Source: Devosia oryzisoli (GTDB lineage Bacteria > Pseudomonadota > Alphaproteobacteria > Rhizobiales > Devosiaceae). Taken from it: 64,000 nt of DNA. This document shows positions 1-64,000 of this stretch, one piece after another (position 1 is the stretch's first letter; every line of letters starts with the position of its first letter). Position numbers and translations under genes: made by a program. Under the pieces are notes generated by a model. The model worked only from the letters and a program-made list of their open reading frames with translations. It was not told where the DNA came from and searched no databases. Location of the stretch: the NCBI RefSeq assembly GCF_014837245.1, contig NZ_JACYFU010000001.1:1-64000 (forward strand), given 5' to 3'.

Positions 1-309
1 GATCCCCTGGCCCCAGACGGGCTGGTCGAGCAGCAGCGCCAGGAGCGTGCCCCCGATGATGGTGATGACAAGCACACCCCCCACCAGCAGCAGGGTGTTG
101 ACCAGCGCCTGGGTGAAGCTGGGGTCGCCGATGACGTAGCTGTAGTTGGCCCAGCCGGCAAACCCGGTCATCATCGGATTGAGCAGATTGTAGTTCTGGA
201 AGCTGAACCACAGCGTCATCGCCAGCGGCACCGCCATCCACACCAGCAGCACAAGCACCGCCGGAGCCATCATCACGCGCGCAAGAGTTCGGGTTTGTCT
301 CGTGGCCAT
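1..309 (-). CDS. Sugar/polyol ABC transporter permease, MalF type (5' part only, runs off the window)
   Basis: The visible 103 residues are the N-terminus of a binding-protein-dependent inner-membrane permease. They show a short basic head (MATRQTRTLARVMMAPAV), a first transmembrane helix at about residues 15-35, a periplasmic stretch with the family-typical WFSFQNYNLLNP and FAGWANYSYVIGDPSF pattern, and a second helix from about residue 68. The ATG start is the last codon before the intergenic region. It lies downstream of the binding-protein gene on the same strand, so the two belong to one importer operon, separated by a GC-rich repeat. The binding protein resembles the SmoE/MtlE sorbitol-mannitol group, so a polyol substrate is likely but inferred. 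The EAA loop and partner permease lie outside the window. Confidence 0.85.
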   Translation of the reverse strand, partial: MATRQTRTLARVMMAPAVLVLLVWMAVPLAMTLWFSFQNYNLLNPMMTGFAGWANYSYVIGDPSFTQALVNTLLLVGGVLVITIIGGTLLALLLDQPVWGQGI

Positions 310-346
310 TGGTGATCCGTCACTAACCGCACGTTTGGGCCGACGT

Positions 347-472
347 CCCCTCTCCCCTGAGAGGAGAGGGTTAGGGTGAGGGGTTCAGAGTCTGTCTGAC
401 TCCGATGACCTCATGCGGCACTGAACCTCTCATCCGACGTATTGCATCGACCTCTCCCTTCAGGGGAGAGGT
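347..472. repeat. Degenerate copy of a GC-rich dispersed inverted repeat
   Basis: Positions 347-383 read CCCCTCTCCCCTGAG followed by GAGAGGGTTAGGGTGAGGGG, and 450-472 holds a second hairpin (ACCTCTCCC-TTCAG-GGGAGAGGT). The GGGTTAGGGTGAGGGG half is identical to the right arm of the repeat at 51936-52056, so this is a worn copy of the same element. It sits between two genes of one transporter operon. Confidence 0.6.
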
Positions 473-488
473 GATCAGGGCAGGCCCA

Positions 489-1799
489 CTACTTGATGTA
501 ACCGGCGCGGGTCATGTCGCGCGTGGTGGCGTCCTGGGCCTGAGCCAGGGCATCGTCGGCGGACATCTGACCGGCGAGGGCCGCCGAGAAGAGCTGGCCC
601 ACATTGGTGCCGATGCCGGCGAACTCCGGGATGGCCACGAACTGGACGCCCGTATACGGCACCGGCTTGACGGTCGGTTCGCTCGGGTTGGCCGAGTTGA
701 TGGCGTCGAGCGTCATCTTGGCGAACGGCGCTGCGGCCTGATACTCGGGGTTTTCGTAGAGCGAGGTGCGGGTGCCCGGAGGCACATTGGCCCAGCCTTC
801 CTTCTCGGCGACCAGGGCCAGATAGTCCTTGTCCGTCGCCCACTTGATGAACTTTTCGGCAGCGTCCTTCTGCTGGGAGGAGTTCGGAATGGCGAGCGAC
901 CAGGCCCAGAGCCAGTTGCCGCGCTTGCCAAGGCCATTGTCGGGCGCCAGGGCAAAGCCGACCTGGTCGGCGACGGTGGAATCCTCGGGGTTGGTGACGA
1001 AGGAGGCCGCCACGGTGGCGTCGATCCACATGCCGCACTTGCCCTGCTGGAACAGGGTCAGGTTCTCGTTGAAGCCGTTGGACGAGGCGCCCGAGGGGCC
1101 CGCATCCGCCATCAGCGAGAGATAGGTGTCCAGGGTGTTTTTCCACTCCGGCGTGTCGAACTGGGGCTTCCAGTTCTCGTCGAACCAGCGGGCGCCGAAG
1201 GAGTTGGACATGGCCGTCAGGAAGGCCATGTTCTCGCCCCAGCCGGCCTTGCCGCGCAGGCATATGCCGTTGATGTCGTTGGCGCGGTCGGTCATGGCGC
1301 GGGCCGCCTCGCCGATGAATTCCCAGGTCGGTGCATCCGGCATCTCGAGGCCGGCTTTTTCCATCAGGTCCTTGCGGTACATGATGAAGCTTGACTCGCC
1401 GTAGAACGGGGCTGCGTAGAGCTTGCCTTCGTAGGAAAGGCCCTCGCGGATGGGCGGGAGCAGGTCGTCGACGTCATACTCTGGATCCGAGGTCAGGCCG
1501 TCGAGCGGGGCGAGCCACCCCTGCTTGGCCCAGATCGGCGCCTCGTAGGTGCCGATGGTCATCACGTCATACTGGCCGCCATTGGTGGCGATGTCGGTGG
1601 TGACGTTCTGACGGAGCGTGTTTTCCTCGAGCACGACCCAGTTGAGGTCGATGCCGGTTTCTTCGGTGAAAGCGCTCGACAGGCCCTGCATGCGGATCAT
1701 GTCGCCATTGTTCACGGTGGCGATGGTCAGCGTTTCGGCCGAAGCCGAACCTACGAGAGCAAGAGTTAGCGCGCCCACAAAAATGGGTGTGAGTTTCAT
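489..1799 (-). CDS. Periplasmic sugar/polyol-binding protein of an ABC importer (SmoE/MtlE-like, family 1)
   Basis: This is a 436-residue extracellular solute-binding protein. A cleavable signal peptide (residues 1-21, ending SASA|ETLT) is followed by the family 1 fold, with conserved stretches such as NGGQYDVMTIGTYEAP, WEFIGEAA and LFQQGKCGMWIDATV. The start was placed at the ATG preceded by GGGAGGATATCA; an upstream in-frame ATG ten codons earlier has no ribosome site. Downstream on the same strand is the permease fragment, and upstream is a SorC-family regulator. Overall look is closest to sorbitol/mannitol binding proteins of rhizobia; the exact ligand cannot be read from sequence. The upstream operator cluster at 1823-1953 probably controls it. 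Confidence 0.9.
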   Translation of the reverse strand: MKLTPIFVGALTLALVGSASAETLTIATVNNGDMIRMQGLSSAFTEETGIDLNWVVLEENTLRQNVTTDIATNGGQYDVMTIGTYEAPIWAKQGWLAPLDGLTSDPEYDVDDLLPPIREGLSYEGKLYAAPFYGESSFIMYRKDLMEKAGLEMPDAPTWEFIGEAARAMTDRANDINGICLRGKAGWGENMAFLTAMSNSFGARWFDENWKPQFDTPEWKNTLDTYLSLMADAGPSGASSNGFNENLTLFQQGKCGMWIDATVAASFVTNPEDSTVADQVGFALAPDNGLGKRGNWLWAWSLAIPNSSQQKDAAEKFIKWATDKDYLALVAEKEGWANVPPGTRTSLYENPEYQAAAPFAKMTLDAINSANPSEPTVKPVPYTGVQFVAIPEFAGIGTNVGQLFSAALAGQMSADDALAQAQDATTRDMTRAGYIK

Positions 1800-1822
1800 T
1801 GATATCCTCCCAAGGATTGAGG

Positions 1823-1953
1823 CGAACATATGCCCCGGTTATGGGCAAATGTTCATTAACCACGCAGCGGAGTCAAGGGGCGTTCCGCGTCAGCGACTGC
1901 CGTACGTACCTCAACGAAACCGGGCAGCCTCCGCCGGTTTGGGCAAATCTTCA
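1823..1953. promoter_or_regulatory. Operator cluster for the SorC-type regulator
   Basis: A 12-bp inverted repeat GAACATATGCCC-N7-GGGCAAATGTTC (1824-1835 and 1843-1854, one mismatch) lies 25 bp upstream of the binding-protein start. A third half-site, TGGGCAAATCTTCA, is at 1940-1953, a direct repeat of TGGGCAAATGTTCA (1842-1855) shifted by 98 bp. Spaced sites suit the tetrameric SorC/CggR family, whose gene is immediately upstream. Binding is inferred. Confidence 0.55.
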
Positions 1954-1981
1954 GCTTGGATGGGCGTCTGGACCGACGGGC

Positions 1982-2935
1982 TCAAGCCAACAGAAGCTGG
2001 GCCGTACGCTCGTCCGTAATAAGACCGTTCACCAGCCGCCGGTTCAGCGCCGCCTTGATGGCTGCGGCCTTGGCCGTGCCCATGGCCATGCCGATCACCA
2101 GCCCTTTTTCGCGGCTGGGAATGGGGGCAGAGGCCACGCGGTCATTGGTGAGGCCCTCGATGAGGCGGCCGTCGGCGGCGAACGCCCAGCCGCAGATTTC
2201 ACCCACCGCGCCAGCCTTTTGCAGGCTCTTGTGTTCGGTCTCGGTGATGAACCCGTCGAGCAGCAGGGGGGCATCGGCGCCGAGGTGGCCGATCCCCACG
2301 AAGGTGATGTCGGCCTTGGCGGCAAGGGCGAGGGTTTCGCGAATCATGGTCTGGCCGTGCAGCAATTCGCGCTCGCGGGCCGAGGAGGCAATGACGGGCA
2401 GCGGCATGGGGAAGGACCGCGCCTTGACCGTGTCGGCCACGTTGAAGATGACGTTGTAGAACGCCGCCGATCCATCGGGGGCGATGTTGCCGGTGAGGGA
2501 AACAACCTTGTGGTGCGTCGCGTCCATGGGCTGGAGTTGCTCGATCGCGGCCTTGAGCGTTCGCCCGGTGCCGATGGCCATGATGATCGGGTCGTCGCGG
2601 CGCAGGAAGCGCTCGATCTCGGCGGCGCCGGCCTCGGCCACGCCAATGGTCGAGGAACTGCTGCCCGGGTCCGAGGGCACGACTTCGCAGTGGTCGAGGG
2701 CAAAGCGCGCCTTGAGGCGCGCGGCAAGATCGAGGCAATTGCCGATGGGGTGGTCGAGGCGCACCTTGATGAGCCCCTCGCTGACCGAGAGCGACACCAG
2801 GCGCTGCGCCGACTGGCGCGAAATACCCATCTTGGTGGCGATCTCTTCCTGCGTGTTGCCGGCGACGTAGTAGAGCCAGCCGGCGCGTGCCGCATCGTCC
2901 AAGCGGTTCGCGTTTGCGTCCTGTCGGGCTGCCAT
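1982..2935 (-). CDS. SorC/DeoR-family transcriptional regulator (SmoC-like)
   Basis: A 317-residue regulator with an N-terminal helix-turn-helix (about residues 12-55, containing NTQEEIATKMGISRQSAQRLV) and a C-terminal phosphosugar-binding domain. The latter shows the family signatures DDPIIMAIGTGRTLKAAIEQL, VVSLTGNIAPDGSA and ITFVGIGHLGADAPLL. SorC proteins sense a phosphorylated sugar or polyol and bind as tetramers. The gene is transcribed toward the polyol-type transporter, with 182 bp of operator-bearing DNA between them, so it is the probable local regulator. The ATG at MAARQDANANR was chosen because upstream in-frame residues look non-coding (proline and serine rich). Comparable genes (smoC) regulate sorbitol operons in Rhodobacter. 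Confidence 0.88.
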   Translation of the reverse strand: MAARQDANANRLDDAARAGWLYYVAGNTQEEIATKMGISRQSAQRLVSLSVSEGLIKVRLDHPIGNCLDLAARLKARFALDHCEVVPSDPGSSSSTIGVAEAGAAEIERFLRRDDPIIMAIGTGRTLKAAIEQLQPMDATHHKVVSLTGNIAPDGSAAFYNVIFNVADTVKARSFPMPLPVIASSARERELLHGQTMIRETLALAAKADITFVGIGHLGADAPLLLDGFITETEHKSLQKAGAVGEICGWAFAADGRLIEGLTNDRVASAPIPSREKGLVIGMAMGTAKAAAIKAALNRRLVNGLITDERTAQLLLA

Positions 2936-2993
2936 GGGCCTCGTCCGTTTGCCTCGCCCGCGATTATTCCACCCTTGCGGCAGGCTGCAAGCC

Positions 2994-3773
2994 CTAAGGC
3001 GCTGCCGGGGTTCGGTTGGGTTGCTTGGCCATGCGGGAGAGGGCGGTGCGGATGTCGCGCTCGGTGTCCTTGAGGTGGAACCGCATGGCTTCGGCGGCGG
3101 CGCGGGCATTGCCGTCGCGGATGCAGTCGAGGATGCGCTGATGGGCTTCGATGGTGTCGAGGGCCGTATGCCCGCGATATTCGTTGCCGCGCCGGCTGAT
3201 GAAGAAGCCTTCCTTTAGTGGGCCTGCCATCGCCTCGAAAAGAAAGCTCAGAACGCGGTTGCCGCTGGCCATGGCGACGGCTTCGTGGAAGCCGACGTCA
3301 AAATCGTGAAAGCGGGACTCGGCTTCTGCGGAGGCGACCGTCCCGTCCGGTTCGACCAGACCGCGCATGCCCTCGATGGCGGTTTCGATGGCCGTGATGC
3401 CGGCACGGCTCGAGCGCTTGGCCGCAAGCGTTGCCGACTGCACCTCGAGCGTCAGGCGCACCTCCACCAGGTCGAACAGGCCCTTGGCATCGTATCGGAT
3501 GACCGAGGTGAGGAAGTCCGCGAAGGCGGAGCCGTCCGGCTCGCGCACCACGGCGCGGCGGCCGCGCGCCAGCTCGAGCAGGCCTCGTCCGGCCAGCAGC
3601 TTGACCGACTCGCGAATGGTGAGGCGGCTGACGGCATAGCGTTCGGCCAGTTCCGCCTCGCTCGGCAGGCTGGTGCCGGGGGCCATCTGGCCCAGGATTT
3701 CCTGCGCCAGATGGTCGGCGACCGCGCTGGCGGCGCTGGCTTGCTCCAGGCGCGTTTCGTTCCGGATGGCCAC
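2994..3773 (-). CDS. GntR-family regulator, FadR subfamily (FCD domain)
   Basis: This 259-residue protein has an N-terminal winged helix (about residues 12-78, with GTSLPSEAELAERYAVSRLTIRESVKLL) and an all-helical FCD ligand-binding domain (about 95-235). The latter has the metal-binding type pattern DFDVGFHEAV and a late EAHQRILDCIRDGN motif. The start is GTG, preceded by GGGAG. It is divergent from chvE, and a perfect palindrome (AGGTATC-T-GATACCT) lies 12 bp upstream of its start codon, with a second degenerate copy in the chvE promoter region. It therefore most likely controls itself and the aldose transporter; in Agrobacterium chvE is controlled by a LysR protein (GbpR) instead. The ligand is unknown, a sugar acid or aldose by context. 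Confidence 0.9.
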   Translation of the reverse strand: MAIRNETRLEQASAASAVADHLAQEILGQMAPGTSLPSEAELAERYAVSRLTIRESVKLLAGRGLLELARGRRAVVREPDGSAFADFLTSVIRYDAKGLFDLVEVRLTLEVQSATLAAKRSSRAGITAIETAIEGMRGLVEPDGTVASAEAESRFHDFDVGFHEAVAMASGNRVLSFLFEAMAGPLKEGFFISRRGNEYRGHTALDTIEAHQRILDCIRDGNARAAAEAMRFHLKDTERDIRTALSRMAKQPNRTPAAP

Positions 3774-3785
3774 CGTGCTCCCTTG

Positions 3786-3800
3786 AGGTATCTGATACCT
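3786..3800. promoter_or_regulatory. Perfect palindromic operator AGGTATC-T-GATACCT
   Basis: A 15-bp perfect palindrome lies just upstream of the GTG start of the FadR-type gene, overlapping its likely leader. The related sequence GGTATCTGATTATCC recurs at 3979-3993. Both position and symmetry fit a GntR-family autoregulatory site. Confidence 0.6.
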
Positions 3801-3970
3801 TCTGCTCTTCGGTCCGCGCTTTTTGCTGTTTTGGGATGCGCTTCCTGCGAGCTGGGCGGCACCATATCCACGCAGGGTACATTTCGCAATGGGCGCAGCG
3901 CGGCGGTTAACCTCAAGAACCGGTTAATCTTCGAGACTCGAAAAAAGTGGTGGGGGAGGGCGCTGAGCGC

Positions 3971-3999
3971 TTTACAGCGGTATCTGATTATCCTAGCGT
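3971..3999 (+). promoter_or_regulatory. Candidate chvE promoter with an operator inside the spacer
   Basis: TTTACA (3971-3976) and TAGCGT (3994-3999) are separated by 17 bp. The spacer contains GGTATCTGATTATCC (3979-3993), a near-copy of the palindrome at 3786-3800. This layout would let the divergent GntR protein block polymerase. The start of transcription would be near 4006, giving a leader of about 225 nt before chvE. The rest of the 457-bp gap (3774-4230) holds the leader ORF at 4060-4200 and otherwise nothing I recognise. Confidence 0.4.
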
Positions 4000-4059
4000 C
4001 CACGCCTGTGGGCCAGGGAGGGTCCGTGACGGCAATGCCGTCTGTCGTGGAGGATTTTC

Positions 4060-4200
4060 ATGCAGTTCGACGTGACGATGCCGCTGGCGGCATCGGCGCA
4101 GTCCGGTGCGACGGCCGCCCGGTGCCCTTTCGGGGCAGCGGCGTTCGACGCCGGTCGTTCCGGCTGCCTGGTCCTGGTCCCGCCCGCAAGGCGCAAGTAA
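4060..4200 (+). CDS. Putative 46-residue leader ORF upstream of chvE
   Basis: The ATG is preceded by a strong GTGGAGG Shine-Dalgarno 7 nt upstream and opens a 46-codon frame ending in TAA, 30 nt before the chvE start. The product begins MQFDVTMPLAAS and ends in VPPARRK; it has two cysteines, no signal peptide and no recognised domain. It is either a small regulatory leader ORF in the chvE mRNA or an untranslated stretch that happens to be open. The ribosome site is the main evidence; a 46-codon frame alone is not unlikely at this GC content. Confidence 0.35.
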   Translation: MQFDVTMPLAASAQSGATAARCPFGAAAFDAGRSGCLVLVPPARRK

Positions 4201-4230
4201 CAATCTCGAATGACATAAGGGAGTCGAGAC

Positions 4231-5307
4231 GTGAAGGTTCTGAAATCAATCGCGACGCTGTTCGCTGCCGGTGCCCTGATGGCCACCGCCGCGACCGCCG
4301 CCTACGCCCAGGACAAGGGCCAGATCGGCATCGCGATGCCGACGCAGTCCTCGCTGCGCTGGATCTCGGACGGCAACGAGCTGAAGTCGGCGCTGGAATC
4401 GAAGGGCTACACCGTCGACCTGCAGTATGCAGAAGACGATATCCCGAACCAACTCGCCCAGATCGAAAACATGGTCACCAAGGGCGTCAAGGCCCTCGTG
4501 GTCGCCTCGATCGACGGCACGACGCTCTCGGCCGTGCTGCAGCAGGCTGCCGATCAGGGCATCAAGGTCATTGCTTATGACCGCCTGATCCGAGACAGCG
4601 AGAATGTCGACTACTACACCACCTTCGACAACTTCCAGGTTGGTGTGCTCCAGGCCAACAGCCTGGTAAAGGGACTCAAGGAACGCTTCCCCGACACCAA
4701 GCCGTGGAATGTCGAACTCTTCGGCGGCTCGCCGGACGACAACAACGCCTTCTTCTTCTATGACGGCGCCATGTCGGTCCTGCAGCCGATGATCGACTCG
4801 GGCGACATCGTCATCAAGTCCGGCCAGATGGGCATGGACCAGGTCGGTACGCTGCGTTGGGACGGCGCCGTTGCCCAGGCTCGCATGGACAACATCCTTT
4901 CCGCAAACTACTCGGATGGCTCCACCGTCCAGGGCGTCCTGGCTCCCTATGATGGCCTCTCGCGCGGCATCATTTCCTCGCTCCGTGGCGTTGGTTACGG
5001 CTCGGGCGATCTGCCCTGGCCGATCATCACCGGTCAGGACGCGGAAGCTCCGTCGGTGAAGGCGATCATCGCCGGCGAGCAGTACTCGACCATCTACAAG
5101 GACACTCGCGAACTGGCCAAGACCACGGCTGACCTCGTGGACACCGTTCTGTCGGGCGGCACGCCGGAAGGCCTGGACACCACCACCTATGACAATGGCG
5201 TCAAGGTCGTCCCGTCCATCCTGCTGACCCCGTACGAAGTCGATGCGTCCAACTACAAGGAACTGGTCGTCGACTCGGGTTACATCAAGGAAGAAGACCT
5301 GCAGTAA
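4231..5307 (+). CDS. chvE: ChvE-type multiple-monosaccharide-binding periplasmic protein
   Basis: ChvE captures aldoses (glucose, galactose, arabinose, xylose type) in the periplasm and delivers them to the GguAB importer; in Agrobacterium it also signals to VirA. The 358-residue precursor has a signal peptide (residues 1-26, AYA|QD) and the periplasmic-binding type 1 fold. It carries the ChvE-typical stretches [60 protein letters not shown] and [18 protein letters not shown]. The start is GTG with AAGGGAG upstream. It is first in an operon with gguA and gguB, followed by a hairpin that would favour higher expression of the binding protein. The divergent GntR gene is the likely regulator. No VirA-like kinase is present here. 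Confidence 0.95.
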
Positions 5308-5327
5308 TCACTGCCGGTTTGCTGATC

Positions 5328-5358
5328 GGGGCTCCGCGGTCTTGCCGCGGGGCCCTTT
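5328..5358 (+). other. Intercistronic hairpin after chvE
   Basis: GGGGCTCCGCGG (5328-5339) pairs with CCGCGGGGCCC (5345-5355) across a TCTTG loop, followed by only TTTC. It is a weak terminator or an mRNA-stabilising stem of the kind often found after binding-protein genes. The remaining 137 nt to gguA hold no gene. Confidence 0.55.
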
Positions 5359-5495
5359 CAAGATTTTAGGGGTGATGCCAACCCCTTCCCGGTGCGTGGG
5401 GTGCCGCGAGTGCGAGCGAAGCTTCCGCCGGGGTGACAATCGAGGATGTACCGGCTCGTAGGGCTGGTGCGTGCTCCGCAAGGACAGGGTCCAGC

Positions 5496-7028
5496 ATGAC
5501 CAAGACTATCCTGGAGATGCGCAACATCACCAAGACCTTTCCGGGCGTGAAAGCGCTGTCGGACGTCAATCTGGACGTTCGGGAAGGGGAAATTCACGCC
5601 ATTTGCGGCGAGAACGGGGCCGGCAAGTCGACCCTGATGAAGGTGCTGAGCGGCGTCTATCCACATGGCTCCTATGAGGGCCAGATCATCTACAAGGGCG
5701 AGGAGCAGCATTTCCGCTCCATTCGCGACAGCGAACACAAGGGTATCGTGATCATCCACCAGGAACTCGCCCTGGTGCCGCTGCTCTCGATTGCCGAAAA
5801 CATCTTCCTGGGCAACGAGCAGGCGACCGCCGGCGTCATCGACTGGGATGAGACCCGTGACGGCGCCCGCAAGCTTCTCTCCATGGTTGGCCTTAGCGAA
5901 GATCCGGATACGCTCGTCACCAATATCGGGGTGGGCAAGCAGCAGCTGGTGGAAATTGCCAAGGCACTATCCAAGCAGGTGCAACTGCTGATCCTCGATG
6001 AACCGACGGCCTCGCTGTCTGAGAAGGACAGTGCTGCCCTCCTGGCGCTGCTCCTCGAGTTCAAGTCGCAGGGCATCACCTCGATCATCATCAGCCACAA
6101 GCTCAACGAGATCTCGCGCATCGCCGACCGTGTGACCGTGATCCGCGATGGCAAGACCATCGAGACGATGGACACGACCGATATCAGCGAGGATCGCATC
6201 ATCACCTCGATGGTGGGACGTTCGCTCGACGATCGCTACCCGCCGCGGACCCCCCATGTGGGCGAGGTCGTGCTGGAGGTGAAGAACTGGTCGGTCTACC
6301 ACCCGCAGCATCGCGAGCGGCAGATCATCAAGAACATCGACATCACCCTGCGCAGGGGTGAGGTGGTGGGCATTGCCGGCCTCATGGGCGCAGGGCGCAC
6401 CGAGTTCGCCATGAGCCTCTTCGGCAAGTCCTATGGTCAGAAGATCACCGGCGAGGTCTATATGCACGGCCAGAAGGTGGACGTGTCCACCGTCGAGCGT
6501 GCGGTCGGCCGGGGCATCGCCTACGCCACCGAAGACCGCAAGACCTACGGGCTCAACCTCATCGACCACGTCAAGCACAACACCACCATTGCCAATTTGA
6601 CGGGGATTTCGCGCTTCGGCGTGATCGATGACCTGGCGGAGACCGACGTCGCCAACGAATACCGCAAGAAGACGAACATTCGCTCATCGAGCGTCTATCA
6701 GACGGTTGGCAATCTTTCGGGTGGCAATCAGCAGAAGGTGGTGCTGAGCAAATGGCTCTTCGCCAATCCCGAGGTGCTGATCCTCGACGAGCCGACACGC
6801 GGTATCGACGTGGGCGCGAAATACGAAATCTACACCATCATCAATCAGCTGGCCGCCCAGGGTAAGGCGATCCTCGTCATCTCGTCCGAGATGCCCGAAC
6901 TGCTGGGGATCACCGACAGGCTCTACGTGATGAACGAAGGGCGCATCGTGGGCGAAATGGCCACCAGCGAGGCCAGCCAGGAACAGATCATGCGCTCCAT
7001 CGTGCGCGCCGAAGGAAAGGCATCATGA
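5496..7028 (+). CDS. gguA: Sugar ABC transporter ATP-binding protein GguA (two ATPase domains)
   Basis: This 510-residue protein is the energising subunit of the ChvE-GguAB monosaccharide importer. The N-terminal ATPase has Walker [10 protein letters not shown] (near residue 41), signature [16 protein letters not shown] and Walker [13 protein letters not shown]. The C-terminal ATPase has the degenerate P-loop [10 protein letters not shown], signature LSGGNQQKV and Walker [13 protein letters not shown], as is normal in this RbsA/XylG/MglA class. The ATG at MTKTILEM was chosen because it begins the domain directly; earlier in-frame codons belong to the intergenic region. The stop codon overlaps the gguB start (ATGA), indicating translational coupling. 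Confidence 0.95.
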
Positions 7029-8299
7029 CCACCGAAACTGCACCGACCGGGGCGGGGGCCCCTGCAAAGCCGCAAGAACTGAGCCTGTGGGGTGCCTTGC
7101 AGGCCAATATGCGCGATTATGGCCTCTTGCTCGCGCTGATCCTGATCATGCTGTTCTTCCAGTATTTCACCAACGGCGTGCTGTTCAAGCCGGTGAACCT
7201 GACCAATATCATCCTGCAAAACAGCTACATCATCGTGATGGCGCTGGGCATGCTGCTGGTCATCGTGGCTGGGCACATCGACCTGTCCGTGGGCTCGGTT
7301 TCGGGCTTCATCGGAGCGCTGGCGGCGATGCTGATGATCGGCTGGAAATTCCCGCCGGAACTGGCATTTCTGGCCAATCCAATCGTCGCCGGCATCATCT
7401 GCCTTGTGGTCGGGGCCATCATCGGTGCCGCCCAAGGCTACCTCATCGCCTACCATCGCATCCCAAGCTTCATCGTCACGCTCGCAGGCATGCTGATCTT
7501 CAAGGGCCTGTCGCTCGCCATCCTGGCCGGCAAGTCCGTCGGTCCGTTCCCGGCCGAATTCCAGTTGCTCTCGGCAGGCTTCATTCCCGACATCATCGGA
7601 CCCACGGTTGTGGTGCCGGACGGGGAGGGGGTGCAGGGGCTGTCTTTGCACACCACGACGCTGGTGCTGGCGATCATCGGGATCGTGGCCATGATGTTTT
7701 TCGCCATCCGCACCCGCGCCCGCCGCAGCAGCCGCGGCCATGAGGTGGAGCCGTTCAGCCTCTTCGTGCTTAAGAACGTCGTGATCGCGGCGCTGATCCT
7801 GTTCTTCAGCTACATGCTGGCGTCCTATCGCGGCCTGCCCAACGTGCTGGTGGTGATGGGTATCCTGATTGCCCTCTTCGTCTTCATGACCAAGCGCATG
7901 ACCTTCGGCCGCCGCATCTATGCGCTGGGCGGCAACGTCAAGGCGGCGGCGCTTTCGGGCATCAAGACCGAACGGTTGACCTTCTACGTCTTTGCCATCA
8001 TGGGCGCGCTGGCGGCTCTGGCCGGCATGATCTATGCGGCGCGCCTCAACTCGGCGACCCCGAAGGCGGGGCAGGGGCTCGAGCTCGACGTGATTGCGGC
8101 CGTGTTCATCGGCGGCGCGTCCGCGCTGGGTGGCGTGGGTGCCGTGGCCGGAGCGGTGATCGGCGCCTTCATCATGGGTGTGATGAACAACGGCATGTCC
8201 ATCATGGGCGTCAACATCGATTGGCAGCAGATGATCAAGGGCGTCGTGCTGCTCGCGGCCGTGTTCTTCGACCTCTACAACAAGAACAAGTCGGCCTGA
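7025..8299 (+). CDS. gguB: Sugar ABC transporter permease GguB
   Basis: A 424-residue integral membrane permease of the ribose/xylose type (BPD_transp_2), forming the channel of the ChvE importer. It shows about ten hydrophobic segments, the conserved [20 protein letters not shown] block (near residue 80), [17 protein letters not shown], and the late [28 protein letters not shown] block. Residues about 230-250 form an arginine-rich cytoplasmic loop ([15 protein letters not shown]), usual for GguB and XylH relatives. It overlaps gguA by four bases and is followed by a strong terminator, closing the operon. Confidence 0.95.
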
Positions 8300-8325
8300 T
8301 CGCAAGCCCTGTTTCTGGTCTTGAA

Positions 8326-8353
8326 GGCCGCCGGTCACCCCGGCGGCCTTTTT
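8326..8353 (+). terminator. Rho-independent terminator of chvE-gguAB
   Basis: A perfect 9-bp stem GGCCGCCGG / CCGGCGGCC with a TCACC loop is followed by TTTTTG, 26 nt after the gguB stop. Confidence 0.85.
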
Positions 8354-8513
8354 GTTGTCTCTGCGTCCGCAAAGGCGGCCGGCTCCGGCCGGGCACCGGG
8401 CAACGCAACGCGACCGGTTGGAACACGTTTTCCCCCGGGAAGGGTGCGCCCCGGGGTCCTGCGGTTGTCGCATGTCCAGGTTTGGCGTGTGCCCCAAGAA
8501 GGAAGACACACTC

Positions 8514-9515
8514 TTGAACAAGACCCTGCCCATCGCCCTCGCCGGTCTGCTGCTTTCCGTTTCCGCTGCTGTTGCGCAGGACGACACCTCGCTGAGTCTC
8601 GACACCGTCAACACCGCCAGGCTCGGCACCCTCCTTGCCCAAGACGACGGCGCCGCAGACGAGAGGGCAGAAGCAGAAGGGCCGCGCCCCGTCATCGTGC
8701 GCCTGCAGGTCCTGCTCGATCGGGCCGGAGCGTCCCCTGGCGTCATCGACGGCTATGACGGTGAAAACGTCCGCAAGGCCATCGCAGGCCTCGAGACGCT
8801 GAACGGTCTGAATGCAGGCGGGGAACTCGATGACGAGGTGGTCGGTCTGCTCGAGACCGACAATCCCGTTCTCATGGGTTATACCGTCACGCAGGATGAT
8901 GCCGACCGGATCGTCGACCCTCTGCCGGACGACTATGCCGAACTCGCCAAACGGGACTTTCTTGGCTTCACCAGCGTCGCCGAAGAACTGGCTGAACGCT
9001 TCCACATGGATATCGACCTGCTCAAGGCGCTGAACCCCGATACGCGTTTCGCGGTTGGGGAGGAGATCGTGGTGGCCAACCCTGGCGATGCGCGTGAGGG
9101 CAAGGTTGCCCGCATCGAGGCCGACAAGAAGGCCGGTCAGGTCCGCGCCTATGACGAAAGCGACAGGCTGATCGTTGCCTACCCGGCGACGGTCGGCAGC
9201 CGAGACAATCCTTCGCCCCAAGGCACGCACACCGTCGAGGCGATTGCGCCGGAGCCCAACTACACCTATCGACCCGACGAGAACTTCAAACAGGGCGACA
9301 ATGACGAGCCGCTGGTGCTGGCGCCGGGACCCAACAACCCGGTAGGAAGTGTCTGGATCGATCTTTCCGAGCCCACATTCGGCATTCATGGCACGCCGGA
9401 GCCGGAACATATCGGCAAGACCGCCTCGCATGGCTGCGTGCGCCTGACGAACTGGGATGCTGAAGAACTCGCTGCGATGGTGGAAAACGGCGTGACGGTG
9501 GATTTCGTGCAGTAG
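8514..9515 (+). CDS. L,D-transpeptidase (YkuD family) with N-terminal peptidoglycan-binding region
   Basis: This enzyme class forms 3-3 cross-links in periplasmic peptidoglycan or anchors proteins to it. From the TTG start (preceded by AAGGAAG) the 333-residue protein has a clear signal peptide (LNKTLPIALAGLLLSVSAAVA|QDD). A PG_binding_1-like helical region follows (about 55-110), then a LysM-like/linker part, and the YkuD domain (about 205-333). The catalytic signature is intact: IHGTPEP, then SHGCVRLTN with the nucleophilic cysteine. An in-frame ATG 14 codons upstream is a possible alternative but lacks a good ribosome site and would bury the signal peptide. It stands alone after the gguB terminator. 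Confidence 0.88.
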   Translation: MNKTLPIALAGLLLSVSAAVAQDDTSLSLDTVNTARLGTLLAQDDGAADERAEAEGPRPVIVRLQVLLDRAGASPGVIDGYDGENVRKAIAGLETLNGLNAGGELDDEVVGLLETDNPVLMGYTVTQDDADRIVDPLPDDYAELAKRDFLGFTSVAEELAERFHMDIDLLKALNPDTRFAVGEEIVVANPGDAREGKVARIEADKKAGQVRAYDESDRLIVAYPATVGSRDNPSPQGTHTVEAIAPEPNYTYRPDENFKQGDNDEPLVLAPGPNNPVGSVWIDLSEPTFGIHGTPEPEHIGKTASHGCVRLTNWDAEELAAMVENGVTVDFVQ

Positions 9516-9563
9516 CCTCCGGCGACTACAGATCGCCGATCCCGCTCTTGACCGCGACTTTCC

Positions 9564-9586
9564 AATGTAACTATGTAAGTTACATT
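9564..9586. promoter_or_regulatory. Perfect 9-bp inverted repeat, likely repressor operator
   Basis: AATGTAACT-N5-AGTTACATT lies 13 bp before the methyltransferase start and just before its Shine-Dalgarno. It is AT-rich in a GC-rich genome and has no T-run, so it reads as a binding site (TetR or similar) rather than a terminator. No regulator gene is adjacent. Confidence 0.5.
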
Positions 9587-9598
9587 TTGGAGTGTCCG

Positions 9599-10276
9599 AT
9601 GGCCAAGACCCCATTCACCAATGCTTCTGCTGCGTATCTTGATGGCCCGCGCCGTCAGGTGCCGGGGTTTGGCGACCTGCACCGCATGGTCTCGATGCTC
9701 CTGCAGGAGCGGGTGCCGGAGCGGGCGCGCATTCTCGTTCTGGGTGCGGGCGGCGGGCTGGAACTGAAGGCGTTGGCCGATACCCATCCCGACTGGCGCT
9801 TTGTCGGCGTCGATCCCTCGGCCGCCATGCTGGACCTGGCAAAGGACACCGCGAAAGACCACCTGGACCGGATTGCCTTCGTGCAGGGCACTGTGGAGGC
9901 CGCGCCATCCGACCTGTTCGATGGCGCGCTGTGTCTCCTGACCTTCCACTTTATCGTAGAGAAGGACCGGGCGACAACGCTGGCCGCCCTGCGCCAGCGA
10001 CTTGTCCCGGGGGCACCCCTCGTGCTTGCGCATCTGAGCTTTCCGCAGCGCGAACCGGAGCGCTCGCGCTGGATCGCGCGGCACGTGCTCTGGGGCGCGG
10101 CCGCAGACGCCGGTGCTGCCCAGTTTGCGGTGGCCGAGGAGGCGATCCGGACGCGGCTGACCATCCTCGATCCCGCCGAGGAGGAGCGAATGCTGCGGGA
10201 CGCCGGCTTCGCCGAGGTCGAACTGTTCTACGCCGGGCTCAGCTTGCGGGGCTGGTCAGCCATCGCGGGCCATTGA
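9599..10276 (+). CDS. Class I SAM-dependent methyltransferase
   Basis: A 225-residue cytosolic methyltransferase. Motif I is ILVLGAGGGLELKALA (near residue 46), motif II RFVGVDPSAAMLDLA, and the motif IV region LFDGALCLLTFHFI. The C-terminal part resembles the CmoA/YecO-like and small-molecule methyltransferase group. The ATG with GGAG seven bases upstream was preferred to an upstream in-frame TTG/ATG without ribosome site. A perfect palindrome immediately upstream suggests expression is controlled by a dedicated repressor. The substrate is not deducible. The next gene converges from the other strand. Confidence 0.85.
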   Translation: MAKTPFTNASAAYLDGPRRQVPGFGDLHRMVSMLLQERVPERARILVLGAGGGLELKALADTHPDWRFVGVDPSAAMLDLAKDTAKDHLDRIAFVQGTVEAAPSDLFDGALCLLTFHFIVEKDRATTLAALRQRLVPGAPLVLAHLSFPQREPERSRWIARHVLWGAAADAGAAQFAVAEEAIRTRLTILDPAEEERMLRDAGFAEVELFYAGLSLRGWSAIAGH

Positions 10277-10294
10277 GGCGGCGCCGTGCCAGCG

Positions 10295-10882
10295 TCAGAG
10301 CTTGAACCTTACCCCCACGGTCGCCGCGTTCGATCCATCGATGTCCGCCAAAGTCCCATATCCGCCCGAGCGGTGCTGGATGCGCGCGAAAGCCTCTAGG
10401 CCGGGTAGCGCGGCGTGGGACACGGCAATCTCGGGCCCGAGATAGAACAGCGCCGACACGTTTTGCCCGACCGCCGCCGCGCGCTGCGTCTCGACGCCGA
10501 TCGTATCGGAGACGAGGGACAGCCCGGCGGTAATGGAAGGGGAGAGTGTGAAGTCGCCCAGGGTGACGCCGTCATTCTTGAGCACGAAGCCGCCCCAAAC
10601 CTCGGTGGACACGTCGGACCCCAGGCGGAGCCCGGCACCCAATTCCACGCCGGCGTGAAAATTGGCCGGCAGGTCGGCAAAGAAAGTCTGGTAACCGGCT
10701 CCGATGAAGGAGTTCGGCTCGTAGTGGTCGCGCCAGAACGCGGCGGTTTCCCAGACCCATTCGCTCTGGAACCGTCCCGCGAAAAAGAACACGTTCGAGC
10801 CATCGACGATCGGATCGGCATTGGCCGGCGCGGCCGAAGCGAGCGCGAACAGAAGAAGTGACGTTGCCCTGGCAAGGTGCAT
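10295..10882 (-). CDS. Small secreted outer-membrane beta-barrel protein, PagL-like appearance
   Basis: The 195-residue product has a signal peptide (residues 1-22, PANA|DPIV) and alternating amphipathic strands with many glycines and aromatics (SFIGAGYQTFFAD, FHAGVELGAGLRLGSDVSTEVWGGFVL). It ends VGVRFKL, in the manner of outer-membrane barrels. Near the C-terminus HRSGGYG followed by a final strand recalls the His-x-Ser catalytic dyad of lipid A deacylase PagL and related acyloxyacyl hydrolases, but overall similarity is weak. I call it an outer-membrane barrel with a possible PagL-type active site. It lies convergent with the methyltransferase gene and upstream of nothing obvious. Confidence 0.6.
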   Translation of the reverse strand: MHLARATSLLLFALASAAPANADPIVDGSNVFFFAGRFQSEWVWETAAFWRDHYEPNSFIGAGYQTFFADLPANFHAGVELGAGLRLGSDVSTEVWGGFVLKNDGVTLGDFTLSPSITAGLSLVSDTIGVETQRAAAVGQNVSALFYLGPEIAVSHAALPGLEAFARIQHRSGGYGTLADIDGSNAATVGVRFKL

Positions 10883-11005
10883 TCAGAAAAGCTCCCCACC
10901 CCCCATCGACAACCTTAGCAGCGACCGTTCCGCTGGCAAGCCATTAGCTGGTAACGTTTTTCAGGTGCGGCCTGCGTGCAACAGGGAGTGAAACTGCGTA
11001 GCGGA

Positions 11006-14000
11006 TTACGCCTGAAGTGGATCCGCGGGCTCCGAACGCGTCGCCGCGTCATCCAGTTCCCGATTGAGCCGCGCTTCTTCTTCCACCTTGGGCCGCGAGA
11101 AGCGAGCCAGAATCAGATAGGCCACGGGGGTGAGGTAGAGGGTCGAGATCGCCGCAAAGCTCAGGCCCCCCACGATGACCCATCCCAGGGCTGTGCGGGC
11201 CTCGGCCCCGGCGCCCGAGGCGAGGACCAGCGGCACCCCGCCCAAAATCGTCGCGATCATCGTCATCATCACCGGCCGCAGCCGGATGTTGGAGGCCTGC
11301 TCCACTGCCTCGCGGACGGAAAGGCCCCGGTCGCGCAGCTGGTTGGCGAATTCGACGATCAGGATGCCGTTCTTGGCCATGATGCCGACGAGCAGCACCA
11401 GCCCGATCTGGCTGAAGATGTTGAGACTGCCGCCGGTGAGGAGGATCGCGTAGATGCCGGCGGCTACACCAAAGGGCACCGTCGCCATCACGATGATCGC
11501 GCTCCAGAAGCTTTCGAACTGGGCGGCGAGCACGAGCAGGATGATCACCAGGGCAAAGCCGAAGGTGATGAAGAGGCCGTTATTGGCTTCGCCCAGCGTC
11601 TTGGCTTCCGCCAGCGGCAGGATGGAGGTGCCCTCGGGCAGCAGAGGCGCCGCGATCTCCTGCAGTTGCGCATAGGCATCGCCCAGCGCCAGGCCCTCTT
11701 CAAGGCTGGCCGACACCGTCACGGCGCGGCGCTGTTCCTCGCGCCGCAAGGAGGGCGGCACGGCGGATTCCTCGATGCTGGCGATGGTCGACATGGGCAC
11801 GTAGCGCCCGTCGCCGGTACGCACGAAGAGGGTTTCGAGATCGCGCGGATCGTTGACCGGGTTGGTGGTCGAGACCATGCGGACCGAATAGCTCCTGTCG
11901 TTGATGAAGACGTTGCCCACCTGGGCGCCGTCGATCATGGCCTGCATGGTGGTGGCGAGGCCGTTGATGTCGATGCCGAGGGCGTCCGCCTTGGTGCGGT
12001 CGACGGTCAACGTCAGCTGCGGCTGGGTGGTGTCGAAATCGACGCTGACGCGACCGAAGCGGCCATCGTCTTCCAGCTTGTCGGCAATGGACTGGGCCGT
12101 TTGCGCCAGCACGGCATAGTCCGAGCCGGCGACGGCAAATTGCAGGCCTGAACCGCCGCCGCGAATGCCCAGGCTATTGCCCTGCATCACAAAGGCGCGG
12201 ACACCGGGCACCTGCGCCATGAGCCCGGTGATTTCGCCCGCGATCTGCTGCTGGCTGCGCGCGCGCTCTTCCCATGGGGCCAGGCTCAGGGTGAGGAAAC
12301 CGCCATTGCCCCAGCCCGAGAGCACGAAGAGCGAGGTGGCTTCGCCGCTCTCGAGATAGGGCTTGAGCATTGTTTCAACCTGCCCGAGCCGGGTCTTGAC
12401 GAAGTCGAGGCTGACCGTATCGGGCGCCGAGACGCGAATGCTGACGACGGAGCGGTCCTCGGACGGCGTGATTTCCTGGCGCAGATTGCCATAGGCGAAG
12501 AAGGCCGAGCCAGCGAATAGAGCGGCAATGACAAGGACCACCAGGGGATTGCGCAGGGCCAGGCCCAGCGTCACCCGATAGAAGCCGGCCAATGCACGGC
12601 CGAGCGCGCCGAACACGCCGTCATGTGTTTCCCCGGCACTTTGCTTGAGCAGGCGCGAGGCGATCATCGGCCCCATGGAGAGGGCGACGATGGACGAGAG
12701 GAGCACGGCGATGGCGAGGGTATAGCCGAACTCGCGGAAGAGCTGCCCGGTCTGCCCGCCGAGGAACGAGAGCGGAATGAAGACGGCGGCCAGCGTCAGC
12801 GTGGTGGCAATGACCGCGAAGAACACTTCCTGCGTACCCAGCACGGCGGCGGCTCGCGGCCCGGCACCCAGATGCTTCCGGCGCACGATGTTTTCGAGCA
12901 CGACAATGGAATCATCCACCACGAGCCCCGTGGCGAGAACCAAGGCCAGGAGGGTGATGATGTTGAGCGAAAAGCCCGCGACGTACATGCCCGCTACAGC
13001 GCCCAGCAAGGCGATGGGCATGGAAATGGCGGGGACGATGGTGGCGCGCCAGTCGAGCAGGAAGAGGAAGATGATGGCGATCACCACCACCAGCGCCACG
13101 ACCAGCGCAATTTCCACCTCGTGCAGGGCTCCCTGGATGAAGATGGCGTCGTCGCTGGAAACCTTGACGTTCACCCCGGCCGGCAGGGTAGTGTTGAGCT
13201 CGTCAACGGCCGCGTGAACGGCCTCGGAGATGGCGATGGTGTTCGATTGCGCCTGCCGCACGATGCCAAGACCAATGGCCGGGCGCCCATCGGCGCGAAT
13301 GGCAGAGGTGCTCGCGCCGGCATCGAACACGACGCTGGCGACGTCCCCGAGCAGCGTCCTGTCCTTGATGACCAGGTTCTCGAAATCGGCCGGCGTCGTC
13401 AGCTCGGAAATGGCGCGGACGGCAATGTTCTGGTTGGGGCCGTTGAGCGAGCCTGCGGGTGCATCGAAGGCGATGGTCGAAAGCGCGCTCCGGATGTCGG
13501 CGACCGTGAGGCCGCGGCTGGCGAGCTTGACCGGGTCGACGTCAACCTCGAAGGCCGTCTCGCGCGCGCCGTACACCTGAACCTCGGCAACTCCGTCGAT
13601 CGAGCCCAGCTTCTCGGCGATGATGTTCTCGGCCAGGTCGCTGAGGTCGGCGACGCTCATGGTGTCCGAGGTGACGGCGAGCTGGATGATGGCCTGCGCG
13701 TCGCTGTCGGCCTTGAAGATGGTGGGATCGTCCACGCCATCGGGCAGGCTCCGGCCGATGCGGCTCAGCGCGTCCCGCACGTCCGAAGTCGCGACATCGA
13801 GATTGGTGTTCTCCGAGAACTCGAGCGTTACGCGGCTCGAGCCGACCGATGAGCGGGAGGAAATGCCGGTAACGCCCTGCACGCGGGCAACAGCACCCTC
13901 CACTCTCGCCGTGATCTCACGATCGACGGTTTCGGCTGCGGCGCCCTCGAAACTGGTCGAGATCGACAGCACAGGCCGCTCGACGCTCGGCAGTTCGCGC

Positions 14001-14131
14001 ACTTCGATGCCGATCAGGGCCGCCAGACCCGCGACGACGATCAGCGAATTGATGACGATGGCCATGACCGGACGGCGCACGAAGAGGGTGGCCAGGAGCC
14101 CGCCACGTTCGTTCTTGCTTTCGATCGACAT
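11006..14131 (-). CDS. RND-family multidrug efflux transporter, inner-membrane subunit
   Basis: A 1041-residue HAE-1/AcrB-type proton antiporter with twelve membrane helices and two large periplasmic loops. The proton-relay residues are present: LATGLVVDDSIVVLEN in helix 4 (twin Asp) and LLVGIMAKNGILIVEFANQLRD in helix 10 (Lys-Asn). It expels lipophilic compounds through an outer-membrane channel. It lies 12 bp downstream of its adaptor gene on the same strand. No TolC-like gene is adjacent, so the pump presumably borrows a channel. Length and motifs match the family; the start ATG follows directly on the adaptor stop. Confidence 0.94.
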   Translation of the reverse strand: MSIESKNERGGLLATLFVRRPVMAIVINSLIVVAGLAALIGIEVRELPSVERPVLSISTSFEGAAAETVDREITARVEGAVARVQGVTGISSRSSVGSSRVTLEFSENTNLDVATSDVRDALSRIGRSLPDGVDDPTIFKADSDAQAIIQLAVTSDTMSVADLSDLAENIIAEKLGSIDGVAEVQVYGARETAFEVDVDPVKLASRGLTVADIRSALSTIAFDAPAGSLNGPNQNIAVRAISELTTPADFENLVIKDRTLLGDVASVVFDAGASTSAIRADGRPAIGLGIVRQAQSNTIAISEAVHAAVDELNTTLPAGVNVKVSSDDAIFIQGALHEVEIALVVALVVVIAIIFLFLLDWRATIVPAISMPIALLGAVAGMYVAGFSLNIITLLALVLATGLVVDDSIVVLENIVRRKHLGAGPRAAAVLGTQEVFFAVIATTLTLAAVFIPLSFLGGQTGQLFREFGYTLAIAVLLSSIVALSMGPMIASRLLKQSAGETHDGVFGALGRALAGFYRVTLGLALRNPLVVLVIAALFAGSAFFAYGNLRQEITPSEDRSVVSIRVSAPDTVSLDFVKTRLGQVETMLKPYLESGEATSLFVLSGWGNGGFLTLSLAPWEERARSQQQIAGEITGLMAQVPGVRAFVMQGNSLGIRGGGSGLQFAVAGSDYAVLAQTAQSIADKLEDDGRFGRVSVDFDTTQPQLTLTVDRTKADALGIDINGLATTMQAMIDGAQVGNVFINDRSYSVRMVSTTNPVNDPRDLETLFVRTGDGRYVPMSTIASIEESAVPPSLRREEQRRAVTVSASLEEGLALGDAYAQLQEIAAPLLPEGTSILPLAEAKTLGEANNGLFITFGFALVIILLVLAAQFESFWSAIIVMATVPFGVAAGIYAILLTGGSLNIFSQIGLVLLVGIMAKNGILIVEFANQLRDRGLSVREAVEQASNIRLRPVMMTMIATILGGVPLVLASGAGAEARTALGWVIVGGLSFAAISTLYLTPVAYLILARFSRPKVEEEARLNRELDDAATRSEPADPLQA

Positions 14132-14143
14132 GGCCCGTCCCCC

Positions 14144-15364
14144 TCAGTTTCCGGCCGGCGCGGCGCTGGCCGCCGATGCCGTCTCGGCCTCGTCGCCCCG
14201 GCCGTCAGGACCTTCGATGAGGTTGACATCGGCCCCTTCGCTGAGCTGCAGGATGCCCTCGGTGATGACCGGGTCGCCAGCCGCCAGATCGGCGCGCACC
14301 AGTACGCCGTCGCTGTTGCGCTGGATGATCTCGGCCATGACCTTGGTGGCTTTGCCGGCTTCATATTTCCACACATAGGAGCCTTGGGCCGACCACAGGA
14401 TCGCCAGCGGATTGACCGCCGGATAGGTCTCGCCGGGAAAATCGAGACGGACGGCAAAGCTCATGCCTGCCCGCAGCCGGCCATCGGGATTGGGAATTTC
14501 GGCCTGCACCTGCAAGGTTCGGCTGGCCGGGTCTATGCGGCTGTCGATGGCCGAAACGGTGCCGGTGAATTCCTGGCCGGGCAGGGCGGTGGCCGAGACG
14601 GTCACCGGCTGGTCGACGTCGATCTGGCCGGCGTAGCGCTCGGGCACCCAGAAGTCGATCAGGATGGAAGATGTGTCGTCGATGGTGGTTATGGCCGTCT
14701 GCGCCGCAACGTAATTGCCGGGGTTCACGCGGATCAGCCCCACGGTGCCGCCGATGGGGCTCGTGATCGTCTTGCGGTCGAGGGCCAGGCGCGCGTTGCG
14801 CAGCTCCAGTTCCGCATTGGCCTTGGCCAGTTCGGCTGCGGTCAGCGCGGTGTTGGCAACAATGTTGGAACTGGCCAGGCCCTGCGTGCGGGCGAGGGCG
14901 GCTTCGGCGTCTTCCAGCGCCAGTTGCGCGCCGTCGAACTCGATCTGCTCGGCCTCGCTCTTGAAGCGGGCGATGACGTCGCCGGCCTCTACCGTCTGGC
15001 CCGGGCGCACCAGCACTTCCGCCAGTTCGCCCCCTGCCGGCGCAGCCACGGAGACGCTGCGCGCCGCGCTCGCCTCGCCGACGGCCGAAAGGGCGCTATT
15101 GATGGTGGCCATCCTGACGGCAGCGGTGATGACATTGGTTTGCCGCCCGGCAAACCCACCCCGGCGGCCGCCACCGTCCGGCCCCGCGCCGCCTCGGCCG
15201 CCGCCGGTCGGACCCACCTGTTCGGTGGGTTTTGGGCCGAAGGGAAGGCTTATGTCCCAGCTCTCGAGTGTGCGGGGTGCGCTGGGCACGAGGTACAACC
15301 AGATGAGGCCGGCAACCAGGAGAACAGCAAGGGAGGCGAGAAGCTGCCGGAGTGCACTCAGCAT
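14144..15364 (-). CDS. RND efflux periplasmic adaptor (membrane fusion protein) with a Gly/Arg-rich linker
   Basis: The adaptor links the inner-membrane pump to an outer-membrane channel. It has an N-terminal membrane anchor (about residues 7-26), a lipoyl/barrel-sandwich part (AAPAGGELAEVLVRPGQTVEAGDVIARFKSE), a helical hairpin, a beta-barrel (IDFWVPERYAGQIDVDQPVTVSATALPGQ) and the membrane-proximal domain. Residues about 45-75 form an unusual linker, almost only Gly, Arg and Pro, between anchor and lipoyl domain. ATG at MLSALRQLL is used; a GTG six codons upstream is equally open and neither has a clear ribosome site. It is first in a two-gene operon with the RND pump. Confidence 0.88.
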   Translation of the reverse strand: MLSALRQLLASLAVLLVAGLIWLYLVPSAPRTLESWDISLPFGPKPTEQVGPTGGGRGGAGPDGGGRRGGFAGRQTNVITAAVRMATINSALSAVGEASAARSVSVAAPAGGELAEVLVRPGQTVEAGDVIARFKSEAEQIEFDGAQLALEDAEAALARTQGLASSNIVANTALTAAELAKANAELELRNARLALDRKTITSPIGGTVGLIRVNPGNYVAAQTAITTIDDTSSILIDFWVPERYAGQIDVDQPVTVSATALPGQEFTGTVSAIDSRIDPASRTLQVQAEIPNPDGRLRAGMSFAVRLDFPGETYPAVNPLAILWSAQGSYVWKYEAGKATKVMAEIIQRNSDGVLVRADLAAGDPVITEGILQLSEGADVNLIEGPDGRGDEAETASAASAAPAGN

Positions 15365-15456
15365 CAAGGTCCAAATCTGCACGTGACTAAAACGAAGCAG
15401 ACACTAGCAGCGGCGGAACAGGCGCGGGATTACAATCGCGTAATTTTGGCGAAATC

Positions 15457-16290
15457 TCAGGCTTCCACCTCGGCGTCGGGCCGGGCCCCCCATTCTGCCC
15501 ACGACCCGTCATAGACAGCGACATCGCGGGCCCCGGCCCGTTCCAGGGCCAGCGCCAGGGTGACGGCGGTGATGCCGGAGCCGCAAGAGGTGATGATGGG
15601 TTTTTCCAGGTCGACGCCGCGGGCCTCGAACAGGCCCTGAAGTTCTTCGGCCGGCTTCATGCGGCCGTTCTCGGTGAGGAGGCTCACCGGCACGTTGAGG
15701 CTGCCCGGAATGTGGCCCGAGCGCAGGCCGGCGCGAGGTTCTGGCGCTTCGCCGTGGAACCGGGGGGCAGGGCGCGCGTCGATGATCTGGGCCGCGTTGT
15801 CCCTGCTGCGCGCCTGCACGCGATCGAAGCTGGCGATGCGATCGGGGTCGATATCGGGGACGAACCGGGCGCGGGGCCGGGACGACAGGCCCGCTTCCAC
15901 GGGGCGGCGCTCGGCCCGCCATTTGGGGCCGCCGCCCTCGAGCATCGCGACATTGCGGGCGCCGAAGGTGCGCAGCGTCCACCAGACGCGGGGAGCGCTG
16001 AACAGCCCCACCTCGTCGTAGACGACGATGGTCATGCTCTCGGCAATGCCCAGGGCCCCCACCATGCGCGCAAAATCGGACGGCTCGGGCAGCATGTGGG
16101 GCAGGGTGCTGTCGGTGTCGGCGATACCGTCGATATCGAAGAAGACGGCGCCGGGAATGTGTCCAGCCAGGTACTCGGCCTGCGCATTGCGCGCCGCGTT
16201 CGGCATGTGCCAGCTCGCGTCGACCACGATCAGGTCGGGATCGTTGAGGTGTTGCGCCAGCCAGTCGGTGGTGACGAACGGCGTATCCAT
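15457..16290 (-). CDS. sseA: 3-mercaptopyruvate/thiosulfate sulfurtransferase (SseA-like)
   Basis: A 277-residue cytosolic protein with two rhodanese domains. The inactive N-terminal domain (about 1-130) has VDASWHMP and GHIPGAVFFDID. The catalytic C-terminal domain (about 150-270) has IDARPAPRFHGEAPEPRAGLRSGHIPGS-type sequence and the active-site loop SCGSGITA, whose CGSG[IV]T form is typical of 3-mercaptopyruvate sulfurtransferases rather than classical rhodaneses. It transfers sulfane sulfur from 3-mercaptopyruvate to thiols or cyanide. It is transcribed toward the efflux operon and appears to be monocistronic. Confidence 0.92.
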   Translation of the reverse strand: MDTPFVTTDWLAQHLNDPDLIVVDASWHMPNAARNAQAEYLAGHIPGAVFFDIDGIADTDSTLPHMLPEPSDFARMVGALGIAESMTIVVYDEVGLFSAPRVWWTLRTFGARNVAMLEGGGPKWRAERRPVEAGLSSRPRARFVPDIDPDRIASFDRVQARSRDNAAQIIDARPAPRFHGEAPEPRAGLRSGHIPGSLNVPVSLLTENGRMKPAEELQGLFEARGVDLEKPIITSCGSGITAVTLALALERAGARDVAVYDGSWAEWGARPDAEVEA

Positions 16291-16442
16291 GGCAAGCTCC
16301 CGCGCTGTGATCCTATTGCTAACGCTGCAAAAGGGGCTGCGGCAAGAACAATCCAGGCGCGCAGTGGTTCATTCGAGCCAAAGCAAAATTGCCACCAGCA
16401 TCGAGCGAACCCAGCTCTTCGCGGAGAACCGCGCGACAGCGC

Positions 16443-17456
16443 TCAGGGCGGCGGTCCGGAGCTTTCGCGCAAGACGAGCTCGACCGGCCAGAGCTCGTGC
16501 ACGTCCGCGGCCGGCTTGCCACCGACGATCTGCATCGTGAGTTCGGCGATGCGCTGTCCGGCCTGGCGAATGGAGGAGCGCGTCGTCGACATGGTCGGGT
16601 ACATGTTGTCGGCGTTGAGATAGGGAAAGACGTCGTCATGGGCGATCATCGAGACGTCCTTGCCCAGCGTCAGCCCCGCCTGGCGGATAGCGCGGAAGAC
16701 TCCGAGCGCCGTCATCATGGAGCCCGCGAGGAACGCGGTGGGACGCGGGCGCAGTTCCAGCATGGCCTGGGCGAGCCGGAACGCGACCTCGTCGGTGAAG
16801 ATGGAGTTGCCCATCAGGGCCTTGTCCGGTTGCAGGTCGCGCGCCGCCAGGGCCGTCAGATAACCCTCCTCGCGATGCTCGGCAAAGGTGCGACCCTTCA
16901 CGCCATTGAGCAGCGCGATGCGCCGGTGGCCGAGATCGACCAGGTGGGTAGTCGCCCGCTCCAAGGCTCCCCGATTGTCGATGTCGAGCCAGGCGACCGG
17001 CGCCCCCACATCCGTGCGCCCGTGCAGGACGAAGGGAATGCCCAGCTCCATCAGGAGTTCGGCCCGCTCGTCCCTCAAGGAGGGGGAGTGCAGAATGACC
17101 GCGTCCACCTTCTGGCTGGCAGCAAGGCGGCGATAGGCGGCCATTTCGTCCTGCTGCGAGGCGACGGTGGTGACCAGAAGATCGATCTCTTCCAGCGCCA
17201 TGCGTCCGCCCAGGCCACCCAGGAATTCGCTGGTATGGGGGCCGAACTCATCCGAGCCACGCAGGACCATGCCCACCGCGCCGGCCCGGCCAGTGGCGAG
17301 GCGCAATGCGCTGGCGTTGGGGCGATAGCCGAGTTCGGCCGCGGCCTCGGCGACGCGCCGGCGGGTCGCTTCCTTGACTTCGGGATACCCGTTGAGCGCG
17401 CGGCTCACCGTCGTCTGTGAAAGACCGAGATGGTGCGCGAGATCTTTCAGTCGCAT
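16443..17456 (-). CDS. thuR: LacI-family repressor of the thu disaccharide operon
   Basis: A 337-residue LacI/GalR regulator. The N-terminal helix-turn-helix and hinge (MRLKDLAHHLGLSQTTVSRALNGYPEVKEATRRRV) lead into a periplasmic-binding-like sensor domain ending VHELWPVELVLRESSGPPP, the usual family tail. It is divergent from thuE across a 461-bp gap containing at least three LacI-type sites, which makes it the probable disaccharide-responsive repressor of thuEFGKAB, as thuR is in Sinorhizobium. The start at the first residue of the HTH was chosen; upstream in-frame sequence is compositionally non-coding and there is no clear ribosome site. Confidence 0.88.
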   Translation of the reverse strand: MRLKDLAHHLGLSQTTVSRALNGYPEVKEATRRRVAEAAAELGYRPNASALRLATGRAGAVGMVLRGSDEFGPHTSEFLGGLGGRMALEEIDLLVTTVASQQDEMAAYRRLAASQKVDAVILHSPSLRDERAELLMELGIPFVLHGRTDVGAPVAWLDIDNRGALERATTHLVDLGHRRIALLNGVKGRTFAEHREEGYLTALAARDLQPDKALMGNSIFTDEVAFRLAQAMLELRPRPTAFLAGSMMTALGVFRAIRQAGLTLGKDVSMIAHDDVFPYLNADNMYPTMSTTRSSIRQAGQRIAELTMQIVGGKPAADVHELWPVELVLRESSGPPP

Positions 17457-17560
17457 GGCAGTTCGTGGCCCGGCACCCGCGCTGGCGAGATCACCAGCGG
17501 GCGCAAATCGGGCTGGCGGTCTCCTTGGCCGGAGTTCTCCGCCTTCCTCCTCCGGCGTCA

Positions 17561-17606
17561 TTCAAAGCGATTTCAATTTTTATAGCAAGTAGTCGGAAAC
17601 GATTGC
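17561..17606. promoter_or_regulatory. Two LacI-type operators near thuR
   Basis: CAAAGCGATTTCA lies at 17563-17575 and GGAAACGATTGC at 17595-17606. The second fits GNAANCGNTTNC exactly, the general LacI-family consensus. Their distance from the site at 17778 (about 180-210 bp) would allow looping. Confidence 0.55.
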
Positions 17607-17741
17607 GGAAGGTGAGGTGCGTACATCAGCCAAAAACTGGCCCCTTTACCATTGCCGAATTCGCGGCACCCATAAGCATTTGAAATTCCCAAGCAATTTT
17701 TTTCGACCTTCGAAATGTCTGAATTTCGCCGCGAGCCGTGC

Positions 17742-17787
17742 TTGACAGGTTTTGTCCAAACTGTTTCCCTTTCATTTAAAGCGCTTT
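17742..17787 (+). promoter_or_regulatory. Candidate thuE promoter with LacI operator
   Basis: TTGACA at 17742-17747 is the best -35 element in the gap; the -10 is poorly conserved (near 17765-17770). A perfect palindrome AAAGCGCTTT (17778-17787) covers the likely transcription start, 130 bp before thuE, as expected for repression by the adjacent LacI protein. Nothing else was recognised in 17457-17917. Confidence 0.5.
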
Positions 17788-17917
17788 GGAAAAGGGGGCG
17801 AGGAACGTCCTCCGCGCCGGGCGTTTTTAGGGAGGGTTTCACGGGGTCTGGCGGGTTACCGTCGCAGACCCCTGCCATGCGCCTCCCTGCCTAGTGGTTC
17901 AATCGGGAGGATACCCA

Positions 17918-19186
17918 ATGAAACTCAACAAGCTGCTCGCCGGAATGCTGGCCAGCGTGACCCTTATTGCCGGACCCATCCATGCCGCAGAACTGGCGAT
18001 GGTGTCGGGCGACACGGGGACGGGCCTTGAATTCCTGCGCAGCCAGCTGGATCGCTTCGAGGAAGAAACCGGCAACACGGTCACTATCGTGCCGATGCCG
18101 TCCTCGACCACCGACCAGTTCGGCCAGTATCGCCTGTGGCTCGCCGCCGGCAACACCGACATCGACGTCTACCAGACCGACGTCATCTGGGCGCCGCAGC
18201 TGGCGGACCAGTTCCTCGACCTCACCGATGCCGCCAAGGACATCGTCGACCAGCACTTCCCTTCGATCATCGAGTCGCAGACCGTGGACGGCAAGCTCGT
18301 CGCCCTGCCGGCCTTCACCGACGCTCCCGCGCTCTACTACCGCACGGACCTCCTGGAAAAATACGGCAAGGAAGTCCCCAAGACCTGGTCCGAAATGGCC
18401 GCCACCGCCAAGGAAATCATGGATGGCGAGCGGGCTGACGGCAATAGCGAGCTGTGGGGCTTCGTGTTCCAGGGCAACGCCTATGAAGGTCTGACCTGCA
18501 ACGCGCTGGAATGGGTCAAGTCCTATGGCGGCGGCCAGATCGTGGAAGCCGACGGCACCATCTCGATCAACAACGAGCAGGCGGCGGCGGCCATCGACGA
18601 AGCGGCGAGCTGGGTTGGCACTATCGCGCCCGAAGGCGTGCTTGGCTACATGGAAGAAGAAAGCCGCGGCGTCTGGCAGCTGGGCAATGCCGTGTTCATG
18701 CGCAACTGGCCCTATGCCTACGCGCTGAGCAATGGCGACGACTCCGCCGTCAAGGGCAAGTTCGACGTCGCTCCGCTGCCGGCGGGCGAAGGTGAAGGCG
18801 CGGGTTCGGCGGCAACTCTGGGCGGCTGGAACGTAGCCGTTTCCAAGTACTCGCAGCATCCGGACGAAGCCATTGCGCTGGCCAAGTTCCTGGCTTCGGA
18901 AGAAGTCCAGAAGGAACGCGCCATCAAGCAGTCCAACCTGCCCACGATCCCGGCCCTCTACGAGGACAAGGACGTTCTCGCAGCCTCGCCGTTCATGGCC
19001 AACTGGCTGGAAATCTTCCAGCAGGCCGTGCCGCGGCCGTCCGCCCCGACCAAGACGGACTACAACGAAGTGTCGTCCATGTTCTGGAGCGCCGTGCATG
19101 AGACGCTTTCCGGCAACGGCTCTGCTGCCGAGAACCTGGAAGTGCTCGAGGCCGACCTGCAGGAACTCAAGGGCGACGCCTGGTAA
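17918..19186 (+). CDS. thuE: ThuE trehalose/maltose-binding periplasmic protein
   Basis: ThuE is the substrate-binding component of the trehalose/maltose/sucrose ABC importer. The 422-residue precursor has a signal peptide (residues 1-23, IHA|AELA) followed by a family 1 solute-binding fold, with conserved stretches DIDVYQTDVIWAPQLADQFLDL, LVALPAFTDAPALYYRTDLL, WGFVFQGNAYEGLTCNALEW and GGWNVAVSKYSQHPDEA. The ATG follows GGGAGGATACCCA. Order thuE-F-G-K-A-B behind a divergent LacI gene matches the Sinorhizobium thu operon. A stable hairpin after the gene probably raises its transcript level relative to the permeases. Confidence 0.93.
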   Translation: MKLNKLLAGMLASVTLIAGPIHAAELAMVSGDTGTGLEFLRSQLDRFEEETGNTVTIVPMPSSTTDQFGQYRLWLAAGNTDIDVYQTDVIWAPQLADQFLDLTDAAKDIVDQHFPSIIESQTVDGKLVALPAFTDAPALYYRTDLLEKYGKEVPKTWSEMAATAKEIMDGERADGNSELWGFVFQGNAYEGLTCNALEWVKSYGGGQIVEADGTISINNEQAAAAIDEAASWVGTIAPEGVLGYMEEESRGVWQLGNAVFMRNWPYAYALSNGDDSAVKGKFDVAPLPAGEGEGAGSAATLGGWNVAVSKYSQHPDEAIALAKFLASEEVQKERAIKQSNLPTIPALYEDKDVLAASPFMANWLEIFQQAVPRPSAPTKTDYNEVSSMFWSAVHETLSGNGSAAENLEVLEADLQELKGDAW

Positions 19187-19209
19187 GTCCTCCCGGACTT
19201 GACTTGCGA

Positions 19210-19242
19210 GGCGGACGGCTCGGCACAACCGGGCCGCCCGCC
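19210..19242 (+). other. Intercistronic hairpin after thuE
   Basis: Two 14-nt arms (19210-19223 and 19229-19242) pair with one mismatch and one G-U, loop CACAA, no T-run. This is the arrangement expected for stabilising binding-protein mRNA within an operon. Confidence 0.6.
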
Positions 19243-19280
19243 TTGCGCAATCGAAGAGCCGCGGGGAGGCAAGAACGACC

Positions 19281-20260
19281 ATGGCCACTGACGTCATGTC
19301 TGCGACGCGTGTCGCACAAGCACGCAAGCACCGATCGGAACTCATGCAGCAGCGGGTTCGCGCCGCGCGCTGGTTCCTCGTGCCGATGTTGATCGCGCTG
19401 GCCGTGGTGGCCGGCTGGCCGCTGGCCCGCTCGATCTACTTCTCCTTTACCGATGTCACGCTCAACGACCTCTACGGAGCGGAGTGGGTCGGCTTTGCCA
19501 ATTATCTCTCGATCCGGACGCTGGACAGCGGGCGCGTGATCTATCGCGGCGTGCTGGCCGATCCGCAGTGGTGGAACGCGGTCTGGAACACTGTCCGCTT
19601 CGCCCTGGTGTCGATCACCTTCGAAACCGTGCTGGGCATGATCGTGGCGCTGGTTCTCAACGCCGAATTTCGCGGCCGCGGCATCGTGCGCGCCGCGATC
19701 CTCATCCCCTGGGCCATTCCCACCATCGTCTCCGCGCGCATGTGGGGCTGGATGCTCAACGACCAGTTCGGCATCCTCAACGACCTCTTCCTCCGACTGG
19801 GCGTTATCAGTGCCCCGATCGCCTGGACCGCTTCCCCCGACACGGCGATGACCGCCGTCCTGATCGTGGACATCTGGAAGACGACGCCGTTCATGGCGCT
19901 CCTGATCCTGGCCGGCCTGCAGATGATCCCCAAGGACATCTATGAGGCGGCCGACATCGATGGCGTCCATCCGGTCAAGCAGTTCTTCCGCATCACCCTG
20001 CCGCTGGTGCGGCCGGCCCTGATGGTGGCGATCATCTTCCGCATCCTCGACGCCCTGCGCATCTTCGACCTGATCTACGTGCTGACGCCGAACTCCAGCG
20101 CCACCAAGACCATGTCGATCCTGGCGCAGGAAAACCTCTTCCAGTTCAATAATTTCGCGGAAGGATCCACGCAGTCGACGCTGCTGTTCCTGATCATCGC
20201 GATCTTCACCGTCCTCTATATCTGGCTGGGCAAGGTGAATTTCGAAGGGGGAGACCGCTG

Positions 20261-20261
<1 letters not shown>
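19281..20261 (+). CDS. thuF: ThuF ABC transporter permease (MalF type)
   Basis: A 326-residue permease with about six membrane helices, forming one half of the disaccharide channel with ThuG. It has an N-terminal basic segment (about 1-30), first helix WFLVPMLIALAVVAGWPLA, a periplasmic loop containing YGAEWVGFANYLSI, and the cytoplasmic EAA loop YEAADIDGVHPVKQFFRITLPLVRPA that docks on ThuK. Its TGA overlaps the thuG ATG by one base. GGGGAGG lies 13 bases upstream of the start, a longer spacing than usual, but no better start is available. Confidence 0.93.
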
Positions 20262-21106
<845 letters not shown>

Positions 21107-21118
21107 GGAGCAGAACAA

Positions 21119-22126
<1,008 letters not shown>

Positions 22127-22182
22127 TCGCGACGGCAACGGCGCTTCCCGCGGGCAGGACCAACCCTTTCACAAAACCATGA

Positions 22183-22202
22183 CGTGCGGCCATTGCCGCA
22201 CG
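22183..22202 (+). other. Hairpin between thuK and thuA
   Basis: CGTGCGGC-CATT-GCCGCACG is a perfect 8-bp stem without a T-run in the 143-bp gap. It may act as a processing or stability element separating the transporter from the catabolic genes. Confidence 0.45.
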
Positions 22203-22269
22203 ATCGTCACGATGACGGCGCACGCCCGGGTCTCCCTCCGCGGCCTGCCCAGTTTTAGGAGACTTCCAG

Positions 22270-23058
22270 ATGCCGATCCGTACCCTTGTCTGGGGCGAAA
22301 ACGTCCACGAGCAGAAGAACAAGACCGTTGCCGAGAACTATCCCAACGGCATGCACAACCAGATCGCCAGCCTGCTCAGGCAAGACGCGAACCTCGAGGT
22401 GAAGACCACGACGCTGCAGGAGCCCGAGCACGGCCTGACGCTCGACGTGCTCAACAACACCGACGTCCTGATCTGGTGGGGCCACGCGGCGCACGACAAG
22501 GTGGACGACGTCGTAGTCAAGCGCGTCATGGAGCAGGTCTGGCAGGGCATGGGGCTGATCGTCCTGCACTCGGGCCACCATTCCAAGGTCTTCAAGGGCC
22601 TGATGGGGTCCCCCGCGAACCTGCATTGGCGCGAGGCCGGCGAGCGCGAACGTCTGTGGGTCGTCAACCCCGGGCACCCGATCGCCAAGGGCCTGCCGCC
22701 CTATTTCGAGCTCGAATACGAAGAGATGTACGGCGAACCCTTCACCGTGCCGGAGCCGCTCGAAACCGTGTTCGTCTCCTGGTTCCAGGGCGGCGAGGTC
22801 TTCCGGTCCGGCCTCACCTACCGGCGCGGCGCGGGCAACATCTTCTACTTCCGCCCCGGCCACGAGACCTACCCCACCTATTACGACGAGAATGTCGGCA
22901 AGGTGCTGCGCAACGCCGTCAACTGGGCCTATAGCGGCGAGCGCCATGCGCACCTGATGAAGGCGCCGAACACGCCGGTGCGCGAGGCGATCGAAAAGAT
23001 CGAAGAGCGCGGCCCCAAGCTCTCGGCGTCCGACCACGCCGGTGACGTCAAGGTTTAG
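22270..23058 (+). CDS. thuA: ThuA trehalose-utilisation protein
   Basis: A 262-residue cytosolic protein of the ThuA family (class I glutamine-amidotransferase-like fold). It shows the family blocks [57 protein letters not shown] and [13 protein letters not shown]. In Sinorhizobium, thuA and thuB are jointly needed to catabolise trehalose, maltose, sucrose and related disaccharides via 3-keto derivatives; the exact chemistry of ThuA is less certain. AGGAGACTTCCAG precedes the ATG. A second, diverged ThuA-like protein is encoded at 28020-28670. Confidence 0.93.
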
Positions 23059-23079
23059 GCGTTCGGTCCATCGGCGGTC

Positions 23080-23102
23080 ATTGCCCGGCTTGTCCGGGCA
23101 AT
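23080..23102. repeat. Extragenic palindrome ATTGCCCGG-N5-CCGGGCAAT
   Basis: A perfect 9-bp inverted repeat lies in the 221-bp gap between thuA and thuB. Its core, GCCCGG-CTTGT-CCGGGC, looks like the dispersed palindromes common in Rhizobiales intergenic DNA. I see no second copy in this window. No gene is evident in the rest of the gap. Confidence 0.45.
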
Positions 23103-23279
23103 CCATCTTGCTTGAGATGGACCACCGGACGGGCCGGGTGGTGACGGACCTTCGGGGGTTCGGTGAAGACATCATCTGGCGCGCCGGGTGAATGATTGTG
23201 AGAAGGGCACCAATCGTGCGCTTGCGCGGGAAATGCCCGGTGGTAAAGCAGCGGGCAAACGTCCCTAAGGAATAATCAT

Positions 23280-24323
23280 ATGCGTATCCTCATCCTGGGT
23301 ACCGGCGGCATGGCCAATACGCATGCCAAGAACTTCGCGGGCATCGAAGGGGTGACCCTGGCGGGCGGCGTCGACGTCGATCCGGCGCGGGTTGAGGCCT
23401 TCTGCGCCACCCACAATATCGAGCGCGGCTTCGGCTCGCTTGACGCAGCGCTGGCCTGGGGCGAATTCGACGCCGTCGCCAACGTCACGCCCGACAGCGT
23501 GCACTATCCCACGACAATGGCTGCCCTGGCGGCTGGCAAGCACGTCTTCTGCGAAAAGCCGCTCGCCACCGACCATGCCCGCGCCACCGAAATGACCGAA
23601 ACGGCCGAGCGGCTCGGCCTCGTCAACATGGTCAACCTCACCTATCGCAACGTGGCGCAGTTGCAGAAGGCCCGCGAAATCGTGCAGTCCGGTGCGGTCG
23701 GCACCGTCAAGCACTTCGAGGCGAGCTACCTCCAGAGCTGGCTTGTCTCCAAGGCCTGGGGCGACTGGCGCACGGAATCGCAGTGGCTCTGGCGCCTGTC
23801 CAAGAAGCACGGGTCGAACGGCGTCCTGGGCGACATTGGCGTCCATATCCTCGACTTCGCGACCTATGGCGCCGGCAGCGATTTCTCCAAAGTGTTCTGC
23901 CGTCTCGAGACCTTCGACAAGGCCGAGGGCAACAGAATCGGCGAATATGATCTGGACGCCAACGACAGCTTTGCAATGACCGCGCAATTGGAGAACGGCG
24001 CGCTGGGCGTGATCCACGCCAGCCGCTGGGCCACCGGCCACTTCAACGAATTGCGGCTGCGCATCTACGGCGAGAAGGGGTCGCTGGAAGTGCAGCATCG
24101 GCACGACTGGTCCAAGCTGCTCACCTGCCTCGGAGACGACGTTGAAACCGGCACCTGGACCGAGGTCGAGGTGCCCCCGGTCAAGACGAATTACGAGCGG
24201 TTCGTGGAGGCGTGCCGCGCGGGCGTCAACAAGGAGCCCAGCTTCCGGCACGCCACCAACATCCAGAAGGTTCTGGACCTGGCCACCGTCACCGAGCGGG
24301 ACCGGCACGAGCACGCCGTCTGA
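23280..24323 (+). CDS. thuB: ThuB Gfo/Idh/MocA-type dehydrogenase
   Basis: A 347-residue NAD(P)-dependent oxidoreductase that, with ThuA, oxidises imported disaccharides at C3. The N-terminal Rossmann domain starts MRILILGTGGMANTHAKNF, and HVFCEKPLATDHA carries the family EKP motif near residue 98. The C-terminal half has the GFO_IDH_MocA substrate fold, including GSNGVLGDIGVHILDFA and the histidine of the catalytic triad in DIGVH. AAGGAATAATC lies before the ATG. A bidirectional terminator just downstream closes the thu operon. Confidence 0.93.
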   Translation: MRILILGTGGMANTHAKNFAGIEGVTLAGGVDVDPARVEAFCATHNIERGFGSLDAALAWGEFDAVANVTPDSVHYPTTMAALAAGKHVFCEKPLATDHARATEMTETAERLGLVNMVNLTYRNVAQLQKAREIVQSGAVGTVKHFEASYLQSWLVSKAWGDWRTESQWLWRLSKKHGSNGVLGDIGVHILDFATYGAGSDFSKVFCRLETFDKAEGNRIGEYDLDANDSFAMTAQLENGALGVIHASRWATGHFNELRLRIYGEKGSLEVQHRHDWSKLLTCLGDDVETGTWTEVEVPPVKTNYERFVEACRAGVNKEPSFRHATNIQKVLDLATVTERDRHEHAV

Positions 24324-24344
24324 CATTCGATAGAGGCATGCAAA

Positions 24345-24375
24345 AAGGCCCCGGCATACACCGGGGCCTTGTTTT
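24345..24375. terminator. Bidirectional terminator, thuB / secreted-protein gene
   Basis: A perfect 10-bp stem AAGGCCCCGG / CCGGGGCCTT is flanked by A5 on the left and GTTTTT on the right. It serves thuB on the plus strand and the convergent gene on the minus strand. Confidence 0.85.
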
Positions 24376-24394
24376 TGTGGAAGACCTGGAGCCG

Positions 24395-24982
24395 TTATTC
24401 GGCGCGGTCGTCCACGTAGACGATGACCGTACCATCCGCTTCGGACTTCACGGCAACGACGTCAGCGGCCGAATAGCCTTCAGCTTCCAGCTTGGCCTTG
24501 ATGACTTCATTGCCGTCGATGTTGGTCTCAAGCATTGTGTGGGCCTCGGCGTCTGCCGAAAGCGCGGCGTCCAGCGCCTCGGATTCAGTTGCGGCATCGC
24601 CCTGCAGCGAAGAGAGCAGAACGATCTGGACGTTGTCTTCGCTGGTGATGCCGCTCAGGTCAACGTCGGCCGAGCCCTTGATGGACGAAATCACCGAGCC
24701 ATAGGTGTTGTCCGACATCCCGCCGGCATTCGCCTGGGCGTTGGCGTTGGCGTTGCCGCTGGCATTAGCGGCGGCGTTGCCCGTTGCACCATCCTTGCTG
24801 GCGTCGACGTTACTCGACGCACCGGCGTTGACGCCCGCATCGACGCCTGCAGCCGGTGTATCGACGGAGACGCCGGCGTCCACGCCGGCACCGACGCCGG
24901 CAGAGGCGTCCTGTGCAATGGCGGGAGCGGCGGCGGAAGCCAGAAGCAGGGCGATGGCGCTCGAAGCAATGATCTTGTTCAT
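24395..24982 (-). CDS. Secreted Ala/Asn/Gly-rich protein with conserved C-terminal YVDDR domain (paralogue 1)
   Basis: The 195-residue precursor has a signal peptide (about residues 1-23, PAIA|QDAS), then a low-complexity region (about 24-95) of alternating Ala, Gly, Val and Asp, changing to Asn-Ala repeats (NANANAQANAGG). A compact C-terminal domain (about 95-195) ends EGYSAADVVAVKSEADGTVIVYVDDRAE. The same domain ends the neighbouring secreted protein, and both genes share a 14-nt leader (GCAACCACTGAGGA) and an EcfG-like promoter with 16-bp spacing, so they are tandem duplicates. Function is unknown. A role at the envelope under stress is suggested by signal peptide and promoter only. Confidence 0.75.
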   Translation of the reverse strand: MNKIIASSAIALLLASAAAPAIAQDASAGVGAGVDAGVSVDTPAAGVDAGVNAGASSNVDASKDGATGNAAANASGNANANAQANAGGMSDNTYGSVISSIKGSADVDLSGITSEDNVQIVLLSSLQGDAATESEALDAALSADAEAHTMLETNIDGNEVIKAKLEAEGYSAADVVAVKSEADGTVIVYVDDRAE

Positions 24983-25025
24983 GTGTAGTCTCCTCAGTGG
25001 TTGCCCCCCACTTGGACACGGCACA

Positions 25026-25050
25026 AACGGCGGAGCCCGGACGTGGTTGC
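25026..25050 (-). promoter_or_regulatory. EcfG-like promoter GCAAC-N16-CGTT (paralogue 1)
   Basis: On the minus strand GCAAC (25050-25046) and CGTT (25029-25026) are 16 bp apart, one mismatch from the alphaproteobacterial general-stress consensus GGAAC-N16/17-CGTT. It lies 44 bp before the start codon. Confidence 0.45.
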
Positions 25051-25169
25051 CGAAGTGTCGATCACAAAAAAATTGGCAGGTTGCCGATAAGGGAGGCCGC
25101 AATCAGGCGGCAGGGGCCGAAAATCAGCCCATGCCGCCGGTCAGGTCTGGCGGTGGACAGGGGTGCCGA

Positions 25170-25685
25170 TTACTCCGGCCGGTCGTCGACATAGACAAGC
25201 ACGGAACCGTCTTCATTCTGCTTGAGGCTGATGACGTCCTCGACCTTGTAGCCCTCGTCTTCGAGCTTGCTGGTCAGGGCGTCATTCTTCGAAATCCGCT
25301 CGTAGAGACCCTTCTGCTCGTCGGCGTGGCCGGAGAGGTAGGCGTCCAGCATGTCCTGGCCCGCTGCTGCGTCACCCTCGAGCGAACTGATCGTGGTGAT
25401 GGTGATCTCGGTGTCGCTGTCGATGGCGGAGAGATCAAGTTTGGCCGCTTCCTCGAAGGACTGAGAGACGCCCTCGTAGCTGTTGTCCCAAGCGGCCATG
25501 TCTTTTGCCTGCGTGTCGGCAGCGGTGCTGGCATCGGCCTCGGCACCAGCGCCCTTGGCGGGGACCTCGGCGGTCACGCCTGCGTCCCGCGTAACGTCGG
25601 CATCGACGTCCTGGGCGAACGTCACCGGGGATGTACCCAGCAGGGTTGCAAGGGAAATGGCCGTCATGAGCTTGGTCTTGATCAT
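25170..25685 (-). CDS. Secreted acidic protein with conserved C-terminal YVDDR domain (paralogue 2)
   Basis: This 171-residue precursor has a signal peptide (residues 1-25, VTFA|QDVD), an Ala/Asp/Glu-rich stretch (about 26-65) and a C-terminal domain (about 66-171). That domain aligns with the preceding gene: both have a Ser-Leu-x-Gly-Asp-Ala-Ala block (ISSLEGDAAAGQ), LDAYLS, then EDEGYKVEDVISLKQNEDGSVLVYVDDRPE. AGGAAAAAC lies before the ATG. It is preceded by an EcfG-like promoter. No known enzymatic motif is visible. The regular alternation of hydrophobic residues in the tail suggests a small mixed alpha/beta fold. Confidence 0.75.
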   Translation of the reverse strand: MIKTKLMTAISLATLLGTSPVTFAQDVDADVTRDAGVTAEVPAKGAGAEADASTAADTQAKDMAAWDNSYEGVSQSFEEAAKLDLSAIDSDTEITITTISSLEGDAAAGQDMLDAYLSGHADEQKGLYERISKNDALTSKLEDEGYKVEDVISLKQNEDGSVLVYVDDRPE

Positions 25686-25722
25686 GTTTTTCCTCAGTGG
25701 TTGCGACGCTCCTCGCAAGGCC

Positions 25723-25747
25723 AACGATCGTCCCGGTCGCATGTTTC
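25723..25747 (-). promoter_or_regulatory. EcfG-like promoter GAAAC-N16-CGTT (paralogue 2)
   Basis: On the minus strand GAAAC (25747-25743) and CGTT (25726-25723) are 16 bp apart, again one mismatch from GGAAC-N16/17-CGTT and at the same distance from the start codon as the promoter of the paralogue. Confidence 0.45.
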
Positions 25748-25849
25748 GGGTGCGAAAGTCACAATTCCCGGAGCATCTTCTTGCGCTCCCGTGCAACCGC
25801 GCGAGGGGCAGCCGCCTTTAGGGGAGGCAACACCAACCGGAGCCTCATC

Positions 25850-26107
25850 ATGGGTATCATCTGGGCCATCATCATCGGCTTTTTCGCCGGGCTCATCGCC
25901 AAGTTCATCGTGCCGGGCCGCAACGAGCCGCGCGGCTTCATCCTGACCACGGTGCTCGGCATCATCGGTTCGGTGCTCGCAACGTTTCTTGGCCAGGCCG
26001 TCGGCTGGTATGGTCCGGATGATGGGGCGGGCTTTATCGCCTCGATCCTGGGGGCGATCATCGTGCTGCTGATCTGGGGCGCGATCGCAGGCCGCCGCCG
26101 CGCCTGA
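25850..26107 (+). CDS. GlsB/YeaQ/YmgE-family small membrane protein
   Basis: An 85-residue hydrophobic protein with three membrane helices and the family signatures GIIWAIIIGFFAGLIAKFIVPG, GFILTTVLGIIGSVLATFLGQ and FIASILGAIIVLLIWG, ending GRRRA. The family is annotated as transglycosylase-associated and is usually stress-induced; its biochemical role is unknown. The ATG with CGGAG eight bases upstream starts the first helix; a longer upstream frame lacks one. It is divergent from the secreted paralogue pair and has its own terminator. Confidence 0.9.
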   Translation: MGIIWAIIIGFFAGLIAKFIVPGRNEPRGFILTTVLGIIGSVLATFLGQAVGWYGPDDGAGFIASILGAIIVLLIWGAIAGRRRA

Positions 26108-26128
26108 TCGCTGAAACGGGCAACAAAA

Positions 26129-26151
26129 AAGGGCGCCCTGGGGCGCCCTTT
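26129..26151. terminator. Bidirectional terminator between YeaQ-like and 5'-nucleotidase genes
   Basis: The stem AAGGGCGCC / GGCGCCCTT has loop CTGG, a preceding A-run and a trailing TTTC. It lies between convergent genes. Confidence 0.8.
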
Positions 26152-26172
26152 CGTGTGTCGGATGATCAAGCC

Positions 26173-27783
26173 CTACTTGATCTCGGTAATGCGGCCATCG
26201 GTGTAGGGGGTATAGGTGCCGCCCTGCTCGGCGATGTAGTCGGCAACCACTTCCTCGAGCGGCGGGCCGAAGTCGTAGGGGTTGTCACCCTCGGCAAAGG
26301 TGCCGTAGCCGTCGCCGCCACCGCGGACATAGTTGTTGGTGACGATGGTGTAGGTTGCTTCCTCATCGATCGGCACCCACTGGTCGCCCTCGCCCTTGAC
26401 CAGCACGTCGCTGACCCTGCTGCCGGCTGGCTTGGAGAGGTCGAAGCTGTATTTGAGGCCGGCGACCTGGGCGAAGCGGCCTGCGCCGTTCTCCACGTCA
26501 CTCACCCCGTTCTCCAGCGCATCGATCACATCGGCGCCGTTGATCTGCACGGTGGCCAGCGTGTTCGAGAAGGGCAGCACGGTCAGAACGTCGCCCTTGG
26601 TGATGTCGCCCTTGTCGATGGAGGCGCGAATACCGCCACCGTTCTGGAACGCGATGGTTGCGCCCTGGTCAGCCGTCCGGTCGAGGATGGCGTCGGCCAG
26701 CAGATTGCCCATCGAGCACTCCATGGCGCGGCAGACTTCGCGCGAGCCTTCGATGGCGTCGGTGGTGCTGCCGATGACCTGGCCCATCTCTTCTTCGATC
26801 GGCCCGGAGAGCTCGGCGAGCTGGGTGGCGAACTCCTCGTTGCCCTTGACGGAGGCGTCGATCAGGAAGGGCTCGCCTTCCGCCTTGATCACGTTGCCCT
26901 CGTCATCCCAGGTAATGGCAATGTCACCCAGATACTTGCCGTACTGGTTGGCCTGCACCACGGGAACTTCCACGCCTTCGGGATTTTCCACCATGGTGGG
27001 ATAGGGCCCGGCGGCGCCTTCCGCCGTGTTGGACAGCAGCGTGTGGGTATGCCCGCCGACGATCACGTCGACCAGCGGCAGGGACGCTGCGACCTGCTGA
27101 TCCTCGTTGTAGCCGATGTGGCTGAGCAGGATGATCTTGTCGACGCCAGCGGCATCGAGCGCTTCAGATGCGCCGCGCACATACTCGACGACGTCGGTGA
27201 ACTCCACATTGCCCGGCGAGGCGATTTCCGGCGTGTCTTCCGTGGTGGCGCCGATAATGCCGATCTTCTCGCCGCCCACGTCGAGGACGATGGAGCCCTT
27301 GATCTTGCCGCGCAGGCTGTCTTCCTTGGTGACATCGAAGTTGCCGCCGATGATGGGGAACTCCGCCGCCTCGATGAAGCGCATGAACTCTTCGGGACCA
27401 TCGTCGAATTCGTGGTTGCCCGTGGCTACCACGTCGAAGCCCATCTGGTTGAAGAAGTCCGAGACCACCTTGGACTTGTAGGTGGTGTAGTAGAGCGAGC
27501 CCTGGAAATTGTCGCCGGCCGACAGCAGCAGCACGTTGGCGCCTTCGTCCTTCAGCTTGCCGCGGGTGTCGTCGATGATGGTCTTGAGCCGGGCGATGCC
27601 GCCAAAGCATTCGCCGGCCGCGTCGGTCTCGGCGTCGCAGTTGGAATCGGTGCCGGTGATGGGGTCGAAACGCGAGTGGAAGTCGTTGATGTGCAAGATG
27701 TTGAGCGTGTACTCGGCCTGCGCGGCGCCGGTGAACCCCGCGCACAGTGCGAGCGCGGTAGCGCCCATCAAAACCGTCTTCAT
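26173..27783 (-). CDS. Periplasmic 5'-nucleotidase / UDP-sugar hydrolase (UshA family)
   Basis: A 536-residue secreted metallophosphoesterase. A signal peptide (residues 1-23, AQA|EYT) is followed by the catalytic calcineurin-like domain: LHINDFHSRFDP, GDNFQG, VATGNHEFDDG, HIGYN and GGHTHTLL carry the two-metal ligands. The C-terminal 5-nucleotidase domain (about 330-536) contains the substrate motif FQNGGGIRASI. It dephosphorylates nucleotides outside the cytoplasm, releasing nucleosides and phosphate. That could feed the purine importer and catabolic genes further along, an inference from function only. GAAGGGA lies upstream of the ATG. Confidence 0.93.
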   Translation of the reverse strand: MKTVLMGATALALCAGFTGAAQAEYTLNILHINDFHSRFDPITGTDSNCDAETDAAGECFGGIARLKTIIDDTRGKLKDEGANVLLLSAGDNFQGSLYYTTYKSKVVSDFFNQMGFDVVATGNHEFDDGPEEFMRFIEAAEFPIIGGNFDVTKEDSLRGKIKGSIVLDVGGEKIGIIGATTEDTPEIASPGNVEFTDVVEYVRGASEALDAAGVDKIILLSHIGYNEDQQVAASLPLVDVIVGGHTHTLLSNTAEGAAGPYPTMVENPEGVEVPVVQANQYGKYLGDIAITWDDEGNVIKAEGEPFLIDASVKGNEEFATQLAELSGPIEEEMGQVIGSTTDAIEGSREVCRAMECSMGNLLADAILDRTADQGATIAFQNGGGIRASIDKGDITKGDVLTVLPFSNTLATVQINGADVIDALENGVSDVENGAGRFAQVAGLKYSFDLSKPAGSRVSDVLVKGEGDQWVPIDEEATYTIVTNNYVRGGGDGYGTFAEGDNPYDFGPPLEEVVADYIAEQGGTYTPYTDGRITEIK

Positions 27784-28019
27784 CCCTGGTGTCCCTTCTG
27801 CTATTTGACCAGCGCCCCGGCCCGACGCAACCGCCCAGAGGCAGCGGCCGGTGACGAACCCCGACTTAATCAGGTATTTGTGACAGGCGAAAGTGGACCC
27901 GGGGATGAACGGCCGAGGACTCGTCCTGCCGCCTTTGCCGCTCGGTTTCCCACAGGCGGGGTTTTCATAGCGGATCAGTAGAGTATTCTCCGCCGCGTTT
28001 GATTTGCGGGGTAATTCCA

Positions 28020-28670
28020 ATGCGCAGTGCTTTGATCGTCTACGGTGGCTGGGAAGGCCATGATCCGGAGGAGTGTGCGGCCATCTATCGCCGCTGGCTT
28101 CACGAAGACGGCTTCTCGGTCCGCATGGCGACAGAGACCAGCGCCTTTGCCGATCCCTCCATTCACGAACTCTCCCTGATCGTGCCGATCTTCACGATGA
28201 GCAAGATCGCCAAGGAAGAGGTGGAAAACCTGACCGCGGCGGTGCGCGGCGGCGTCGGTCTTGCCGGCCACCACGGCGGCATGAGCGACGCTTTCCGCGA
28301 GGCGGTGGACTACCAGTTCATGGTGGGCGGGCAGTGGGTGGCCCATCCGGGCAACATCATCGACTATACCGTCGACGTCGCCAAGCCGGATGATCCGATC
28401 ATGGCCGGCATCAAGTCGTTCCCCTACACCTCCGAGCAGTACTACATGCATGTCGATCCGGCGATCGAGGTGCTGGCGACCACCACCTTCACGGGCGAAC
28501 ATGCTCCGTGGATCGAGGGCGTCGTGATGCCGGTGGTGTGGAAGCATCGCTACGGCCAGGGCCGCGTGTTCCACAACACGCTCGGTCACCGCGCCAAGGA
28601 GTTCGAGAACTCCAACATGGCCACGATCATGCGCCGCGGCATCAATTGGGCGGCGCGCGAGGAGGCTTAG
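28020..28670 (+). CDS. Stand-alone ThuA-like domain protein
   Basis: A 216-residue cytosolic protein of the ThuA-like fold (glutamine-amidotransferase-like). It shows ALIVYGGWEGHDPEE at the N-terminus, VRGGVGLAGHHGGMSDAF at the position of the nucleophile elbow, and PVVWKHRYGQGRVFHNTLGHRAKEF, the family C-terminal histidine motif. It is clearly distinct from the operonic ThuA (262 residues). Such paralogues often accompany sugar dehydrogenases, but none is adjacent here. GCGGGG lies before the ATG. A 236-bp gap with no visible gene separates it from the divergent 5'-nucleotidase gene. Confidence 0.85.
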   Translation: MRSALIVYGGWEGHDPEECAAIYRRWLHEDGFSVRMATETSAFADPSIHELSLIVPIFTMSKIAKEEVENLTAAVRGGVGLAGHHGGMSDAFREAVDYQFMVGGQWVAHPGNIIDYTVDVAKPDDPIMAGIKSFPYTSEQYYMHVDPAIEVLATTTFTGEHAPWIEGVVMPVVWKHRYGQGRVFHNTLGHRAKEFENSNMATIMRRGINWAAREEA

Positions 28671-29309
28671 CTACCAGCGCAAGGCGAAACGGCCGATGAC
28701 CGTGCCCAGCGCCACGGTCATGGCCATGCCCAGCGTGTACCAGACGGCCATGAACATCATGCCCGTTTCCCCACAGTAAAAGGCATAGACGAGGGCGCCG
28801 AAGCCGGCGGCGACGAGCCCGGCGGCCGTGCCTGCCTGCGTTGGCGAGCGTGGGGCCGTGGAGCGCAGGGCAAGGAGCAGCGACAGCAACACCGGCAATC
28901 CGGTGAGCGTAATGAGCCAGGGGCAGACCATGGCCGTCCTCCCCATCAGCTCCTCGCGCGCCCAGCCCTGGTGCATCCACCCCATGGTCCCAAGTCCGAG
29001 GGCCAGCACGACCAGAAGGCCGGCAGCCGCAAAGGGCCAGACGATGCGCCCATGGGGGCGCGCCAGGGCCGGAGCGGCGGCGAGGCCCAGAAGGCCGAAG
29101 GCAAGGGTATATCCGGCCTTGGTCCAGAACATGGGGCTGCCATAGGCGCCCCCGAACGGGCGCCCCATCGTCAGGTCGAGAAACAGATAGGCACCCACCA
29201 CGGTGATCGCGCAGCCAAGCGCCATGGCGGCCAGAATCCGCCGCTCCAGCGTACGGGGACGCACCGGATGCAGGTCCGCGGCGAGGCGGTTGATCAGTTC
29301 GTCGGTCAT
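28671..29309 (-). CDS. nrsF: NrsF-like (DUF1109) membrane anti-sigma factor
   Basis: A 212-residue polytopic protein. A cytoplasmic N-terminal segment (about 1-25, MTDELINRLAADLHPVRP) is followed by six hydrophobic helices, as in DUF1109/NrsF proteins. NrsF proteins hold SigF-type ECF factors inactive at the inner membrane and release them on oxidative or metal stress, with cysteines used in sensing. Candidate cysteines here lie at VCPWLI and FYCGETG in the membrane part. The start overlaps the sigma-factor stop codon (ATGA), so the two are co-translated, the standard sigma/anti-sigma arrangement. Confidence 0.88.
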   Translation of the reverse strand: MTDELINRLAADLHPVRPRTLERRILAAMALGCAITVVGAYLFLDLTMGRPFGGAYGSPMFWTKAGYTLAFGLLGLAAAPALARPHGRIVWPFAAAGLLVVLALGLGTMGWMHQGWAREELMGRTAMVCPWLITLTGLPVLLSLLLALRSTAPRSPTQAGTAAGLVAAGFGALVYAFYCGETGMMFMAVWYTLGMAMTVALGTVIGRFALRW

Positions 29310-29857
29310 TTTGCGCCTCCCGCAAAGCGGGCCATGAGAGATTTGAGGCCGCGATGAATGGCGACCTTGGCCGCCGTCTCGCTCATGCCGTGACGGGCGG
29401 CCGCTTCCGCGACGCTCGCCCCTTCCAGCCGCGTCTCGCGGATCAGCGCCCCCGTCCGCTCGGGCACATCCGCCAGAATGGTCTCCACGTCCCGCCGGTC
29501 CGCCGCATTGGCGCTGTCGTCCGCCGCGAAGATCGGGGCGTCGTCATCGAGATGGACGATGGGTCGGATGGCATGATGGCGAACATGATCCACGAATTTG
29601 TGGTGCGCGATGGCGTGCAGCCAGGCGGTGAAGGGGCGGCTGCGATCATAGGTCATGCGGCGCCGGTGCACGGCGAGAAGCGTTTCCTGCACAAGGTCCT
29701 CCGCGTGGGACGCCTGCGCCGGCGTCAGTCGCCGGGCAAACCAGGGACGTAGATAGCGCGTCAATTCGGACAGCAGCCGGCGATATGCCCCGGCATCGCC
29801 ATCCAGCGCCGCCACCATGAGCGCGCGCAGCCGCATCTCCGTGGTGTCCGCCTGCAT
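29306..29857 (-). CDS. ECF sigma factor, SigF/EcfF type
   Basis: A 183-residue ECF RNA polymerase sigma factor. Region 2 includes HAEDLVQETLLAVHRRRMTYDRSRPFTAWLHAIAHHKF and region 4 GASVAEAAARHGMSETAAKVAIHRGLKSL. It is encoded directly upstream of a NrsF-like anti-sigma factor and divergent from a Met-rich peptide / cytochrome b / molybdoenzyme operon. A GTAACC-N15-CGAA promoter ends only about 11 bp before the chosen ATG (MQADTTEM). The mRNA would therefore be almost leaderless, or translation starts at MRLRALM seven codons later; GGAG before the first ATG favours the former. Confidence 0.92.
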   Translation of the reverse strand: MQADTTEMRLRALMVAALDGDAGAYRRLLSELTRYLRPWFARRLTPAQASHAEDLVQETLLAVHRRRMTYDRSRPFTAWLHAIAHHKFVDHVRHHAIRPIVHLDDDAPIFAADDSANAADRRDVETILADVPERTGALIRETRLEGASVAEAAARHGMSETAAKVAIHRGLKSLMARFAGGAK

Positions 29858-29867
29858 CAGGACTCCA

Positions 29868-29892
29868 TTCGCTGTTCCCGATGAGAGGTTAC
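29868..29892 (-). promoter_or_regulatory. ECF promoter for the sigma/anti-sigma operon
   Basis: On the minus strand GTAACC (29892-29887) and CGAATGG (CGAA at 29871-29868) are separated by 15 bp. The elements match the plus-strand promoter at 29939-29964, implying autoregulation by the ECF factor. Confidence 0.6.
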
Positions 29893-29938
29893 ACCCAGCG
29901 CCAGGAAAAGCGAGCGGCGTAAAAATGCTCCTCCTGAG

Positions 29939-29964
29939 GTAACCGCGGCGATCGCCATGGCGAA
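29939..29964 (+). promoter_or_regulatory. ECF promoter for the Met-rich peptide operon
   Basis: GTAACC (29939-29944), 16 bp, then CGAATGG (CGAA at 29961-29964). The transcription start would be near 29971, about 46 nt before the Met-rich gene. GTAACC/CGAA corresponds, as far as I recall, to the SigF consensus described in Caulobacter. Confidence 0.65.
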
Positions 29965-30016
29965 TGGCCTCCCGAGCCGCAACGGAGGGTTGCGGCATCA
30001 GACCGGGAGATTTTCA

Positions 30017-30301
30017 ATGTCCGCAAAGTTCATGAGCATCGCCGCTGCCCTTGTCCTGGCAAGTGCCGGAGCCGCCGCAGCGCAGGACGCAATGTCCACC
30101 GACACCATCGGGTCGAGCGCCATGGCGCCCATGATGAGCGACGACGATCTGGCAAAGTGCCTCGAACAGGCCAGGGCCATTACCTTCCCCGAGGTCGCCA
30201 TGGCCGCAGAACAGGCTTGCCACAGCCTGCAGAATGGCGAGGAAGTGATGGGCGGCGACGCCATGGGGGGCGGAGCCATGTCGTCATCGAACCCGATGTA
30301 G
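30017..30301 (+). CDS. Secreted methionine-rich small protein (MrpX-like)
   Basis: A 94-residue precursor with a signal peptide (residues 1-22, AAA|QDAM). The 72-residue mature part has nine methionines (26, 36, 39, 40, 62, 78, 83, 88, 94), clustered at both ends, around a short helical core with two cysteines (Cys48, Cys68: DDDLAKCLEQAR and AEQACHSLQ). It is first in an ECF-controlled operon with a cytochrome b and a YedY-type molybdoenzyme. In Azospira, the SigF-controlled Met-rich peptide MrpX is oxidised by hypochlorite and re-reduced by YedY; the same role is proposed here by context and composition, not homology. GGGAG lies eight bases before the ATG. Confidence 0.72.
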   Translation: MSAKFMSIAAALVLASAGAAAAQDAMSTDTIGSSAMAPMMSDDDLAKCLEQARAITFPEVAMAAEQACHSLQNGEEVMGGDAMGGGAMSSSNPM

Positions 30302-30328
30302 GCATAACATCGGCGTGATGATGAACAG

Positions 30329-30359
30329 CTGCCCGAACGGTTATCGTTGCTTCGGGCAG
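30329..30359 (+). other. Intercistronic hairpin after the Met-rich gene
   Basis: CTGCCCGAA and TTCGGGCAG form a perfect 9-bp stem with a 13-nt loop and no strong T-run. It may reduce read-through so that the small peptide is made in excess over the redox enzymes. Confidence 0.5.
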
Positions 30360-30384
30360 ACCATTCTTTAGGGCGGGGAAGCAT

Positions 30385-31230
30385 ATGGACGACCAGAGTC
30401 TGCCAGCCAGCAGAGGGCCACTGATCTATCGGCAATCGATCTGGACGCGCCTCACCCATTGGGTGTGGGTCTTGTGTCTCTTTTTCCTGCTGCTATCGGG
30501 CCTGCAGATCTTCAACGCTCATCCCGCCCTCTATATCGGGCAGGAGTCGGGCTTTGAGTACGACAACGCCATCCTCAGGATCGGCGCCGTCAACACGCCC
30601 GATGGTCCGCGCGGACAAACGACATTGTTCGGCCAGACCTACGATACGACCGGGATGCTCGAGATGAGCGGATCGGCCGACAACCCTACCTTCACCGGCT
30701 TTCCCGGCGCCGTGACCATTCCCTCGTACCGGGACCTGGCGACGGGGCGCGTCGTGCACTTCTTCTTCGCCTGGCTGTTGGTCGGCACCCTGTTCGTATG
30801 GTTCCTCGCCAGCCTGATCAATGGCCACATCCGTCGCGATCTGGTGCCCAAAGGGCGTGACGTGACGGGTCTGCCGCGCGACGTATTGGATCACGTCCGC
30901 TTCCGCTTCCGTCACGGGCGCTCCTATGCGCCGCTCCAGAAGCTGAGCTATCTCGTGGTGTTCGTCGTCCTCTTTCCGCTGATCATCCTCACGGGCCTCA
31001 CCATGAGCCCGGGCATGGACGCCGCCTGGCCCTGGCTGCTTGACCTCTTCGGGGGACGGCAGACGGCGCGGACGATTCATTTCATCACCATGAGCCTGCT
31101 GGTGCTGTTCTTTGTCGTCCATGTCATCATGGTGGTGCTGGCCGGGCCGATCAACGAGCTGCGCTCCATGATCACCGGCTGGTATCGCGCCAGCCCGGGT
31201 ACGGCGCGCGAGGCGGGAGACAAGCTATGA
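30385..31230 (+). CDS. Membrane cytochrome b (b561 / formate-dehydrogenase-gamma-like superfamily)
   Basis: A 281-residue inner-membrane protein with four main helices and histidines placed for b-haem: WTRLTHWVWVLC, GRVVHFFFAWLL, ARTIHFITMS and FFVVHVIMVV. A 65-residue periplasmic insertion follows helix 1 (about 45-115), which YedZ/MsrQ proteins lack. It overlaps the molybdoenzyme gene by four bases (ATGA) and most likely passes quinol electrons to that periplasmic enzyme, as MsrQ does for MsrP, but it is a different cytochrome family from MsrQ. It is second in the ECF-controlled operon. Confidence 0.85.
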   Translation: MDDQSLPASRGPLIYRQSIWTRLTHWVWVLCLFFLLLSGLQIFNAHPALYIGQESGFEYDNAILRIGAVNTPDGPRGQTTLFGQTYDTTGMLEMSGSADNPTFTGFPGAVTIPSYRDLATGRVVHFFFAWLLVGTLFVWFLASLINGHIRRDLVPKGRDVTGLPRDVLDHVRFRFRHGRSYAPLQKLSYLVVFVVLFPLIILTGLTMSPGMDAAWPWLLDLFGGRQTARTIHFITMSLLVLFFVVHVIMVVLAGPINELRSMITGWYRASPGTAREAGDKL

Positions 31231-32018
31231 GCAATCTGATCATCAACCGCCGGCGCTTCCTCATGGGTTCGGCGGCCGCCGGTTCGGGGCTCCTGCTCTC
31301 GGGCTGCGACCAGTTCGATTTCCTGGGGCAGCGGGACAATGGGGTGCGCAATGTCATCGAGCAGGCGAACGTGCTCACCTACAAGGCGCAGCGCGCCCTG
31401 ATCGGCGACCAGACGCTGGCGCGCGAGTACAGCGCCAGCGAAATCCGCCAGGGGCAGAAGCCAAACGGGTCAACCGAACCATCCACCCCCGAATACATGT
31501 TCCTGCGCCAGCAGAACTTTGCGCCCTACAAGCTCAAGGTCACCGGCATGGTCGATCGGGAGATCGAGTTCTCGCTCGGCGAGTTGCGCAACATGCCGGC
31601 CCGCTCGCAGATCACCCGGCACGATTGCGTCGAGGGCTGGAGCTGCATTGCCAAGTGGACCGGCACGCCCCTGGGGCCCGTACTCGACCAGGCGGGCGTC
31701 AAGCCCGGAGCCCGCTTCTGCGTCTACCATTGCTTCGACAACATCCAGCGCACGCTGAGCGGCGACATCTTCTACTATGAGAGCTCGGACCTCATCGACG
31801 CTTACCACCCGCAGACCATCCTGGCTTATGGGTTGAACGATCAGGTCCTTCCCGTCGCCAACGGCGCGCCGGTTCGGCTGCGGATCGAGCGGGCGCTGGG
31901 CTACAAGCAGCCCAAATACCTGCACACGATCCAACTCGTCGACGACCTCACGCCCTTTGGCCTCGGCAAGGGCGGCTATTGGCCCGACAATGGCTATGAC
32001 TGGTATGGCGGCATCTAG
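31227..32018 (+). CDS. Tat-exported molybdopterin oxidoreductase, YedY/sulfite-oxidase fold, probable lipoprotein
   Basis: A 263-residue protein. The N-terminus has a twin-arginine signal (NRRRFLMGSAAAGSG) ending in a lipobox, LLLSGC, with Cys27 as likely lipidation site. The sulfite-oxidase-like Moco domain follows (about 95-245), with RHDCVEGWSCIAKWTGTPL (Cys134 the probable Mo ligand), VYHCFDNIQRTLSGDIFYYE, and VANGAPVRLRIERALGYKQPKYLHTIQLVDD. It is somewhat shorter than E. coli MsrP. Its cytochrome b partner is encoded by the overlapping upstream gene. By context it probably reduces oxidised methionines or another periplasmic S/N-oxide; the substrate is inferred. Confidence 0.88.
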   Translation: MSNLIINRRRFLMGSAAAGSGLLLSGCDQFDFLGQRDNGVRNVIEQANVLTYKAQRALIGDQTLAREYSASEIRQGQKPNGSTEPSTPEYMFLRQQNFAPYKLKVTGMVDREIEFSLGELRNMPARSQITRHDCVEGWSCIAKWTGTPLGPVLDQAGVKPGARFCVYHCFDNIQRTLSGDIFYYESSDLIDAYHPQTILAYGLNDQVLPVANGAPVRLRIERALGYKQPKYLHTIQLVDDLTPFGLGKGGYWPDNGYDWYGGI

Positions 32019-32040
32019 CTGCCGTATGGCCGGGAAAAGA

Positions 32041-32068
32041 AAGGCCCGGCTTGGCCGGGCCTTCGTTG
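32041..32068. terminator. Bidirectional terminator
   Basis: A perfect 10-bp stem AAGGCCCGGC / GCCGGGCCTT with a TTG loop lies between the convergent molybdoenzyme and secreted-protein genes, preceded by AAAAGA and followed by TCGTT. Confidence 0.8.
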
Positions 32069-32581
32069 TCAGTCGAGAGCGTCGCCGGTGAAGCCGGCCT
32101 CCTGACACATCTCGAGCGTGATCGTGGTGACGTCGAAGCTGCGATTGACGCTTTCGGTCCGCTCGCTCGACGCATCGTCGTCGTCTTCTGCGCTGGCCGC
32201 AGCATCGCTATCCGCCTGGTCATCCATGGTGGCGGAGTTCGCCGCAGTGCTCGTTGCGGCTCCTGCATTGCCCGATGCGCCGGCGTCTGTGCTGGTGGTC
32301 GCGCCGGTCGGTGCATTTTTCTCGTTGGTCACATCCGTTGTCGCCGTGGCGCTTTCGGTCTGCTCTTCGGTCATCGTGCTTTCAGGCTCTTGCGTGCCCG
32401 TCAGGCCCTGCTGCGCCTGAAGTTCTCGACACCAGTCCTTCACGGCGGGAATCTGCTCGGCCGGGATGATCTGGTCCCCGATCGTCAGATCCTCGGCCTT
32501 GGCGTCCTGGGCGTAGGCCGCTCCGGCGAGGAAAAGGCCGGCGAGCGGGCTGAGAATGGCGGCAGTCGCGAAACGTTTCAT
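32069..32581 (-). CDS. Secreted Ala/Thr/Asp-rich acidic protein with two terminal cysteines
   Basis: A 170-residue precursor with a signal peptide (residues 1-24, AYA|QDAK). An N-terminal segment has one cysteine (IPAVKDWCRELQAQQG), a long low-complexity middle (about 60-140) is rich in Thr, Ala, Ser, Asp and Glu (ATATTDVTNEKNAPTGAT, DDDDASS), and a short C-terminal motif is ITLEMCQEAGFTGDALD. The two cysteines flank the disordered region. No family is recognised. It converges on the ECF-controlled molybdoenzyme operon and shares its terminator, but I find no matching ECF promoter upstream. A good ribosome site (GAGGAGAC) lies before the ATG. Confidence 0.65.
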   Translation of the reverse strand: MKRFATAAILSPLAGLFLAGAAYAQDAKAEDLTIGDQIIPAEQIPAVKDWCRELQAQQGLTGTQEPESTMTEEQTESATATTDVTNEKNAPTGATTSTDAGASGNAGAATSTAANSATMDDQADSDAAASAEDDDDASSERTESVNRSFDVTTITLEMCQEAGFTGDALD

Positions 32582-32922
32582 GTCGATGTCTCCTCTCGAT
32601 GGGTCGTTCGGCCAATGCAGCAGGCCGCCGCATGTTGCCCGGACTCTCCGGGGTTAAGAGGGGCCTGCGGCCATCGGCATGGGCCATATGCGCCGACGGC
32701 GCTTGCTTTCGGCCGGCTTTTGACCCATATCGGGTGCACGTCGCGGCTGAACTGCCGCCGATGGACTTCTCTTCTTACTCAAGCGGTGAGCGGCGAAGTC
32801 GACCCGAACCGAAGATACGGTGATCGGGTTTGAGCCAGCACCCGCGCGATATTTCCTATCGCCCGATTGCATTTTCCCCTGGCGCTGCCTGTCCGGCAGG
32901 GCCCTCGCGTGCTTTGCGCGCC
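32582..32922. other. 341-bp intergenic region with the rhlE leader
   Basis: This gap separates the divergent secreted-protein and helicase genes. It contains short inverted repeats (ACCCATATCGGGT near 32725, CCTGTCCGGCAGG near 32889). No gene or clear sigma-70 promoter was found. A long structured leader is common in front of DEAD-box helicase genes, which are often cold-regulated; that is only inference here. Confidence 0.4.
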
Positions 32923-34317
32923 ATGAAAGACAAGCATTTGACTGATTTTTCTTCACTCGGCCTCCCCCAGAACCTGCTCGATGGTCTCAGCCGCGCCGGC
33001 TTCGAGACGCCGACCAAAATCCAGGAACAGGCCATCCCCAAGCTGCTCGAGGGCCGCGATGTCATGGGCATTGCCCAGACGGGCTCGGGCAAGACCGCAG
33101 CCTTCGGCCTCCCCATTCTCGCCGGGATCGGCGAGTTGACCGGCCGGGCCCGGCCGTTGACGACGCGCGCGCTGATCCTGGCGCCGACGCGCGAACTGGC
33201 GGTCCAGATCGACGAGAACCTGCGCAAGTGGGGCGGGGCCAAGATCAGCACCGTCCTCGTCTTGGGCGGCGTGTCGCGCAATGCGCAGGTGCAGAAGCTG
33301 TCGCGCGGCGTCGACATCGTCGTGGCCACGCCGGGGCGCCTCAAGGACCTCGTCGACGACGGCAAGCTGCGGCTCAACGAGACGCGCTGGTTGGTGCTGG
33401 ACGAAGCCGACCGCATGCTCGACATGGGCTTCATCGCCCCGGTCAAGGCCATCGCCAAGCTGATCGGGCCGCGTCGCCAGACCATGCTGTTCTCCGCCAC
33501 CATGGCGGCGGAAATCGAAGACCTCGCCAAGGGTCTCCTCAAGGACCCGGTCAAGGTCGAGGCGGCCCCGCAGGGGTCGACCGTGGTCAAGATCGACCAG
33601 CGGGTGATCCTGTCGGGGTCCAAGGCCAAGCGCGGTGTGCTCAACGATCTTTTGGCCGATACGGCCGAGGGCATGGATCGGGTCATCGTCTTTGCCCGCA
33701 CCAAGCATGGCGCCGATCGCGTGGCCAAGAACCTGGCGATCGACGGGCATGACGCTGCCGCTATCCACGGGAACAAGAGCCAGAACGCGCGCCAGGCTGC
33801 GCTCAAGGGTTTTGCCAGCGGCTCGGTGCGCATTCTCGTCGCCACCGATATCGCCGCGCGCGGCATCGACGTGCAGGGCATTACCCATGTGGTGAACTAC
33901 GATCTGCCCGACGACGCCGAGAACTACGTCCACCGCATCGGCCGCACGGGTCGGAACGGCGCCACCGGCATCGCCATCACGCTTTGCGATGGCACCGAGC
34001 GGCCCAAGCTGCGCGAAGTGGAAAAGCTGATCCGCCGCACGCTGCCGCTCTCGGGCGATGCGTCACTGCTCGCCGAGGCAACGGCCTCGCGGCCGGCGCC
34101 GACGCATCAGAACAAGGGCCGGCCCGGCCCGCGGACGGCACGCAACCCCAAGGCCCAGGGTGCGCCCCGGTCGGCGGACGCCGGCAAGCCGGGTGAAGGT
34201 CGTCCCGCTCAGCGCCCGCATGGAGCCAAGCCGTCTCTGGACGGCGCCAAGAAGCCCCGCTGGAACCGCTCGCGCCGTGATGCGGCAAAGTCCGGGCGCG
34301 TCGCCGCTCGGGCATAG
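32923..34317 (+). CDS. rhlE: DEAD-box ATP-dependent RNA helicase, RhlE-like
   Basis: A 464-residue RNA helicase. The Q motif and motif I are at the N-terminus (GFETPTKIQEQAIP, AQTGSGKTAAF), followed by motif Ia (PTRELAVQ), motif II (VLDEADRMLDMGF), motif III (SATMA), motif V (VATDIAARGIDVQGITHVVNYDLP) and motif VI (YVHRIGRTGRNG). Residues about 375-464 are a basic, Pro/Gly/Lys/Arg-rich tail (RPGPRTARNPKAQG) for RNA binding, typical of RhlE. Such helicases act in ribosome assembly and RNA decay, especially in the cold. The ATG at MKDKHLTDFSSLGL was chosen because it starts the conserved Q-motif region; no clear Shine-Dalgarno precedes it. Confidence 0.9.
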   Translation: MKDKHLTDFSSLGLPQNLLDGLSRAGFETPTKIQEQAIPKLLEGRDVMGIAQTGSGKTAAFGLPILAGIGELTGRARPLTTRALILAPTRELAVQIDENLRKWGGAKISTVLVLGGVSRNAQVQKLSRGVDIVVATPGRLKDLVDDGKLRLNETRWLVLDEADRMLDMGFIAPVKAIAKLIGPRRQTMLFSATMAAEIEDLAKGLLKDPVKVEAAPQGSTVVKIDQRVILSGSKAKRGVLNDLLADTAEGMDRVIVFARTKHGADRVAKNLAIDGHDAAAIHGNKSQNARQAALKGFASGSVRILVATDIAARGIDVQGITHVVNYDLPDDAENYVHRIGRTGRNGATGIAITLCDGTERPKLREVEKLIRRTLPLSGDASLLAEATASRPAPTHQNKGRPGPRTARNPKAQGAPRSADAGKPGEGRPAQRPHGAKPSLDGAKKPRWNRSRRDAAKSGRVAARA

Positions 34318-34346
34318 GCCTGGCGCTCAGTTCTCTTGCAAATAGA

Positions 34347-34374
34347 AAGGGCGGCCAGTGAGCCGCCCTTTTTC
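34347..34374. terminator. Bidirectional terminator, rhlE / otsA
   Basis: The stem AAGGGCGGC / GCCGCCCTT is followed by TTTTTC on the plus strand and preceded by an A-rich stretch for the minus strand. Confidence 0.85.
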
Positions 34375-34382
34375 TTGCCCGG

Positions 34383-35801
34383 TCAGGCGACCGAAGCGAG
34401 GTAGAGGATATCCCGTTTGGATGTCTTGGGGCTGGCCATTCCAGGGGAGAGGCGCTGGAGGAAGCTGGACGCCCAGTCGTCCACATTGTGCCTGCGCGCC
34501 GCCGCCATGAGGGCCCCCCACCGCTCGCGTCGCTCGTCGAGCGGCATATCGAGCGCCATCCGCAGGGCCTCGGCCGTTTCGTCGGTGTCGAACGGGTTGA
34601 CCTGCAGCGCCTCGGGGAAAATCTCGGCGGCCCCGGCAAAACGCGACAGCACGAGTACGCCCGGATCCTGCGGGTCCTGGGACCCCACAAATTCATGTGC
34701 CACCAGGTTCATGCCATCGCGCAGCGGGGTCACGAGCCCAACCCTCGCCAGCCGATACAGCCCGGCCAGGCTCGGCTGGCCATAGGCGCGCTTCACATAG
34801 GTCAGTGGTTGCCAGTCCGGCTCGGCAAAGCGGCCCATGACGCGCCCGCACATGGCGTCGAGCGTGTCTCCGATTTCCTGGTATTCCTTGATGCTGTCGC
34901 GCGAGGGCGGCGCCACCTGCAGCATGTGCACGGTGCGCCTCAGGCGGGGATTGTTGGCCAGGAGCTTTTCGTAGGCCTCCACGCGCTGCGGCAGGCCCTT
35001 GGAATAATCAAGCCGGTCCACGCCAAGCACCAGCCGCTGGTCGGCCAGCACCCGGCGCATGCGGTGGATCATCTTGGTCGCGGCGGGGCTGGCGGCGAGG
35101 CGGGCGAACGCATCGGGATCGGAGCCGATGGGGAAGGCCGCGATTTCGGTCCCGGAAAAGTCGATGTCCACCGCCGCCTGTGTCGCCCCGAAGGTGGATG
35201 GCGCCTGATGGTCGGCGAACTCGGTGAACGCGGCGACGTCGCGATTGGCCTGCATCCCGACGAGATCGTAGCGCGACAGATCGCGCATCAATTCGGCATG
35301 GTGCGGAATGGCGTAGAGCGCATCGGCCGTGGGGAAGGGGATGTGGAGATAGAACCCCATGCGGTTGCGGGCGCCCAGGCTGCGCAGTTCCGTCGCCAGC
35401 GGGATGAGGTGATAGTCATGGACCCAGACGATGTCATCCGGCTTCAGAAGCGGCTTCAGGGCCCGCGCGAACTGCGCGTTGACGCGCCGATAGCCTTCGT
35501 ACCAGTGGCTCTCGATCGTCGCGAGATCGAGACGCAGGTGAAAGCTGGGCCAGAGGATGGAGTTGGAAAACCCCGCATAATAGGCGTGGTGATCGTCGCG
35601 CGTGAGGTCGATCTGCGCCACGCTGAGTCCGTCAATGTCCTCGATGCGTGCTTCCGGCGATGGGTCGTCGGTGAGCTTTCCCGACCAGCCGAACCAGAAG
35701 CCTTCCTGATCTGCCAGGACTTTTCGCAACGCCACGGCCAGTCCGCCTGCGGCGGGTCCCTTGCCCGGCGTGCGGTTGGATACGATGACGATGCGGCTCA
35801 T
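34383..35801 (-). CDS. otsA: Trehalose-6-phosphate synthase
   Basis: A 472-residue GT20 glycosyltransferase making trehalose 6-phosphate from UDP-glucose and glucose 6-phosphate in the cytosol. Key blocks are SRIVIVSNRTPG with AAGGLAVAL, FGWSG, VWVHDYHLIPL, GVDRLDYSKGLPQR and VTPLRDGMNLVAHEFV, covering the donor and acceptor residues known from E. coli OtsA. The ATG has AGGAG ten bases upstream; a longer open frame upstream overlaps otsB out of frame and is not coding. It follows otsB by 46 bp on the same strand, so the pair forms a trehalose synthesis operon, probably stress-controlled. Confidence 0.95.
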   Translation of the reverse strand: MSRIVIVSNRTPGKGPAAGGLAVALRKVLADQEGFWFGWSGKLTDDPSPEARIEDIDGLSVAQIDLTRDDHHAYYAGFSNSILWPSFHLRLDLATIESHWYEGYRRVNAQFARALKPLLKPDDIVWVHDYHLIPLATELRSLGARNRMGFYLHIPFPTADALYAIPHHAELMRDLSRYDLVGMQANRDVAAFTEFADHQAPSTFGATQAAVDIDFSGTEIAAFPIGSDPDAFARLAASPAATKMIHRMRRVLADQRLVLGVDRLDYSKGLPQRVEAYEKLLANNPRLRRTVHMLQVAPPSRDSIKEYQEIGDTLDAMCGRVMGRFAEPDWQPLTYVKRAYGQPSLAGLYRLARVGLVTPLRDGMNLVAHEFVGSQDPQDPGVLVLSRFAGAAEIFPEALQVNPFDTDETAEALRMALDMPLDERRERWGALMAAARRHNVDDWASSFLQRLSPGMASPKTSKRDILYLASVA

Positions 35802-35847
35802 GGGGTTTGTCTCCTTGACCTTGTTGATATCGGTGGCGGCAATGGCG

Positions 35848-36627
35848 TCAGTGGGTGCCGGCGGCGGTCTCGTCTTCGCGTTGGGCGATCTGCCCCAGGC
35901 CGCGCAGCAGCGCATAGACCGAACGCACATCGGCGATCCGCATGCGGGCGATGGTGTCGCCGGCCCCGAGCTTGATGCCGATGCCGCCCAATTCCTGCGC
36001 GGCCAGGAACCCGTCTTCGTCGGTGGTGTCATCGCCGATGAAAATGGGCGTGCGGCCAACGAACGGCTCTTCCTGCATGAAGGCGCGAAGGGCGGCCCCC
36101 TTGTCGAAGCTCTTGGGGCGGGCCTCGAACACCATCTTGCCCGGAACCAGGGTGAAGTCGGATCGCGCGGCAACGGCCACTTCCATGGACGTGCGGCAGG
36201 TGTCCTCCAGATCGGGTGCCTGGCGGAAATGCAGCGCCACGGCCCCCTCCTTCTCCTCGAGGATCAGGTCGGGGTGGGTCTCGAGCAGCGGCGCCATCTC
36301 CTGGGCAATGTCGCGGGCCTGTCTGATCAGCGCCTCGTCCAGCGGCTCCATGGAGCCGTCGGCGCGCCGGCGCTGGGCACCGTGGGCGCCTGCCACGGGC
36401 AGGCGCAGCGGGGAGAGGAAGCTGTCGATATCGGCGATTTCGCGCCCGGTGATCACGGCGAAGGCGTGCTCGAACTCGTGGATGGCCCGGTCGAGTTGTT
36501 CGGTCAGTTCGGCCGGGACGTCGACACCATCGGGCGTTTCCGCGATCTCGACCAGCGTGCCGTCGAAATCGGTGAAGACGGCAATCCGGGGTGGAGTGCC
36601 GGTTGACGGGGCAAGGGGGTTGGACAT
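35848..36627 (-). CDS. otsB: Trehalose-6-phosphate phosphatase
   Basis: A 259-residue HAD-superfamily phosphatase that dephosphorylates trehalose 6-phosphate. Motif I is FTDFDGTLVEI (nucleophilic Asp near residue 20), motif II VITGREI, the motif III region RPKSFDKGAALRAF with its conserved lysine, and motif IV FIGDDTTDEDGF. GAGGAAG lies upstream of the ATG. It precedes otsA, and a good EcfG-type promoter is found 36 bp upstream, consistent with trehalose as an osmoprotectant of the general stress response in alphaproteobacteria. Confidence 0.94.
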   Translation of the reverse strand: MSNPLAPSTGTPPRIAVFTDFDGTLVEIAETPDGVDVPAELTEQLDRAIHEFEHAFAVITGREIADIDSFLSPLRLPVAGAHGAQRRRADGSMEPLDEALIRQARDIAQEMAPLLETHPDLILEEKEGAVALHFRQAPDLEDTCRTSMEVAVAARSDFTLVPGKMVFEARPKSFDKGAALRAFMQEEPFVGRTPIFIGDDTTDEDGFLAAQELGGIGIKLGAGDTIARMRIADVRSVYALLRGLGQIAQREDETAAGTH

Positions 36628-36662
36628 GACGCTTCCTCAGCGACAGGAATGGTTATTGTCGC

Positions 36663-36687
36663 AACGCGAGGCAGCCCAAAAAGTTCT
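36663..36687 (-). promoter_or_regulatory. EcfG-type promoter of otsBA
   Basis: On the minus strand AGAAC (36687-36683), 16 bp, CGTT (36666-36663). It has one mismatch from GGAAC-N16/17-CGTT and gives a leader of about 30 nt with the Shine-Dalgarno intact. Confidence 0.55.
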
Positions 36688-36722
36688 GCATGGCAGGCAT
36701 GTAGCTGTGCAAAACGCGAAAC

Positions 36723-37346
36723 TCAGGCGAGCGGAATGCCCTTGCCACCCTTGCCGCGCTGGTAGGCATCCGACAGATCGCCGTAGAGGGCGGAAATGTC
36801 GTCGATGCGCGCGAGAAGCTCTTCGCGGTGGCTGCGATCGAGCCCGGCAATCATCTGCTGAATGCCGTGGGCGGTGAAAAAGGCGTTGTTCCGATTGTAG
36901 AGCGGCCGGCCCGGCAGTGGCGTATCGCGGTCCGGATCGGGCACGGCATAAACCGCCCGCAGGATCTGGATGTCATAGGGAATGGCGAAGCTGTCGCGGC
37001 TCTCTTCGTGGCTGAAGAGATAGTAGAAATTGTCGAAACCGGACCAGGTGATCCCGGAGAGGCAAAGCGAGCACGGCTCGTGGGTTGCAAGAAAGAGGCA
37101 CTCGGCCGGGGCGGGTCGCGTCCGTGCGGGCAACTCGAAGAACCGCTTAATGGCATGCATCTCGCCGTGCCAGAGCGGGCTTTCCACCTCGTTGTTCGTC
37201 TCGGCGATGACCACCGACAGGTCGCTCTTGCGCAAGATGGCGGCGCCGAACAGCTTGTTGCCCCGCTTGACCCCGAGCCGGGTCAGCGGCGCAATCTCCT
37301 GTTCGATGACGTCCAGGAGGCGCGTGATGAGGTCCGCCGTCTCCAC
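36723..37346 (-). CDS. Cytidine/deoxycytidylate-deaminase-fold protein (nucleoside or base deaminase)
   Basis: A 207-residue zinc deaminase. The Zn/catalytic motifs are WHGEMHAI (His60 ligand, Glu62 proton shuttle) and THEPCSLCLSGI (Cys92 and Cys95). The N-terminal GNKLFGAAIL strand is as in guanine/cytosine deaminases and TadA. A C-terminal extension of about 90 residues, with PYDIQILRAVYAVPDP and an EELLARIDDISALYGDLSDAY helix, distinguishes it from TadA. The GTG start follows the previous gene's stop immediately (TGA-GTG), indicating translational coupling to the upstream YbaY-META gene. Substrate unknown; a base deaminase feeding the purine catabolic genes nearby is possible. Confidence 0.82.
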   Translation of the reverse strand: METADLITRLLDVIEQEIAPLTRLGVKRGNKLFGAAILRKSDLSVVIAETNNEVESPLWHGEMHAIKRFFELPARTRPAPAECLFLATHEPCSLCLSGITWSGFDNFYYLFSHEESRDSFAIPYDIQILRAVYAVPDPDRDTPLPGRPLYNRNNAFFTAHGIQQMIAGLDRSHREELLARIDDISALYGDLSDAYQRGKGGKGIPLA

Positions 37347-38120
37347 TCAGTTGTTCCCGGAGTCGACAAAGCCGATCAGCGGCACCCCCGCTGGGTCGAG
37401 CAGGCGCAGGACGTGATCGCCCGTCTCGAAACTCGTCACCGCGGCAAGAGCGTCGAAGAACGCCGTTTCCTGTGCCATCGTCGCCTCGTCGCAGGCCATG
37501 CGCGTGGCTGCGGCCGGGCCGAAGGTGAGTTTGTCGTCTTCCACACTGGCCTGGGCGAAATAGCTGTTGCAGCCGCCGGTCCCGCCGGCGCGCAGATCCG
37601 GTGCGATCTGCAGCGTTGGCGCCTTGCCTTCAATCACAGGGCGCCCCCCTATGCTGGTCACCTGCCATTGCGTATCGAGGATAGTGGGGTCGGCGAGCGG
37701 TTCGCCTTTGGGAGCCGGCGGAACCGAGGGAGCCGGTGCACCGACGCGCTGAACGAGGATCGCTGCCGGCTCACTGGTTTCGAGGTCGACCGGAACAGCC
37801 GTGACATTGCGGAACAGTGGAACCCCGCCGGAGGTGATCTCCGCAATGAGGCCGTACTGCAGCGATTGATCAAGGCTACCGCGAACGTTGAGCACGAACC
37901 CCAGCGGTGGGGTGGACCGCGTCTCCAGCACGGCACCCGCGCCGACGACGGGCGTATTGCCGGGCAGGGTCACCAGCCCGACATGCAAGGTGGCGCCGGC
38001 CGGCAGCGCCATGCGTTCGCGATAGATCACGTTGCCGGTGATGGTCTGGGGGTCGGCGAGGGCCGGCACCGTCATTAGCCACAGGGCGGCAAGGGCAGCT
38101 ACAAGTCTGGCGATGACCAT
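37347..38120 (-). CDS. Secreted YbaY-type domain plus META (HslJ) domain protein
   Basis: A 257-residue exported protein. A signal peptide (residues 1-22, ALA|DPQT) leads into a YbaY-like beta-domain (about 25-125, QTITGNVIYRERMALPAGATLHVGLV), a Pro-rich linker (APSVPPAPKGEP), and a META/HslJ domain (about 145-250). The META domain shows ILDTQWQVTSIGG, GTGGCNSYFA, FGPAAATRMAC and QETAFFDALAAVTSFE. This combination is found in proteobacterial envelope proteins linked to novobiocin/motility or heat response; molecular function is unknown. The gene runs directly into the deaminase gene (stop-start abutting), so the two form an operon although their roles look unrelated. Confidence 0.82.
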   Translation of the reverse strand: MVIARLVAALAALWLMTVPALADPQTITGNVIYRERMALPAGATLHVGLVTLPGNTPVVGAGAVLETRSTPPLGFVLNVRGSLDQSLQYGLIAEITSGGVPLFRNVTAVPVDLETSEPAAILVQRVGAPAPSVPPAPKGEPLADPTILDTQWQVTSIGGRPVIEGKAPTLQIAPDLRAGGTGGCNSYFAQASVEDDKLTFGPAAATRMACDEATMAQETAFFDALAAVTSFETGDHVLRLLDPAGVPLIGFVDSGNN

Positions 38121-38203
38121 GGGCGTCTCCGTTCCGCTCCTTTCAAAATAGTGCAGCAGCAGAACAGTTGCGAGACCCGCCTCTTATTGTGGTTACGCGG
38201 CGC

Positions 38204-38698
38204 TCAGCGGTCCACCCGGATTGGAGGATCGAGGTGAAACTCCTCGAGATTGTTCCCCTCGCCGCCGCGATCGACGACGAGAAAGTCGGCTGCTGTGCCC
38301 AGAACCGTGAGCACCCCGTGCCAGGTATTGCGGGCAATGTTGACGCCCTGGCCGGCGCTGGGCGCGAAGGCGCGAAACCGCACCGGCTGGCCGGCGTCCT
38401 CCTCGGCGACAATCACCAGCCACTCGGGCTCGCCCAGCGGAAAGAAGGCCTGGCTCCCCAGCGGATGGCGCTCCACGAGCGCAAGCGAATAGGGCAGGGC
38501 ATAGGGCTGTCCGCGGAAGATCGAGATCAGCGGCCGGGCCGTTTCGCCCTCCACCTCTATCTTTGCCAGGTCATGGAAGCGCTCCGTCATTCCCGCGTTG
38601 ATGGGATAATGATGGGCCCCTTCCGTCTCGATGACCTGGCCGAAGGGCGCGAAGGCCTCGCGCGTCAGGGGCTCGATGAGGATGCGCGGCGGGAGCAT
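38204..38698 (-). CDS. allA: Ureidoglycolate lyase
   Basis: A 164-residue cupin-fold enzyme splitting ureidoglycolate to glyoxylate and urea, the last step of allantoin breakdown. Family blocks: LTREAFAPFGQVIE, FHDLAKIEV, PYALPYSLALVERHPLGSQAFFPL, PSAGQGVNIARNTWHGVL and FLVVDRGGEGNNLEEF. Its ATG overlaps the stop of the upstream aminohydrolase gene by one base (TGATG), so it is translationally coupled to it. Glyoxylate made here can be condensed by malate synthase G encoded at 54.7 kb. A longer upstream reading frame overlaps the partner gene and is not used. Confidence 0.92.
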   Translation of the reverse strand: MLPPRILIEPLTREAFAPFGQVIETEGAHHYPINAGMTERFHDLAKIEVEGETARPLISIFRGQPYALPYSLALVERHPLGSQAFFPLGEPEWLVIVAEEDAGQPVRFRAFAPSAGQGVNIARNTWHGVLTVLGTAADFLVVDRGGEGNNLEEFHLDPPIRVDR

Positions 38699-39516
38699 CA
38701 GAAGGGCAGCTTCATGTGGCGGTTGACGTCCTTGTAGAGCAGGTAGCGGAACCGCTCCGGCCCGGCATAGCAGGCCTGCGGGCAGAAGGCGCGCAGCCAC
38801 ATGAAATCGCCCGGCTCGACCTCGACCCAGTCGCGATTGAGCCGGTAGACGGCCTTGCCTTCGAGCACGTAGAGGCCATGCTCCATGACGTGGGTTTCCT
38901 CGAAGGGAATGACCGCGCCCGGCTGGAGCGTCACGATATTGACGTGCATGTCGTGCCGCACATCGTCCGGTTCGACGAAGCGGGTGGTGCCCCAGGTCTC
39001 TCTTGTGTCCGGCATCCAGCGGATGGGCACCTCGCGCTCGTTGGTGACGAAGGCCTCCGGCGTCGCGATGCCTTCGACCGTTTCGTAGCGCTTGCGTATC
39101 CAGTGGAAGCGGACCGGGGCGGTGGATTTGTTGACGAGGCTCCAGCGAGAGCCGGGCGGCAGAAAGGCATAGCCGCCCTCGCTCAGATGGTGGGTGTTGC
39201 CCTCCAGCGTCAGCGTCATCTCGCCCGCCACGACGAACAGCACGCCTTCCGCTTCGGGGTTGGTTTCGGGCCGTTCACTGCCGCCCCCCGGTTCCACTTC
39301 CACGATGTATTGCGAGAACGTCTCCGAAAAGCCGGACATCGGCCGGGCAATGACCCAGAGGCGCGTCTGCCGCCAATGGGGCAGGGAGGAGGTTACGATG
39401 TCGCGCATGACGCCGCGCGGCAGAAAGGCATAGGCCTCGTTGAAGGTGGCGCGGCCGGTGTGGAGCGCCATCTGGGACGGCAGGCCGGCGGCAGGCGAGG
39501 CGTAGCTGGAAACCAT
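38698..39516 (-). CDS. allE: (S)-ureidoglycine aminohydrolase, bicupin
   Basis: A 272-residue protein with two cupin domains (about 50-130 and 190-265) that releases ammonia from ureidoglycine, producing ureidoglycolate. The C-terminal metal site is seen in TLQPGAVIPFEETHVMEHGLYVLEGKAVYRLN and VEVEPGDFMWLRAFCPQACYA. The N-terminal cupin shows VEPGGGSERPETNPEAEGVLFVVAGEM and GGYAFLPPGSRW. It is coupled to allA downstream. The ATG at MVSSYASPAAGLPSQ is preferred over an upstream in-frame codon without support. The gene before this step in the pathway (allantoate amidohydrolase) is not in the window. Confidence 0.92.
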   Translation of the reverse strand: MVSSYASPAAGLPSQMALHTGRATFNEAYAFLPRGVMRDIVTSSLPHWRQTRLWVIARPMSGFSETFSQYIVEVEPGGGSERPETNPEAEGVLFVVAGEMTLTLEGNTHHLSEGGYAFLPPGSRWSLVNKSTAPVRFHWIRKRYETVEGIATPEAFVTNEREVPIRWMPDTRETWGTTRFVEPDDVRHDMHVNIVTLQPGAVIPFEETHVMEHGLYVLEGKAVYRLNRDWVEVEPGDFMWLRAFCPQACYAGPERFRYLLYKDVNRHMKLPF

Positions 39517-39580
39517 GGGCGGGCGTTCTCGAAACAGGGCTCGGAGCACTATGCCCAAGCCACGCGCCGGAGCAAGACGC

Positions 39581-39904
39581 TTACGCGTCCACCTCCTGCT
39601 TGAGACGGCTCAGCATGGCCGCGGCATAGACCGCGTAGGGGCCGATCCAACGCTCGTGGATGGCGTGGATGGGCAGCGCGTCGAGATGGTTCCAACGCTC
39701 CCGGCCGCGACGCTCGGCAACCACCAGCCCCGCCTCTTCCAGAACGCCCAGGTGTTGCATCACGGTGCAGCGGTCAAGCTCAGGAAACCGGCTGCAGATC
39801 ATGCCGGTGGTCAAGGGCCCCGCCTTCAGGCAATCGAGAACCTGCCGGCGAAACCGGTGGCTCAGCGCCTTGAAAATGAGATCGTCTGCGTCGTCGGTTG
39901 ACAT
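39581..39904 (-). CDS. ArsR-family winged-helix repressor
   Basis: A 107-residue regulator with FKALSHRFRRQVLDCLKAGPLTTGMICSRF and the recognition segment LDRCTVMQHLGVLEEAGLVVAERRGRERWNHLD. It is divergent from a SRPBCC/AHSA1-type gene, a very common pairing in which the repressor controls the SRPBCC gene. A perfect AT-rich palindrome overlaps its start codon. Cysteines at DCLKAG, MICSRF and DRCTV are present, but no classical metal-binding CVCD motif is seen. The ATG lies inside the operator, suggesting very short or leaderless mRNA. Confidence 0.88.
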   Translation of the reverse strand: MSTDDADDLIFKALSHRFRRQVLDCLKAGPLTTGMICSRFPELDRCTVMQHLGVLEEAGLVVAERRGRERWNHLDALPIHAIHERWIGPYAVYAAAMLSRLKQEVDA

Positions 39905-39922
39905 GTTATAGATTTATAACAT
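39903..39922. promoter_or_regulatory. Palindromic operator ATGTTATA-N4-TATAACAT
   Basis: A perfect 8-bp inverted repeat lies between divergent arsR and SRPBCC genes, overlapping the arsR start codon. It is strikingly AT-rich against the GC-rich background and is the probable ArsR binding site. Confidence 0.65.
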
Positions 39923-39956
39923 ATCGATGGGAGCGTCAAGACGAGAGGAGGCACCG

Positions 39957-40469
39957 ATGCGTGCAGTGGTTTCCAAGGACTCTGACTTGCAACTGGCGTT
40001 CCGGGTGTCCGGGCGCATCAACAAGCCCGTCCACGAGGTGTTCGAGGCCGTGGCCAATCCGGAGAAGCTCTCGGGTTACTTCACCACCGGCGGCGCCAAG
40101 GGCCGGCTCGAGACCGGCGCAACCGTGACGTGGGATTTCCACGATTTTCCTGGTGCCTTTCCCGTCGAAGTCGTCGAGGTGGAACAGGATCGGCGGATCG
40201 TCCTGCGCTGGGACGCCAGCGAGGCGACCGAGCCCAGCACGACCGGCGAAACGCCACAGCCCGTGGGCTACAAGACGACTGTCACGATGGAATTTGCCCC
40301 CACGGAAGATGGCCGAACGCTGGTGACGATCTCCGAAAGCGGCTGGCGCAGGACGCCGGGCGGGCTCAAGTCATCCTACGGCAATTGCGAGGGCTGGACC
40401 GGCATGCTGTGCGCCATGAAGGTCTATCTCGAGCACGGCATCAATCTGCGCGAGGGCTTCTACAAATAG
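39957..40469 (+). CDS. SRPBCC/AHSA1-domain protein
   Basis: A 170-residue protein of the START-like fold: INKPVHEVFEAVANPEKLSGYFTTGGAKGRLETGATVTWDF at the start, VEVEQDRRIVLRW in the middle, and GLKSSYGNCEGWTGMLCAMKVYLEHG as the C-terminal helix. Members bind hydrophobic ligands or act as Hsp90-activator-like proteins; this one is unassigned. GGAGG lies seven bases upstream of the ATG. Control by the divergent ArsR repressor is likely. It converges with the PuuE-UraD fusion gene. Confidence 0.88.
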   Translation: MRAVVSKDSDLQLAFRVSGRINKPVHEVFEAVANPEKLSGYFTTGGAKGRLETGATVTWDFHDFPGAFPVEVVEVEQDRRIVLRWDASEATEPSTTGETPQPVGYKTTVTMEFAPTEDGRTLVTISESGWRRTPGGLKSSYGNCEGWTGMLCAMKVYLEHGINLREGFYK

Positions 40470-41888
40470 CTAGGGCAGCACCGCCTTGAGCCGCAGGAGC
40501 GCGATGCGCTCCACCTGGGCGCATGCGGTGGCGAATTCCTCGGCAGGGGAATTGTCGAGCCGCCGCCGGAAGGCTTCCAGGATCGTCGCCTTGGTGTGGT
40601 CCCTGACGGCGATGATGAAAGGGAAGCCGAATTTGTCGACATAGGCGGTGTTGAGGCGGGTGAAGTCGTCGCGCTCGGCATCGGTCAGCGCGTCGAGACC
40701 GGCCGAAGCCTGTTCGGCGGTGGATTCGGCGGTCAGGCGCCGCGCCGCCGCCAGCTTCCCGGCAAGGTCCGGGTGGGCGCGCAGCACGCCCAGGCGCTCC
40801 TCGTCACTGGCCATGCGGAACTGACTGCGCAGCGCGAAATGGAGGCCGATAGCGGTGTCGTTGGCCGGCCCCAGCTCGCTCTCCCACGCGCGCCCGGCGA
40901 TCCAGGGCGAGTGCTCGAAGATCGAGCCGTAGCGCTCGATAAACGCGGCTTTCTCAAGCTGGCTGGGAACAACTTCAGGCGCCACATAAGGATGGTGCTC
41001 GGCCCAGTGCCGGGCGATATCGAGGCGAGTCGGCACCCAGACCTGCTCGAAGCGCTTGATGTAGTCGATGAACTTCTTGAGCCCCTGAAACCGTCCCGGC
41101 TGCCCCACCAGGCGACAGTGGAGGCCGATCGACATCATCTTGGGGCTGCCCGCTTCGCCTTCGGCGTAGAGACAGTCAAAACTGTCGCGCAGGAAGGTGA
41201 AATATTCCTCCCCATTGTCGAAGCCCGGGGCCGTGACGAAACGCATGTCGTTGGCGCTGAGCGTATAGGGGATGATGAGCTGCGGCGTGCCGGCGATCAC
41301 CTTCCAATAGGGCAGGTCGTCGTCGTAGGTGTCCGAAATATAGGCAAAGCCGCCGTGTTGGGCGACCAGTTCCACCGTGTTGAGGCTGGAGCGGCCGGTG
41401 TACCAGCCGAGGGGACGGCTGCCGGTGGCGATGGTGTGGAGGCGTACCGCCTCGGCGATCTGCGCGCGCTCCTCCTCGGGCGGCATGTCCTTGTGCTGCA
41501 CCCATTTGAGGCCATGGCTGGCGATTTCCCAGCCTGCGTCCTGCATGGCCGCGAGCTGCGCCGGGGCGCGCATCAACGCGGTGGCGACGCCGTAAATGGT
41601 CACCGGCAGCCCGGCCTCGGTAAACAGCCGGTGGAGGCGCCAGAAGCCGGCACGGGCGCCATATTCATACATGGACTCTACATTGGCGTGCCGCTGACCG
41701 GGCCAGGGCGCGGCCCCCAGCACGTCGACCAGGAACGCCTCGGAAGCGGCGTCGCCATGCAGGATGGAGTTCTCACCGCCCTCTTCGTAGTTGAGCACGA
41801 ACTGCACCGCGACCTTGGCTCCGCCAGGCCAGTTGGCGTGAGGCGGGTTGGCACCATAGCCGTGCATGTCGCGGGGGTAGCGGTTCAT
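40470..41888 (-). CDS. puuE: Allantoinase PuuE fused to OHCU decarboxylase UraD
   Basis: A 472-residue bifunctional enzyme. Residues about 1-305 are the NodB-homology (polysaccharide-deacetylase-like) allantoinase PuuE: MNRYPRDMHGYGANPPHANWPGGAKVAV, NYEEGGENSILHGD, WEIASHGLKW, GWYTGRSSLNTV and SIGLHCRLVGQPGR. Residues about 310-472 are UraD: FIERYGSIFEHSPWIAGRAWE, LRAHPDLAGKLA and KFGFPFIIAVRDH. UraD converts OHCU to S-allantoin and PuuE opens allantoin to allantoate, so consecutive steps are in one chain. The gene is divergent from uraH, which makes the OHCU. The ATG at MNRYPRDM starts the conserved N-terminus. Confidence 0.93.
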   Translation of the reverse strand: MNRYPRDMHGYGANPPHANWPGGAKVAVQFVLNYEEGGENSILHGDAASEAFLVDVLGAAPWPGQRHANVESMYEYGARAGFWRLHRLFTEAGLPVTIYGVATALMRAPAQLAAMQDAGWEIASHGLKWVQHKDMPPEEERAQIAEAVRLHTIATGSRPLGWYTGRSSLNTVELVAQHGGFAYISDTYDDDLPYWKVIAGTPQLIIPYTLSANDMRFVTAPGFDNGEEYFTFLRDSFDCLYAEGEAGSPKMMSIGLHCRLVGQPGRFQGLKKFIDYIKRFEQVWVPTRLDIARHWAEHHPYVAPEVVPSQLEKAAFIERYGSIFEHSPWIAGRAWESELGPANDTAIGLHFALRSQFRMASDEERLGVLRAHPDLAGKLAAARRLTAESTAEQASAGLDALTDAERDDFTRLNTAYVDKFGFPFIIAVRDHTKATILEAFRRRLDNSPAEEFATACAQVERIALLRLKAVLP

Positions 41889-42083
41889 CGGTCTGTCTCG
41901 GTCAAAGTTCGGGCAGAGCTTAGCTGCCCCGGCGCTGCGCACAAGTCGCACAAAAGTGGACCAGATGGTAAAAAATGGGCATTGCGCCGCACGGGCGTTG
42001 CGCTAGTCTCGCAGTTCAAGTGAAACACGAACGTGCTTGTGCAGCGGCCCATTGCGAGCCGCGAGACGCGACCAGGAGCAGCC

Positions 42084-42437
42084 ATGGCGGGCGGACGCCT
42101 TACCACCCACGTCCTCGATACCACGCAGGGCAAGCCGGCGCGCGGCATGCGCCTCGAACTGCACTACGTGCATGGCGATCACACCCACCACATTGCCGAC
42201 AGCTACACCAATGCCGATGGCCGGGTTGACCAGCCTCTGCTTGAAGGCGAGCAGTTCCAGCAGGGCGAGTTCGAAATCCGCTTTCATGTCGGGCAATATT
42301 TCGAGCGCATCGGCGTCGAGATCGAAACGCCGTTTCTCGATGTCGTGCCGATCCGGTTCACCATTTCCGAGGACACGCATTACCACGTGCCGCTGCTCGT
42401 CAGCCCCTTCAGCTATTCGACCTATCGGGGGAGCTGA
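42084..42437 (+). CDS. uraH: 5-Hydroxyisourate hydrolase (transthyretin-like)
   Basis: A 117-residue HIUase with the family N-terminal signature LTTHVLDTTQGKPARGM and invariant C-terminus SYSTYRGS. Catalytic residues are visible as His in LTTHVLD, Arg in FEIRFHVGQYF and His in HYHVPLLVSPF. It hydrolyses 5-hydroxyisourate made by PuuD to OHCU. It starts a plus-strand run with xdhA (3 bp gap) and xdhB, and is divergent from the PuuE-UraD gene across 195 bp. The ATG at MAGGRLTTHV is closest to the conserved start. Confidence 0.94.
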   Translation: MAGGRLTTHVLDTTQGKPARGMRLELHYVHGDHTHHIADSYTNADGRVDQPLLEGEQFQQGEFEIRFHVGQYFERIGVEIETPFLDVVPIRFTISEDTHYHVPLLVSPFSYSTYRGS

Positions 42438-42440
42438 GGC

Positions 42441-43907
42441 ATGGTCGAGGTCGCAAACGCCATCCGCTTTCTCCTCAACGGCGAAGAGATCACCCTCACT
42501 GACGTCGCGCCCGACCTGACGCTGCTCGACTGGCTCCGGCTCGACCGGCGCTTGCGCGGCTCCAAGGAAGGCTGCGCCGAGGGCGATTGCGGGGCCTGCA
42601 CCGTCCTCGTGGGCCGAGTGATGAGCGACGAAATCATCTACGATGCCGTCACCGCCTGCATCCGCTTCGTGGGGAGCCTGCATGGCACGCACGTCGTCAC
42701 CATCGAGCATCTGCGCGGCGAGAATGGCAATCTGCATCCGGTGCAGCAGGCCATGGTCGACCATCACGGCTCGCAGTGCGGCTTTTGCACGCCCGGCTTC
42801 GTGATGAGCCTTTATGGGCTGTGGATGCGCGACCCGCAGCCAAGCCGGCGGGCGATCGAGAAGGCCCTGCAGGGCAATCTCTGCCGCTGCACCGGCTACG
42901 CCCCCATCATCCGCGCCGGGCAGGCCATCTCCACCTATGGCCAGCCGCAGGGCGACCCGCTCTGGGCCGAGCGCATCGCCGTGCGCGAAACGCTGCTGCG
43001 CCTCAACGACGGCAAGCGCGTCGAGATCGGTGAGGGTGAGCGCAAGATCTTCATCCCCGCAAGCCTCGACGATTTCGCGGCGCTTTATGAGCAGTATCCC
43101 GAGGCGCGCATCGTCGCCGGTTCCACCGATGTCGGGCTCTGGGTCACCAAGTTCATGCGGCGCATCGGGCCGGTCATCTTCATCGGCCATCTGCAGGAAT
43201 TGCGCCGCATTGCCGAGAACGCCAGCGAGGTGCGGTTCTATGCCGGCGTCTCCTATTCCGAGGCGCTGCCAATCATCGAGAACAGCTTCCCCGAGCTGGC
43301 GCCGCTCTGGAACCGCTTCGCCGGCGAGCAGATCCGCAATATGGGCACACTGGGCGGCAATATCGCCAATGGCTCGCCCATCGGCGACACGCCCCCACCC
43401 TTCATTGCGCTCGGCGCAAAGCTGAGCCTGCGGCGCGGCGAGCATCGCCGAGAGATCAAGCTCGAGGACTATTTCCTCGCCTATGGCAAGCAGGACCGGC
43501 AGCCGGGCGAGTTCGTTGAAAGCGTCACCGTGCCGCTGCTGCCGCAAGGCGAACTTTTTGCCACCTACAAAATCTCCAAACGCCGCGAGGAGGACATTTC
43601 GGCGCTCTGCGGCGCGTTCCGGCTGTTCGTCAACGACGCCGGCACGGTGGGCATGGCGCGCATCGCCTTCGGCGGCATGGCGGCCACGCCAAAGCGCGCC
43701 AAGGCCGTCGAGGCGGCGCTGGTCGGCAAGCCCTGGACCATGGACACCGTTGAGGCGGCGTTGCCGGCCTTTGCCGAGGATTATCAGCCCATCACCGACA
43801 TGCGCGCCTCGGCCGACTATCGCCTGCTTGCCGCGCAGAACCTGCTCAAGCGATTCTTCCTCGAAAGCCAGGGCGAGCAGGTCCAGGTCAAGCGGGAGGT
43901 GGCGTGA
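42441..43907 (+). CDS. xdhA: Xanthine dehydrogenase small subunit (2Fe-2S and FAD)
   Basis: A 488-residue subunit. The first 2Fe-2S cluster is in GCAEGDCGACTVLVG, the second in QCGFCTPGF and NLCRCTGYAP. The FAD-binding domain (about 195-370) has ARIVAGSTDVGLWVTK and GTLGGNIANGSPIGDTPP, followed by the CO-dehydrogenase flavoprotein C-terminal domain. It moves electrons from the molybdenum site in XdhB to NAD+. GGGGGAGCTGAGGC precedes the ATG. Its stop overlaps the xdhB start (TGATG). Confidence 0.95.
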   Translation: MVEVANAIRFLLNGEEITLTDVAPDLTLLDWLRLDRRLRGSKEGCAEGDCGACTVLVGRVMSDEIIYDAVTACIRFVGSLHGTHVVTIEHLRGENGNLHPVQQAMVDHHGSQCGFCTPGFVMSLYGLWMRDPQPSRRAIEKALQGNLCRCTGYAPIIRAGQAISTYGQPQGDPLWAERIAVRETLLRLNDGKRVEIGEGERKIFIPASLDDFAALYEQYPEARIVAGSTDVGLWVTKFMRRIGPVIFIGHLQELRRIAENASEVRFYAGVSYSEALPIIENSFPELAPLWNRFAGEQIRNMGTLGGNIANGSPIGDTPPPFIALGAKLSLRRGEHRREIKLEDYFLAYGKQDRQPGEFVESVTVPLLPQGELFATYKISKRREEDISALCGAFRLFVNDAGTVGMARIAFGGMAATPKRAKAVEAALVGKPWTMDTVEAALPAFAEDYQPITDMRASADYRLLAAQNLLKRFFLESQGEQVQVKREVA

Positions 43908-46234
43908 TGAACAAGCGCGTAGACCCGATCAACCTCGCCGTCCTCCACACCAGGACCCGGCACGATAGCGGCCCCAAGCACGTCACGGGCACGGCCGAAT
44001 ATATCGACGACATGGCCGAACCGGCCGGGACGATGCACGCCTATCTCGGTCTCTCCACGCGCGCTCACGCCGAAATCCTGGCGATGGATTTCTCGGCCGT
44101 CCGCGGCGCCCCCGGCGTCATCGGCGTGCTGACCGCCGACGACATTCCGGGCGAAAACGACGTCTCGCCCAGCCACAAGCACGACGAACCGATCTTTGCC
44201 GAGGGCCGGGTGCAGTTCTGGGGCCAGCCGATCTTTGCTGTGGTCGCCGAAACGCGCGACGCGGCGCGCCGGGCAGCGCAGCTGGCAAAGATCGAGTATC
44301 GCGATCTCGACTGGCTGCCGGACGTTCGCGCCGCCCAGCAGGCTGGCGGCAAGCTCGTCACCGAGCCGCTCAAGCTTGAGCGCGGTGATGTGGCAGCCGG
44401 TCTCGCCTCCGCCCCAAGGCGCGCCAAAGGCGCCATCACCATTGGCGGACAGGACCACTTCTATCTCGAAGGGCAGATCGCCTATGCGGTGCCTGGGGAG
44501 GACGAGGACGTCACCGTCTATGCGTCCACCCAGCACCCGAGCGAAGTGCAGCTGATGGTGGCCCAGGTGCTGGGCATCCGGCACAACGCCGTGACCATCA
44601 CGCTGCGGCGCATGGGCGGCGGCTTCGGCGGCAAGGAAACGCAGGGCAACCTCTTCGCGGCCGTGGCGGCCATTGCCGCCAAGAAGTGGAACCGCGCCTG
44701 CAAGATCCGCCCTGATCGCGACGACGACATGCAGGCTACCGGCAAGCGCCACGATTTCGTGGTGGATTACGATGTCGGCTACGACGAAACCGGAAAAATC
44801 CTCGCCGTCGACGCCGTCTATGGCGCCCGCGGCGGCTTCTCGTCCGATCTCACCGGCCCGGTGACGGACCGGGCGCTGTTCCATTGCGACAACGCCTATT
44901 GGTACCCGGCCGTGCGGGCGCGGTCCGAGCCGCTCTACACCAACACCGTCTCCAACACCGCCTTCCGCGGCTTTGGCGGGCCGCAGGGAATCATGGCCTG
45001 CGAGCGCTGGATCGAAGACATCGCCTATGCGCTGGGCAAGGACCCGCTCGATATCCGCAAGGCCAATTTCTACGGCGTGCACGAGAACAACGTCACGCCC
45101 TATCACCAGACCGTGGGCGACAACATCGTCCACCGGATCGTCGATGAGCTTGAAGCCTCCTCCGACTATCAGGCTCGTCGGGACGCGATCATCGCCTTCA
45201 ACCGCACGAGCCGGGTGCTCAAGAAGGGCATCTCGCTGACGCCGGTCAAGTTCGGCATCTCCTTCACCGCCACCTGGTACAACCAGGCCGGAGCCCTGGT
45301 GCATGTCTACAAGGACGGCTCGATCCATCTCAATCACGGTGGCACCGAGATGGGGCAGGGCCTCAATATCAAGGTGGCGCAGGTGGTGGCGGACGCGTTC
45401 GGGGTCAACCTCGACACGGTCAAGATCATGCCCACCTCGACAGGCAAGGTGCCCAACACCTCGGCCACGGCGGCGTCGTCGGGCTCCGATCTCAACGGCA
45501 TGGCCGCCTGGGACGCCTGCGAACAGATCAAGTCCCGCCTCATCGCGCATGCGGCGCAGCTCTACCAGTCCGACGAGGCCGATTGCCATTGGGTGCAGGG
45601 CGGGCTGCAGGTGGGCCGCGAGTTCGTCGCCTTTGCCGAACTGGTCGCCTCCGCCTACCTCAACCGGATCCAGCTGTCCGCCGCCGGCTTCTACAAGACG
45701 CCGAAAATCCACTGGGATCGGGCAACCGGCAAGGGCCACCCGTTCTACTACTTCGCCTATGGCGCATCCGTCAGCGAAGTCACCATCGACACCCTGACCG
45801 GCGAATACACCGTCGATCGCGTCGACATCCTCCACGACGTCGGCAAGTCGCTCAATCCCGCCATCGACCAAGGCCAGATCGAGGGCGGCTTCGTCCAGGG
45901 CATGGGCTGGCTGACCACCGAGGAGCTGGTGTGGGACGCCAAGGGGCAGCTGCGCACGCATGCGCCCTCGACCTACAAGATCCCGCTCGCCAGCGACGTC
46001 CCGCCGGTCTTCAACGTGCAAATTGCCGAGTGGTCGGTCAATCCGGAGCCGACCATCGGCCGCTCCAAGGCCGTCGGTGAGCCGCCCTTCATGCTGGCCA
46101 TCAGCGTGGTCGAAGCGCTGGGCATGGCGGTCGCAAGCGTCGCCGAGTACCGCGTGGCCCCCCAGCTCGACACGCCCGTGACACCGGAACGCGTGCTGAT
46201 GGGCGTCGAGCGGATGAAGGAGGCGCGGGGGTGA
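43907..46234 (+). CDS. xdhB: Xanthine dehydrogenase molybdenum-binding subunit
   Basis: A 775-residue catalytic subunit oxidising hypoxanthine and xanthine to urate. Moco and substrate motifs include QDHFYLEGQIAYA, RMGGGFGGKETQ, NTAFRGFGGPQG, LNHGGTEMGQGL, TSATAASSGSDLNG and AVGEPPFMLA, whose Glu is the catalytic base. The ATG three bases inside the earlier open GTG was chosen; GGGAGG lies seven bases upstream and the codon overlaps the xdhA stop. It is followed by a long inverted repeat that separates it from xdhC. Confidence 0.95.
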   Translation: MNKRVDPINLAVLHTRTRHDSGPKHVTGTAEYIDDMAEPAGTMHAYLGLSTRAHAEILAMDFSAVRGAPGVIGVLTADDIPGENDVSPSHKHDEPIFAEGRVQFWGQPIFAVVAETRDAARRAAQLAKIEYRDLDWLPDVRAAQQAGGKLVTEPLKLERGDVAAGLASAPRRAKGAITIGGQDHFYLEGQIAYAVPGEDEDVTVYASTQHPSEVQLMVAQVLGIRHNAVTITLRRMGGGFGGKETQGNLFAAVAAIAAKKWNRACKIRPDRDDDMQATGKRHDFVVDYDVGYDETGKILAVDAVYGARGGFSSDLTGPVTDRALFHCDNAYWYPAVRARSEPLYTNTVSNTAFRGFGGPQGIMACERWIEDIAYALGKDPLDIRKANFYGVHENNVTPYHQTVGDNIVHRIVDELEASSDYQARRDAIIAFNRTSRVLKKGISLTPVKFGISFTATWYNQAGALVHVYKDGSIHLNHGGTEMGQGLNIKVAQVVADAFGVNLDTVKIMPTSTGKVPNTSATAASSGSDLNGMAAWDACEQIKSRLIAHAAQLYQSDEADCHWVQGGLQVGREFVAFAELVASAYLNRIQLSAAGFYKTPKIHWDRATGKGHPFYYFAYGASVSEVTIDTLTGEYTVDRVDILHDVGKSLNPAIDQGQIEGGFVQGMGWLTTEELVWDAKGQLRTHAPSTYKIPLASDVPPVFNVQIAEWSVNPEPTIGRSKAVGEPPFMLAISVVEALGMAVASVAEYRVAPQLDTPVTPERVLMGVERMKEARG

Positions 46235-46257
46235 GACTGGGCATCGTGGCTCCCCTA

Positions 46258-46362
46258 CCCCCACCCTCGGTCCCTCCCCACAAGGGGGAGGGAGGCGCAA
46301 AGCTCTGGCACCTCGGTTCCATCGTCTCCCTCCCCCTTGTGGGGAGGGACCAAGGGTGGGGG
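46258..46362. repeat. Long GC-rich inverted repeat between xdhB and xdhC
   Basis: Arms 46258-46294 and 46326-46362 are 37 nt each, 36 complementary, with a 31-nt loop. Each arm is itself a partial hairpin (CCCTCCCC-ACAA-GGGGGAGGG). It belongs to the same class as the repeats at 347-472 and 51936-52056. The right arm runs into the xdhC start and supplies GGGGGAG as ribosome binding site. Confidence 0.8.
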
Positions 46363-46370
46363 AGCTTCGC

Positions 46371-47228
46371 TTGAGCGCCGCCGACCTCACCGCTTTCCTC
46401 GAAGCCAACCCCGACGCCATTGCGTGCGAGTTGACCTCGGTCCGCGGCTCTTCTCCCCGCGAACAGGGAACCTTCATGCTGGTCGCCCCCGACGCCCTTT
46501 TCGGCACCATTGGCGGCGGCGCGCTCGAATACATGGTGATCGAACATGCGCGCCGGCTGATCGCCGAGGGTCGGGCCGAGGAGGCGATGGACGTGCCGCT
46601 GGGCCCCGAAATCGGCCAGTGCTGCGGCGGGCGGGTCAGGGTCGACCTCCGCTTTGCCGACGCGAGCGTGCGCAAGTCCCTCCTCGAGAGGGCCGCCGCC
46701 GACGACGAATCCCGTCCCAGCGTCTTTGTCTTCGGCGCGGGTCACGTCGGCCGGGTTCTGGCGCAGATCCTGCACCTGCTGCCGGTCCGGCTCGAGGTGA
46801 TCGACACAAGGCAGGATGAGCTCGACCTGCTGCCGGCGGACATCACCGCCCGCCGCGTCGCCATGCCGGAGGCCGTGGTGCGTGCGGCGCCGCCGGGCAG
46901 CGCCTTTGTCATCCTCACCCACGACCATGCGCTCGATTTCCTGATCGCCGCCGAAGCCCTGGCGCGTCCCGACGCGGCCTATGTCGGCATGGTCGGCTCG
47001 AAGACCAAGCGCGCGAAATTCTCGAGCTGGTACCGCGAGCAGGGCGGCGAGGCGCGCCTGCTCGACCGGCTTGTCCTGCCCATCGGGGCGCAGGGGATTG
47101 GGGATAAACGCCCCGCAGTCATTGCAGCACTGGCGGCGGCGGAAATTATGGTCCACATTGGGAAACGGGAAGCATCTGTCGGGCCTATGGCCGCCCCCGC
47201 GAAGAATGGGGTGGTGAGTGGACAATAA
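46371..47228 (+). CDS. xdhC: XdhC molybdenum-cofactor insertion/sulfuration chaperone
   Basis: A 285-residue protein that binds Moco and supports its sulfuration and insertion into XdhB. XdhC_CoxI domain: CELTSVRGSSPREQGTFMLV, GTIGGGALEY and GQCCGGRVRV. The C-terminal Rossmann-like domain has VFVFGAGHVGRVLAQIL, AFVILTHDHALDF, YVGMVGSKTKRAKF and LPIGAQGIGDKRPAVIA. The TTG start six bases after GGGGGAG is preferred; a GTG five codons earlier lies inside the repeat arm and has no separate ribosome site. It overlaps the ABC transporter ATPase gene by 11 bp if that begins at GTG. Confidence 0.92.
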   Translation: MSAADLTAFLEANPDAIACELTSVRGSSPREQGTFMLVAPDALFGTIGGGALEYMVIEHARRLIAEGRAEEAMDVPLGPEIGQCCGGRVRVDLRFADASVRKSLLERAAADDESRPSVFVFGAGHVGRVLAQILHLLPVRLEVIDTRQDELDLLPADITARRVAMPEAVVRAAPPGSAFVILTHDHALDFLIAAEALARPDAAYVGMVGSKTKRAKFSSWYREQGGEARLLDRLVLPIGAQGIGDKRPAVIAALAAAEIMVHIGKREASVGPMAAPAKNGVVSGQ

Positions 47229-48762
47229 TATGCCCAATCGGCTCGAGTTGAGCGGCATTACCAAGCAGTTTCCGGGCGTTCTCGCCAACGATAACGTCTC
47301 CTTTGCGGTAAAGCCGGGCGAAATCCACGCGCTTCTGGGCGAAAACGGCGCCGGCAAGTCTACCCTGGTCAAGATGATCTACGGCATCATGCAGCCCGAT
47401 GCCGGCGAAATCCGCTGGAACGGCCAGCCGGCAACGATCGCCAACCCCAAGGCCGCGCGCCGCCTCGGTATCGGCATGGTTTTCCAGCACTTTTCGCTGT
47501 TCGAAGCGCTGACCGTATTCGAAAATATCGCGCTGGGCATGGACGCAAAAATCCCCTCGCGGGAGCTCGAGGCGCGGATCCGCGAAGTGATGCAGACCTA
47601 TGGGCTGCTGCTCGATCCGCATCGCACCGTCGCGACGCTCTCCGTCGGCGAGCGGCAACGCATCGAAATCGTTCGCGCCCTGCTGCTCAACCCCAAGCTG
47701 CTGATCATGGACGAGCCGACTTCGGTCCTGACCCCGCAGGAAGTGGAGCAGTTGTTCACGGTCCTGCGGCAGCTCGCGGCAGAAGGCTGCTCCATCCTCT
47801 ACATCTCGCACAAGCTGCACGAAATCAAAGCCCTGTGCGATACGGCGACGATCCTGCGCGGCGGCAAGCTGGTCGACACCTGCGATCCGCGGCAGGAAAC
47901 CAGCCGGTCCATGGCAGAAAAAATGATCGGCACTGGCCTTAAGGACATCGTCAAGCCCGATGGGCGCGCGTTCGGCGATCCGCGGCTGGTGGTCAACCGC
48001 CTTTCGACCTCCCGGACCGGCCACTTCGATGTTCCCGTGCACAACGTCACCTTCACCGTGCGCGCCGGCGAAATCCTGGGCATCGCGGGGGTCGCGGGCA
48101 ATGGGCAAAACGCCCTGCTCGACGCGCTTTCGGGCGAGATCAAGGGGCATGATCGCGAGGCGATCACCATAGACGGGGTCGGCATCGGCTCGATGGACAC
48201 CACCGAGCGGCGCCGGCACGGGCTCTGTGCCGTGCCTGAAGAGCGCAACGGCCACGCCGCCGTGGGCGACTTCAGCCTCTCCGACAATTCCGTACTCACG
48301 GCGCGCGACCGGCTGGGCATGGTGATGATGGGCCTGATCAATTCGGGCGCCGCAAGGACCTATACCGGCAAGGTGATTGCCGACTTCGCGGTCAAGGCGC
48401 TGGGGCCGGCCTCGACCGCCGGGTCGCTGTCGGGCGGAAACCTGCAGAAATACATCATGGGCCGCGAGATCCTGCAAAAGCCGAGCGTGCTGGTGGTCAG
48501 CCAGCCCACCTGGGGCGTCGACGCGGGAGCAGCGGCGGCCATCCACCAGGCTCTGGTAGACCTCGCCGCGGCGGGTTCGGCCATCGTCGTGATCAGCCAG
48601 GACCTCGACGAGCTTCTTGCGCTCAGCGACACGCTGGCCGTCATCAACATGGGCCAGCTCAGTGCAGCGCGGCCGGTCAAGGCTTTCAGCGTGGACGAAA
48701 TTGGCTTGCTGATGGGCGGGGTGCATGGCGAGAAGGAGGCCCAGCATGCCGTTCCGGCTTGA
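47218..48762 (+). CDS. BMP-type purine/nucleoside ABC importer, duplicated ATPase
   Basis: A 514-residue ATPase of the NupA/YufO group with two ABC domains. N-half: [47 protein letters not shown] and LLIMDEPTSVLT. C-half: the degenerate P-loop IAGVAGNGQNALL, LSGGNLQKYIMG and VLVVSQPTWGVD, with Gln in place of the Walker B acidic pair, normal for this group. It energises the two permeases and Bmp lipoprotein/periplasmic protein downstream. GTG at 47218 and ATG at 47230 (MPNRLELS) are both possible starts. Location inside the Xdh cluster suggests xanthine, urate, hypoxanthine or nucleosides as substrate. Confidence 0.92.
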   Translation: MDNNMPNRLELSGITKQFPGVLANDNVSFAVKPGEIHALLGENGAGKSTLVKMIYGIMQPDAGEIRWNGQPATIANPKAARRLGIGMVFQHFSLFEALTVFENIALGMDAKIPSRELEARIREVMQTYGLLLDPHRTVATLSVGERQRIEIVRALLLNPKLLIMDEPTSVLTPQEVEQLFTVLRQLAAEGCSILYISHKLHEIKALCDTATILRGGKLVDTCDPRQETSRSMAEKMIGTGLKDIVKPDGRAFGDPRLVVNRLSTSRTGHFDVPVHNVTFTVRAGEILGIAGVAGNGQNALLDALSGEIKGHDREAITIDGVGIGSMDTTERRRHGLCAVPEERNGHAAVGDFSLSDNSVLTARDRLGMVMMGLINSGAARTYTGKVIADFAVKALGPASTAGSLSGGNLQKYIMGREILQKPSVLVVSQPTWGVDAGAAAAIHQALVDLAAAGSAIVVISQDLDELLALSDTLAVINMGQLSAARPVKAFSVDEIGLLMGGVHGEKEAQHAVPA

Positions 48763-49828
48763 GAAACGTCCCGAACCCAGCCGCACCATGCTTTACCTCA
48801 CGCCGGCGGCCGCGGTTCTGCTGACCATGATCGTGGGCGCCATCATCTTTTCCGCCATCGGCTACAATGGCCTGGGCGCGGTGCGGGAAATCTTCTTCAC
48901 GCCCCTCACCAACTCCTACAAATGGCAGGATTTGGGCGTGAAGGCTGCCCCGCTCATCATCATCGGCGTTGGGCTCTCCATCGCCTACCGGGCCAATGTG
49001 TGGAACATCGGCGCCGAGGGGCAATACATCGTTGGGGGCCTCGCCGGCACCTGGGTGGCGCTGGCCACCTATTCGATGAGCGGCCCGTGGATCCTGCCCC
49101 TGATGATCCTGGCTGGGGTGGTCGGCGGCATGCTCTATGCGGCCATTCCGGCCTTTCTCAAGACGCGGCTCAACGTCAACGAAATCCTGACCTCGCTGAT
49201 GCTGACCTATGCGTCGGTGCAGCTGATCTACTATCTCATCCGCGCCCCCTGGAAGGATCCGATGGGCATGGGCTTTCCGCAGACGCGGCTGTTTGCCGAA
49301 AGCGCGCGCCTGCCCACCATAATTCCGGGCACCATCGTGCATCTGGGCGTGCCGATTGCCATCATCGTCGCGCTGGTCGCCTGGTTCATCATGTCGCGCT
49401 CGGTCTTCGGCTATCAGATGCGGGTTGTGGGCACGGCGCCGCACGCCGCGCGCTATGGCGGGTTCTCCGAAAACAAGACCATCTGGCTGGCGTTGCTGGT
49501 CTCGGGCGGTCTTGCGGGCCTTGCCGGTGTGCTGGAAGTGGCCGGCCCCTTCCAGCGCATGGTGCCGGGCTTTCCCGCCAATTACGGCTTCACCGCCATC
49601 ATCGTGGCCTTCCTCGGCCGGCTCAATCCGCTGGGCGTCATCTTTGCCGGTATCGTCCTGGCCATCACCTTCGTGGGCGGCGAGGTGGCGCAAACGACCA
49701 TCGGCCTGCCCAATGCGGCGACCGGCATCTTCCAGTCGATGATGCTGTTCTTCCTGCTCGCGGGCGATCTGCTGGTCCGCTATCGCATCCGCCGCACGGC
49801 GGTGCAGCCGAGCCGGAGTGCCGCCTGA
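48746..49828 (+). CDS. BMP-type ABC importer permease 1
   Basis: A 360-residue permease (BPD_transp_2, NupB/YufP group) with about eight to ten helices. Family blocks: GLGVRE-type YNGLGAVREIFFTPLT, LIIIGVGLSIAYRANVWNIGAEGQY, NEILTSLMLTYASVQLIYYLI, SVFGYQMRVVGTAPHAARYGG and GFTAIIVAFLGRLNPLGVI. The ATG with AGGAGG six bases upstream overlaps the end of the ATPase gene by 17 bp. Its stop overlaps the next permease start (TGATG). Confidence 0.92.
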   Translation: MPFRLEKRPEPSRTMLYLTPAAAVLLTMIVGAIIFSAIGYNGLGAVREIFFTPLTNSYKWQDLGVKAAPLIIIGVGLSIAYRANVWNIGAEGQYIVGGLAGTWVALATYSMSGPWILPLMILAGVVGGMLYAAIPAFLKTRLNVNEILTSLMLTYASVQLIYYLIRAPWKDPMGMGFPQTRLFAESARLPTIIPGTIVHLGVPIAIIVALVAWFIMSRSVFGYQMRVVGTAPHAARYGGFSENKTIWLALLVSGGLAGLAGVLEVAGPFQRMVPGFPANYGFTAIIVAFLGRLNPLGVIFAGIVLAITFVGGEVAQTTIGLPNAATGIFQSMMLFFLLAGDLLVRYRIRRTAVQPSRSAA

Positions 49829-50751
49829 TGGACCTCCTCATCCCCATCTTCGTGACGCTGGTCGGGGCGGCCTCGCCGATCCTCATCGCCGCCCTCGGCG
49901 AACTGGTGGTTGAAAAGGCCGGCGTCCTCAATTTGGGCGTCGAGGGCATGATGCTGGTCGGTGCCATCGCCGGCTTTGCGGCCCAGTTCTACACGGGCAA
50001 TCCCTATTTCGCGCTGGTGTGCGGCGCCGCTGCCGGTGTTGCCGTCTCCCTGATCTTCGGCGTTTTGACGCTGAGCCTTTCCACCAACCAGACCGCCACC
50101 GGCCTGGCGCTCACCATTTTCGGCACCGGCCTCTCGGCCCTGGCGGGCGCGCCGTTCTCGGCCCGCCCCGTGCAGCTGATGGCGCCGCTCTTTCCGCCGG
50201 AACTGGCGACGCACCCGATCTGGCGCGTCATCTTCGGCTATGCCGCGCCGGTCTATTTTTCGCTGATCATGGTGTTCGTGCTCTGGTACTTCCTCAAGAA
50301 GACCCGCAGCGGATTGATCCTGCGGGCGGTCGGAGAGAACGACCTTTCCGCCCATTCCATCGGCTATTCCGTGGTCGGCGTCCGCTATGCGGCGGTGGCC
50401 TTCGGTGGGGCCATGGCGGGCATTGCCGGAGCCTGCTTTCCGCTGCTGCTGACGCCGCAATGGGCCGAGCGCATGACGGCCGGCCGCGGCTGGATCGCCG
50501 TGGCGCTGGTGGTTTTTGCGTCCTGGCGGCCGTTCCGCCTCCTGGCGGGTGCCTATCTCTTCGGCCTCGTGATGACCATGGAGCTCTACGCCAAGGCCGG
50601 CAGCGGGCCGCTTTCGGCCATTCCGTCCGAGCTCTGGGCCGCTTTGCCCTATCTTGCCACCATCGCCGTCTTGGTGCTGATTTCCTTGCGCCGCGACGGC
50701 TCGACCAATGCACCGGCCTGCCTCGGCAAGCCGTTCATGCCCAGCAATTGA
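49828..50751 (+). CDS. BMP-type ABC importer permease 2
   Basis: A 307-residue partner permease (NupC/YufQ group). Conserved blocks: ASPILIAALGELVVEKAGVLNLGVEGMMLVGA at the N-terminus, LTLSLSTNQTATGLALTIFGTGLSA, RAVGENDLSAHSIGYSVVGVRYAAVAFGGAMAGIAGA and GRGWIAVALVVFASWRPF. It is translationally coupled to permease 1. The binding-protein gene follows after 59 bp with its own ribosome site. Confidence 0.92.
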   Translation: MDLLIPIFVTLVGAASPILIAALGELVVEKAGVLNLGVEGMMLVGAIAGFAAQFYTGNPYFALVCGAAAGVAVSLIFGVLTLSLSTNQTATGLALTIFGTGLSALAGAPFSARPVQLMAPLFPPELATHPIWRVIFGYAAPVYFSLIMVFVLWYFLKKTRSGLILRAVGENDLSAHSIGYSVVGVRYAAVAFGGAMAGIAGACFPLLLTPQWAERMTAGRGWIAVALVVFASWRPFRLLAGAYLFGLVMTMELYAKAGSGPLSAIPSELWAALPYLATIAVLVLISLRRDGSTNAPACLGKPFMPSN

Positions 50752-50810
50752 GGCGGCGCCAAATGATCGCTTCAGGCAACAACGAAAAATCGTCATTCAG
50801 GAGAAACACG

Positions 50811-51896
50811 ATGACTCTTACAAGGCGTAACCTGCTCAAGATCGGCGCAGCCGCGTCTGCCCTGCCGCTTCTTGGCTCCCGTGCCTTCGCGCAGGGCGAG
50901 CCGCTCAAGGTCGGCTTCATCTATGTCGGCACCATCAACGACAATGGCTACAACTACGCGCACAATCAGGGCCGGCTCTACCTCGAGGAGCAGCTCGGCG
51001 ACGCGGTGGAAACCACCTATGTCGAGAACGTGCCGGAAGGCCCGGACTGCGAACGCGTGCTGCGCGAGCTGGCCCAGCAGGGCAACAAGCTGATCTTTGC
51101 CACCAGCTTCGGCTTCGGCGACTCGGTCATCAAGGTCGCCCAGCAGTTCCCCGACGTGAAGTTCGAGCACGCCACGGGCTACATGAAGGCCGATAATGTG
51201 GGCCTTTACAATGCGCGCTTCTATGAAGGTCGCGCCGTGTGCGGCACCATCGCCGGCCACCTCTCCAAGACCGGCAAGGCGGGCTATATCGGCTCCTTCC
51301 CGATCCCCGAAGTGGTCATGGGCATCAATTCCTTCGTGCTCGCCGCGCGCAAGGTGAACCCTGACTTCACCATCAAGCCGGTCTACATCTCGACCTGGAA
51401 CGATCCCCCGAAGGAAGCCGATGCCGCGCGGGCCATGATCGACCAGGGCATCGACATCATCGCCCAGCACACCGACGGACCGGCTGCCTTGCAGGTTGTC
51501 GAGGAGCGTGGCGCGGTGGGTGGCTTCGGCCAAGGCGCCGACATGAGCGCCTTCGCTCCCGATGCCCAATTGACCTCGATCATCGATCACTGGGGCCCGC
51601 ACTACGTCAATTCGGCCAAGGCCGTGATCGACGGCACCTGGGTCCCCGGCGATACCTGGGAAGGCCTCAAGGAAGACGTGGTGCAGATCGGCCCCTATGG
51701 CCCCAAGGTCACCGAAGAGGTCAAGGCCGCGGCGGAAGCGGTGCGCACTGGCCAGATCGACGGCTCGTTCCACATCTTTACCGGCCCGATCAAGGACAAC
51801 ACCGGCACCGAACGCGTTCCCGCCGGCCAGACCATGACCGATGCCGAACTGCTGAGCATGGACTGGTACGTCGAAGGCGTCGAACAACCGGCTTGA
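50811..51896 (+). CDS. BMP-family periplasmic purine/nucleoside-binding protein, Tat-exported
   Basis: A 361-residue solute-binding protein of the BmpA/PnrA family. The N-terminus MTLTRRNLLKIGAAASALPLLGSRAFAQG carries a twin-arginine signal rather than the usual Sec lipoprotein signal. The mature part starts EPLKVGFIYVGTINDNGYNYAHNQG and contains LIFATSFGFGDSVIKVAQQFPDVKFEHATG, YIGSFPIPEVVMGINSF and IIAQHTDGPAALQV. It should capture purine bases or nucleosides for the adjacent ATPase and permeases. CAGGAG lies eight bases before the ATG. A hairpin and a long repeat follow the gene. Confidence 0.93.
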   Translation: MTLTRRNLLKIGAAASALPLLGSRAFAQGEPLKVGFIYVGTINDNGYNYAHNQGRLYLEEQLGDAVETTYVENVPEGPDCERVLRELAQQGNKLIFATSFGFGDSVIKVAQQFPDVKFEHATGYMKADNVGLYNARFYEGRAVCGTIAGHLSKTGKAGYIGSFPIPEVVMGINSFVLAARKVNPDFTIKPVYISTWNDPPKEADAARAMIDQGIDIIAQHTDGPAALQVVEERGAVGGFGQGADMSAFAPDAQLTSIIDHWGPHYVNSAKAVIDGTWVPGDTWEGLKEDVVQIGPYGPKVTEEVKAAAEAVRTGQIDGSFHIFTGPIKDNTGTERVPAGQTMTDAELLSMDWYVEGVEQPA

Positions 51897-51901
51897 TCGA
51901 A

Positions 51902-51930
51902 TGGGAGGGCGGTCACTGGCCGCCCTCCCA
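51902..51930 (+). terminator. Terminator-like hairpin after the BMP gene
   Basis: A perfect 11-bp stem TGGGAGGGCGG / CCGCCCTCCCA with a 7-nt loop starts 6 nt after the stop codon; it lacks a T-run, so it may stabilise or only partly terminate. Confidence 0.55.
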
Positions 51931-51935
51931 CCATA

Positions 51936-52056
51936 CCCCTCACCCCAGCCCTCTCCCCAGAGGGGCGAGGGAGCCGCACCGCGTTTGAGGCACTTTCCTG
52001 CCCCACCCGCCGCGCCGATCCCCTCGCCCCTCTGGGGAGAGGGTTAGGGTGAGGGG
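51936..52056. repeat. Long GC-rich inverted repeat between bmp and puuD
   Basis: Arms 51936-51971 and 52021-52056 (36 nt, 34 complementary) flank a 49-nt loop. The sequence core CCCTCTCCCC-AGAGGGG is shared with the copies at 347-472 and, less exactly, 46258-46362. It ends 20 bp before the puuD start. Confidence 0.8.
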
Positions 52057-52076
52057 TCTTCAAAACGAGGACGAAG

Positions 52077-53303
52077 ATGCCCGACACCATAATCTTCTAC
52101 GAATGGCTGATGTTCGCCGTGCGCTGGCTGCACGTGATCACGGCCATCGCGTGGATCGGCTCGTCGTTCTATTTCATCGCGCTCGACCTGGGCCTGCGCA
52201 AGACGCCGAGCCTGCCGCCCTTGGCGTATGGCGAGGAGTGGCAGGTGCATGGGGGCGGCTTCTACCACATCCAGAAATATCTGGTGGCGCCCGAATTCCT
52301 CCCCGAGCACCTGACCTGGTTCAAGTGGGAGAGCTACTGGACCTGGTTCTCTGGCGCCATGCTGCTGGTGCTGCTCTACTATGTCGGCGCGGACCTGTTC
52401 CTGGTCGACCGCAGCGTGCTCGACATCCCCTCCTGGGCCGCCATTGGGCTCTCGGCCGGCTCCATCGTGCTGGGCTGGGTGCTCTACGACAGCCTCTGCA
52501 AATCGCCCATCGGGCAGTCCACCATCGGCCTGATGCTGGTGCTGTTCGTCATCCTCGTCGCCATGAGCTGGGGCTATGTGCACCTTTTCACCGGCCGCGC
52601 GGCCCTGCTGCACATGGGCGCCTTCACCGCGACGATCATGGCAGCGAACGTGGCCATGATCATCATCCCCAACCAGAAGATCGTGGTGGCCGATCTCAAG
52701 GCCGGGCGGGTGCCGGACGCCAAGTACGGCAAGATCGCCAAGCAGCGCTCGCTGCACAACAACTACCTCACGCTTCCCGTCATCTTCTTCATGCTCTCGA
52801 GCCATTACCCGCTGGCCTTCGCCACGCAGTGGAACTGGATCATCGCCTCGCTGGTCTTCCTCATCGGCGTCGTCATCCGGCACTATTTCAACACGCGCCA
52901 CGCCCGGAAGGGCAATCCGCACTGGACCTGGGCGGTGGCCATCGTGCTGTTCATCGTCATCGCCTGGCTCTCGAGCGGACCGAAGCTGCCCAACGCGGAT
53001 ACGGAGATTCTGCCCAGTGCCTCGGCCGAACGCTTCATGCAAACTGAGCATTTTGCGGCCGCCAGCCAGATCGTGCAGTCCCGCTGCGCCATGTGCCATA
53101 CGCCCGAGCCGGTGTGGGAGAGCATTTATGAAGCGCCTAAGAACGTCATCCTCGACCGCGACGTCGCCATCGCCAACCGCGCGCACGAGGTCGCCATCCA
53201 GGCCGGGTACAGCCACGCCATGCCCCCGGGCAACGTCACCGAGATGACGGATGCGGAGCGCGCAACGCTGGTCCAGTGGTTCCGTGAAGGCTCCGGCTCA
53301 TGA
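52077..53303 (+). CDS. puuD: Urate hydroxylase PuuD (membrane, cytochrome-c-fused urate oxidase)
   Basis: A 408-residue inner-membrane protein with about eight helices (FAVRWLHVITAIAWIGSSFYFIALD, WSGAMLLVLLYY-type segments). It is followed by a periplasmic cytochrome c domain (about 320-408) with CAMCH and a distal methionine in SHAMPPGNVTEMT. PuuD oxidises urate to 5-hydroxyisourate and delivers electrons through its haem to the respiratory chain, avoiding the H2O2 made by uricase. GAGGACGAAG precedes the ATG. The stop overlaps guaD (ATGA). Confidence 0.94.
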   Translation: MPDTIIFYEWLMFAVRWLHVITAIAWIGSSFYFIALDLGLRKTPSLPPLAYGEEWQVHGGGFYHIQKYLVAPEFLPEHLTWFKWESYWTWFSGAMLLVLLYYVGADLFLVDRSVLDIPSWAAIGLSAGSIVLGWVLYDSLCKSPIGQSTIGLMLVLFVILVAMSWGYVHLFTGRAALLHMGAFTATIMAANVAMIIIPNQKIVVADLKAGRVPDAKYGKIAKQRSLHNNYLTLPVIFFMLSSHYPLAFATQWNWIIASLVFLIGVVIRHYFNTRHARKGNPHWTWAVAIVLFIVIAWLSSGPKLPNADTEILPSASAERFMQTEHFAAASQIVQSRCAMCHTPEPVWESIYEAPKNVILDRDVAIANRAHEVAIQAGYSHAMPPGNVTEMTDAERATLVQWFREGSGS

Positions 53304-54601
53304 GCCGCACCATCCTGCGCGGCCGCGTCCTGAGCTTCCATCGTGCGCCGCAGGCCATCGATGACGCCGGGGCCTACGACTATCTCGAGGACGCGGCCGT
53401 CGTCATTGCCGATGGCGTCATCGTTTCCGTGGCGGACTTTGCCACAGCCGACACGACGGACGCACTGGTCATCGACCACCGGCCGCACCTCATCATGGCC
53501 GGCTTCATCGACCTGCATCTGCACTACGTGCAGTCGCAGATAATGGCGGCCTATGCCGGTTCGCTGCTCGAATGGCTCAACACCTACACCTTCATCGAAG
53601 AGCAGAAGTTTGCCCGACAGGGCCACGCCGATGCCGTCGCCGTCGATTTCTACGATGCGCTGATCCGGCACGGCACCACCACGGCGGTGGCCTATTGCTC
53701 GAGCCATCCGCGCTCGGTGGATGCGTTCTTTGCCGAGGCGCGGCGGCGCAACATGCTGATGATCGGCGGTAAGGTGATGATGGATCGCAATGCCCCCGAC
53801 GGGCTCTGCGACACCGCGCAATCGGGCTATGACGACACCAAGGCGCTGATCGCGCGCTGGCATGGGCGGGGCAGGGGGCTCTACGCCATCTCGCCGCGTT
53901 TCGCCATCACCTCGACCCCCGCACAGATGGCAGCGGCGCAGGCGCTCGTGGCCGAGCATCCCGAGTGCTACGTGCAGACGCATCTGAGCGAAAACGACGC
54001 CGAGATCACCTATTCGATGGAGCTCTACCCGGACGCCCCAGACTATACCGGCATCTACGAACACTACGGCCTTCTTGGCCGCAGGACGCTCTTGGGGCAC
54101 TGCATCCATCTCAACCATCGCGAAACCGGCGTGCTGGCGGAAACCGGTGCGGTCGCCGTCTTCTGCCCCACGTCGAACCTGTTCCTGGGCTCGGGCCTGT
54201 TCGATCGCGAGAGGTTGATGACGCATGGCGTGCGCGTCGGCATCGCCACCGACATTGGCGGTGGCACCAGCGTCTCGATGCTGCGCACGCTCGACGAGGG
54301 CTACAAGGTGCTGCAACTGCGCGGGCAGCGGCTCAATCCCTTCGCGTCGTTCCACATTGCGACCTTGGGCAATGCGGAGGCGCTGGGACTGGGGGAAACC
54401 ATCGGCTCGGTCGCGCCCGGCCGCACGGCGGACCTCGTGGTGCTCGACGCCGGCGCGACGCCGACCATGCGCATGCGGCTCGGGACGATCAACAGTCTCG
54501 CCGAAGAATTGTTTCTGCTCCAGACAATAGGCGATGACCGCGCCATTGCTGAAGTCTATGTGGCTGGTGCAAGGGCGAAGTCCACTTTGGGCGGGTTGTG
54601 A
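53300..54601 (+). CDS. guaD: Guanine deaminase
   Basis: A 433-residue amidohydrolase converting guanine to xanthine. Metal ligands: MAGFIDLHLHYVQSQIMA (HxH), the QTHLSENDAEI histidine, LLGHCIHL and GIATDIGGGTSVSM. It overlaps puuD by four bases, so guanine deamination and urate oxidation are co-expressed. The C-terminal GSVAPGRTADLVVLD segment is the usual composite-domain return. 54 bp separate it from malate synthase G. Confidence 0.94.
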   Translation: MSRTILRGRVLSFHRAPQAIDDAGAYDYLEDAAVVIADGVIVSVADFATADTTDALVIDHRPHLIMAGFIDLHLHYVQSQIMAAYAGSLLEWLNTYTFIEEQKFARQGHADAVAVDFYDALIRHGTTTAVAYCSSHPRSVDAFFAEARRRNMLMIGGKVMMDRNAPDGLCDTAQSGYDDTKALIARWHGRGRGLYAISPRFAITSTPAQMAAAQALVAEHPECYVQTHLSENDAEITYSMELYPDAPDYTGIYEHYGLLGRRTLLGHCIHLNHRETGVLAETGAVAVFCPTSNLFLGSGLFDRERLMTHGVRVGIATDIGGGTSVSMLRTLDEGYKVLQLRGQRLNPFASFHIATLGNAEALGLGETIGSVAPGRTADLVVLDAGATPTMRMRLGTINSLAEELFLLQTIGDDRAIAEVYVAGARAKSTLGGL

Positions 54602-54655
54602 CGCATCCAACAATGGCCTAATCGTGTCGCTGCCCGTTTGTCCAAGGAGTGCGGC

Positions 54656-56824
54656 ATGAGTGACTACCAGACCAAGTCCGGCCTTTCCGTGCATCCGTTG
54701 CTGGTCGCGTTCATAGAACAGCGCGCCCTGCCGGGGCTGCCGGTCAGCGCGGACCAGTTCTGGAGCGGGTTCGCCGACTTGGTGCGCACCCATGCGCCGA
54801 CCAATGCGCGGCTGCTCGAGCGGCGCGACGACTTGCAGGGGCAGATCGACGACTGGCACCGCCAGCACGGGCCGGTCGATGCCGACGCCGAAGGCTACCG
54901 GCGGTTCCTCGCCGAAATCGGCTATCTTGTGCCGGAGCCGGCCGACTTCACCATCGAAACGCAGAATCTCGACCCGGAAATCTCCAGCATCTGCGGCCCG
55001 CAGCTGGTGGTGCCGGTTTCCAACGCCCGCTACGCGCTCAACGCGGCGAACGCCCGGTGGGGCAGCCTCTACGACGCCCTTTATGGTACCGACGCCATCG
55101 CCCGCGAGGGTGAGCTGGCCCCGGCACAGGGCTACAACGCGGCGCGCGGTGCCGCGGTGGTGGCCCGTGCGGCCCAGTTCCTCGACGAGGCCTTTCCGCT
55201 CGCCGGGGGCAGTCATGCCGACGCAACCGGCTACCACGTGGTCAAGGACGGCGGCACGCGACACCTCGCGGTCGATCTGCCCTCGGGCCGCACAGGCCTG
55301 CGTGACCCTGCAGCCTTCGCCGGTTACGGCGGCACCGAGGAGACGGGCGAGATCGTCCTCGTCCACCACGGCCTCCACGTCATCCTCGTCATCGATCCCA
55401 AAAGCCCCATCGGCGCGAGCCACAAGGCTGGCCTCAGCGACGTGGTGGTCGAAGCGGCGCTGACGACCATCCAGGACTGCGAAGACTCTGTCGCCGCCGT
55501 CGATGCCGAGGACAAGGTCGGCGTCTACGAAAACTGGCTCGGCTTGATGCAGGGCAGGCTCGAGGACACGTTCGAGAAGGGCGGCAAGACCGTCACCCGC
55601 CGGCTCAACCCGGACCGCGTCTACAAGGACCTCGAGGGACAGGAGGCAAGCCTCAAGGGCCGCTCGCTGCTGCTGGTGCGCAATGTCGGGCACCTGATGA
55701 CCACCGACGCCGTGCTGCTCGACGGCAAGCCGATCGGCGAGGGGCTGATGGATGCGGCCGTCACCGCGCTTTGCGCCATGCACGACAAGGGCGGCAACTC
55801 GCGCACCGGCTCGATCTATGTGGTCAAGCCAAAGATGCACGGCCCGGAGGAGGTCGCCTTCGCCTGCGCCATCTTCTCTTCGGTCGAGAAGATGCTTGGC
55901 CTTTCGCCCAACACCATCAAGATCGGCATCATGGACGAGGAACGCCGCACCTCGGCCAACCTCAAGGCGGCGATCTACGAGGCGCGCGCCCGGGTTTTTT
56001 TCATCAATACCGGCTTCCTCGACCGCACGGGCGACGAAATCCACACCTCCATGGAGGCCGGCGCCGTGCTGCGCAAGGACCAGATCAAGTCCGAGCGCTG
56101 GATCGCTTCCTACGAAGATCGCAATGTGCTGATCGGTCTCGCCTGTGGCTTCTCCGGCCGGGCGCAGATCGGCAAGGGCATGTGGGCGCAGCCCGACAAC
56201 ATGGCGGCGATGATGGCGGCCAAGATCGGCCACCCCAATGCCGGCGCCAACACGGCTTGGGTGCCGTCCCCTACCGCCGCGACGTTGCACGCGCTGCATT
56301 ACCACCAGGTCGACGTGTTCGAAGCGCAAAAGCGCCGGCACAACCAGGAACTGCCGGGGCTCGACGCGCTGTTCTCCATGCCGGTGCTGGCGCCCTATGC
56401 GCTCACCCGCGAAGAGATCACGCGCGAACTCGAGAACAACGCACAGGGCGTTCTGGGCTATGTGGTGCGCTGGGTGCAGCAGGGCGTCGGCTGCTCCAAG
56501 GTGCCCGACATCAACAATGTCGGCCTCATGGAAGACCGCGCCACCTGCCGTATTTCCTCCCAGGCCGTCGCCAACTGGCTGCGCCACGGCCTCGTTAGCC
56601 GCGATGAGGTGACGGCGGTATTCGAGCGCATGGCGGCCGTCGTCGATGCGCAGAATGCGGGCGACCCGCTCTACCGGCCCATGGCCGATAACTACCAGTC
56701 CGTCGCGTTCCAGGCGGCGCTCGACCTGGCTCTGCACGGCGTCGACCAGCCCAGTGGCTACACCGAGCCGCTGCTGCATGCCGCACGGCGCAAGGTGAAG
56801 GCGCGAGAGAGGGCGCGGGCGTAG
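54656..56824 (+). CDS. glcB: Malate synthase G
   Basis: A 722-residue cytosolic enzyme condensing glyoxylate with acetyl-CoA to malate. Family blocks: ICGPQLVVPVSNARYALNAANARWGSLYDALYGTD, ILVIDPKSPIGASHKAGL, TIQDCEDSVAAVDAEDKV, LLVRNVGHLMT, NSRTGSIYVVKPKMHGPEEVAFA and FINTGFLDRTGDEIHTSMEAG. Size is normal for the G isoform. AAGGAGTGCGGC precedes the ATG. Its place after guaD fits glyoxylate removal from purine breakdown; no isocitrate lyase or glycolate oxidase gene is near. Confidence 0.96.
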   Translation: MSDYQTKSGLSVHPLLVAFIEQRALPGLPVSADQFWSGFADLVRTHAPTNARLLERRDDLQGQIDDWHRQHGPVDADAEGYRRFLAEIGYLVPEPADFTIETQNLDPEISSICGPQLVVPVSNARYALNAANARWGSLYDALYGTDAIAREGELAPAQGYNAARGAAVVARAAQFLDEAFPLAGGSHADATGYHVVKDGGTRHLAVDLPSGRTGLRDPAAFAGYGGTEETGEIVLVHHGLHVILVIDPKSPIGASHKAGLSDVVVEAALTTIQDCEDSVAAVDAEDKVGVYENWLGLMQGRLEDTFEKGGKTVTRRLNPDRVYKDLEGQEASLKGRSLLLVRNVGHLMTTDAVLLDGKPIGEGLMDAAVTALCAMHDKGGNSRTGSIYVVKPKMHGPEEVAFACAIFSSVEKMLGLSPNTIKIGIMDEERRTSANLKAAIYEARARVFFINTGFLDRTGDEIHTSMEAGAVLRKDQIKSERWIASYEDRNVLIGLACGFSGRAQIGKGMWAQPDNMAAMMAAKIGHPNAGANTAWVPSPTAATLHALHYHQVDVFEAQKRRHNQELPGLDALFSMPVLAPYALTREEITRELENNAQGVLGYVVRWVQQGVGCSKVPDINNVGLMEDRATCRISSQAVANWLRHGLVSRDEVTAVFERMAAVVDAQNAGDPLYRPMADNYQSVAFQAALDLALHGVDQPSGYTEPLLHAARRKVKARERARA

Positions 56825-56921
56825 GTCAGGCGCAGCCCTGGCCCTCGCGTCTGCTCCCGGAGCGCCGGGAGCGGGGGTGAACGCGCGGTTCAGGCTGAGT
56901 TCATGCCGCACCGTGCATTCT

Positions 56922-56952
56922 GTTGGTCAAGGGTCAGAGGACCCAAACCAAC
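56922..56952 (+). other. Nested inverted repeat in the SH3b gene leader
   Basis: GTTGG (56922), GGGTC (56931), GACCC (56940) and CCAAC (56948) form two nested perfect 5-bp arms immediately before the AGGAG ribosome site. It may be an mRNA hairpin or an operator. Confidence 0.4.
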
Positions 56953-56964
56953 AGGAGACGCGCT

Positions 56965-57453
56965 ATGCGAATTCATCACAAGATCATGTCGTCCGTTCTG
57001 GGCGGCGCCCTCGTGCTCGGCATGGCTGGCGCGGCGATGGCCGCTCCCGCGATTGCAACCGGCAGCGTCAACGTGCGCACCGGCCCCTCGACGCAATACC
57101 AGCGCGTCGACACCTTGCAGCGCCATGAACGGGTGGACGTCGTCGGCTGCCGCAGCGGCTGGTGCTACGTCGAGCATCGCGGCGCCGATGGCTGGGTTTC
57201 GGGCAATTACCTGCAGGCCATCCGCGGGCAGCGGCATTCGTCCAAGCCGGCCATCAGCTTTTCCTTCAACTTCGGCAATCCGCCCGCCGTTCATTCGCCG
57301 CGCCCCCGTCATGACCGAGACTGGGATCGTAACCATCGCCGCGATCACGATTGGCGCCGGGATGACCGCAACGACTGGCATCGCGACCGCGACGGGCGGC
57401 GCTACTCCGATCGCAGCACCAGCGGCAGTTACACCTTCCAGTTCGGTAACTGA
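56965..57453 (+). CDS. Secreted SH3b-domain protein with a His/Asp/Arg-rich tail
   Basis: A 162-residue precursor with a signal peptide (residues 1-27, AMA|APAI) and a bacterial SH3 type 3 domain (about 28-90, ATGSVNVRTGPSTQYQRVDTL and RSGWCYVEHRGADGWVSGNYLQ). The C-terminal part (about 112-150) is almost wholly Asp, Arg, His and Trp (HDRDWDRNHRRDHDWRRDD), ending SGSYTFQFGN. SH3b domains commonly bind cell wall; the charged tail is probably disordered and may bind metal or polyanions. AGGAG lies nine bases before the ATG. Two cysteines in the SH3b domain could form a disulfide. Confidence 0.82.
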   Translation: MRIHHKIMSSVLGGALVLGMAGAAMAAPAIATGSVNVRTGPSTQYQRVDTLQRHERVDVVGCRSGWCYVEHRGADGWVSGNYLQAIRGQRHSSKPAISFSFNFGNPPAVHSPRPRHDRDWDRNHRRDHDWRRDDRNDWHRDRDGRRYSDRSTSGSYTFQFGN

Positions 57454-57458
57454 GTCTC

Positions 57459-57486
57459 AAAGGCCCGCTTCGGCGGGCCTTTCGTT
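57459..57486. terminator. Bidirectional terminator, SH3b gene / ade
   Basis: A perfect 10-bp stem AAAGGCCCGC / GCGGGCCTTT with a TTCG tetraloop, followed by CGTT, lies between convergent genes. Confidence 0.85.
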
Positions 57487-57488
57487 CA

Positions 57489-59210
57489 TCAGCTGACGAA
57501 GTCGAACCTGTCGACGTCGAAGAGCCCGCGATCCGTCATCTTGAGGTGCGGGATCACCGGCAGGGCGAGGAACGCCACCTGGAGGAAGGGCTCGGGCAGG
57601 GTACATCCCAGCGCCTTGGCCGCATCGCGCAGGTGGTGGAGATCGGCGGCGACCTCCTCGAAGCTGTTCAAGCTCATCAACCCTGCGATGGGCAGGGCGA
57701 GTTCGGCCGTGACCTGCCCGGCATCCGCCACCGCGAAGCCACCCCCCATCTCGATCAGCCGATTGACCGCTGCGGCCATGTCGGCGTCGTTGGCGCCCAC
57801 CACGGTAATGTTGTGGCTGTCGTGACCGACGGACGAGGCAATGGCGCCGCGCGTGAGGCCGAAGCCGGTGACGAAGCTGCGCCCGATATTCCCGTTGATC
57901 CCATGGCGCTCGATTACGGCCACCTTGATCACGTCGGCGTCGAGGTCGGGCTGCAGGCCCGTCTGCGTCGTGGCCAGGCTCGCCTCTTCGCGAAACGTCA
58001 GGATAAGCCCCGGCTTGACGCCGATGACCGGCACCCGATTCTGCCCGGGTTTGGGGGCGGTGACGAAGACATCTGCCGTCACAGGCTGGGCCTTGACTGA
58101 CTTCAGTCCCACCGGCGCCACCGCCTCGCGCGCGGCAAACAGGGCCGGGGTGACCAACCGCCCTCCCGCGACAACGTCGGAAACGCGACACGCCTCCAGA
58201 TTGTCGAGCAGCGCGATGTCAGCTCGCCAGCCGGGGGCCACGAGGCCACGGTCACGCAGGCCGAAGATGCGCGCGGCCGAATGGCTGGCGGCGCGATAGA
58301 CATGGTGTAGCGGACAACCTCGCGCGATCAGTCGCCGGATCGAGTTGTCGAGGTGGCCCTCTTCGGCAATGTCGAGCGGGTTGCGATCATCGGTGCACAG
58401 CGCCACGAAGCTCGAGGTGTCTTCGTCGAGGATTTCCGCCAGCGCCTCGAGATCCTTGGATACCGACCCTTCGCGGATCAGGATCGCCATGCCCTTGGCC
58501 AGCTTTTCGCGCGCTTCGGCGGCGCTTGTCGCCTCATGGTCGGTGCGGATACCGGCGGCGAGGTAGCCGTTGAGGGCCTGCCCCAGCAGCAGCGGCGCGT
58601 GGCCATCGATGTGCCCGTCCTGGAAGGCGACCAGCTTGGCAATTATGCCCGGATCGGCATTGAGCACGCCCGGGAAGTTCATCATTTCGGCCAGCCCCAC
58701 CACCTTGGAGTGATCGCGAAACGGCAGAAGATCGTCGATCTCGAGGCGCGCCCCGGCCGTCTCGAACGGGGTGGCGGGAACGCAGGAGGAGAGGTTGATC
58801 CGTATGTCCATGACGCTGCGCTCGGCGCTGTCGAGGAAGTAGCGGATGCCTTCTGCGCCCAGCACATTGGCGATCTCGTGCGGATCGCAGAGAGCCGTCG
58901 TAACGCCATGCGGCAGCACGCAACGGTCGAACTCCAGCGGCGTGACCAGCGAAGATTCGATGTGCAGGTGCGTGTCGATGAAGCCGGGAACGGCGAAGCG
59001 TCCGTTACCCTCGATGATCTCTGCACCCTCATAGCGGGCATGGGTGCCCACGATGCGGTCATCGACGATCGCGATGTCGGTCTGGGTGATGGTCCCGGTG
59101 ATGACGTCGAGCATTCGCACGTCGCGCAGGACGAGGTCCGCGTTAACCTTGCCCTGGCCGGCCATGATCATGCGGGTGAGACGTTCGGGGGAGGGGGTGT
59201 TGCGTGTCAT
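57489..59210 (-). CDS. ade: Adenine deaminase
   Basis: A 573-residue amidohydrolase converting adenine to hypoxanthine, the substrate of XdhAB. N-terminal half: [18 protein letters not shown] (HxH ligands), [44 protein letters not shown] and [14 protein letters not shown]. The C-terminal adenine-deaminase domain includes [28 protein letters not shown]. Length is normal. It is transcribed toward the purine island but separated from it by the SH3b gene, so it is probably a separate transcription unit. Confidence 0.95.
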
Positions 59211-59266
59211 GCCGGAGGTTTGCCTTGCCCCGCCGCTCCGTCAAGCCCCTGTGACCATTGCGCCAG

Positions 59267-59292
59267 GGAACTCTGGTCATCGGCGGCACGTT
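59267..59292 (+). promoter_or_regulatory. EcfG-type promoter GGAAC-N17-CGTT
   Basis: GGAAC (59267-59271) and CGTT (59289-59292) with a 17-bp spacer match the alphaproteobacterial general-stress sigma consensus perfectly, 28 bp upstream of the small membrane-protein start. Confidence 0.7.
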
Positions 59293-59320
59293 CGTCTTCC
59301 GAACACGCTCGGAGGCGCCG

Positions 59321-59482
59321 ATGGAAACCTATGATCCCAAGAAGAACGACACCGAGGTCACCCAGGCCAGTCCGCGCAAGATGAACCTGCGGGTGCTGAT
59401 CTTCTCGGTCATCGGTCTCGTGATCGCCTTCGGCATCATCTACGCGGTCTATACGGGCACCCAGCCCAATCCGAACGGCTGA
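59321..59482 (+). CDS. 53-residue single-span membrane protein under a stress promoter
   Basis: The product has a polar N-terminus (METYDPKKNDTEVTQASPRKMN), one transmembrane helix (about residues 24-45, LRVLIFSVIGLVIAFGIIYAVY) and a short tail ending PNPNG. GGAGG lies five bases before the ATG, and a perfect EcfG-type promoter lies just upstream, so this is a real small gene rather than a chance frame. No family is recognised. Its role may be a general-stress membrane accessory protein. Confidence 0.7.
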   Translation: METYDPKKNDTEVTQASPRKMNLRVLIFSVIGLVIAFGIIYAVYTGTQPNPNG

Positions 59483-59494
59483 TCCGCGCGCAAC

Positions 59495-61717
59495 TCAGGC
59501 GACGCGACCCGGCCGGCGGCGACGCTGCGGCAGGTTGTCCGGCTGATCGAACACAGCCCGGATCGTGGCCTCATCCACTGCCCCCGAGAACAGGAAGCCC
59601 TGGAGCGTGTTGCACCCCAGCTCGCCCAGGATGCGCGCCTGCTCGGCCGTTTCGACGCCTTCAGCCGTGACGTGAATGTTCATGGCATGGGCCAGCGTTA
59701 CCAGCGCCTGGGTGATCGCCACGCTGACATGGCCCGTGGCCAGTTGGCTGACGAAGGAGCGGTCGATCTTGATGCGATCAACCGGATAGCGCTTGAGATA
59801 GCTCAGCGACGAATAGCCGGTGCCGAAATCGTCGAGCGCGATGTGGATACCGGCCGCCCGGAAGGTCAGCAGGTTCTGCGAGGAAATGTGCTCGTCGTCG
59901 AGCAGGATGGACTCGGTGATCTCGAGTTCGAGGTCCTCGGTGCGCATGCCCGTTTCGTGCAGGATGTCGAACACCCGCGTGGCGAAGTCCGGACTACGGA
60001 GCTGCATGGGCGAGATGTTGACCGCCATGGTGTAGCCCGGGGCCGTCGCGCCCAGTTCGCAGGCGCGCCGCAGCACGTGCTCGCCCAGCCGCCCGATCAG
60101 CCCGCTGGTTTCAGCGATGGGAATGAAGCGCGCCGGCGAGATCTGGCCGTATTTGGGGTGGTTCCAGCGCGCCAGGGCCTCGGCGCCCACCACGCGGCGC
60201 GATTTCTGGTCGACCAGCGGCTGGTAGCCTATCGAGAGGTGCTCGCGTGTTTCGAGCGCCTCGCGCAGTTCCGCTTCGATCGTGTGCTGGAGCTGCAGCA
60301 ACTCGTTCATGTGCTCTTCGAACACCGTTGCCCGATTGCGCCCCGCCGCCTTGGCCTCATAGAGCGCGATATCGGCCTTGCGCACCAGTTCCTTGGCGTC
60401 GAGTTCCCCGGCGCGGGTCGAGGCGATACCAATGCTGGCGCCGACATGGGCGTGGTACTGGCCGATGGCGAAGGGCTGGCCAATGGCCTTGACCAGATCC
60501 TGTGCCAGGTGCAGCGGGTCGAGATGCCCATGCGCCGTCGCCGCGACCAGGGCAAATTCGTCGCCCCCGATCCGCGCCACGAACACATCGCCTGGCACCA
60601 CCTGCCGGATGCGCTGCGCCGCATCCTCGATCAGGTCGTCGCCCGCCTGGTGGCCCAGCGTGTCGTTGACCTGCTTGAAGCGGTCGAGGTCGAGCATGAG
60701 AAGGTGAATGGCCGAGCCGCTGCTGTTTCCCGCCTCGAGCAGGCGTGCCAAGTGGGCGTCAAAGCCAGAGCGATTCGGCAGGCCAGTCAGGCGATCGTGC
60801 GCCGCCTGATGCTCGGCCGCACGGCGCGCCGCTTCGACGGCCGCCGAAGAGCGGCGTAATTGAGTCATCAGCAGGATGACCAGGATGGCCGAAACGATAA
60901 AGCCAGCCGCGAGGACCGGACCGGTGCTGCGCAGCATCATCTGGCCCGGCCGGTTGCGCGTCCATTCGAAAAACGCGATGAAGCGGCCGCGACTGTCGAC
61001 GATGGGCCGCCCCAGCCTGGTTTCGCTGGTCGACGGACGCATGACGAAGCTGGCATCGTCGATCAGGTATTTGCTGGTAATCCGCTCCGCCAGCTGGTCA
61101 TCAAGATAATCGAGGCTGACGATAAGGTAGATCGAGTCAGGCGCCCCGGCGAGGACCGCGCCCTCGCCCATGATCGGGGAAATGGCGACGATCGCCGGCT
61201 TGCCGTCCACGAGGGCGTATTCGCTCACCCAAGGCGCCGGAGAGCTGTCATCGAGCCGATAGCGCTCGATCGCCCCGCCGGCGATGCGCTGGCGCAATTG
61301 GGCCAGCATGGGCGCCAGGCCGGGCAGCAGGTGTTCCTCAAAGCTCTCGTTTGTGTCCGTCACGCCGCCCGTGGCGACAAAGAGCGGCTGGTCGCGCTCG
61401 TTGAGGATAACCGTGTTGGCGTGGTCGAAGAATTCGTTCATCCAGCGCCCGACATGGTCCGATACCCAGCCCGGATCGTAGGCCTGCCGGATGTGGCGGA
61501 AGGCATCGTCGGAGAGCGCGATGCTTTCCTGCTCGTGCGCCAGCTCGACCCGGTTGTTTTCGAGGATGCGGGCGGCGATGCGCGCCTGCCGTTCCTGCGC
61601 CCGCTGGTCCAGATTGGCCGTGGACCACAGCACGAACGCCATCACGGCCGCGCCGGTGATGATCAGCGCAAGCATGGACGGTAGCAAGACGGTGGCGGAA
61701 AAGCGCCAGCGATCCAA
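59495..61717 (-). CDS. Membrane GGDEF-EAL cyclic-di-GMP protein with CHASE4-like sensor
   Basis: A 740-residue protein. It has helix 1 (about 7-30), a periplasmic sensor of about 230 residues resembling CHASE4 (DDAFRHIRQAYDPGWVSDHVGRW), and helix 2 (about 268-290). A GGDEF domain follows (about 305-465) with an intact active site RIGGDEFAL, then an EAL domain (about 480-725) with AEALARWNHP, NISPMQL, ELEITES, ALDDFGTGYSSL and KIDRSF present. Both synthase and phosphodiesterase halves look catalytically competent. The start is TTG (LDRWRFSATVLLP), with GGGA upstream; a palindromic GGGATATTCCC overlaps that region. It appears to stand alone. Confidence 0.9.
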   Translation of the reverse strand: MDRWRFSATVLLPSMLALIITGAAVMAFVLWSTANLDQRAQERQARIAARILENNRVELAHEQESIALSDDAFRHIRQAYDPGWVSDHVGRWMNEFFDHANTVILNERDQPLFVATGGVTDTNESFEEHLLPGLAPMLAQLRQRIAGGAIERYRLDDSSPAPWVSEYALVDGKPAIVAISPIMGEGAVLAGAPDSIYLIVSLDYLDDQLAERITSKYLIDDASFVMRPSTSETRLGRPIVDSRGRFIAFFEWTRNRPGQMMLRSTGPVLAAGFIVSAILVILLMTQLRRSSAAVEAARRAAEHQAAHDRLTGLPNRSGFDAHLARLLEAGNSSGSAIHLLMLDLDRFKQVNDTLGHQAGDDLIEDAAQRIRQVVPGDVFVARIGGDEFALVAATAHGHLDPLHLAQDLVKAIGQPFAIGQYHAHVGASIGIASTRAGELDAKELVRKADIALYEAKAAGRNRATVFEEHMNELLQLQHTIEAELREALETREHLSIGYQPLVDQKSRRVVGAEALARWNHPKYGQISPARFIPIAETSGLIGRLGEHVLRRACELGATAPGYTMAVNISPMQLRSPDFATRVFDILHETGMRTEDLELEITESILLDDEHISSQNLLTFRAAGIHIALDDFGTGYSSLSYLKRYPVDRIKIDRSFVSQLATGHVSVAITQALVTLAHAMNIHVTAEGVETAEQARILGELGCNTLQGFLFSGAVDEATIRAVFDQPDNLPQRRRRPGRVA

Positions 61718-61871
61718 GGGAATATCCCGGTTCGGGCCTGGAGGCGGCCAGTGTGATGCAATCCATGGTAAGACAACGGCCTTAGTGACTGGTTACCGCA
61801 CTCGATAACCTTGTCATCTCGCCTTCCGCCTTTGCATCGGCTACACCAGCGCAAAACGGAGATCGCCGCCC

Positions 61872-62921
61872 ATGACCAAAGTCCGCGCCCTGGTGCTCGA
61901 GCGCCAGCATGAACTTGCCCTGCGCGAGATTGATCTGCCGCTCGAGGTGGGGCCGGGCATGGTCAAAATCGCCATCCATACCGTGGGCGTCTGCGGTTCG
62001 GACGTGCACTACTACACCCATGGCCGTATCGGGCCGTTCGTGGTCAACGAGCCGATGGTGCTGGGGCACGAGGCAGCCGGCACGGTGGTGGAAGTGGGTG
62101 AGGGCGTCAGCCATCTCAAGGTCGGCGACCGCGTCTGCATGGAGCCCGGCATCCCCGACCCGCAATCGCGCGCCAGCCGGCTGGGCATGTATAATGTCGA
62201 TCCGGCCGTCCGGTTCTGGGCGACCCCGCCCGTGCACGGCGTGCTGACGGCAGAGGTGGTGCATCCGGCCAACTATACCTTCAAGCTGCCGGACCACGTC
62301 AGCTTTGCCGAAGGTGCCATGGTGGAGCCCTTCGCAGTGGGTATGCAGGCCGCGACCAAGGCGCGAATCACGCCCGGTGACACGGCCATCGTGCTTGGAG
62401 CCGGACCGATCGGCACCATGGTCGCCCTTGCGGCGCTGGCCGGCGGTTGTGCCAGGGTGATCGTCGCTGACTTTGCCCAACCCAAGCTCGACATCGCGGC
62501 GCAATATCAGGGCGTCATTCCGGTCAATATCGGCAAGCGCAACCTCGCCGAGGTCGTGAGCGAGCTGACCGAAGGGTGGGGCGCCGATGTGGTGTTCGAG
62601 TGCTCCGGCTCGCCCAAGGCCTGGGAAACCATCATGGATCTGCCGCGTCCGGGTGGCGCTATCGTCGTCGTGGGGCTGCCGGTGGAGCCGGTGCGGATTG
62701 ACGTCGCGGCCGCCTCCGTCAAGGAAGTGCGGATTGAGAACGTCTTCCGTTATGCCCACCAATATGATCGGGCCATTGCGCTCATCGGCTCGGGCAAGGT
62801 CGACCTCAAGCCGCTGATTTCCGAGACGTTTGCCTTCGAGGACGCGGTCGCGGCGTTCGATCGGGCTGTCGAGGCGCGGCCCAGCGACGTCAAGTTGCAG
62901 ATCAGGGTCGCTGCCGAATAG
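61872..62921 (+). CDS. Xylitol/polyol dehydrogenase, zinc medium-chain type
   Basis: A 349-residue NAD-dependent alcohol dehydrogenase of the sorbitol/xylitol group. Catalytic zinc ligands are in [12 protein letters not shown] (Cys) and [13 protein letters not shown] (His-Glu); the Rossmann motif is [19 protein letters not shown]. The structural-zinc cysteines are missing ([26 protein letters not shown]), as is usual in alphaproteobacterial xylitol dehydrogenases. It oxidises xylitol to D-xylulose or a similar polyol. That would fit the polyol-type importer at the window start, though the two are 60 kb apart. GGAG lies eleven bases upstream of the ATG. Confidence 0.88.
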
Positions 62922-62993
62922 CCGCAGGCGCTGCCGGGAACCGCAAACGGTTGGCCGCTGTTGTGCCCACAGCGTCACCGGTGGTCATTGGTC

Positions 62994-63494
62994 ATGGATT
63001 TTGGCAACAGTTTTGGGCTGGTAGAAACGTACCTTCCCCTCCACATCATCGCCATTCGGCTGACCATAGCCGCCGTTCTGGGGGCCGCCATAGGGTTCGA
63101 GCGCGAGGTTCACACGGCCGAGGCGGGGCTGCGCACGCACATCCTCGTGGCGGTTGCAGCCGCGCTCTTCACCATCCTGGCCTTCGAGATCTTTCACACC
63201 ATCCAGACGGCCAACAACACCAACCCCGACCCGATCCGCGCGGTCGAGGCGGTCACGGCGGGCATTGCGTTTCTGGGCGCTGGCGCCATCTTTCGCAGCG
63301 GGGGCGGGGTGCAGGGCCTCACCACCGGCGCCGGCATGTGGCTCGCCGGCGCTGTCGGGTTGGCCGCTGCGCTGGGATATTATGTCGTGGCTGCGGGGGT
63401 GGCCGTGCTGGCGGTCATCGTCATGGCGGCCTTGCGGGCGCTTTCGCACCGCATCATCGGCAGCAAGGGCCGGCGATCCCGGGAAGAACGCTGA
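62994..63494 (+). CDS. MgtC/SapB-family membrane protein
   Basis: A 166-residue inner-membrane protein with four helices and the MgtC signatures RLTIAAVLGAAIGFEREVH, AGLRTHILVAVAAALFTI, IAFLGAGAIFRSGGGVQGLTTGAGMWLAGAVGLA. It lacks the C-terminal ACT-like domain of Salmonella MgtC. Members support growth in low Mg2+ and in hosts and may inhibit the F-ATPase. A weak EcfG-like element (GGAAC-N17-TGTT, 62937-62962) lies upstream. The ATG at MDFGNSFGLV is preferred to an upstream frame without ribosome site. Confidence 0.88.
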   Translation: MDFGNSFGLVETYLPLHIIAIRLTIAAVLGAAIGFEREVHTAEAGLRTHILVAVAAALFTILAFEIFHTIQTANNTNPDPIRAVEAVTAGIAFLGAGAIFRSGGGVQGLTTGAGMWLAGAVGLAAALGYYVVAAGVAVLAVIVMAALRALSHRIIGSKGRRSREER

Positions 63495-63781
63495 AGCGCC
63501 CAGAACGGGGACGTGGGGAGAAGCGTTCGGTGCCCGGCGCGCCGAGGGACAAGCGCGCCCAATGCTCCTGCTTCTCCCCTCGTACGGTGCGCGACCGGGA
63601 GGTGCCGCGACCGTGTCCCCACGCCGGCGTGCCTGGAGTGCAACCGGCGCATCGACCCGTGGTGGTGCAAACCTCGGGCCGGATTTACTGGCGGGGAGGA
63701 CGCTTGGGAATGCAGCCCGGCCCGAAAGCCGTTTTGCAGCATCGCTCCCCACCACGGCATGAAACCCTGTGGACGCAGGCT
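63495..63781. other. Intergenic region without recognised gene
   Basis: 287 bp between the MgtC-family gene and the convergent partial gene. Several overlapping open frames exist on both strands but none has a ribosome site or recognisable protein. I see no tRNA-like or terminator structure with a T-run. Confidence 0.4.
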
Positions 63782-64000
63782 CTACATGCCAACCATGTCC
63801 GGGCGCGGCTGGCGCGCCAGGAAATTGAGAAGTCCGGCAGCCTCGCGACGATAGGCGTCGCGCTCCGGCTGCCGAAAGAATACGCCCGACGCGCCGGCCC
63901 GGTGCAGCACCTCACGGTCCTTGCGGGGGATCGGGCGGCACATCACGACGAGCGGGATGCCCTTGGCGTCCAGCATCGCGTGGTGCTGTTCGGCGAACTC
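63782..64000 (-). CDS. C-terminal end of an unidentified protein (5' part outside the window)
   Basis: An open frame enters from the window edge and ends at a stop at 63782. The last 72 residues read EFAEQHHAMLDAKGIPLVVMCRPIPRKDREV, then LHRAGASGVFFRQPERDAYRREAAGLLNF, ending ARQPRPDMVGM. The alternating strand-helix pattern (PLVVMCRP, then AGASGVFFRQP) resembles the last strands and helix of a response-regulator receiver domain, but no phosphorylation site is visible in this part. Identity cannot be decided. Confidence 0.5.
   Translation of the reverse strand, partial: EFAEQHHAMLDAKGIPLVVMCRPIPRKDREVLHRAGASGVFFRQPERDAYRREAAGLLNFLARQPRPDMVGM

Follow-up and report, generated by a model that had tools for sequence, protein, structure and literature searches.

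MsrPQ is the accepted quinol-linked route of envelope methionine repair. In Escherichia coli, it consists of a Tat-exported YedY-fold molybdoenzyme and a haem b membrane protein, which together carry out quinol-linked repair of methionine sulfoxide (MetO). In Azospira suillum, a SigF-NrsF pair reportedly goes with the Met-rich peptide MrpX and with YedY1-YedZ1, the latter being an MsrPQ-like YedYZ pair. In Brucella, the bcrS-abcS/bcrXQP system, published in 2021, is described as a five-gene layout with an ECF16 promoter that is induced by HOCl and protects against it (PMC8315932), and according to the same account loss of bcrS by itself causes an HOCl defect only late (PMC8315932). That account calls QP homologous to MsrQP (PMC8315932), and it is by this printed description that the B. 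melitensis QP is known here.

The window analysed here is a 64-kb stretch of DNA from the soil bacterium Devosia oryzisoli. Gene calls and Pfam matches agree on a block of five genes at 28671-32018, where a sequence-only reading had placed it. The features are as follows:

28671..29309, minus strand: NrsF-type anti-sigma factor, a relative of NrsF, OsrA and AbcS (PF06532, E 3e-48; Cys 33, 129 and 179)
29306..29857, minus strand: ECF sigma factor of ECF16 type (Sigma70_r2 and r4_2)
29868..29892, minus strand: ECF16-type promoter of the sigma/anti-sigma operon (GTAAC-N16-CGAA)
29939..29964, plus strand: ECF16-type promoter of the X-cytochrome-enzyme operon (GTAAC-N17-CGAA; the base 5' of GTAAC is G, not T/C)
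30017..30301, plus strand: X, secreted Met-rich peptide of 94 aa (Met-rich ends, central C-x19-C hairpin; weak TIGR02953 match)
30385..31230, plus strand: cytochrome b (PF01292, E 7e-23; FdnI fold; beta-domain insertion after helix 1)
31227..32018, plus strand: Tat-exported molybdoenzyme, probable lipoprotein (PF00174, E 4e-29; sulfite-oxidase/YedY superfamily)

The sigma/NrsF operon is divergent from the X-cytochrome-enzyme operon, and there are overlaps of 4 bases between sigma and NrsF and between cytochrome and molybdoenzyme. Like E. coli MsrPQ, the locus appears to combine a Tat-exported YedY-fold molybdoenzyme with a haem b-type membrane partner, but the enzyme fails the MsrP model NF003767 (84.4 bits against a cut-off of 207) and carries a lipobox, the cytochrome has no MsrQ match, and the cytochrome gene comes first. 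The Azospira system resembles it in coupling a sigma factor and its anti-sigma to a Met-rich peptide of the periplasm and to a molybdoenzyme that works with a haem protein in the membrane; in Devosia, however, the cytochrome belongs to PF01292 and the enzyme carries a lipobox. The likeness to Brucella melitensis bcrS-abcS/bcrXQP, as far as that locus is described in print, extends to the divergent layout, the gene order, the ECF16 promoters, Cys 129 and Cys 179 of NrsF, a Met-rich X and the placing of Q before P. The suggestion that the system was undescribed finds no support, since the layout, the ECF16 promoter and the HOCl induction have been in print for Brucella since 2021 (PMC8315932). 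The same layout is reported there to be HOCl induced and HOCl protective (PMC8315932), which supports our view that the whole Devosia locus would probably act as an oxidant-induced periplasmic methionine redox buffer.

The anti-sigma gene lies directly 3' of the sigma gene and belongs to the NrsF family (DUF1109), although its score of 112 bits is below the cut-off of 300 of the narrower NCBIfam NrsF equivalog model. Cys 129 and Cys 179 occupy the positions printed for OsrA and AbcS; in an alignment of 15 relatives, one (L095) lacks the first Cys of this pair. The sigma factor is assigned to ECF16 because of its NrsF partner and its promoter. The window contains exactly two ECF16-type promoters, one per operon, with spacers of N16 and N17, the printed consensus being (T/C)GTAAC-N17-CGAA (PMC8315932), and the same promoter pair is found in 17 of 19 sigma-linked loci. 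Since the promoter ends almost at the ATG of the sigma gene, translation may in fact begin at an ATG further downstream, giving 176 aa. A search of the organism's own genome for further regulon sites was set aside: the pattern TGTAAC-N14-18-GCGAA matched at 4 places and its reversed control at 8, so the three sites outside the window are indistinguishable from chance, and the pattern misses the promoter of X (GGTAAC).

Other ECF16 members have been linked in print to other signals. Caulobacter SigF responds to chromate and cadmium, H2O2 is the signal for a Bradyrhizobium member, and fusions of Sinorhizobium RpoE7 gave a null response to H2O2, Cd and chromate (beside PMC8315932, our printed comparisons draw on PMC3420878, PMC3511200, PMC6180224, PMC4373377, PMC10949492 and PMC3441632). 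These reports, together with the late defect of the Brucella bcrS mutant, weaken the case for a methionine redox buffer.

The cytochrome passes PF01292 (81.8 bits; cut-off 30.1) and gives no match at E<=1 to the MsrQ model NF003831 (cut-off 130 bits), which does detect true MsrQ. Its predicted model resembles FdnI (1kqf_C, Z 14.2, rmsd 3.1, 192 aligned) and 6g94_A (Z 12.1), and H25, H125, H232 and H246 are invariant across 27 rows. The proposal that the cytochrome is not MsrQ is thus upheld, and family models, promoters and FdnI fold agree that SigF/NrsF-MrpX-YedYZ logic is built here with a different cytochrome. The common fold and four invariant His are shared with FdnI/HyaC cytochromes b, but the Devosia protein pairs with a YedY-type enzyme and has a beta domain after helix 1. 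This insertion of ~60 residues between helices 1 and 2, a small beta domain in the AlphaFold2 model (mean pLDDT 85.5), is absent from short PF01292 relatives (L044, L059, L076 and L085). The sequence-only reading had described a 65-residue insertion absent from MsrQ; the insertion is real by comparison with these short relatives, but MsrQ is the wrong yardstick because the cytochrome belongs to another family. Of 60 regions fetched from the order, 59 have a relative of this cytochrome next to the enzyme, and the pairing is therefore not due to chance.

True MsrPQ identity is ruled out by the family models, the enzyme being below the MsrP cut-off and the cytochrome lacking an MsrQ match. By profile comparison, the nearest kin of the enzyme in NCBIfam and the PDB is nevertheless MsrP/YedY, its best PDB profile match being YedY 1xdq (E 2.4e-25), and C134, E136 and H194 are invariant across 31 rows. 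A lipid anchor, as had been proposed, is probable: of 136 distinct relatives, 129 show both a Tat RR and a lipobox in a simple motif search without a control. PF00174 is the sulfite-oxidase superfamily, and the enzyme might instead oxidise sulfite and pass electrons through the cytochrome to quinone, as a quinone-linked sulfite dehydrogenase, with X merely shielding the module from oxidants. The enzyme does show weak matches to SorA, SorT and SoxC, Sinorhizobium RpoE1 and RpoE4 (other ECF sigmas, of group ECF26) are reported to respond to sulfite compounds, and the YedY target of Caulobacter SigF is interpreted in print as a sulfite oxidase. However, these matches (58, 32 and 44 bits) all fail their NCBIfam cut-offs (600, 570 and 420) and rank below the match to MsrP, and YedY outranks sulfite oxidases in the PDB. 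The distribution of the enzyme and its msrA/msrB neighbours, described below, also speak against sulfite oxidation, which we retain as an improbable and weaker rival to methionine redox buffering. In the open-licence PMC literature, the matches listed included no description of the enzyme-cytochrome pair as a MetO reductase, and MsrQ together with cytochrome b561 gave no match.

Of 397 genomes from the order, 89 carry a window-type enzyme (E<=1e-50), and 40 of these 89 also have MsrP; a looser search at E<=1e-20 takes in at least one MsrP (G152). The window's family was sampled with 21 genomes: 19 carry the enzyme but not MsrP, one has both, one has MsrP alone and none has neither. Of 59 regions that contain both the cytochrome and the enzyme gene, five (L051, L054, L055, L056 and L075, with L055 and L056 from one genus) have msrA or msrB <=260 bases from the module, and the family of the msr gene is confirmed in all five; p is 1e-5, 3e-4 and 7e-3 at assumed backgrounds of 0.5, 1 and 2%, and at 2% the adjacency is weak. 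Together, these neighbours and the family genomes that have the enzyme but no MsrP favour MetO reduction. The probable repair enzyme is of a little-studied type that appears to replace the textbook one. Outside this count, one locus (L048) has msrB 2.0 kb away, and another (L113) has it 0.9 kb onward with a fasciclin gene in between.

The bcr-type layout in Brucella tritici (L122) holds the non-MsrPQ pair of the Devosia families. In intact MsrP loci of the genus Brucella, MsrP precedes MsrQ in all 11 examined, with MsrQ above its cut-off in 5 of 5 scanned, and this order is the reverse of the Q-P order printed for bcr. The QP published for Brucella may accordingly be a Devosia-type pair rather than MsrPQ.

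Most modules found have neither sigma nor X alongside, and the enzyme therefore has a wider job; the recurrent neighbours of sigma-free modules mostly reflect clade synteny. The locus table, from which one exact duplicate was removed, comprises non-independent loci with sigma and X labels assigned by hand; it leaves out L101 (broken genes) and L168 (a broken sigma gene and an X-like gene, both downstream), and in L087 the sigma pair is downstream and non-divergent.

Mature X has 72 residues (cleavage site set by eye), including 9 Met and 2 Cys, just as first counted, and is enriched in Met (binomial p 6e-5 against an assumed 2.4% Met). Neither Pfam (E<=1) nor the PDB profiles (E<=5) give a match to it. 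Whereas Brucella X is, as printed, an MXKDX repeat protein, Devosia X has Met repeats around a two-Cys core; its 22.2 bits against TIGR02953 (MXKDX repeat protein) are below the cut-off of 41, and 16 of 20 X relatives match that model at E<=0.01. The C-x19-C core is kept in 9 of 9 Devosia-type X, and in the predicted model (mean pLDDT 59.7) two helices reach ~83 while the Met-rich ends are disordered. This core, together with the reported response of Caulobacter SigF to chromate and cadmium, would suit an X that chiefly binds metal (copper or heavy metals) or forms disulfides in a metal-stress operon. We regard such a role as decidedly improbable: in the sigma-linked loci L073, L087, L088 and L122, the mature part of the X relative contains no Cys, and the enzyme type and msr neighbours indicate Met oxidation.

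Of 19 sigma-linked loci, 16 have X next to the module, against 8 of 117 other loci, and within the genus X is present in 19 of 30 NrsF-positive genomes against 0 of 7 NrsF-negative ones, with the enzyme in 37 of 37. X thus tracks the sigma/NrsF system, not the enzyme, and the co-occurrence of Met-rich gene and enzyme that had been proposed as a check gives a mixed result. The X detector was a crude filter (a signal-peptide-like start and 10% Met); on inspection, its matches in L031, L109, L135 and L140 and its second matches in L092 and L096 were judged spurious. Among the eight X-like genes of loci that are not sigma-linked, some are downstream or dissimilar (L058, L059, L063 and L064), and the genus counts include G818 (62% complete) and two-piece matches in G826 (enzyme), G820 (NrsF) and G809 (X). 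The module can do without X, which is absent from 11 of 30 NrsF-positive genus genomes that retain the enzyme. This absence and the rarity of X in sigma-free modules would fit a general envelope MetO reductase with X as an accessory substrate devoid of a buffering role. We think this rather unlikely, given that X tracks the sigma system and sits right behind the ECF16 promoter, before cytochrome and enzyme.

The case for a methionine redox buffer starts from what is read in the sequences, namely the genes, the promoter pair, the fold and family classes, the occurrence of the enzyme in family members that lack MsrP and the msrA/msrB neighbours in some relatives; we further infer a signal, a substrate, a path of electrons and a docking site. 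NrsF would hold the ECF16 sigma factor until oxidation, probably by reactive chlorine acting through a periplasm-facing C179, frees it to drive both operons, that of sigma and NrsF and that of X, cytochrome and enzyme, from the two divergent promoters. X would then serve as a sacrificial methionine sink, and the lipid-anchored molybdoenzyme would reduce sulfoxides of X and of other envelope proteins with electrons passed from quinol through a di-haem FdnI-type cytochrome, whose beta domain is a probable docking site for the enzyme. Buffering is favoured by the promoter pair, C129/C179 of NrsF, the MsrP/YedY kinship and the FdnI fold, and also by the msr adjacency, the family genomes with enzyme but no MsrP and the position of X in sigma-linked modules; it is weakened by the genus genomes that lack X, the modules without adjoining sigma or X and the MsrP found in 40 of the 89 enzyme-bearing genomes.

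The layout is already known from Brucella, and the departure here is an enzyme pair that is not MsrPQ, plus a two-Cys X. Tentatively, and just short of what we would call probable, the PF01292 cytochrome and Tat lipoprotein may form a second, independent quinol-driven periplasmic MetO reductase that is widespread in Alphaproteobacteria and replaces MsrPQ in Devosia-type bacteria; it would lie under at least two unrelated ECF systems (NrsF with X, and RskA-like with fasciclin proteins), with the two-Cys hairpin of a hybrid Devosia X adding a thiol/disulfide function. All 12 genus genomes scanned for MsrP have the window-type enzyme, yet MsrP is found in 0 of 12, and the repair route may therefore have been invented a second time or re-plumbed onto a formate-dehydrogenase-type cytochrome.

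All five genes of the block described in the sequence-only reading are where it placed them: the genes for an ECF16-type sigma factor and its NrsF anti-sigma factor overlap by 4 bases and diverge from those for X (a secreted Met-rich peptide of 94 residues), a cytochrome b and a Tat-exported molybdoenzyme, the last two also overlapping by 4 bases. Pfam matches across the block were to NrsF, sigma-70 regions 2 and 4, PF01292 (cytochrome) and PF00174 (enzyme); X had no Pfam match and only a weak NCBIfam match to MXKDX repeat proteins (22.2 bits; cut-off 41). Its reported 9 Met and 2 Cys in 72 mature residues were confirmed, the mature part being counted from a cleavage site set by eye. The cytochrome was correctly judged not to be MsrQ, since it belongs to PF01292 and did not match the NCBIfam MsrQ model at E<=1. 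The nearest NCBIfam model to the enzyme is MsrP, at 84 bits far under the cut-off of 207, and its closest named relatives are from Devosia (86% identity). Directly past the enzyme gene, on the opposite strand (32069-32581, -), lies a gene for a secreted-looking 170-residue protein with a high content of Asp, Ala, Thr and Ser and without a Pfam match.

Searching 397 genomes of the order for the enzyme gave relatives in 124 at E<=1e-20, among them a distantly related group and one or more MsrP, and in 89 at 1e-50; a cytochrome relative adjoins the enzyme in 59 of 60 fetched regions. C134, E136 and H194, unchanged throughout 31 aligned enzymes, align by profile with C, E and H of YedY, and we take them to be active-site residues. 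The proposed lipid anchor remains probable, a Tat twin-arginine motif and lipobox being present in 129 of 136 distinct relatives. Asp directly follows the Cys in 95, and in Escherichia coli Asp at that position favours the inner membrane. In the predicted structure of the cytochrome (pLDDT 85.5), a beta domain comes after the first of four long helices; this insertion is missing from short relatives. FdnI (1kqf_C) was the model's sole Foldseek match below 0.001 (E 7e-4; Z 14.2, rmsd 3.1, 192 residues aligned), and HyaC (6g94_A) gave Z 12.1.

The ECF16 consensus is printed as (T/C)GTAAC-N17-CGAA (PMC8315932). A search for GTAAC-N15-18-CGAA found exactly two sites within the 64-kb window:

29868-29892, minus strand, putative ECF16-type promoter of the sigma gene
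29939-29964, plus strand, putative ECF16-type promoter of X

Counting the window itself, 19 loci are sigma-linked, and 17 of them have such a divergent pair (L167 has one site, L087 none), and all 140 loci (1.67 Mb) hold 56 sites. Cys 129 and 179 of the anti-sigma factor agree in position with those reported for OsrA and AbcS. Together with the promoter pair, this makes control of both operons by the ECF16-type sigma factor well supported at the sequence level.

In Brucella melitensis, bcrS-abcS is divergent from bcrXQP, which is induced by HOCl and activated directly by BcrS; HOCl survival was reduced at 1.5 h in a bcrXQP mutant and at 4.5 h in a bcrS mutant (PMC8315932). What had been offered as a possibly undescribed form thus has its layout and logic in that paper, which the sequence-only reading did not cite. 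There Q and P are termed homologous to MsrQP (PMC8315932), but three indirect observations suggest that BcrQ and BcrP may be of the same type as the window's pair. First, Brucella tritici has the window's gene order: sigma and NrsF are accompanied by an MXKDX-like peptide, by a cytochrome that is closest to hydrogenase cytochrome b, and by an enzyme 60% identical to the window's (101 bits against the MsrP cut-off of 207). Second, of 35 Brucella genomes 6 have the enzyme type and 9 have an NrsF scoring above its cut-off; all six enzyme-bearing genomes have NrsF, adjoining the module in five (in one of these five, G773, cytochrome and NrsF are in pieces). Third, Q is printed before P, as in the window's module, whereas MsrP comes first at Brucella MsrP loci: an MsrQ-like gene follows it in 11 of 11 intact loci inspected (a twelfth, L213, is broken and left out), and all five of these genes that were scanned passed the MsrQ cut-off. 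One printed bcr promoter string was absent from all 394 genomes of the family searched, and neither printed string matched the loci searched. At another Brucella locus (L234, 5966-7607), sigma, NrsF and an MXKDX-like peptide lack an adjoining enzyme pair, which sits on another contig.

By its distribution, X is tied more closely to the sigma regulon than to the enzyme. All 37 genomes of the window's genus that were compared have the enzyme, 30 have NrsF and 19 have X, the X-bearing ones falling without exception among those with NrsF (Fisher p 0.003). X adjoins the module at 16 of 19 sigma-linked but only 8 of 117 other loci (136 distinct modules), and in 8 of 9 against 7 of 51 in a genus-spread set. 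The check proposed earlier, co-occurrence of the Met-rich gene with the enzyme, thus came out mixed, X going with sigma and NrsF rather than with the enzyme (X in 19 of 37 enzyme-bearing genomes of the genus). NrsF and the enzyme gene lie 1942-2067 bases apart in the genomes with X and 1579-1693 apart in 10 X-less genomes with linked genes, so X has been acquired or lost whole; in the eleventh X-less NrsF genome (G822) the two genes lie 94 kb apart. Devosia-type X (n=9) has a conserved C-x19-C core between Met repeats, predicted as two helices (pLDDT about 83; whole-model mean 59.7), and the same Cys spacing, counted by eye, occurs in plain repeat proteins of L039, L084 and L167. Secreted-looking peptides with 26% Met lie downstream of a distant, short-cytochrome form of the module (L058 4032-4310; L059 6605-6886). 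In Candidatus Devosia symbiotica (L101), matches to sigma, NrsF and cytochrome are confined to overlapping fragments, as though these genes were in decay.

Gene context and distribution favour Met-sulfoxide reduction over sulfite oxidation as the enzyme's job. Of 59 regions that carry both cytochrome and enzyme, five (L051, L054, L055, L056 and L075) have msrA or msrB no more than 260 bases from the module, the Msr family being verified with Pfam or NCBIfam in every case (chance 3e-4 at an assumed 1% background, 0.007 at 2%); L055 and L056, from one genus, have both msrA and msrB, with an X-like peptide upstream. More distantly, msrB lies 2.0 kb from the module in L048 and 0.9 kb away, beyond a fasciclin gene, in L113. 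Sampling 21 genomes from the window's family gave 19 with the enzyme but not MsrP, one with both, one with MsrP only and none with neither; across the order 40 have both, 49 this enzyme only, 222 MsrP only and 86 neither, a negative association (Fisher p 4e-6, relatedness not corrected).

A different ECF sigma factor, with an RskA-like anti-sigma factor and a secreted fasciclin-domain protein, adjoins the same module in L052, L070, L080, L090, L112, L113 and L126 (RskA_C, sigma and Fasciclin confirmed by Pfam in L113), suggesting that the enzyme pair has been recruited repeatedly to envelope-stress sigma factors. Layout and logic being already known, what sets this variant apart as new is its enzyme and cytochrome together with an X carrying two Cys. 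It is reasonably likely that the system is an oxidant-induced periplasmic methionine redox buffer, in which X would act as the sink and the enzyme and cytochrome would carry out quinol-driven Met-sulfoxide repair.
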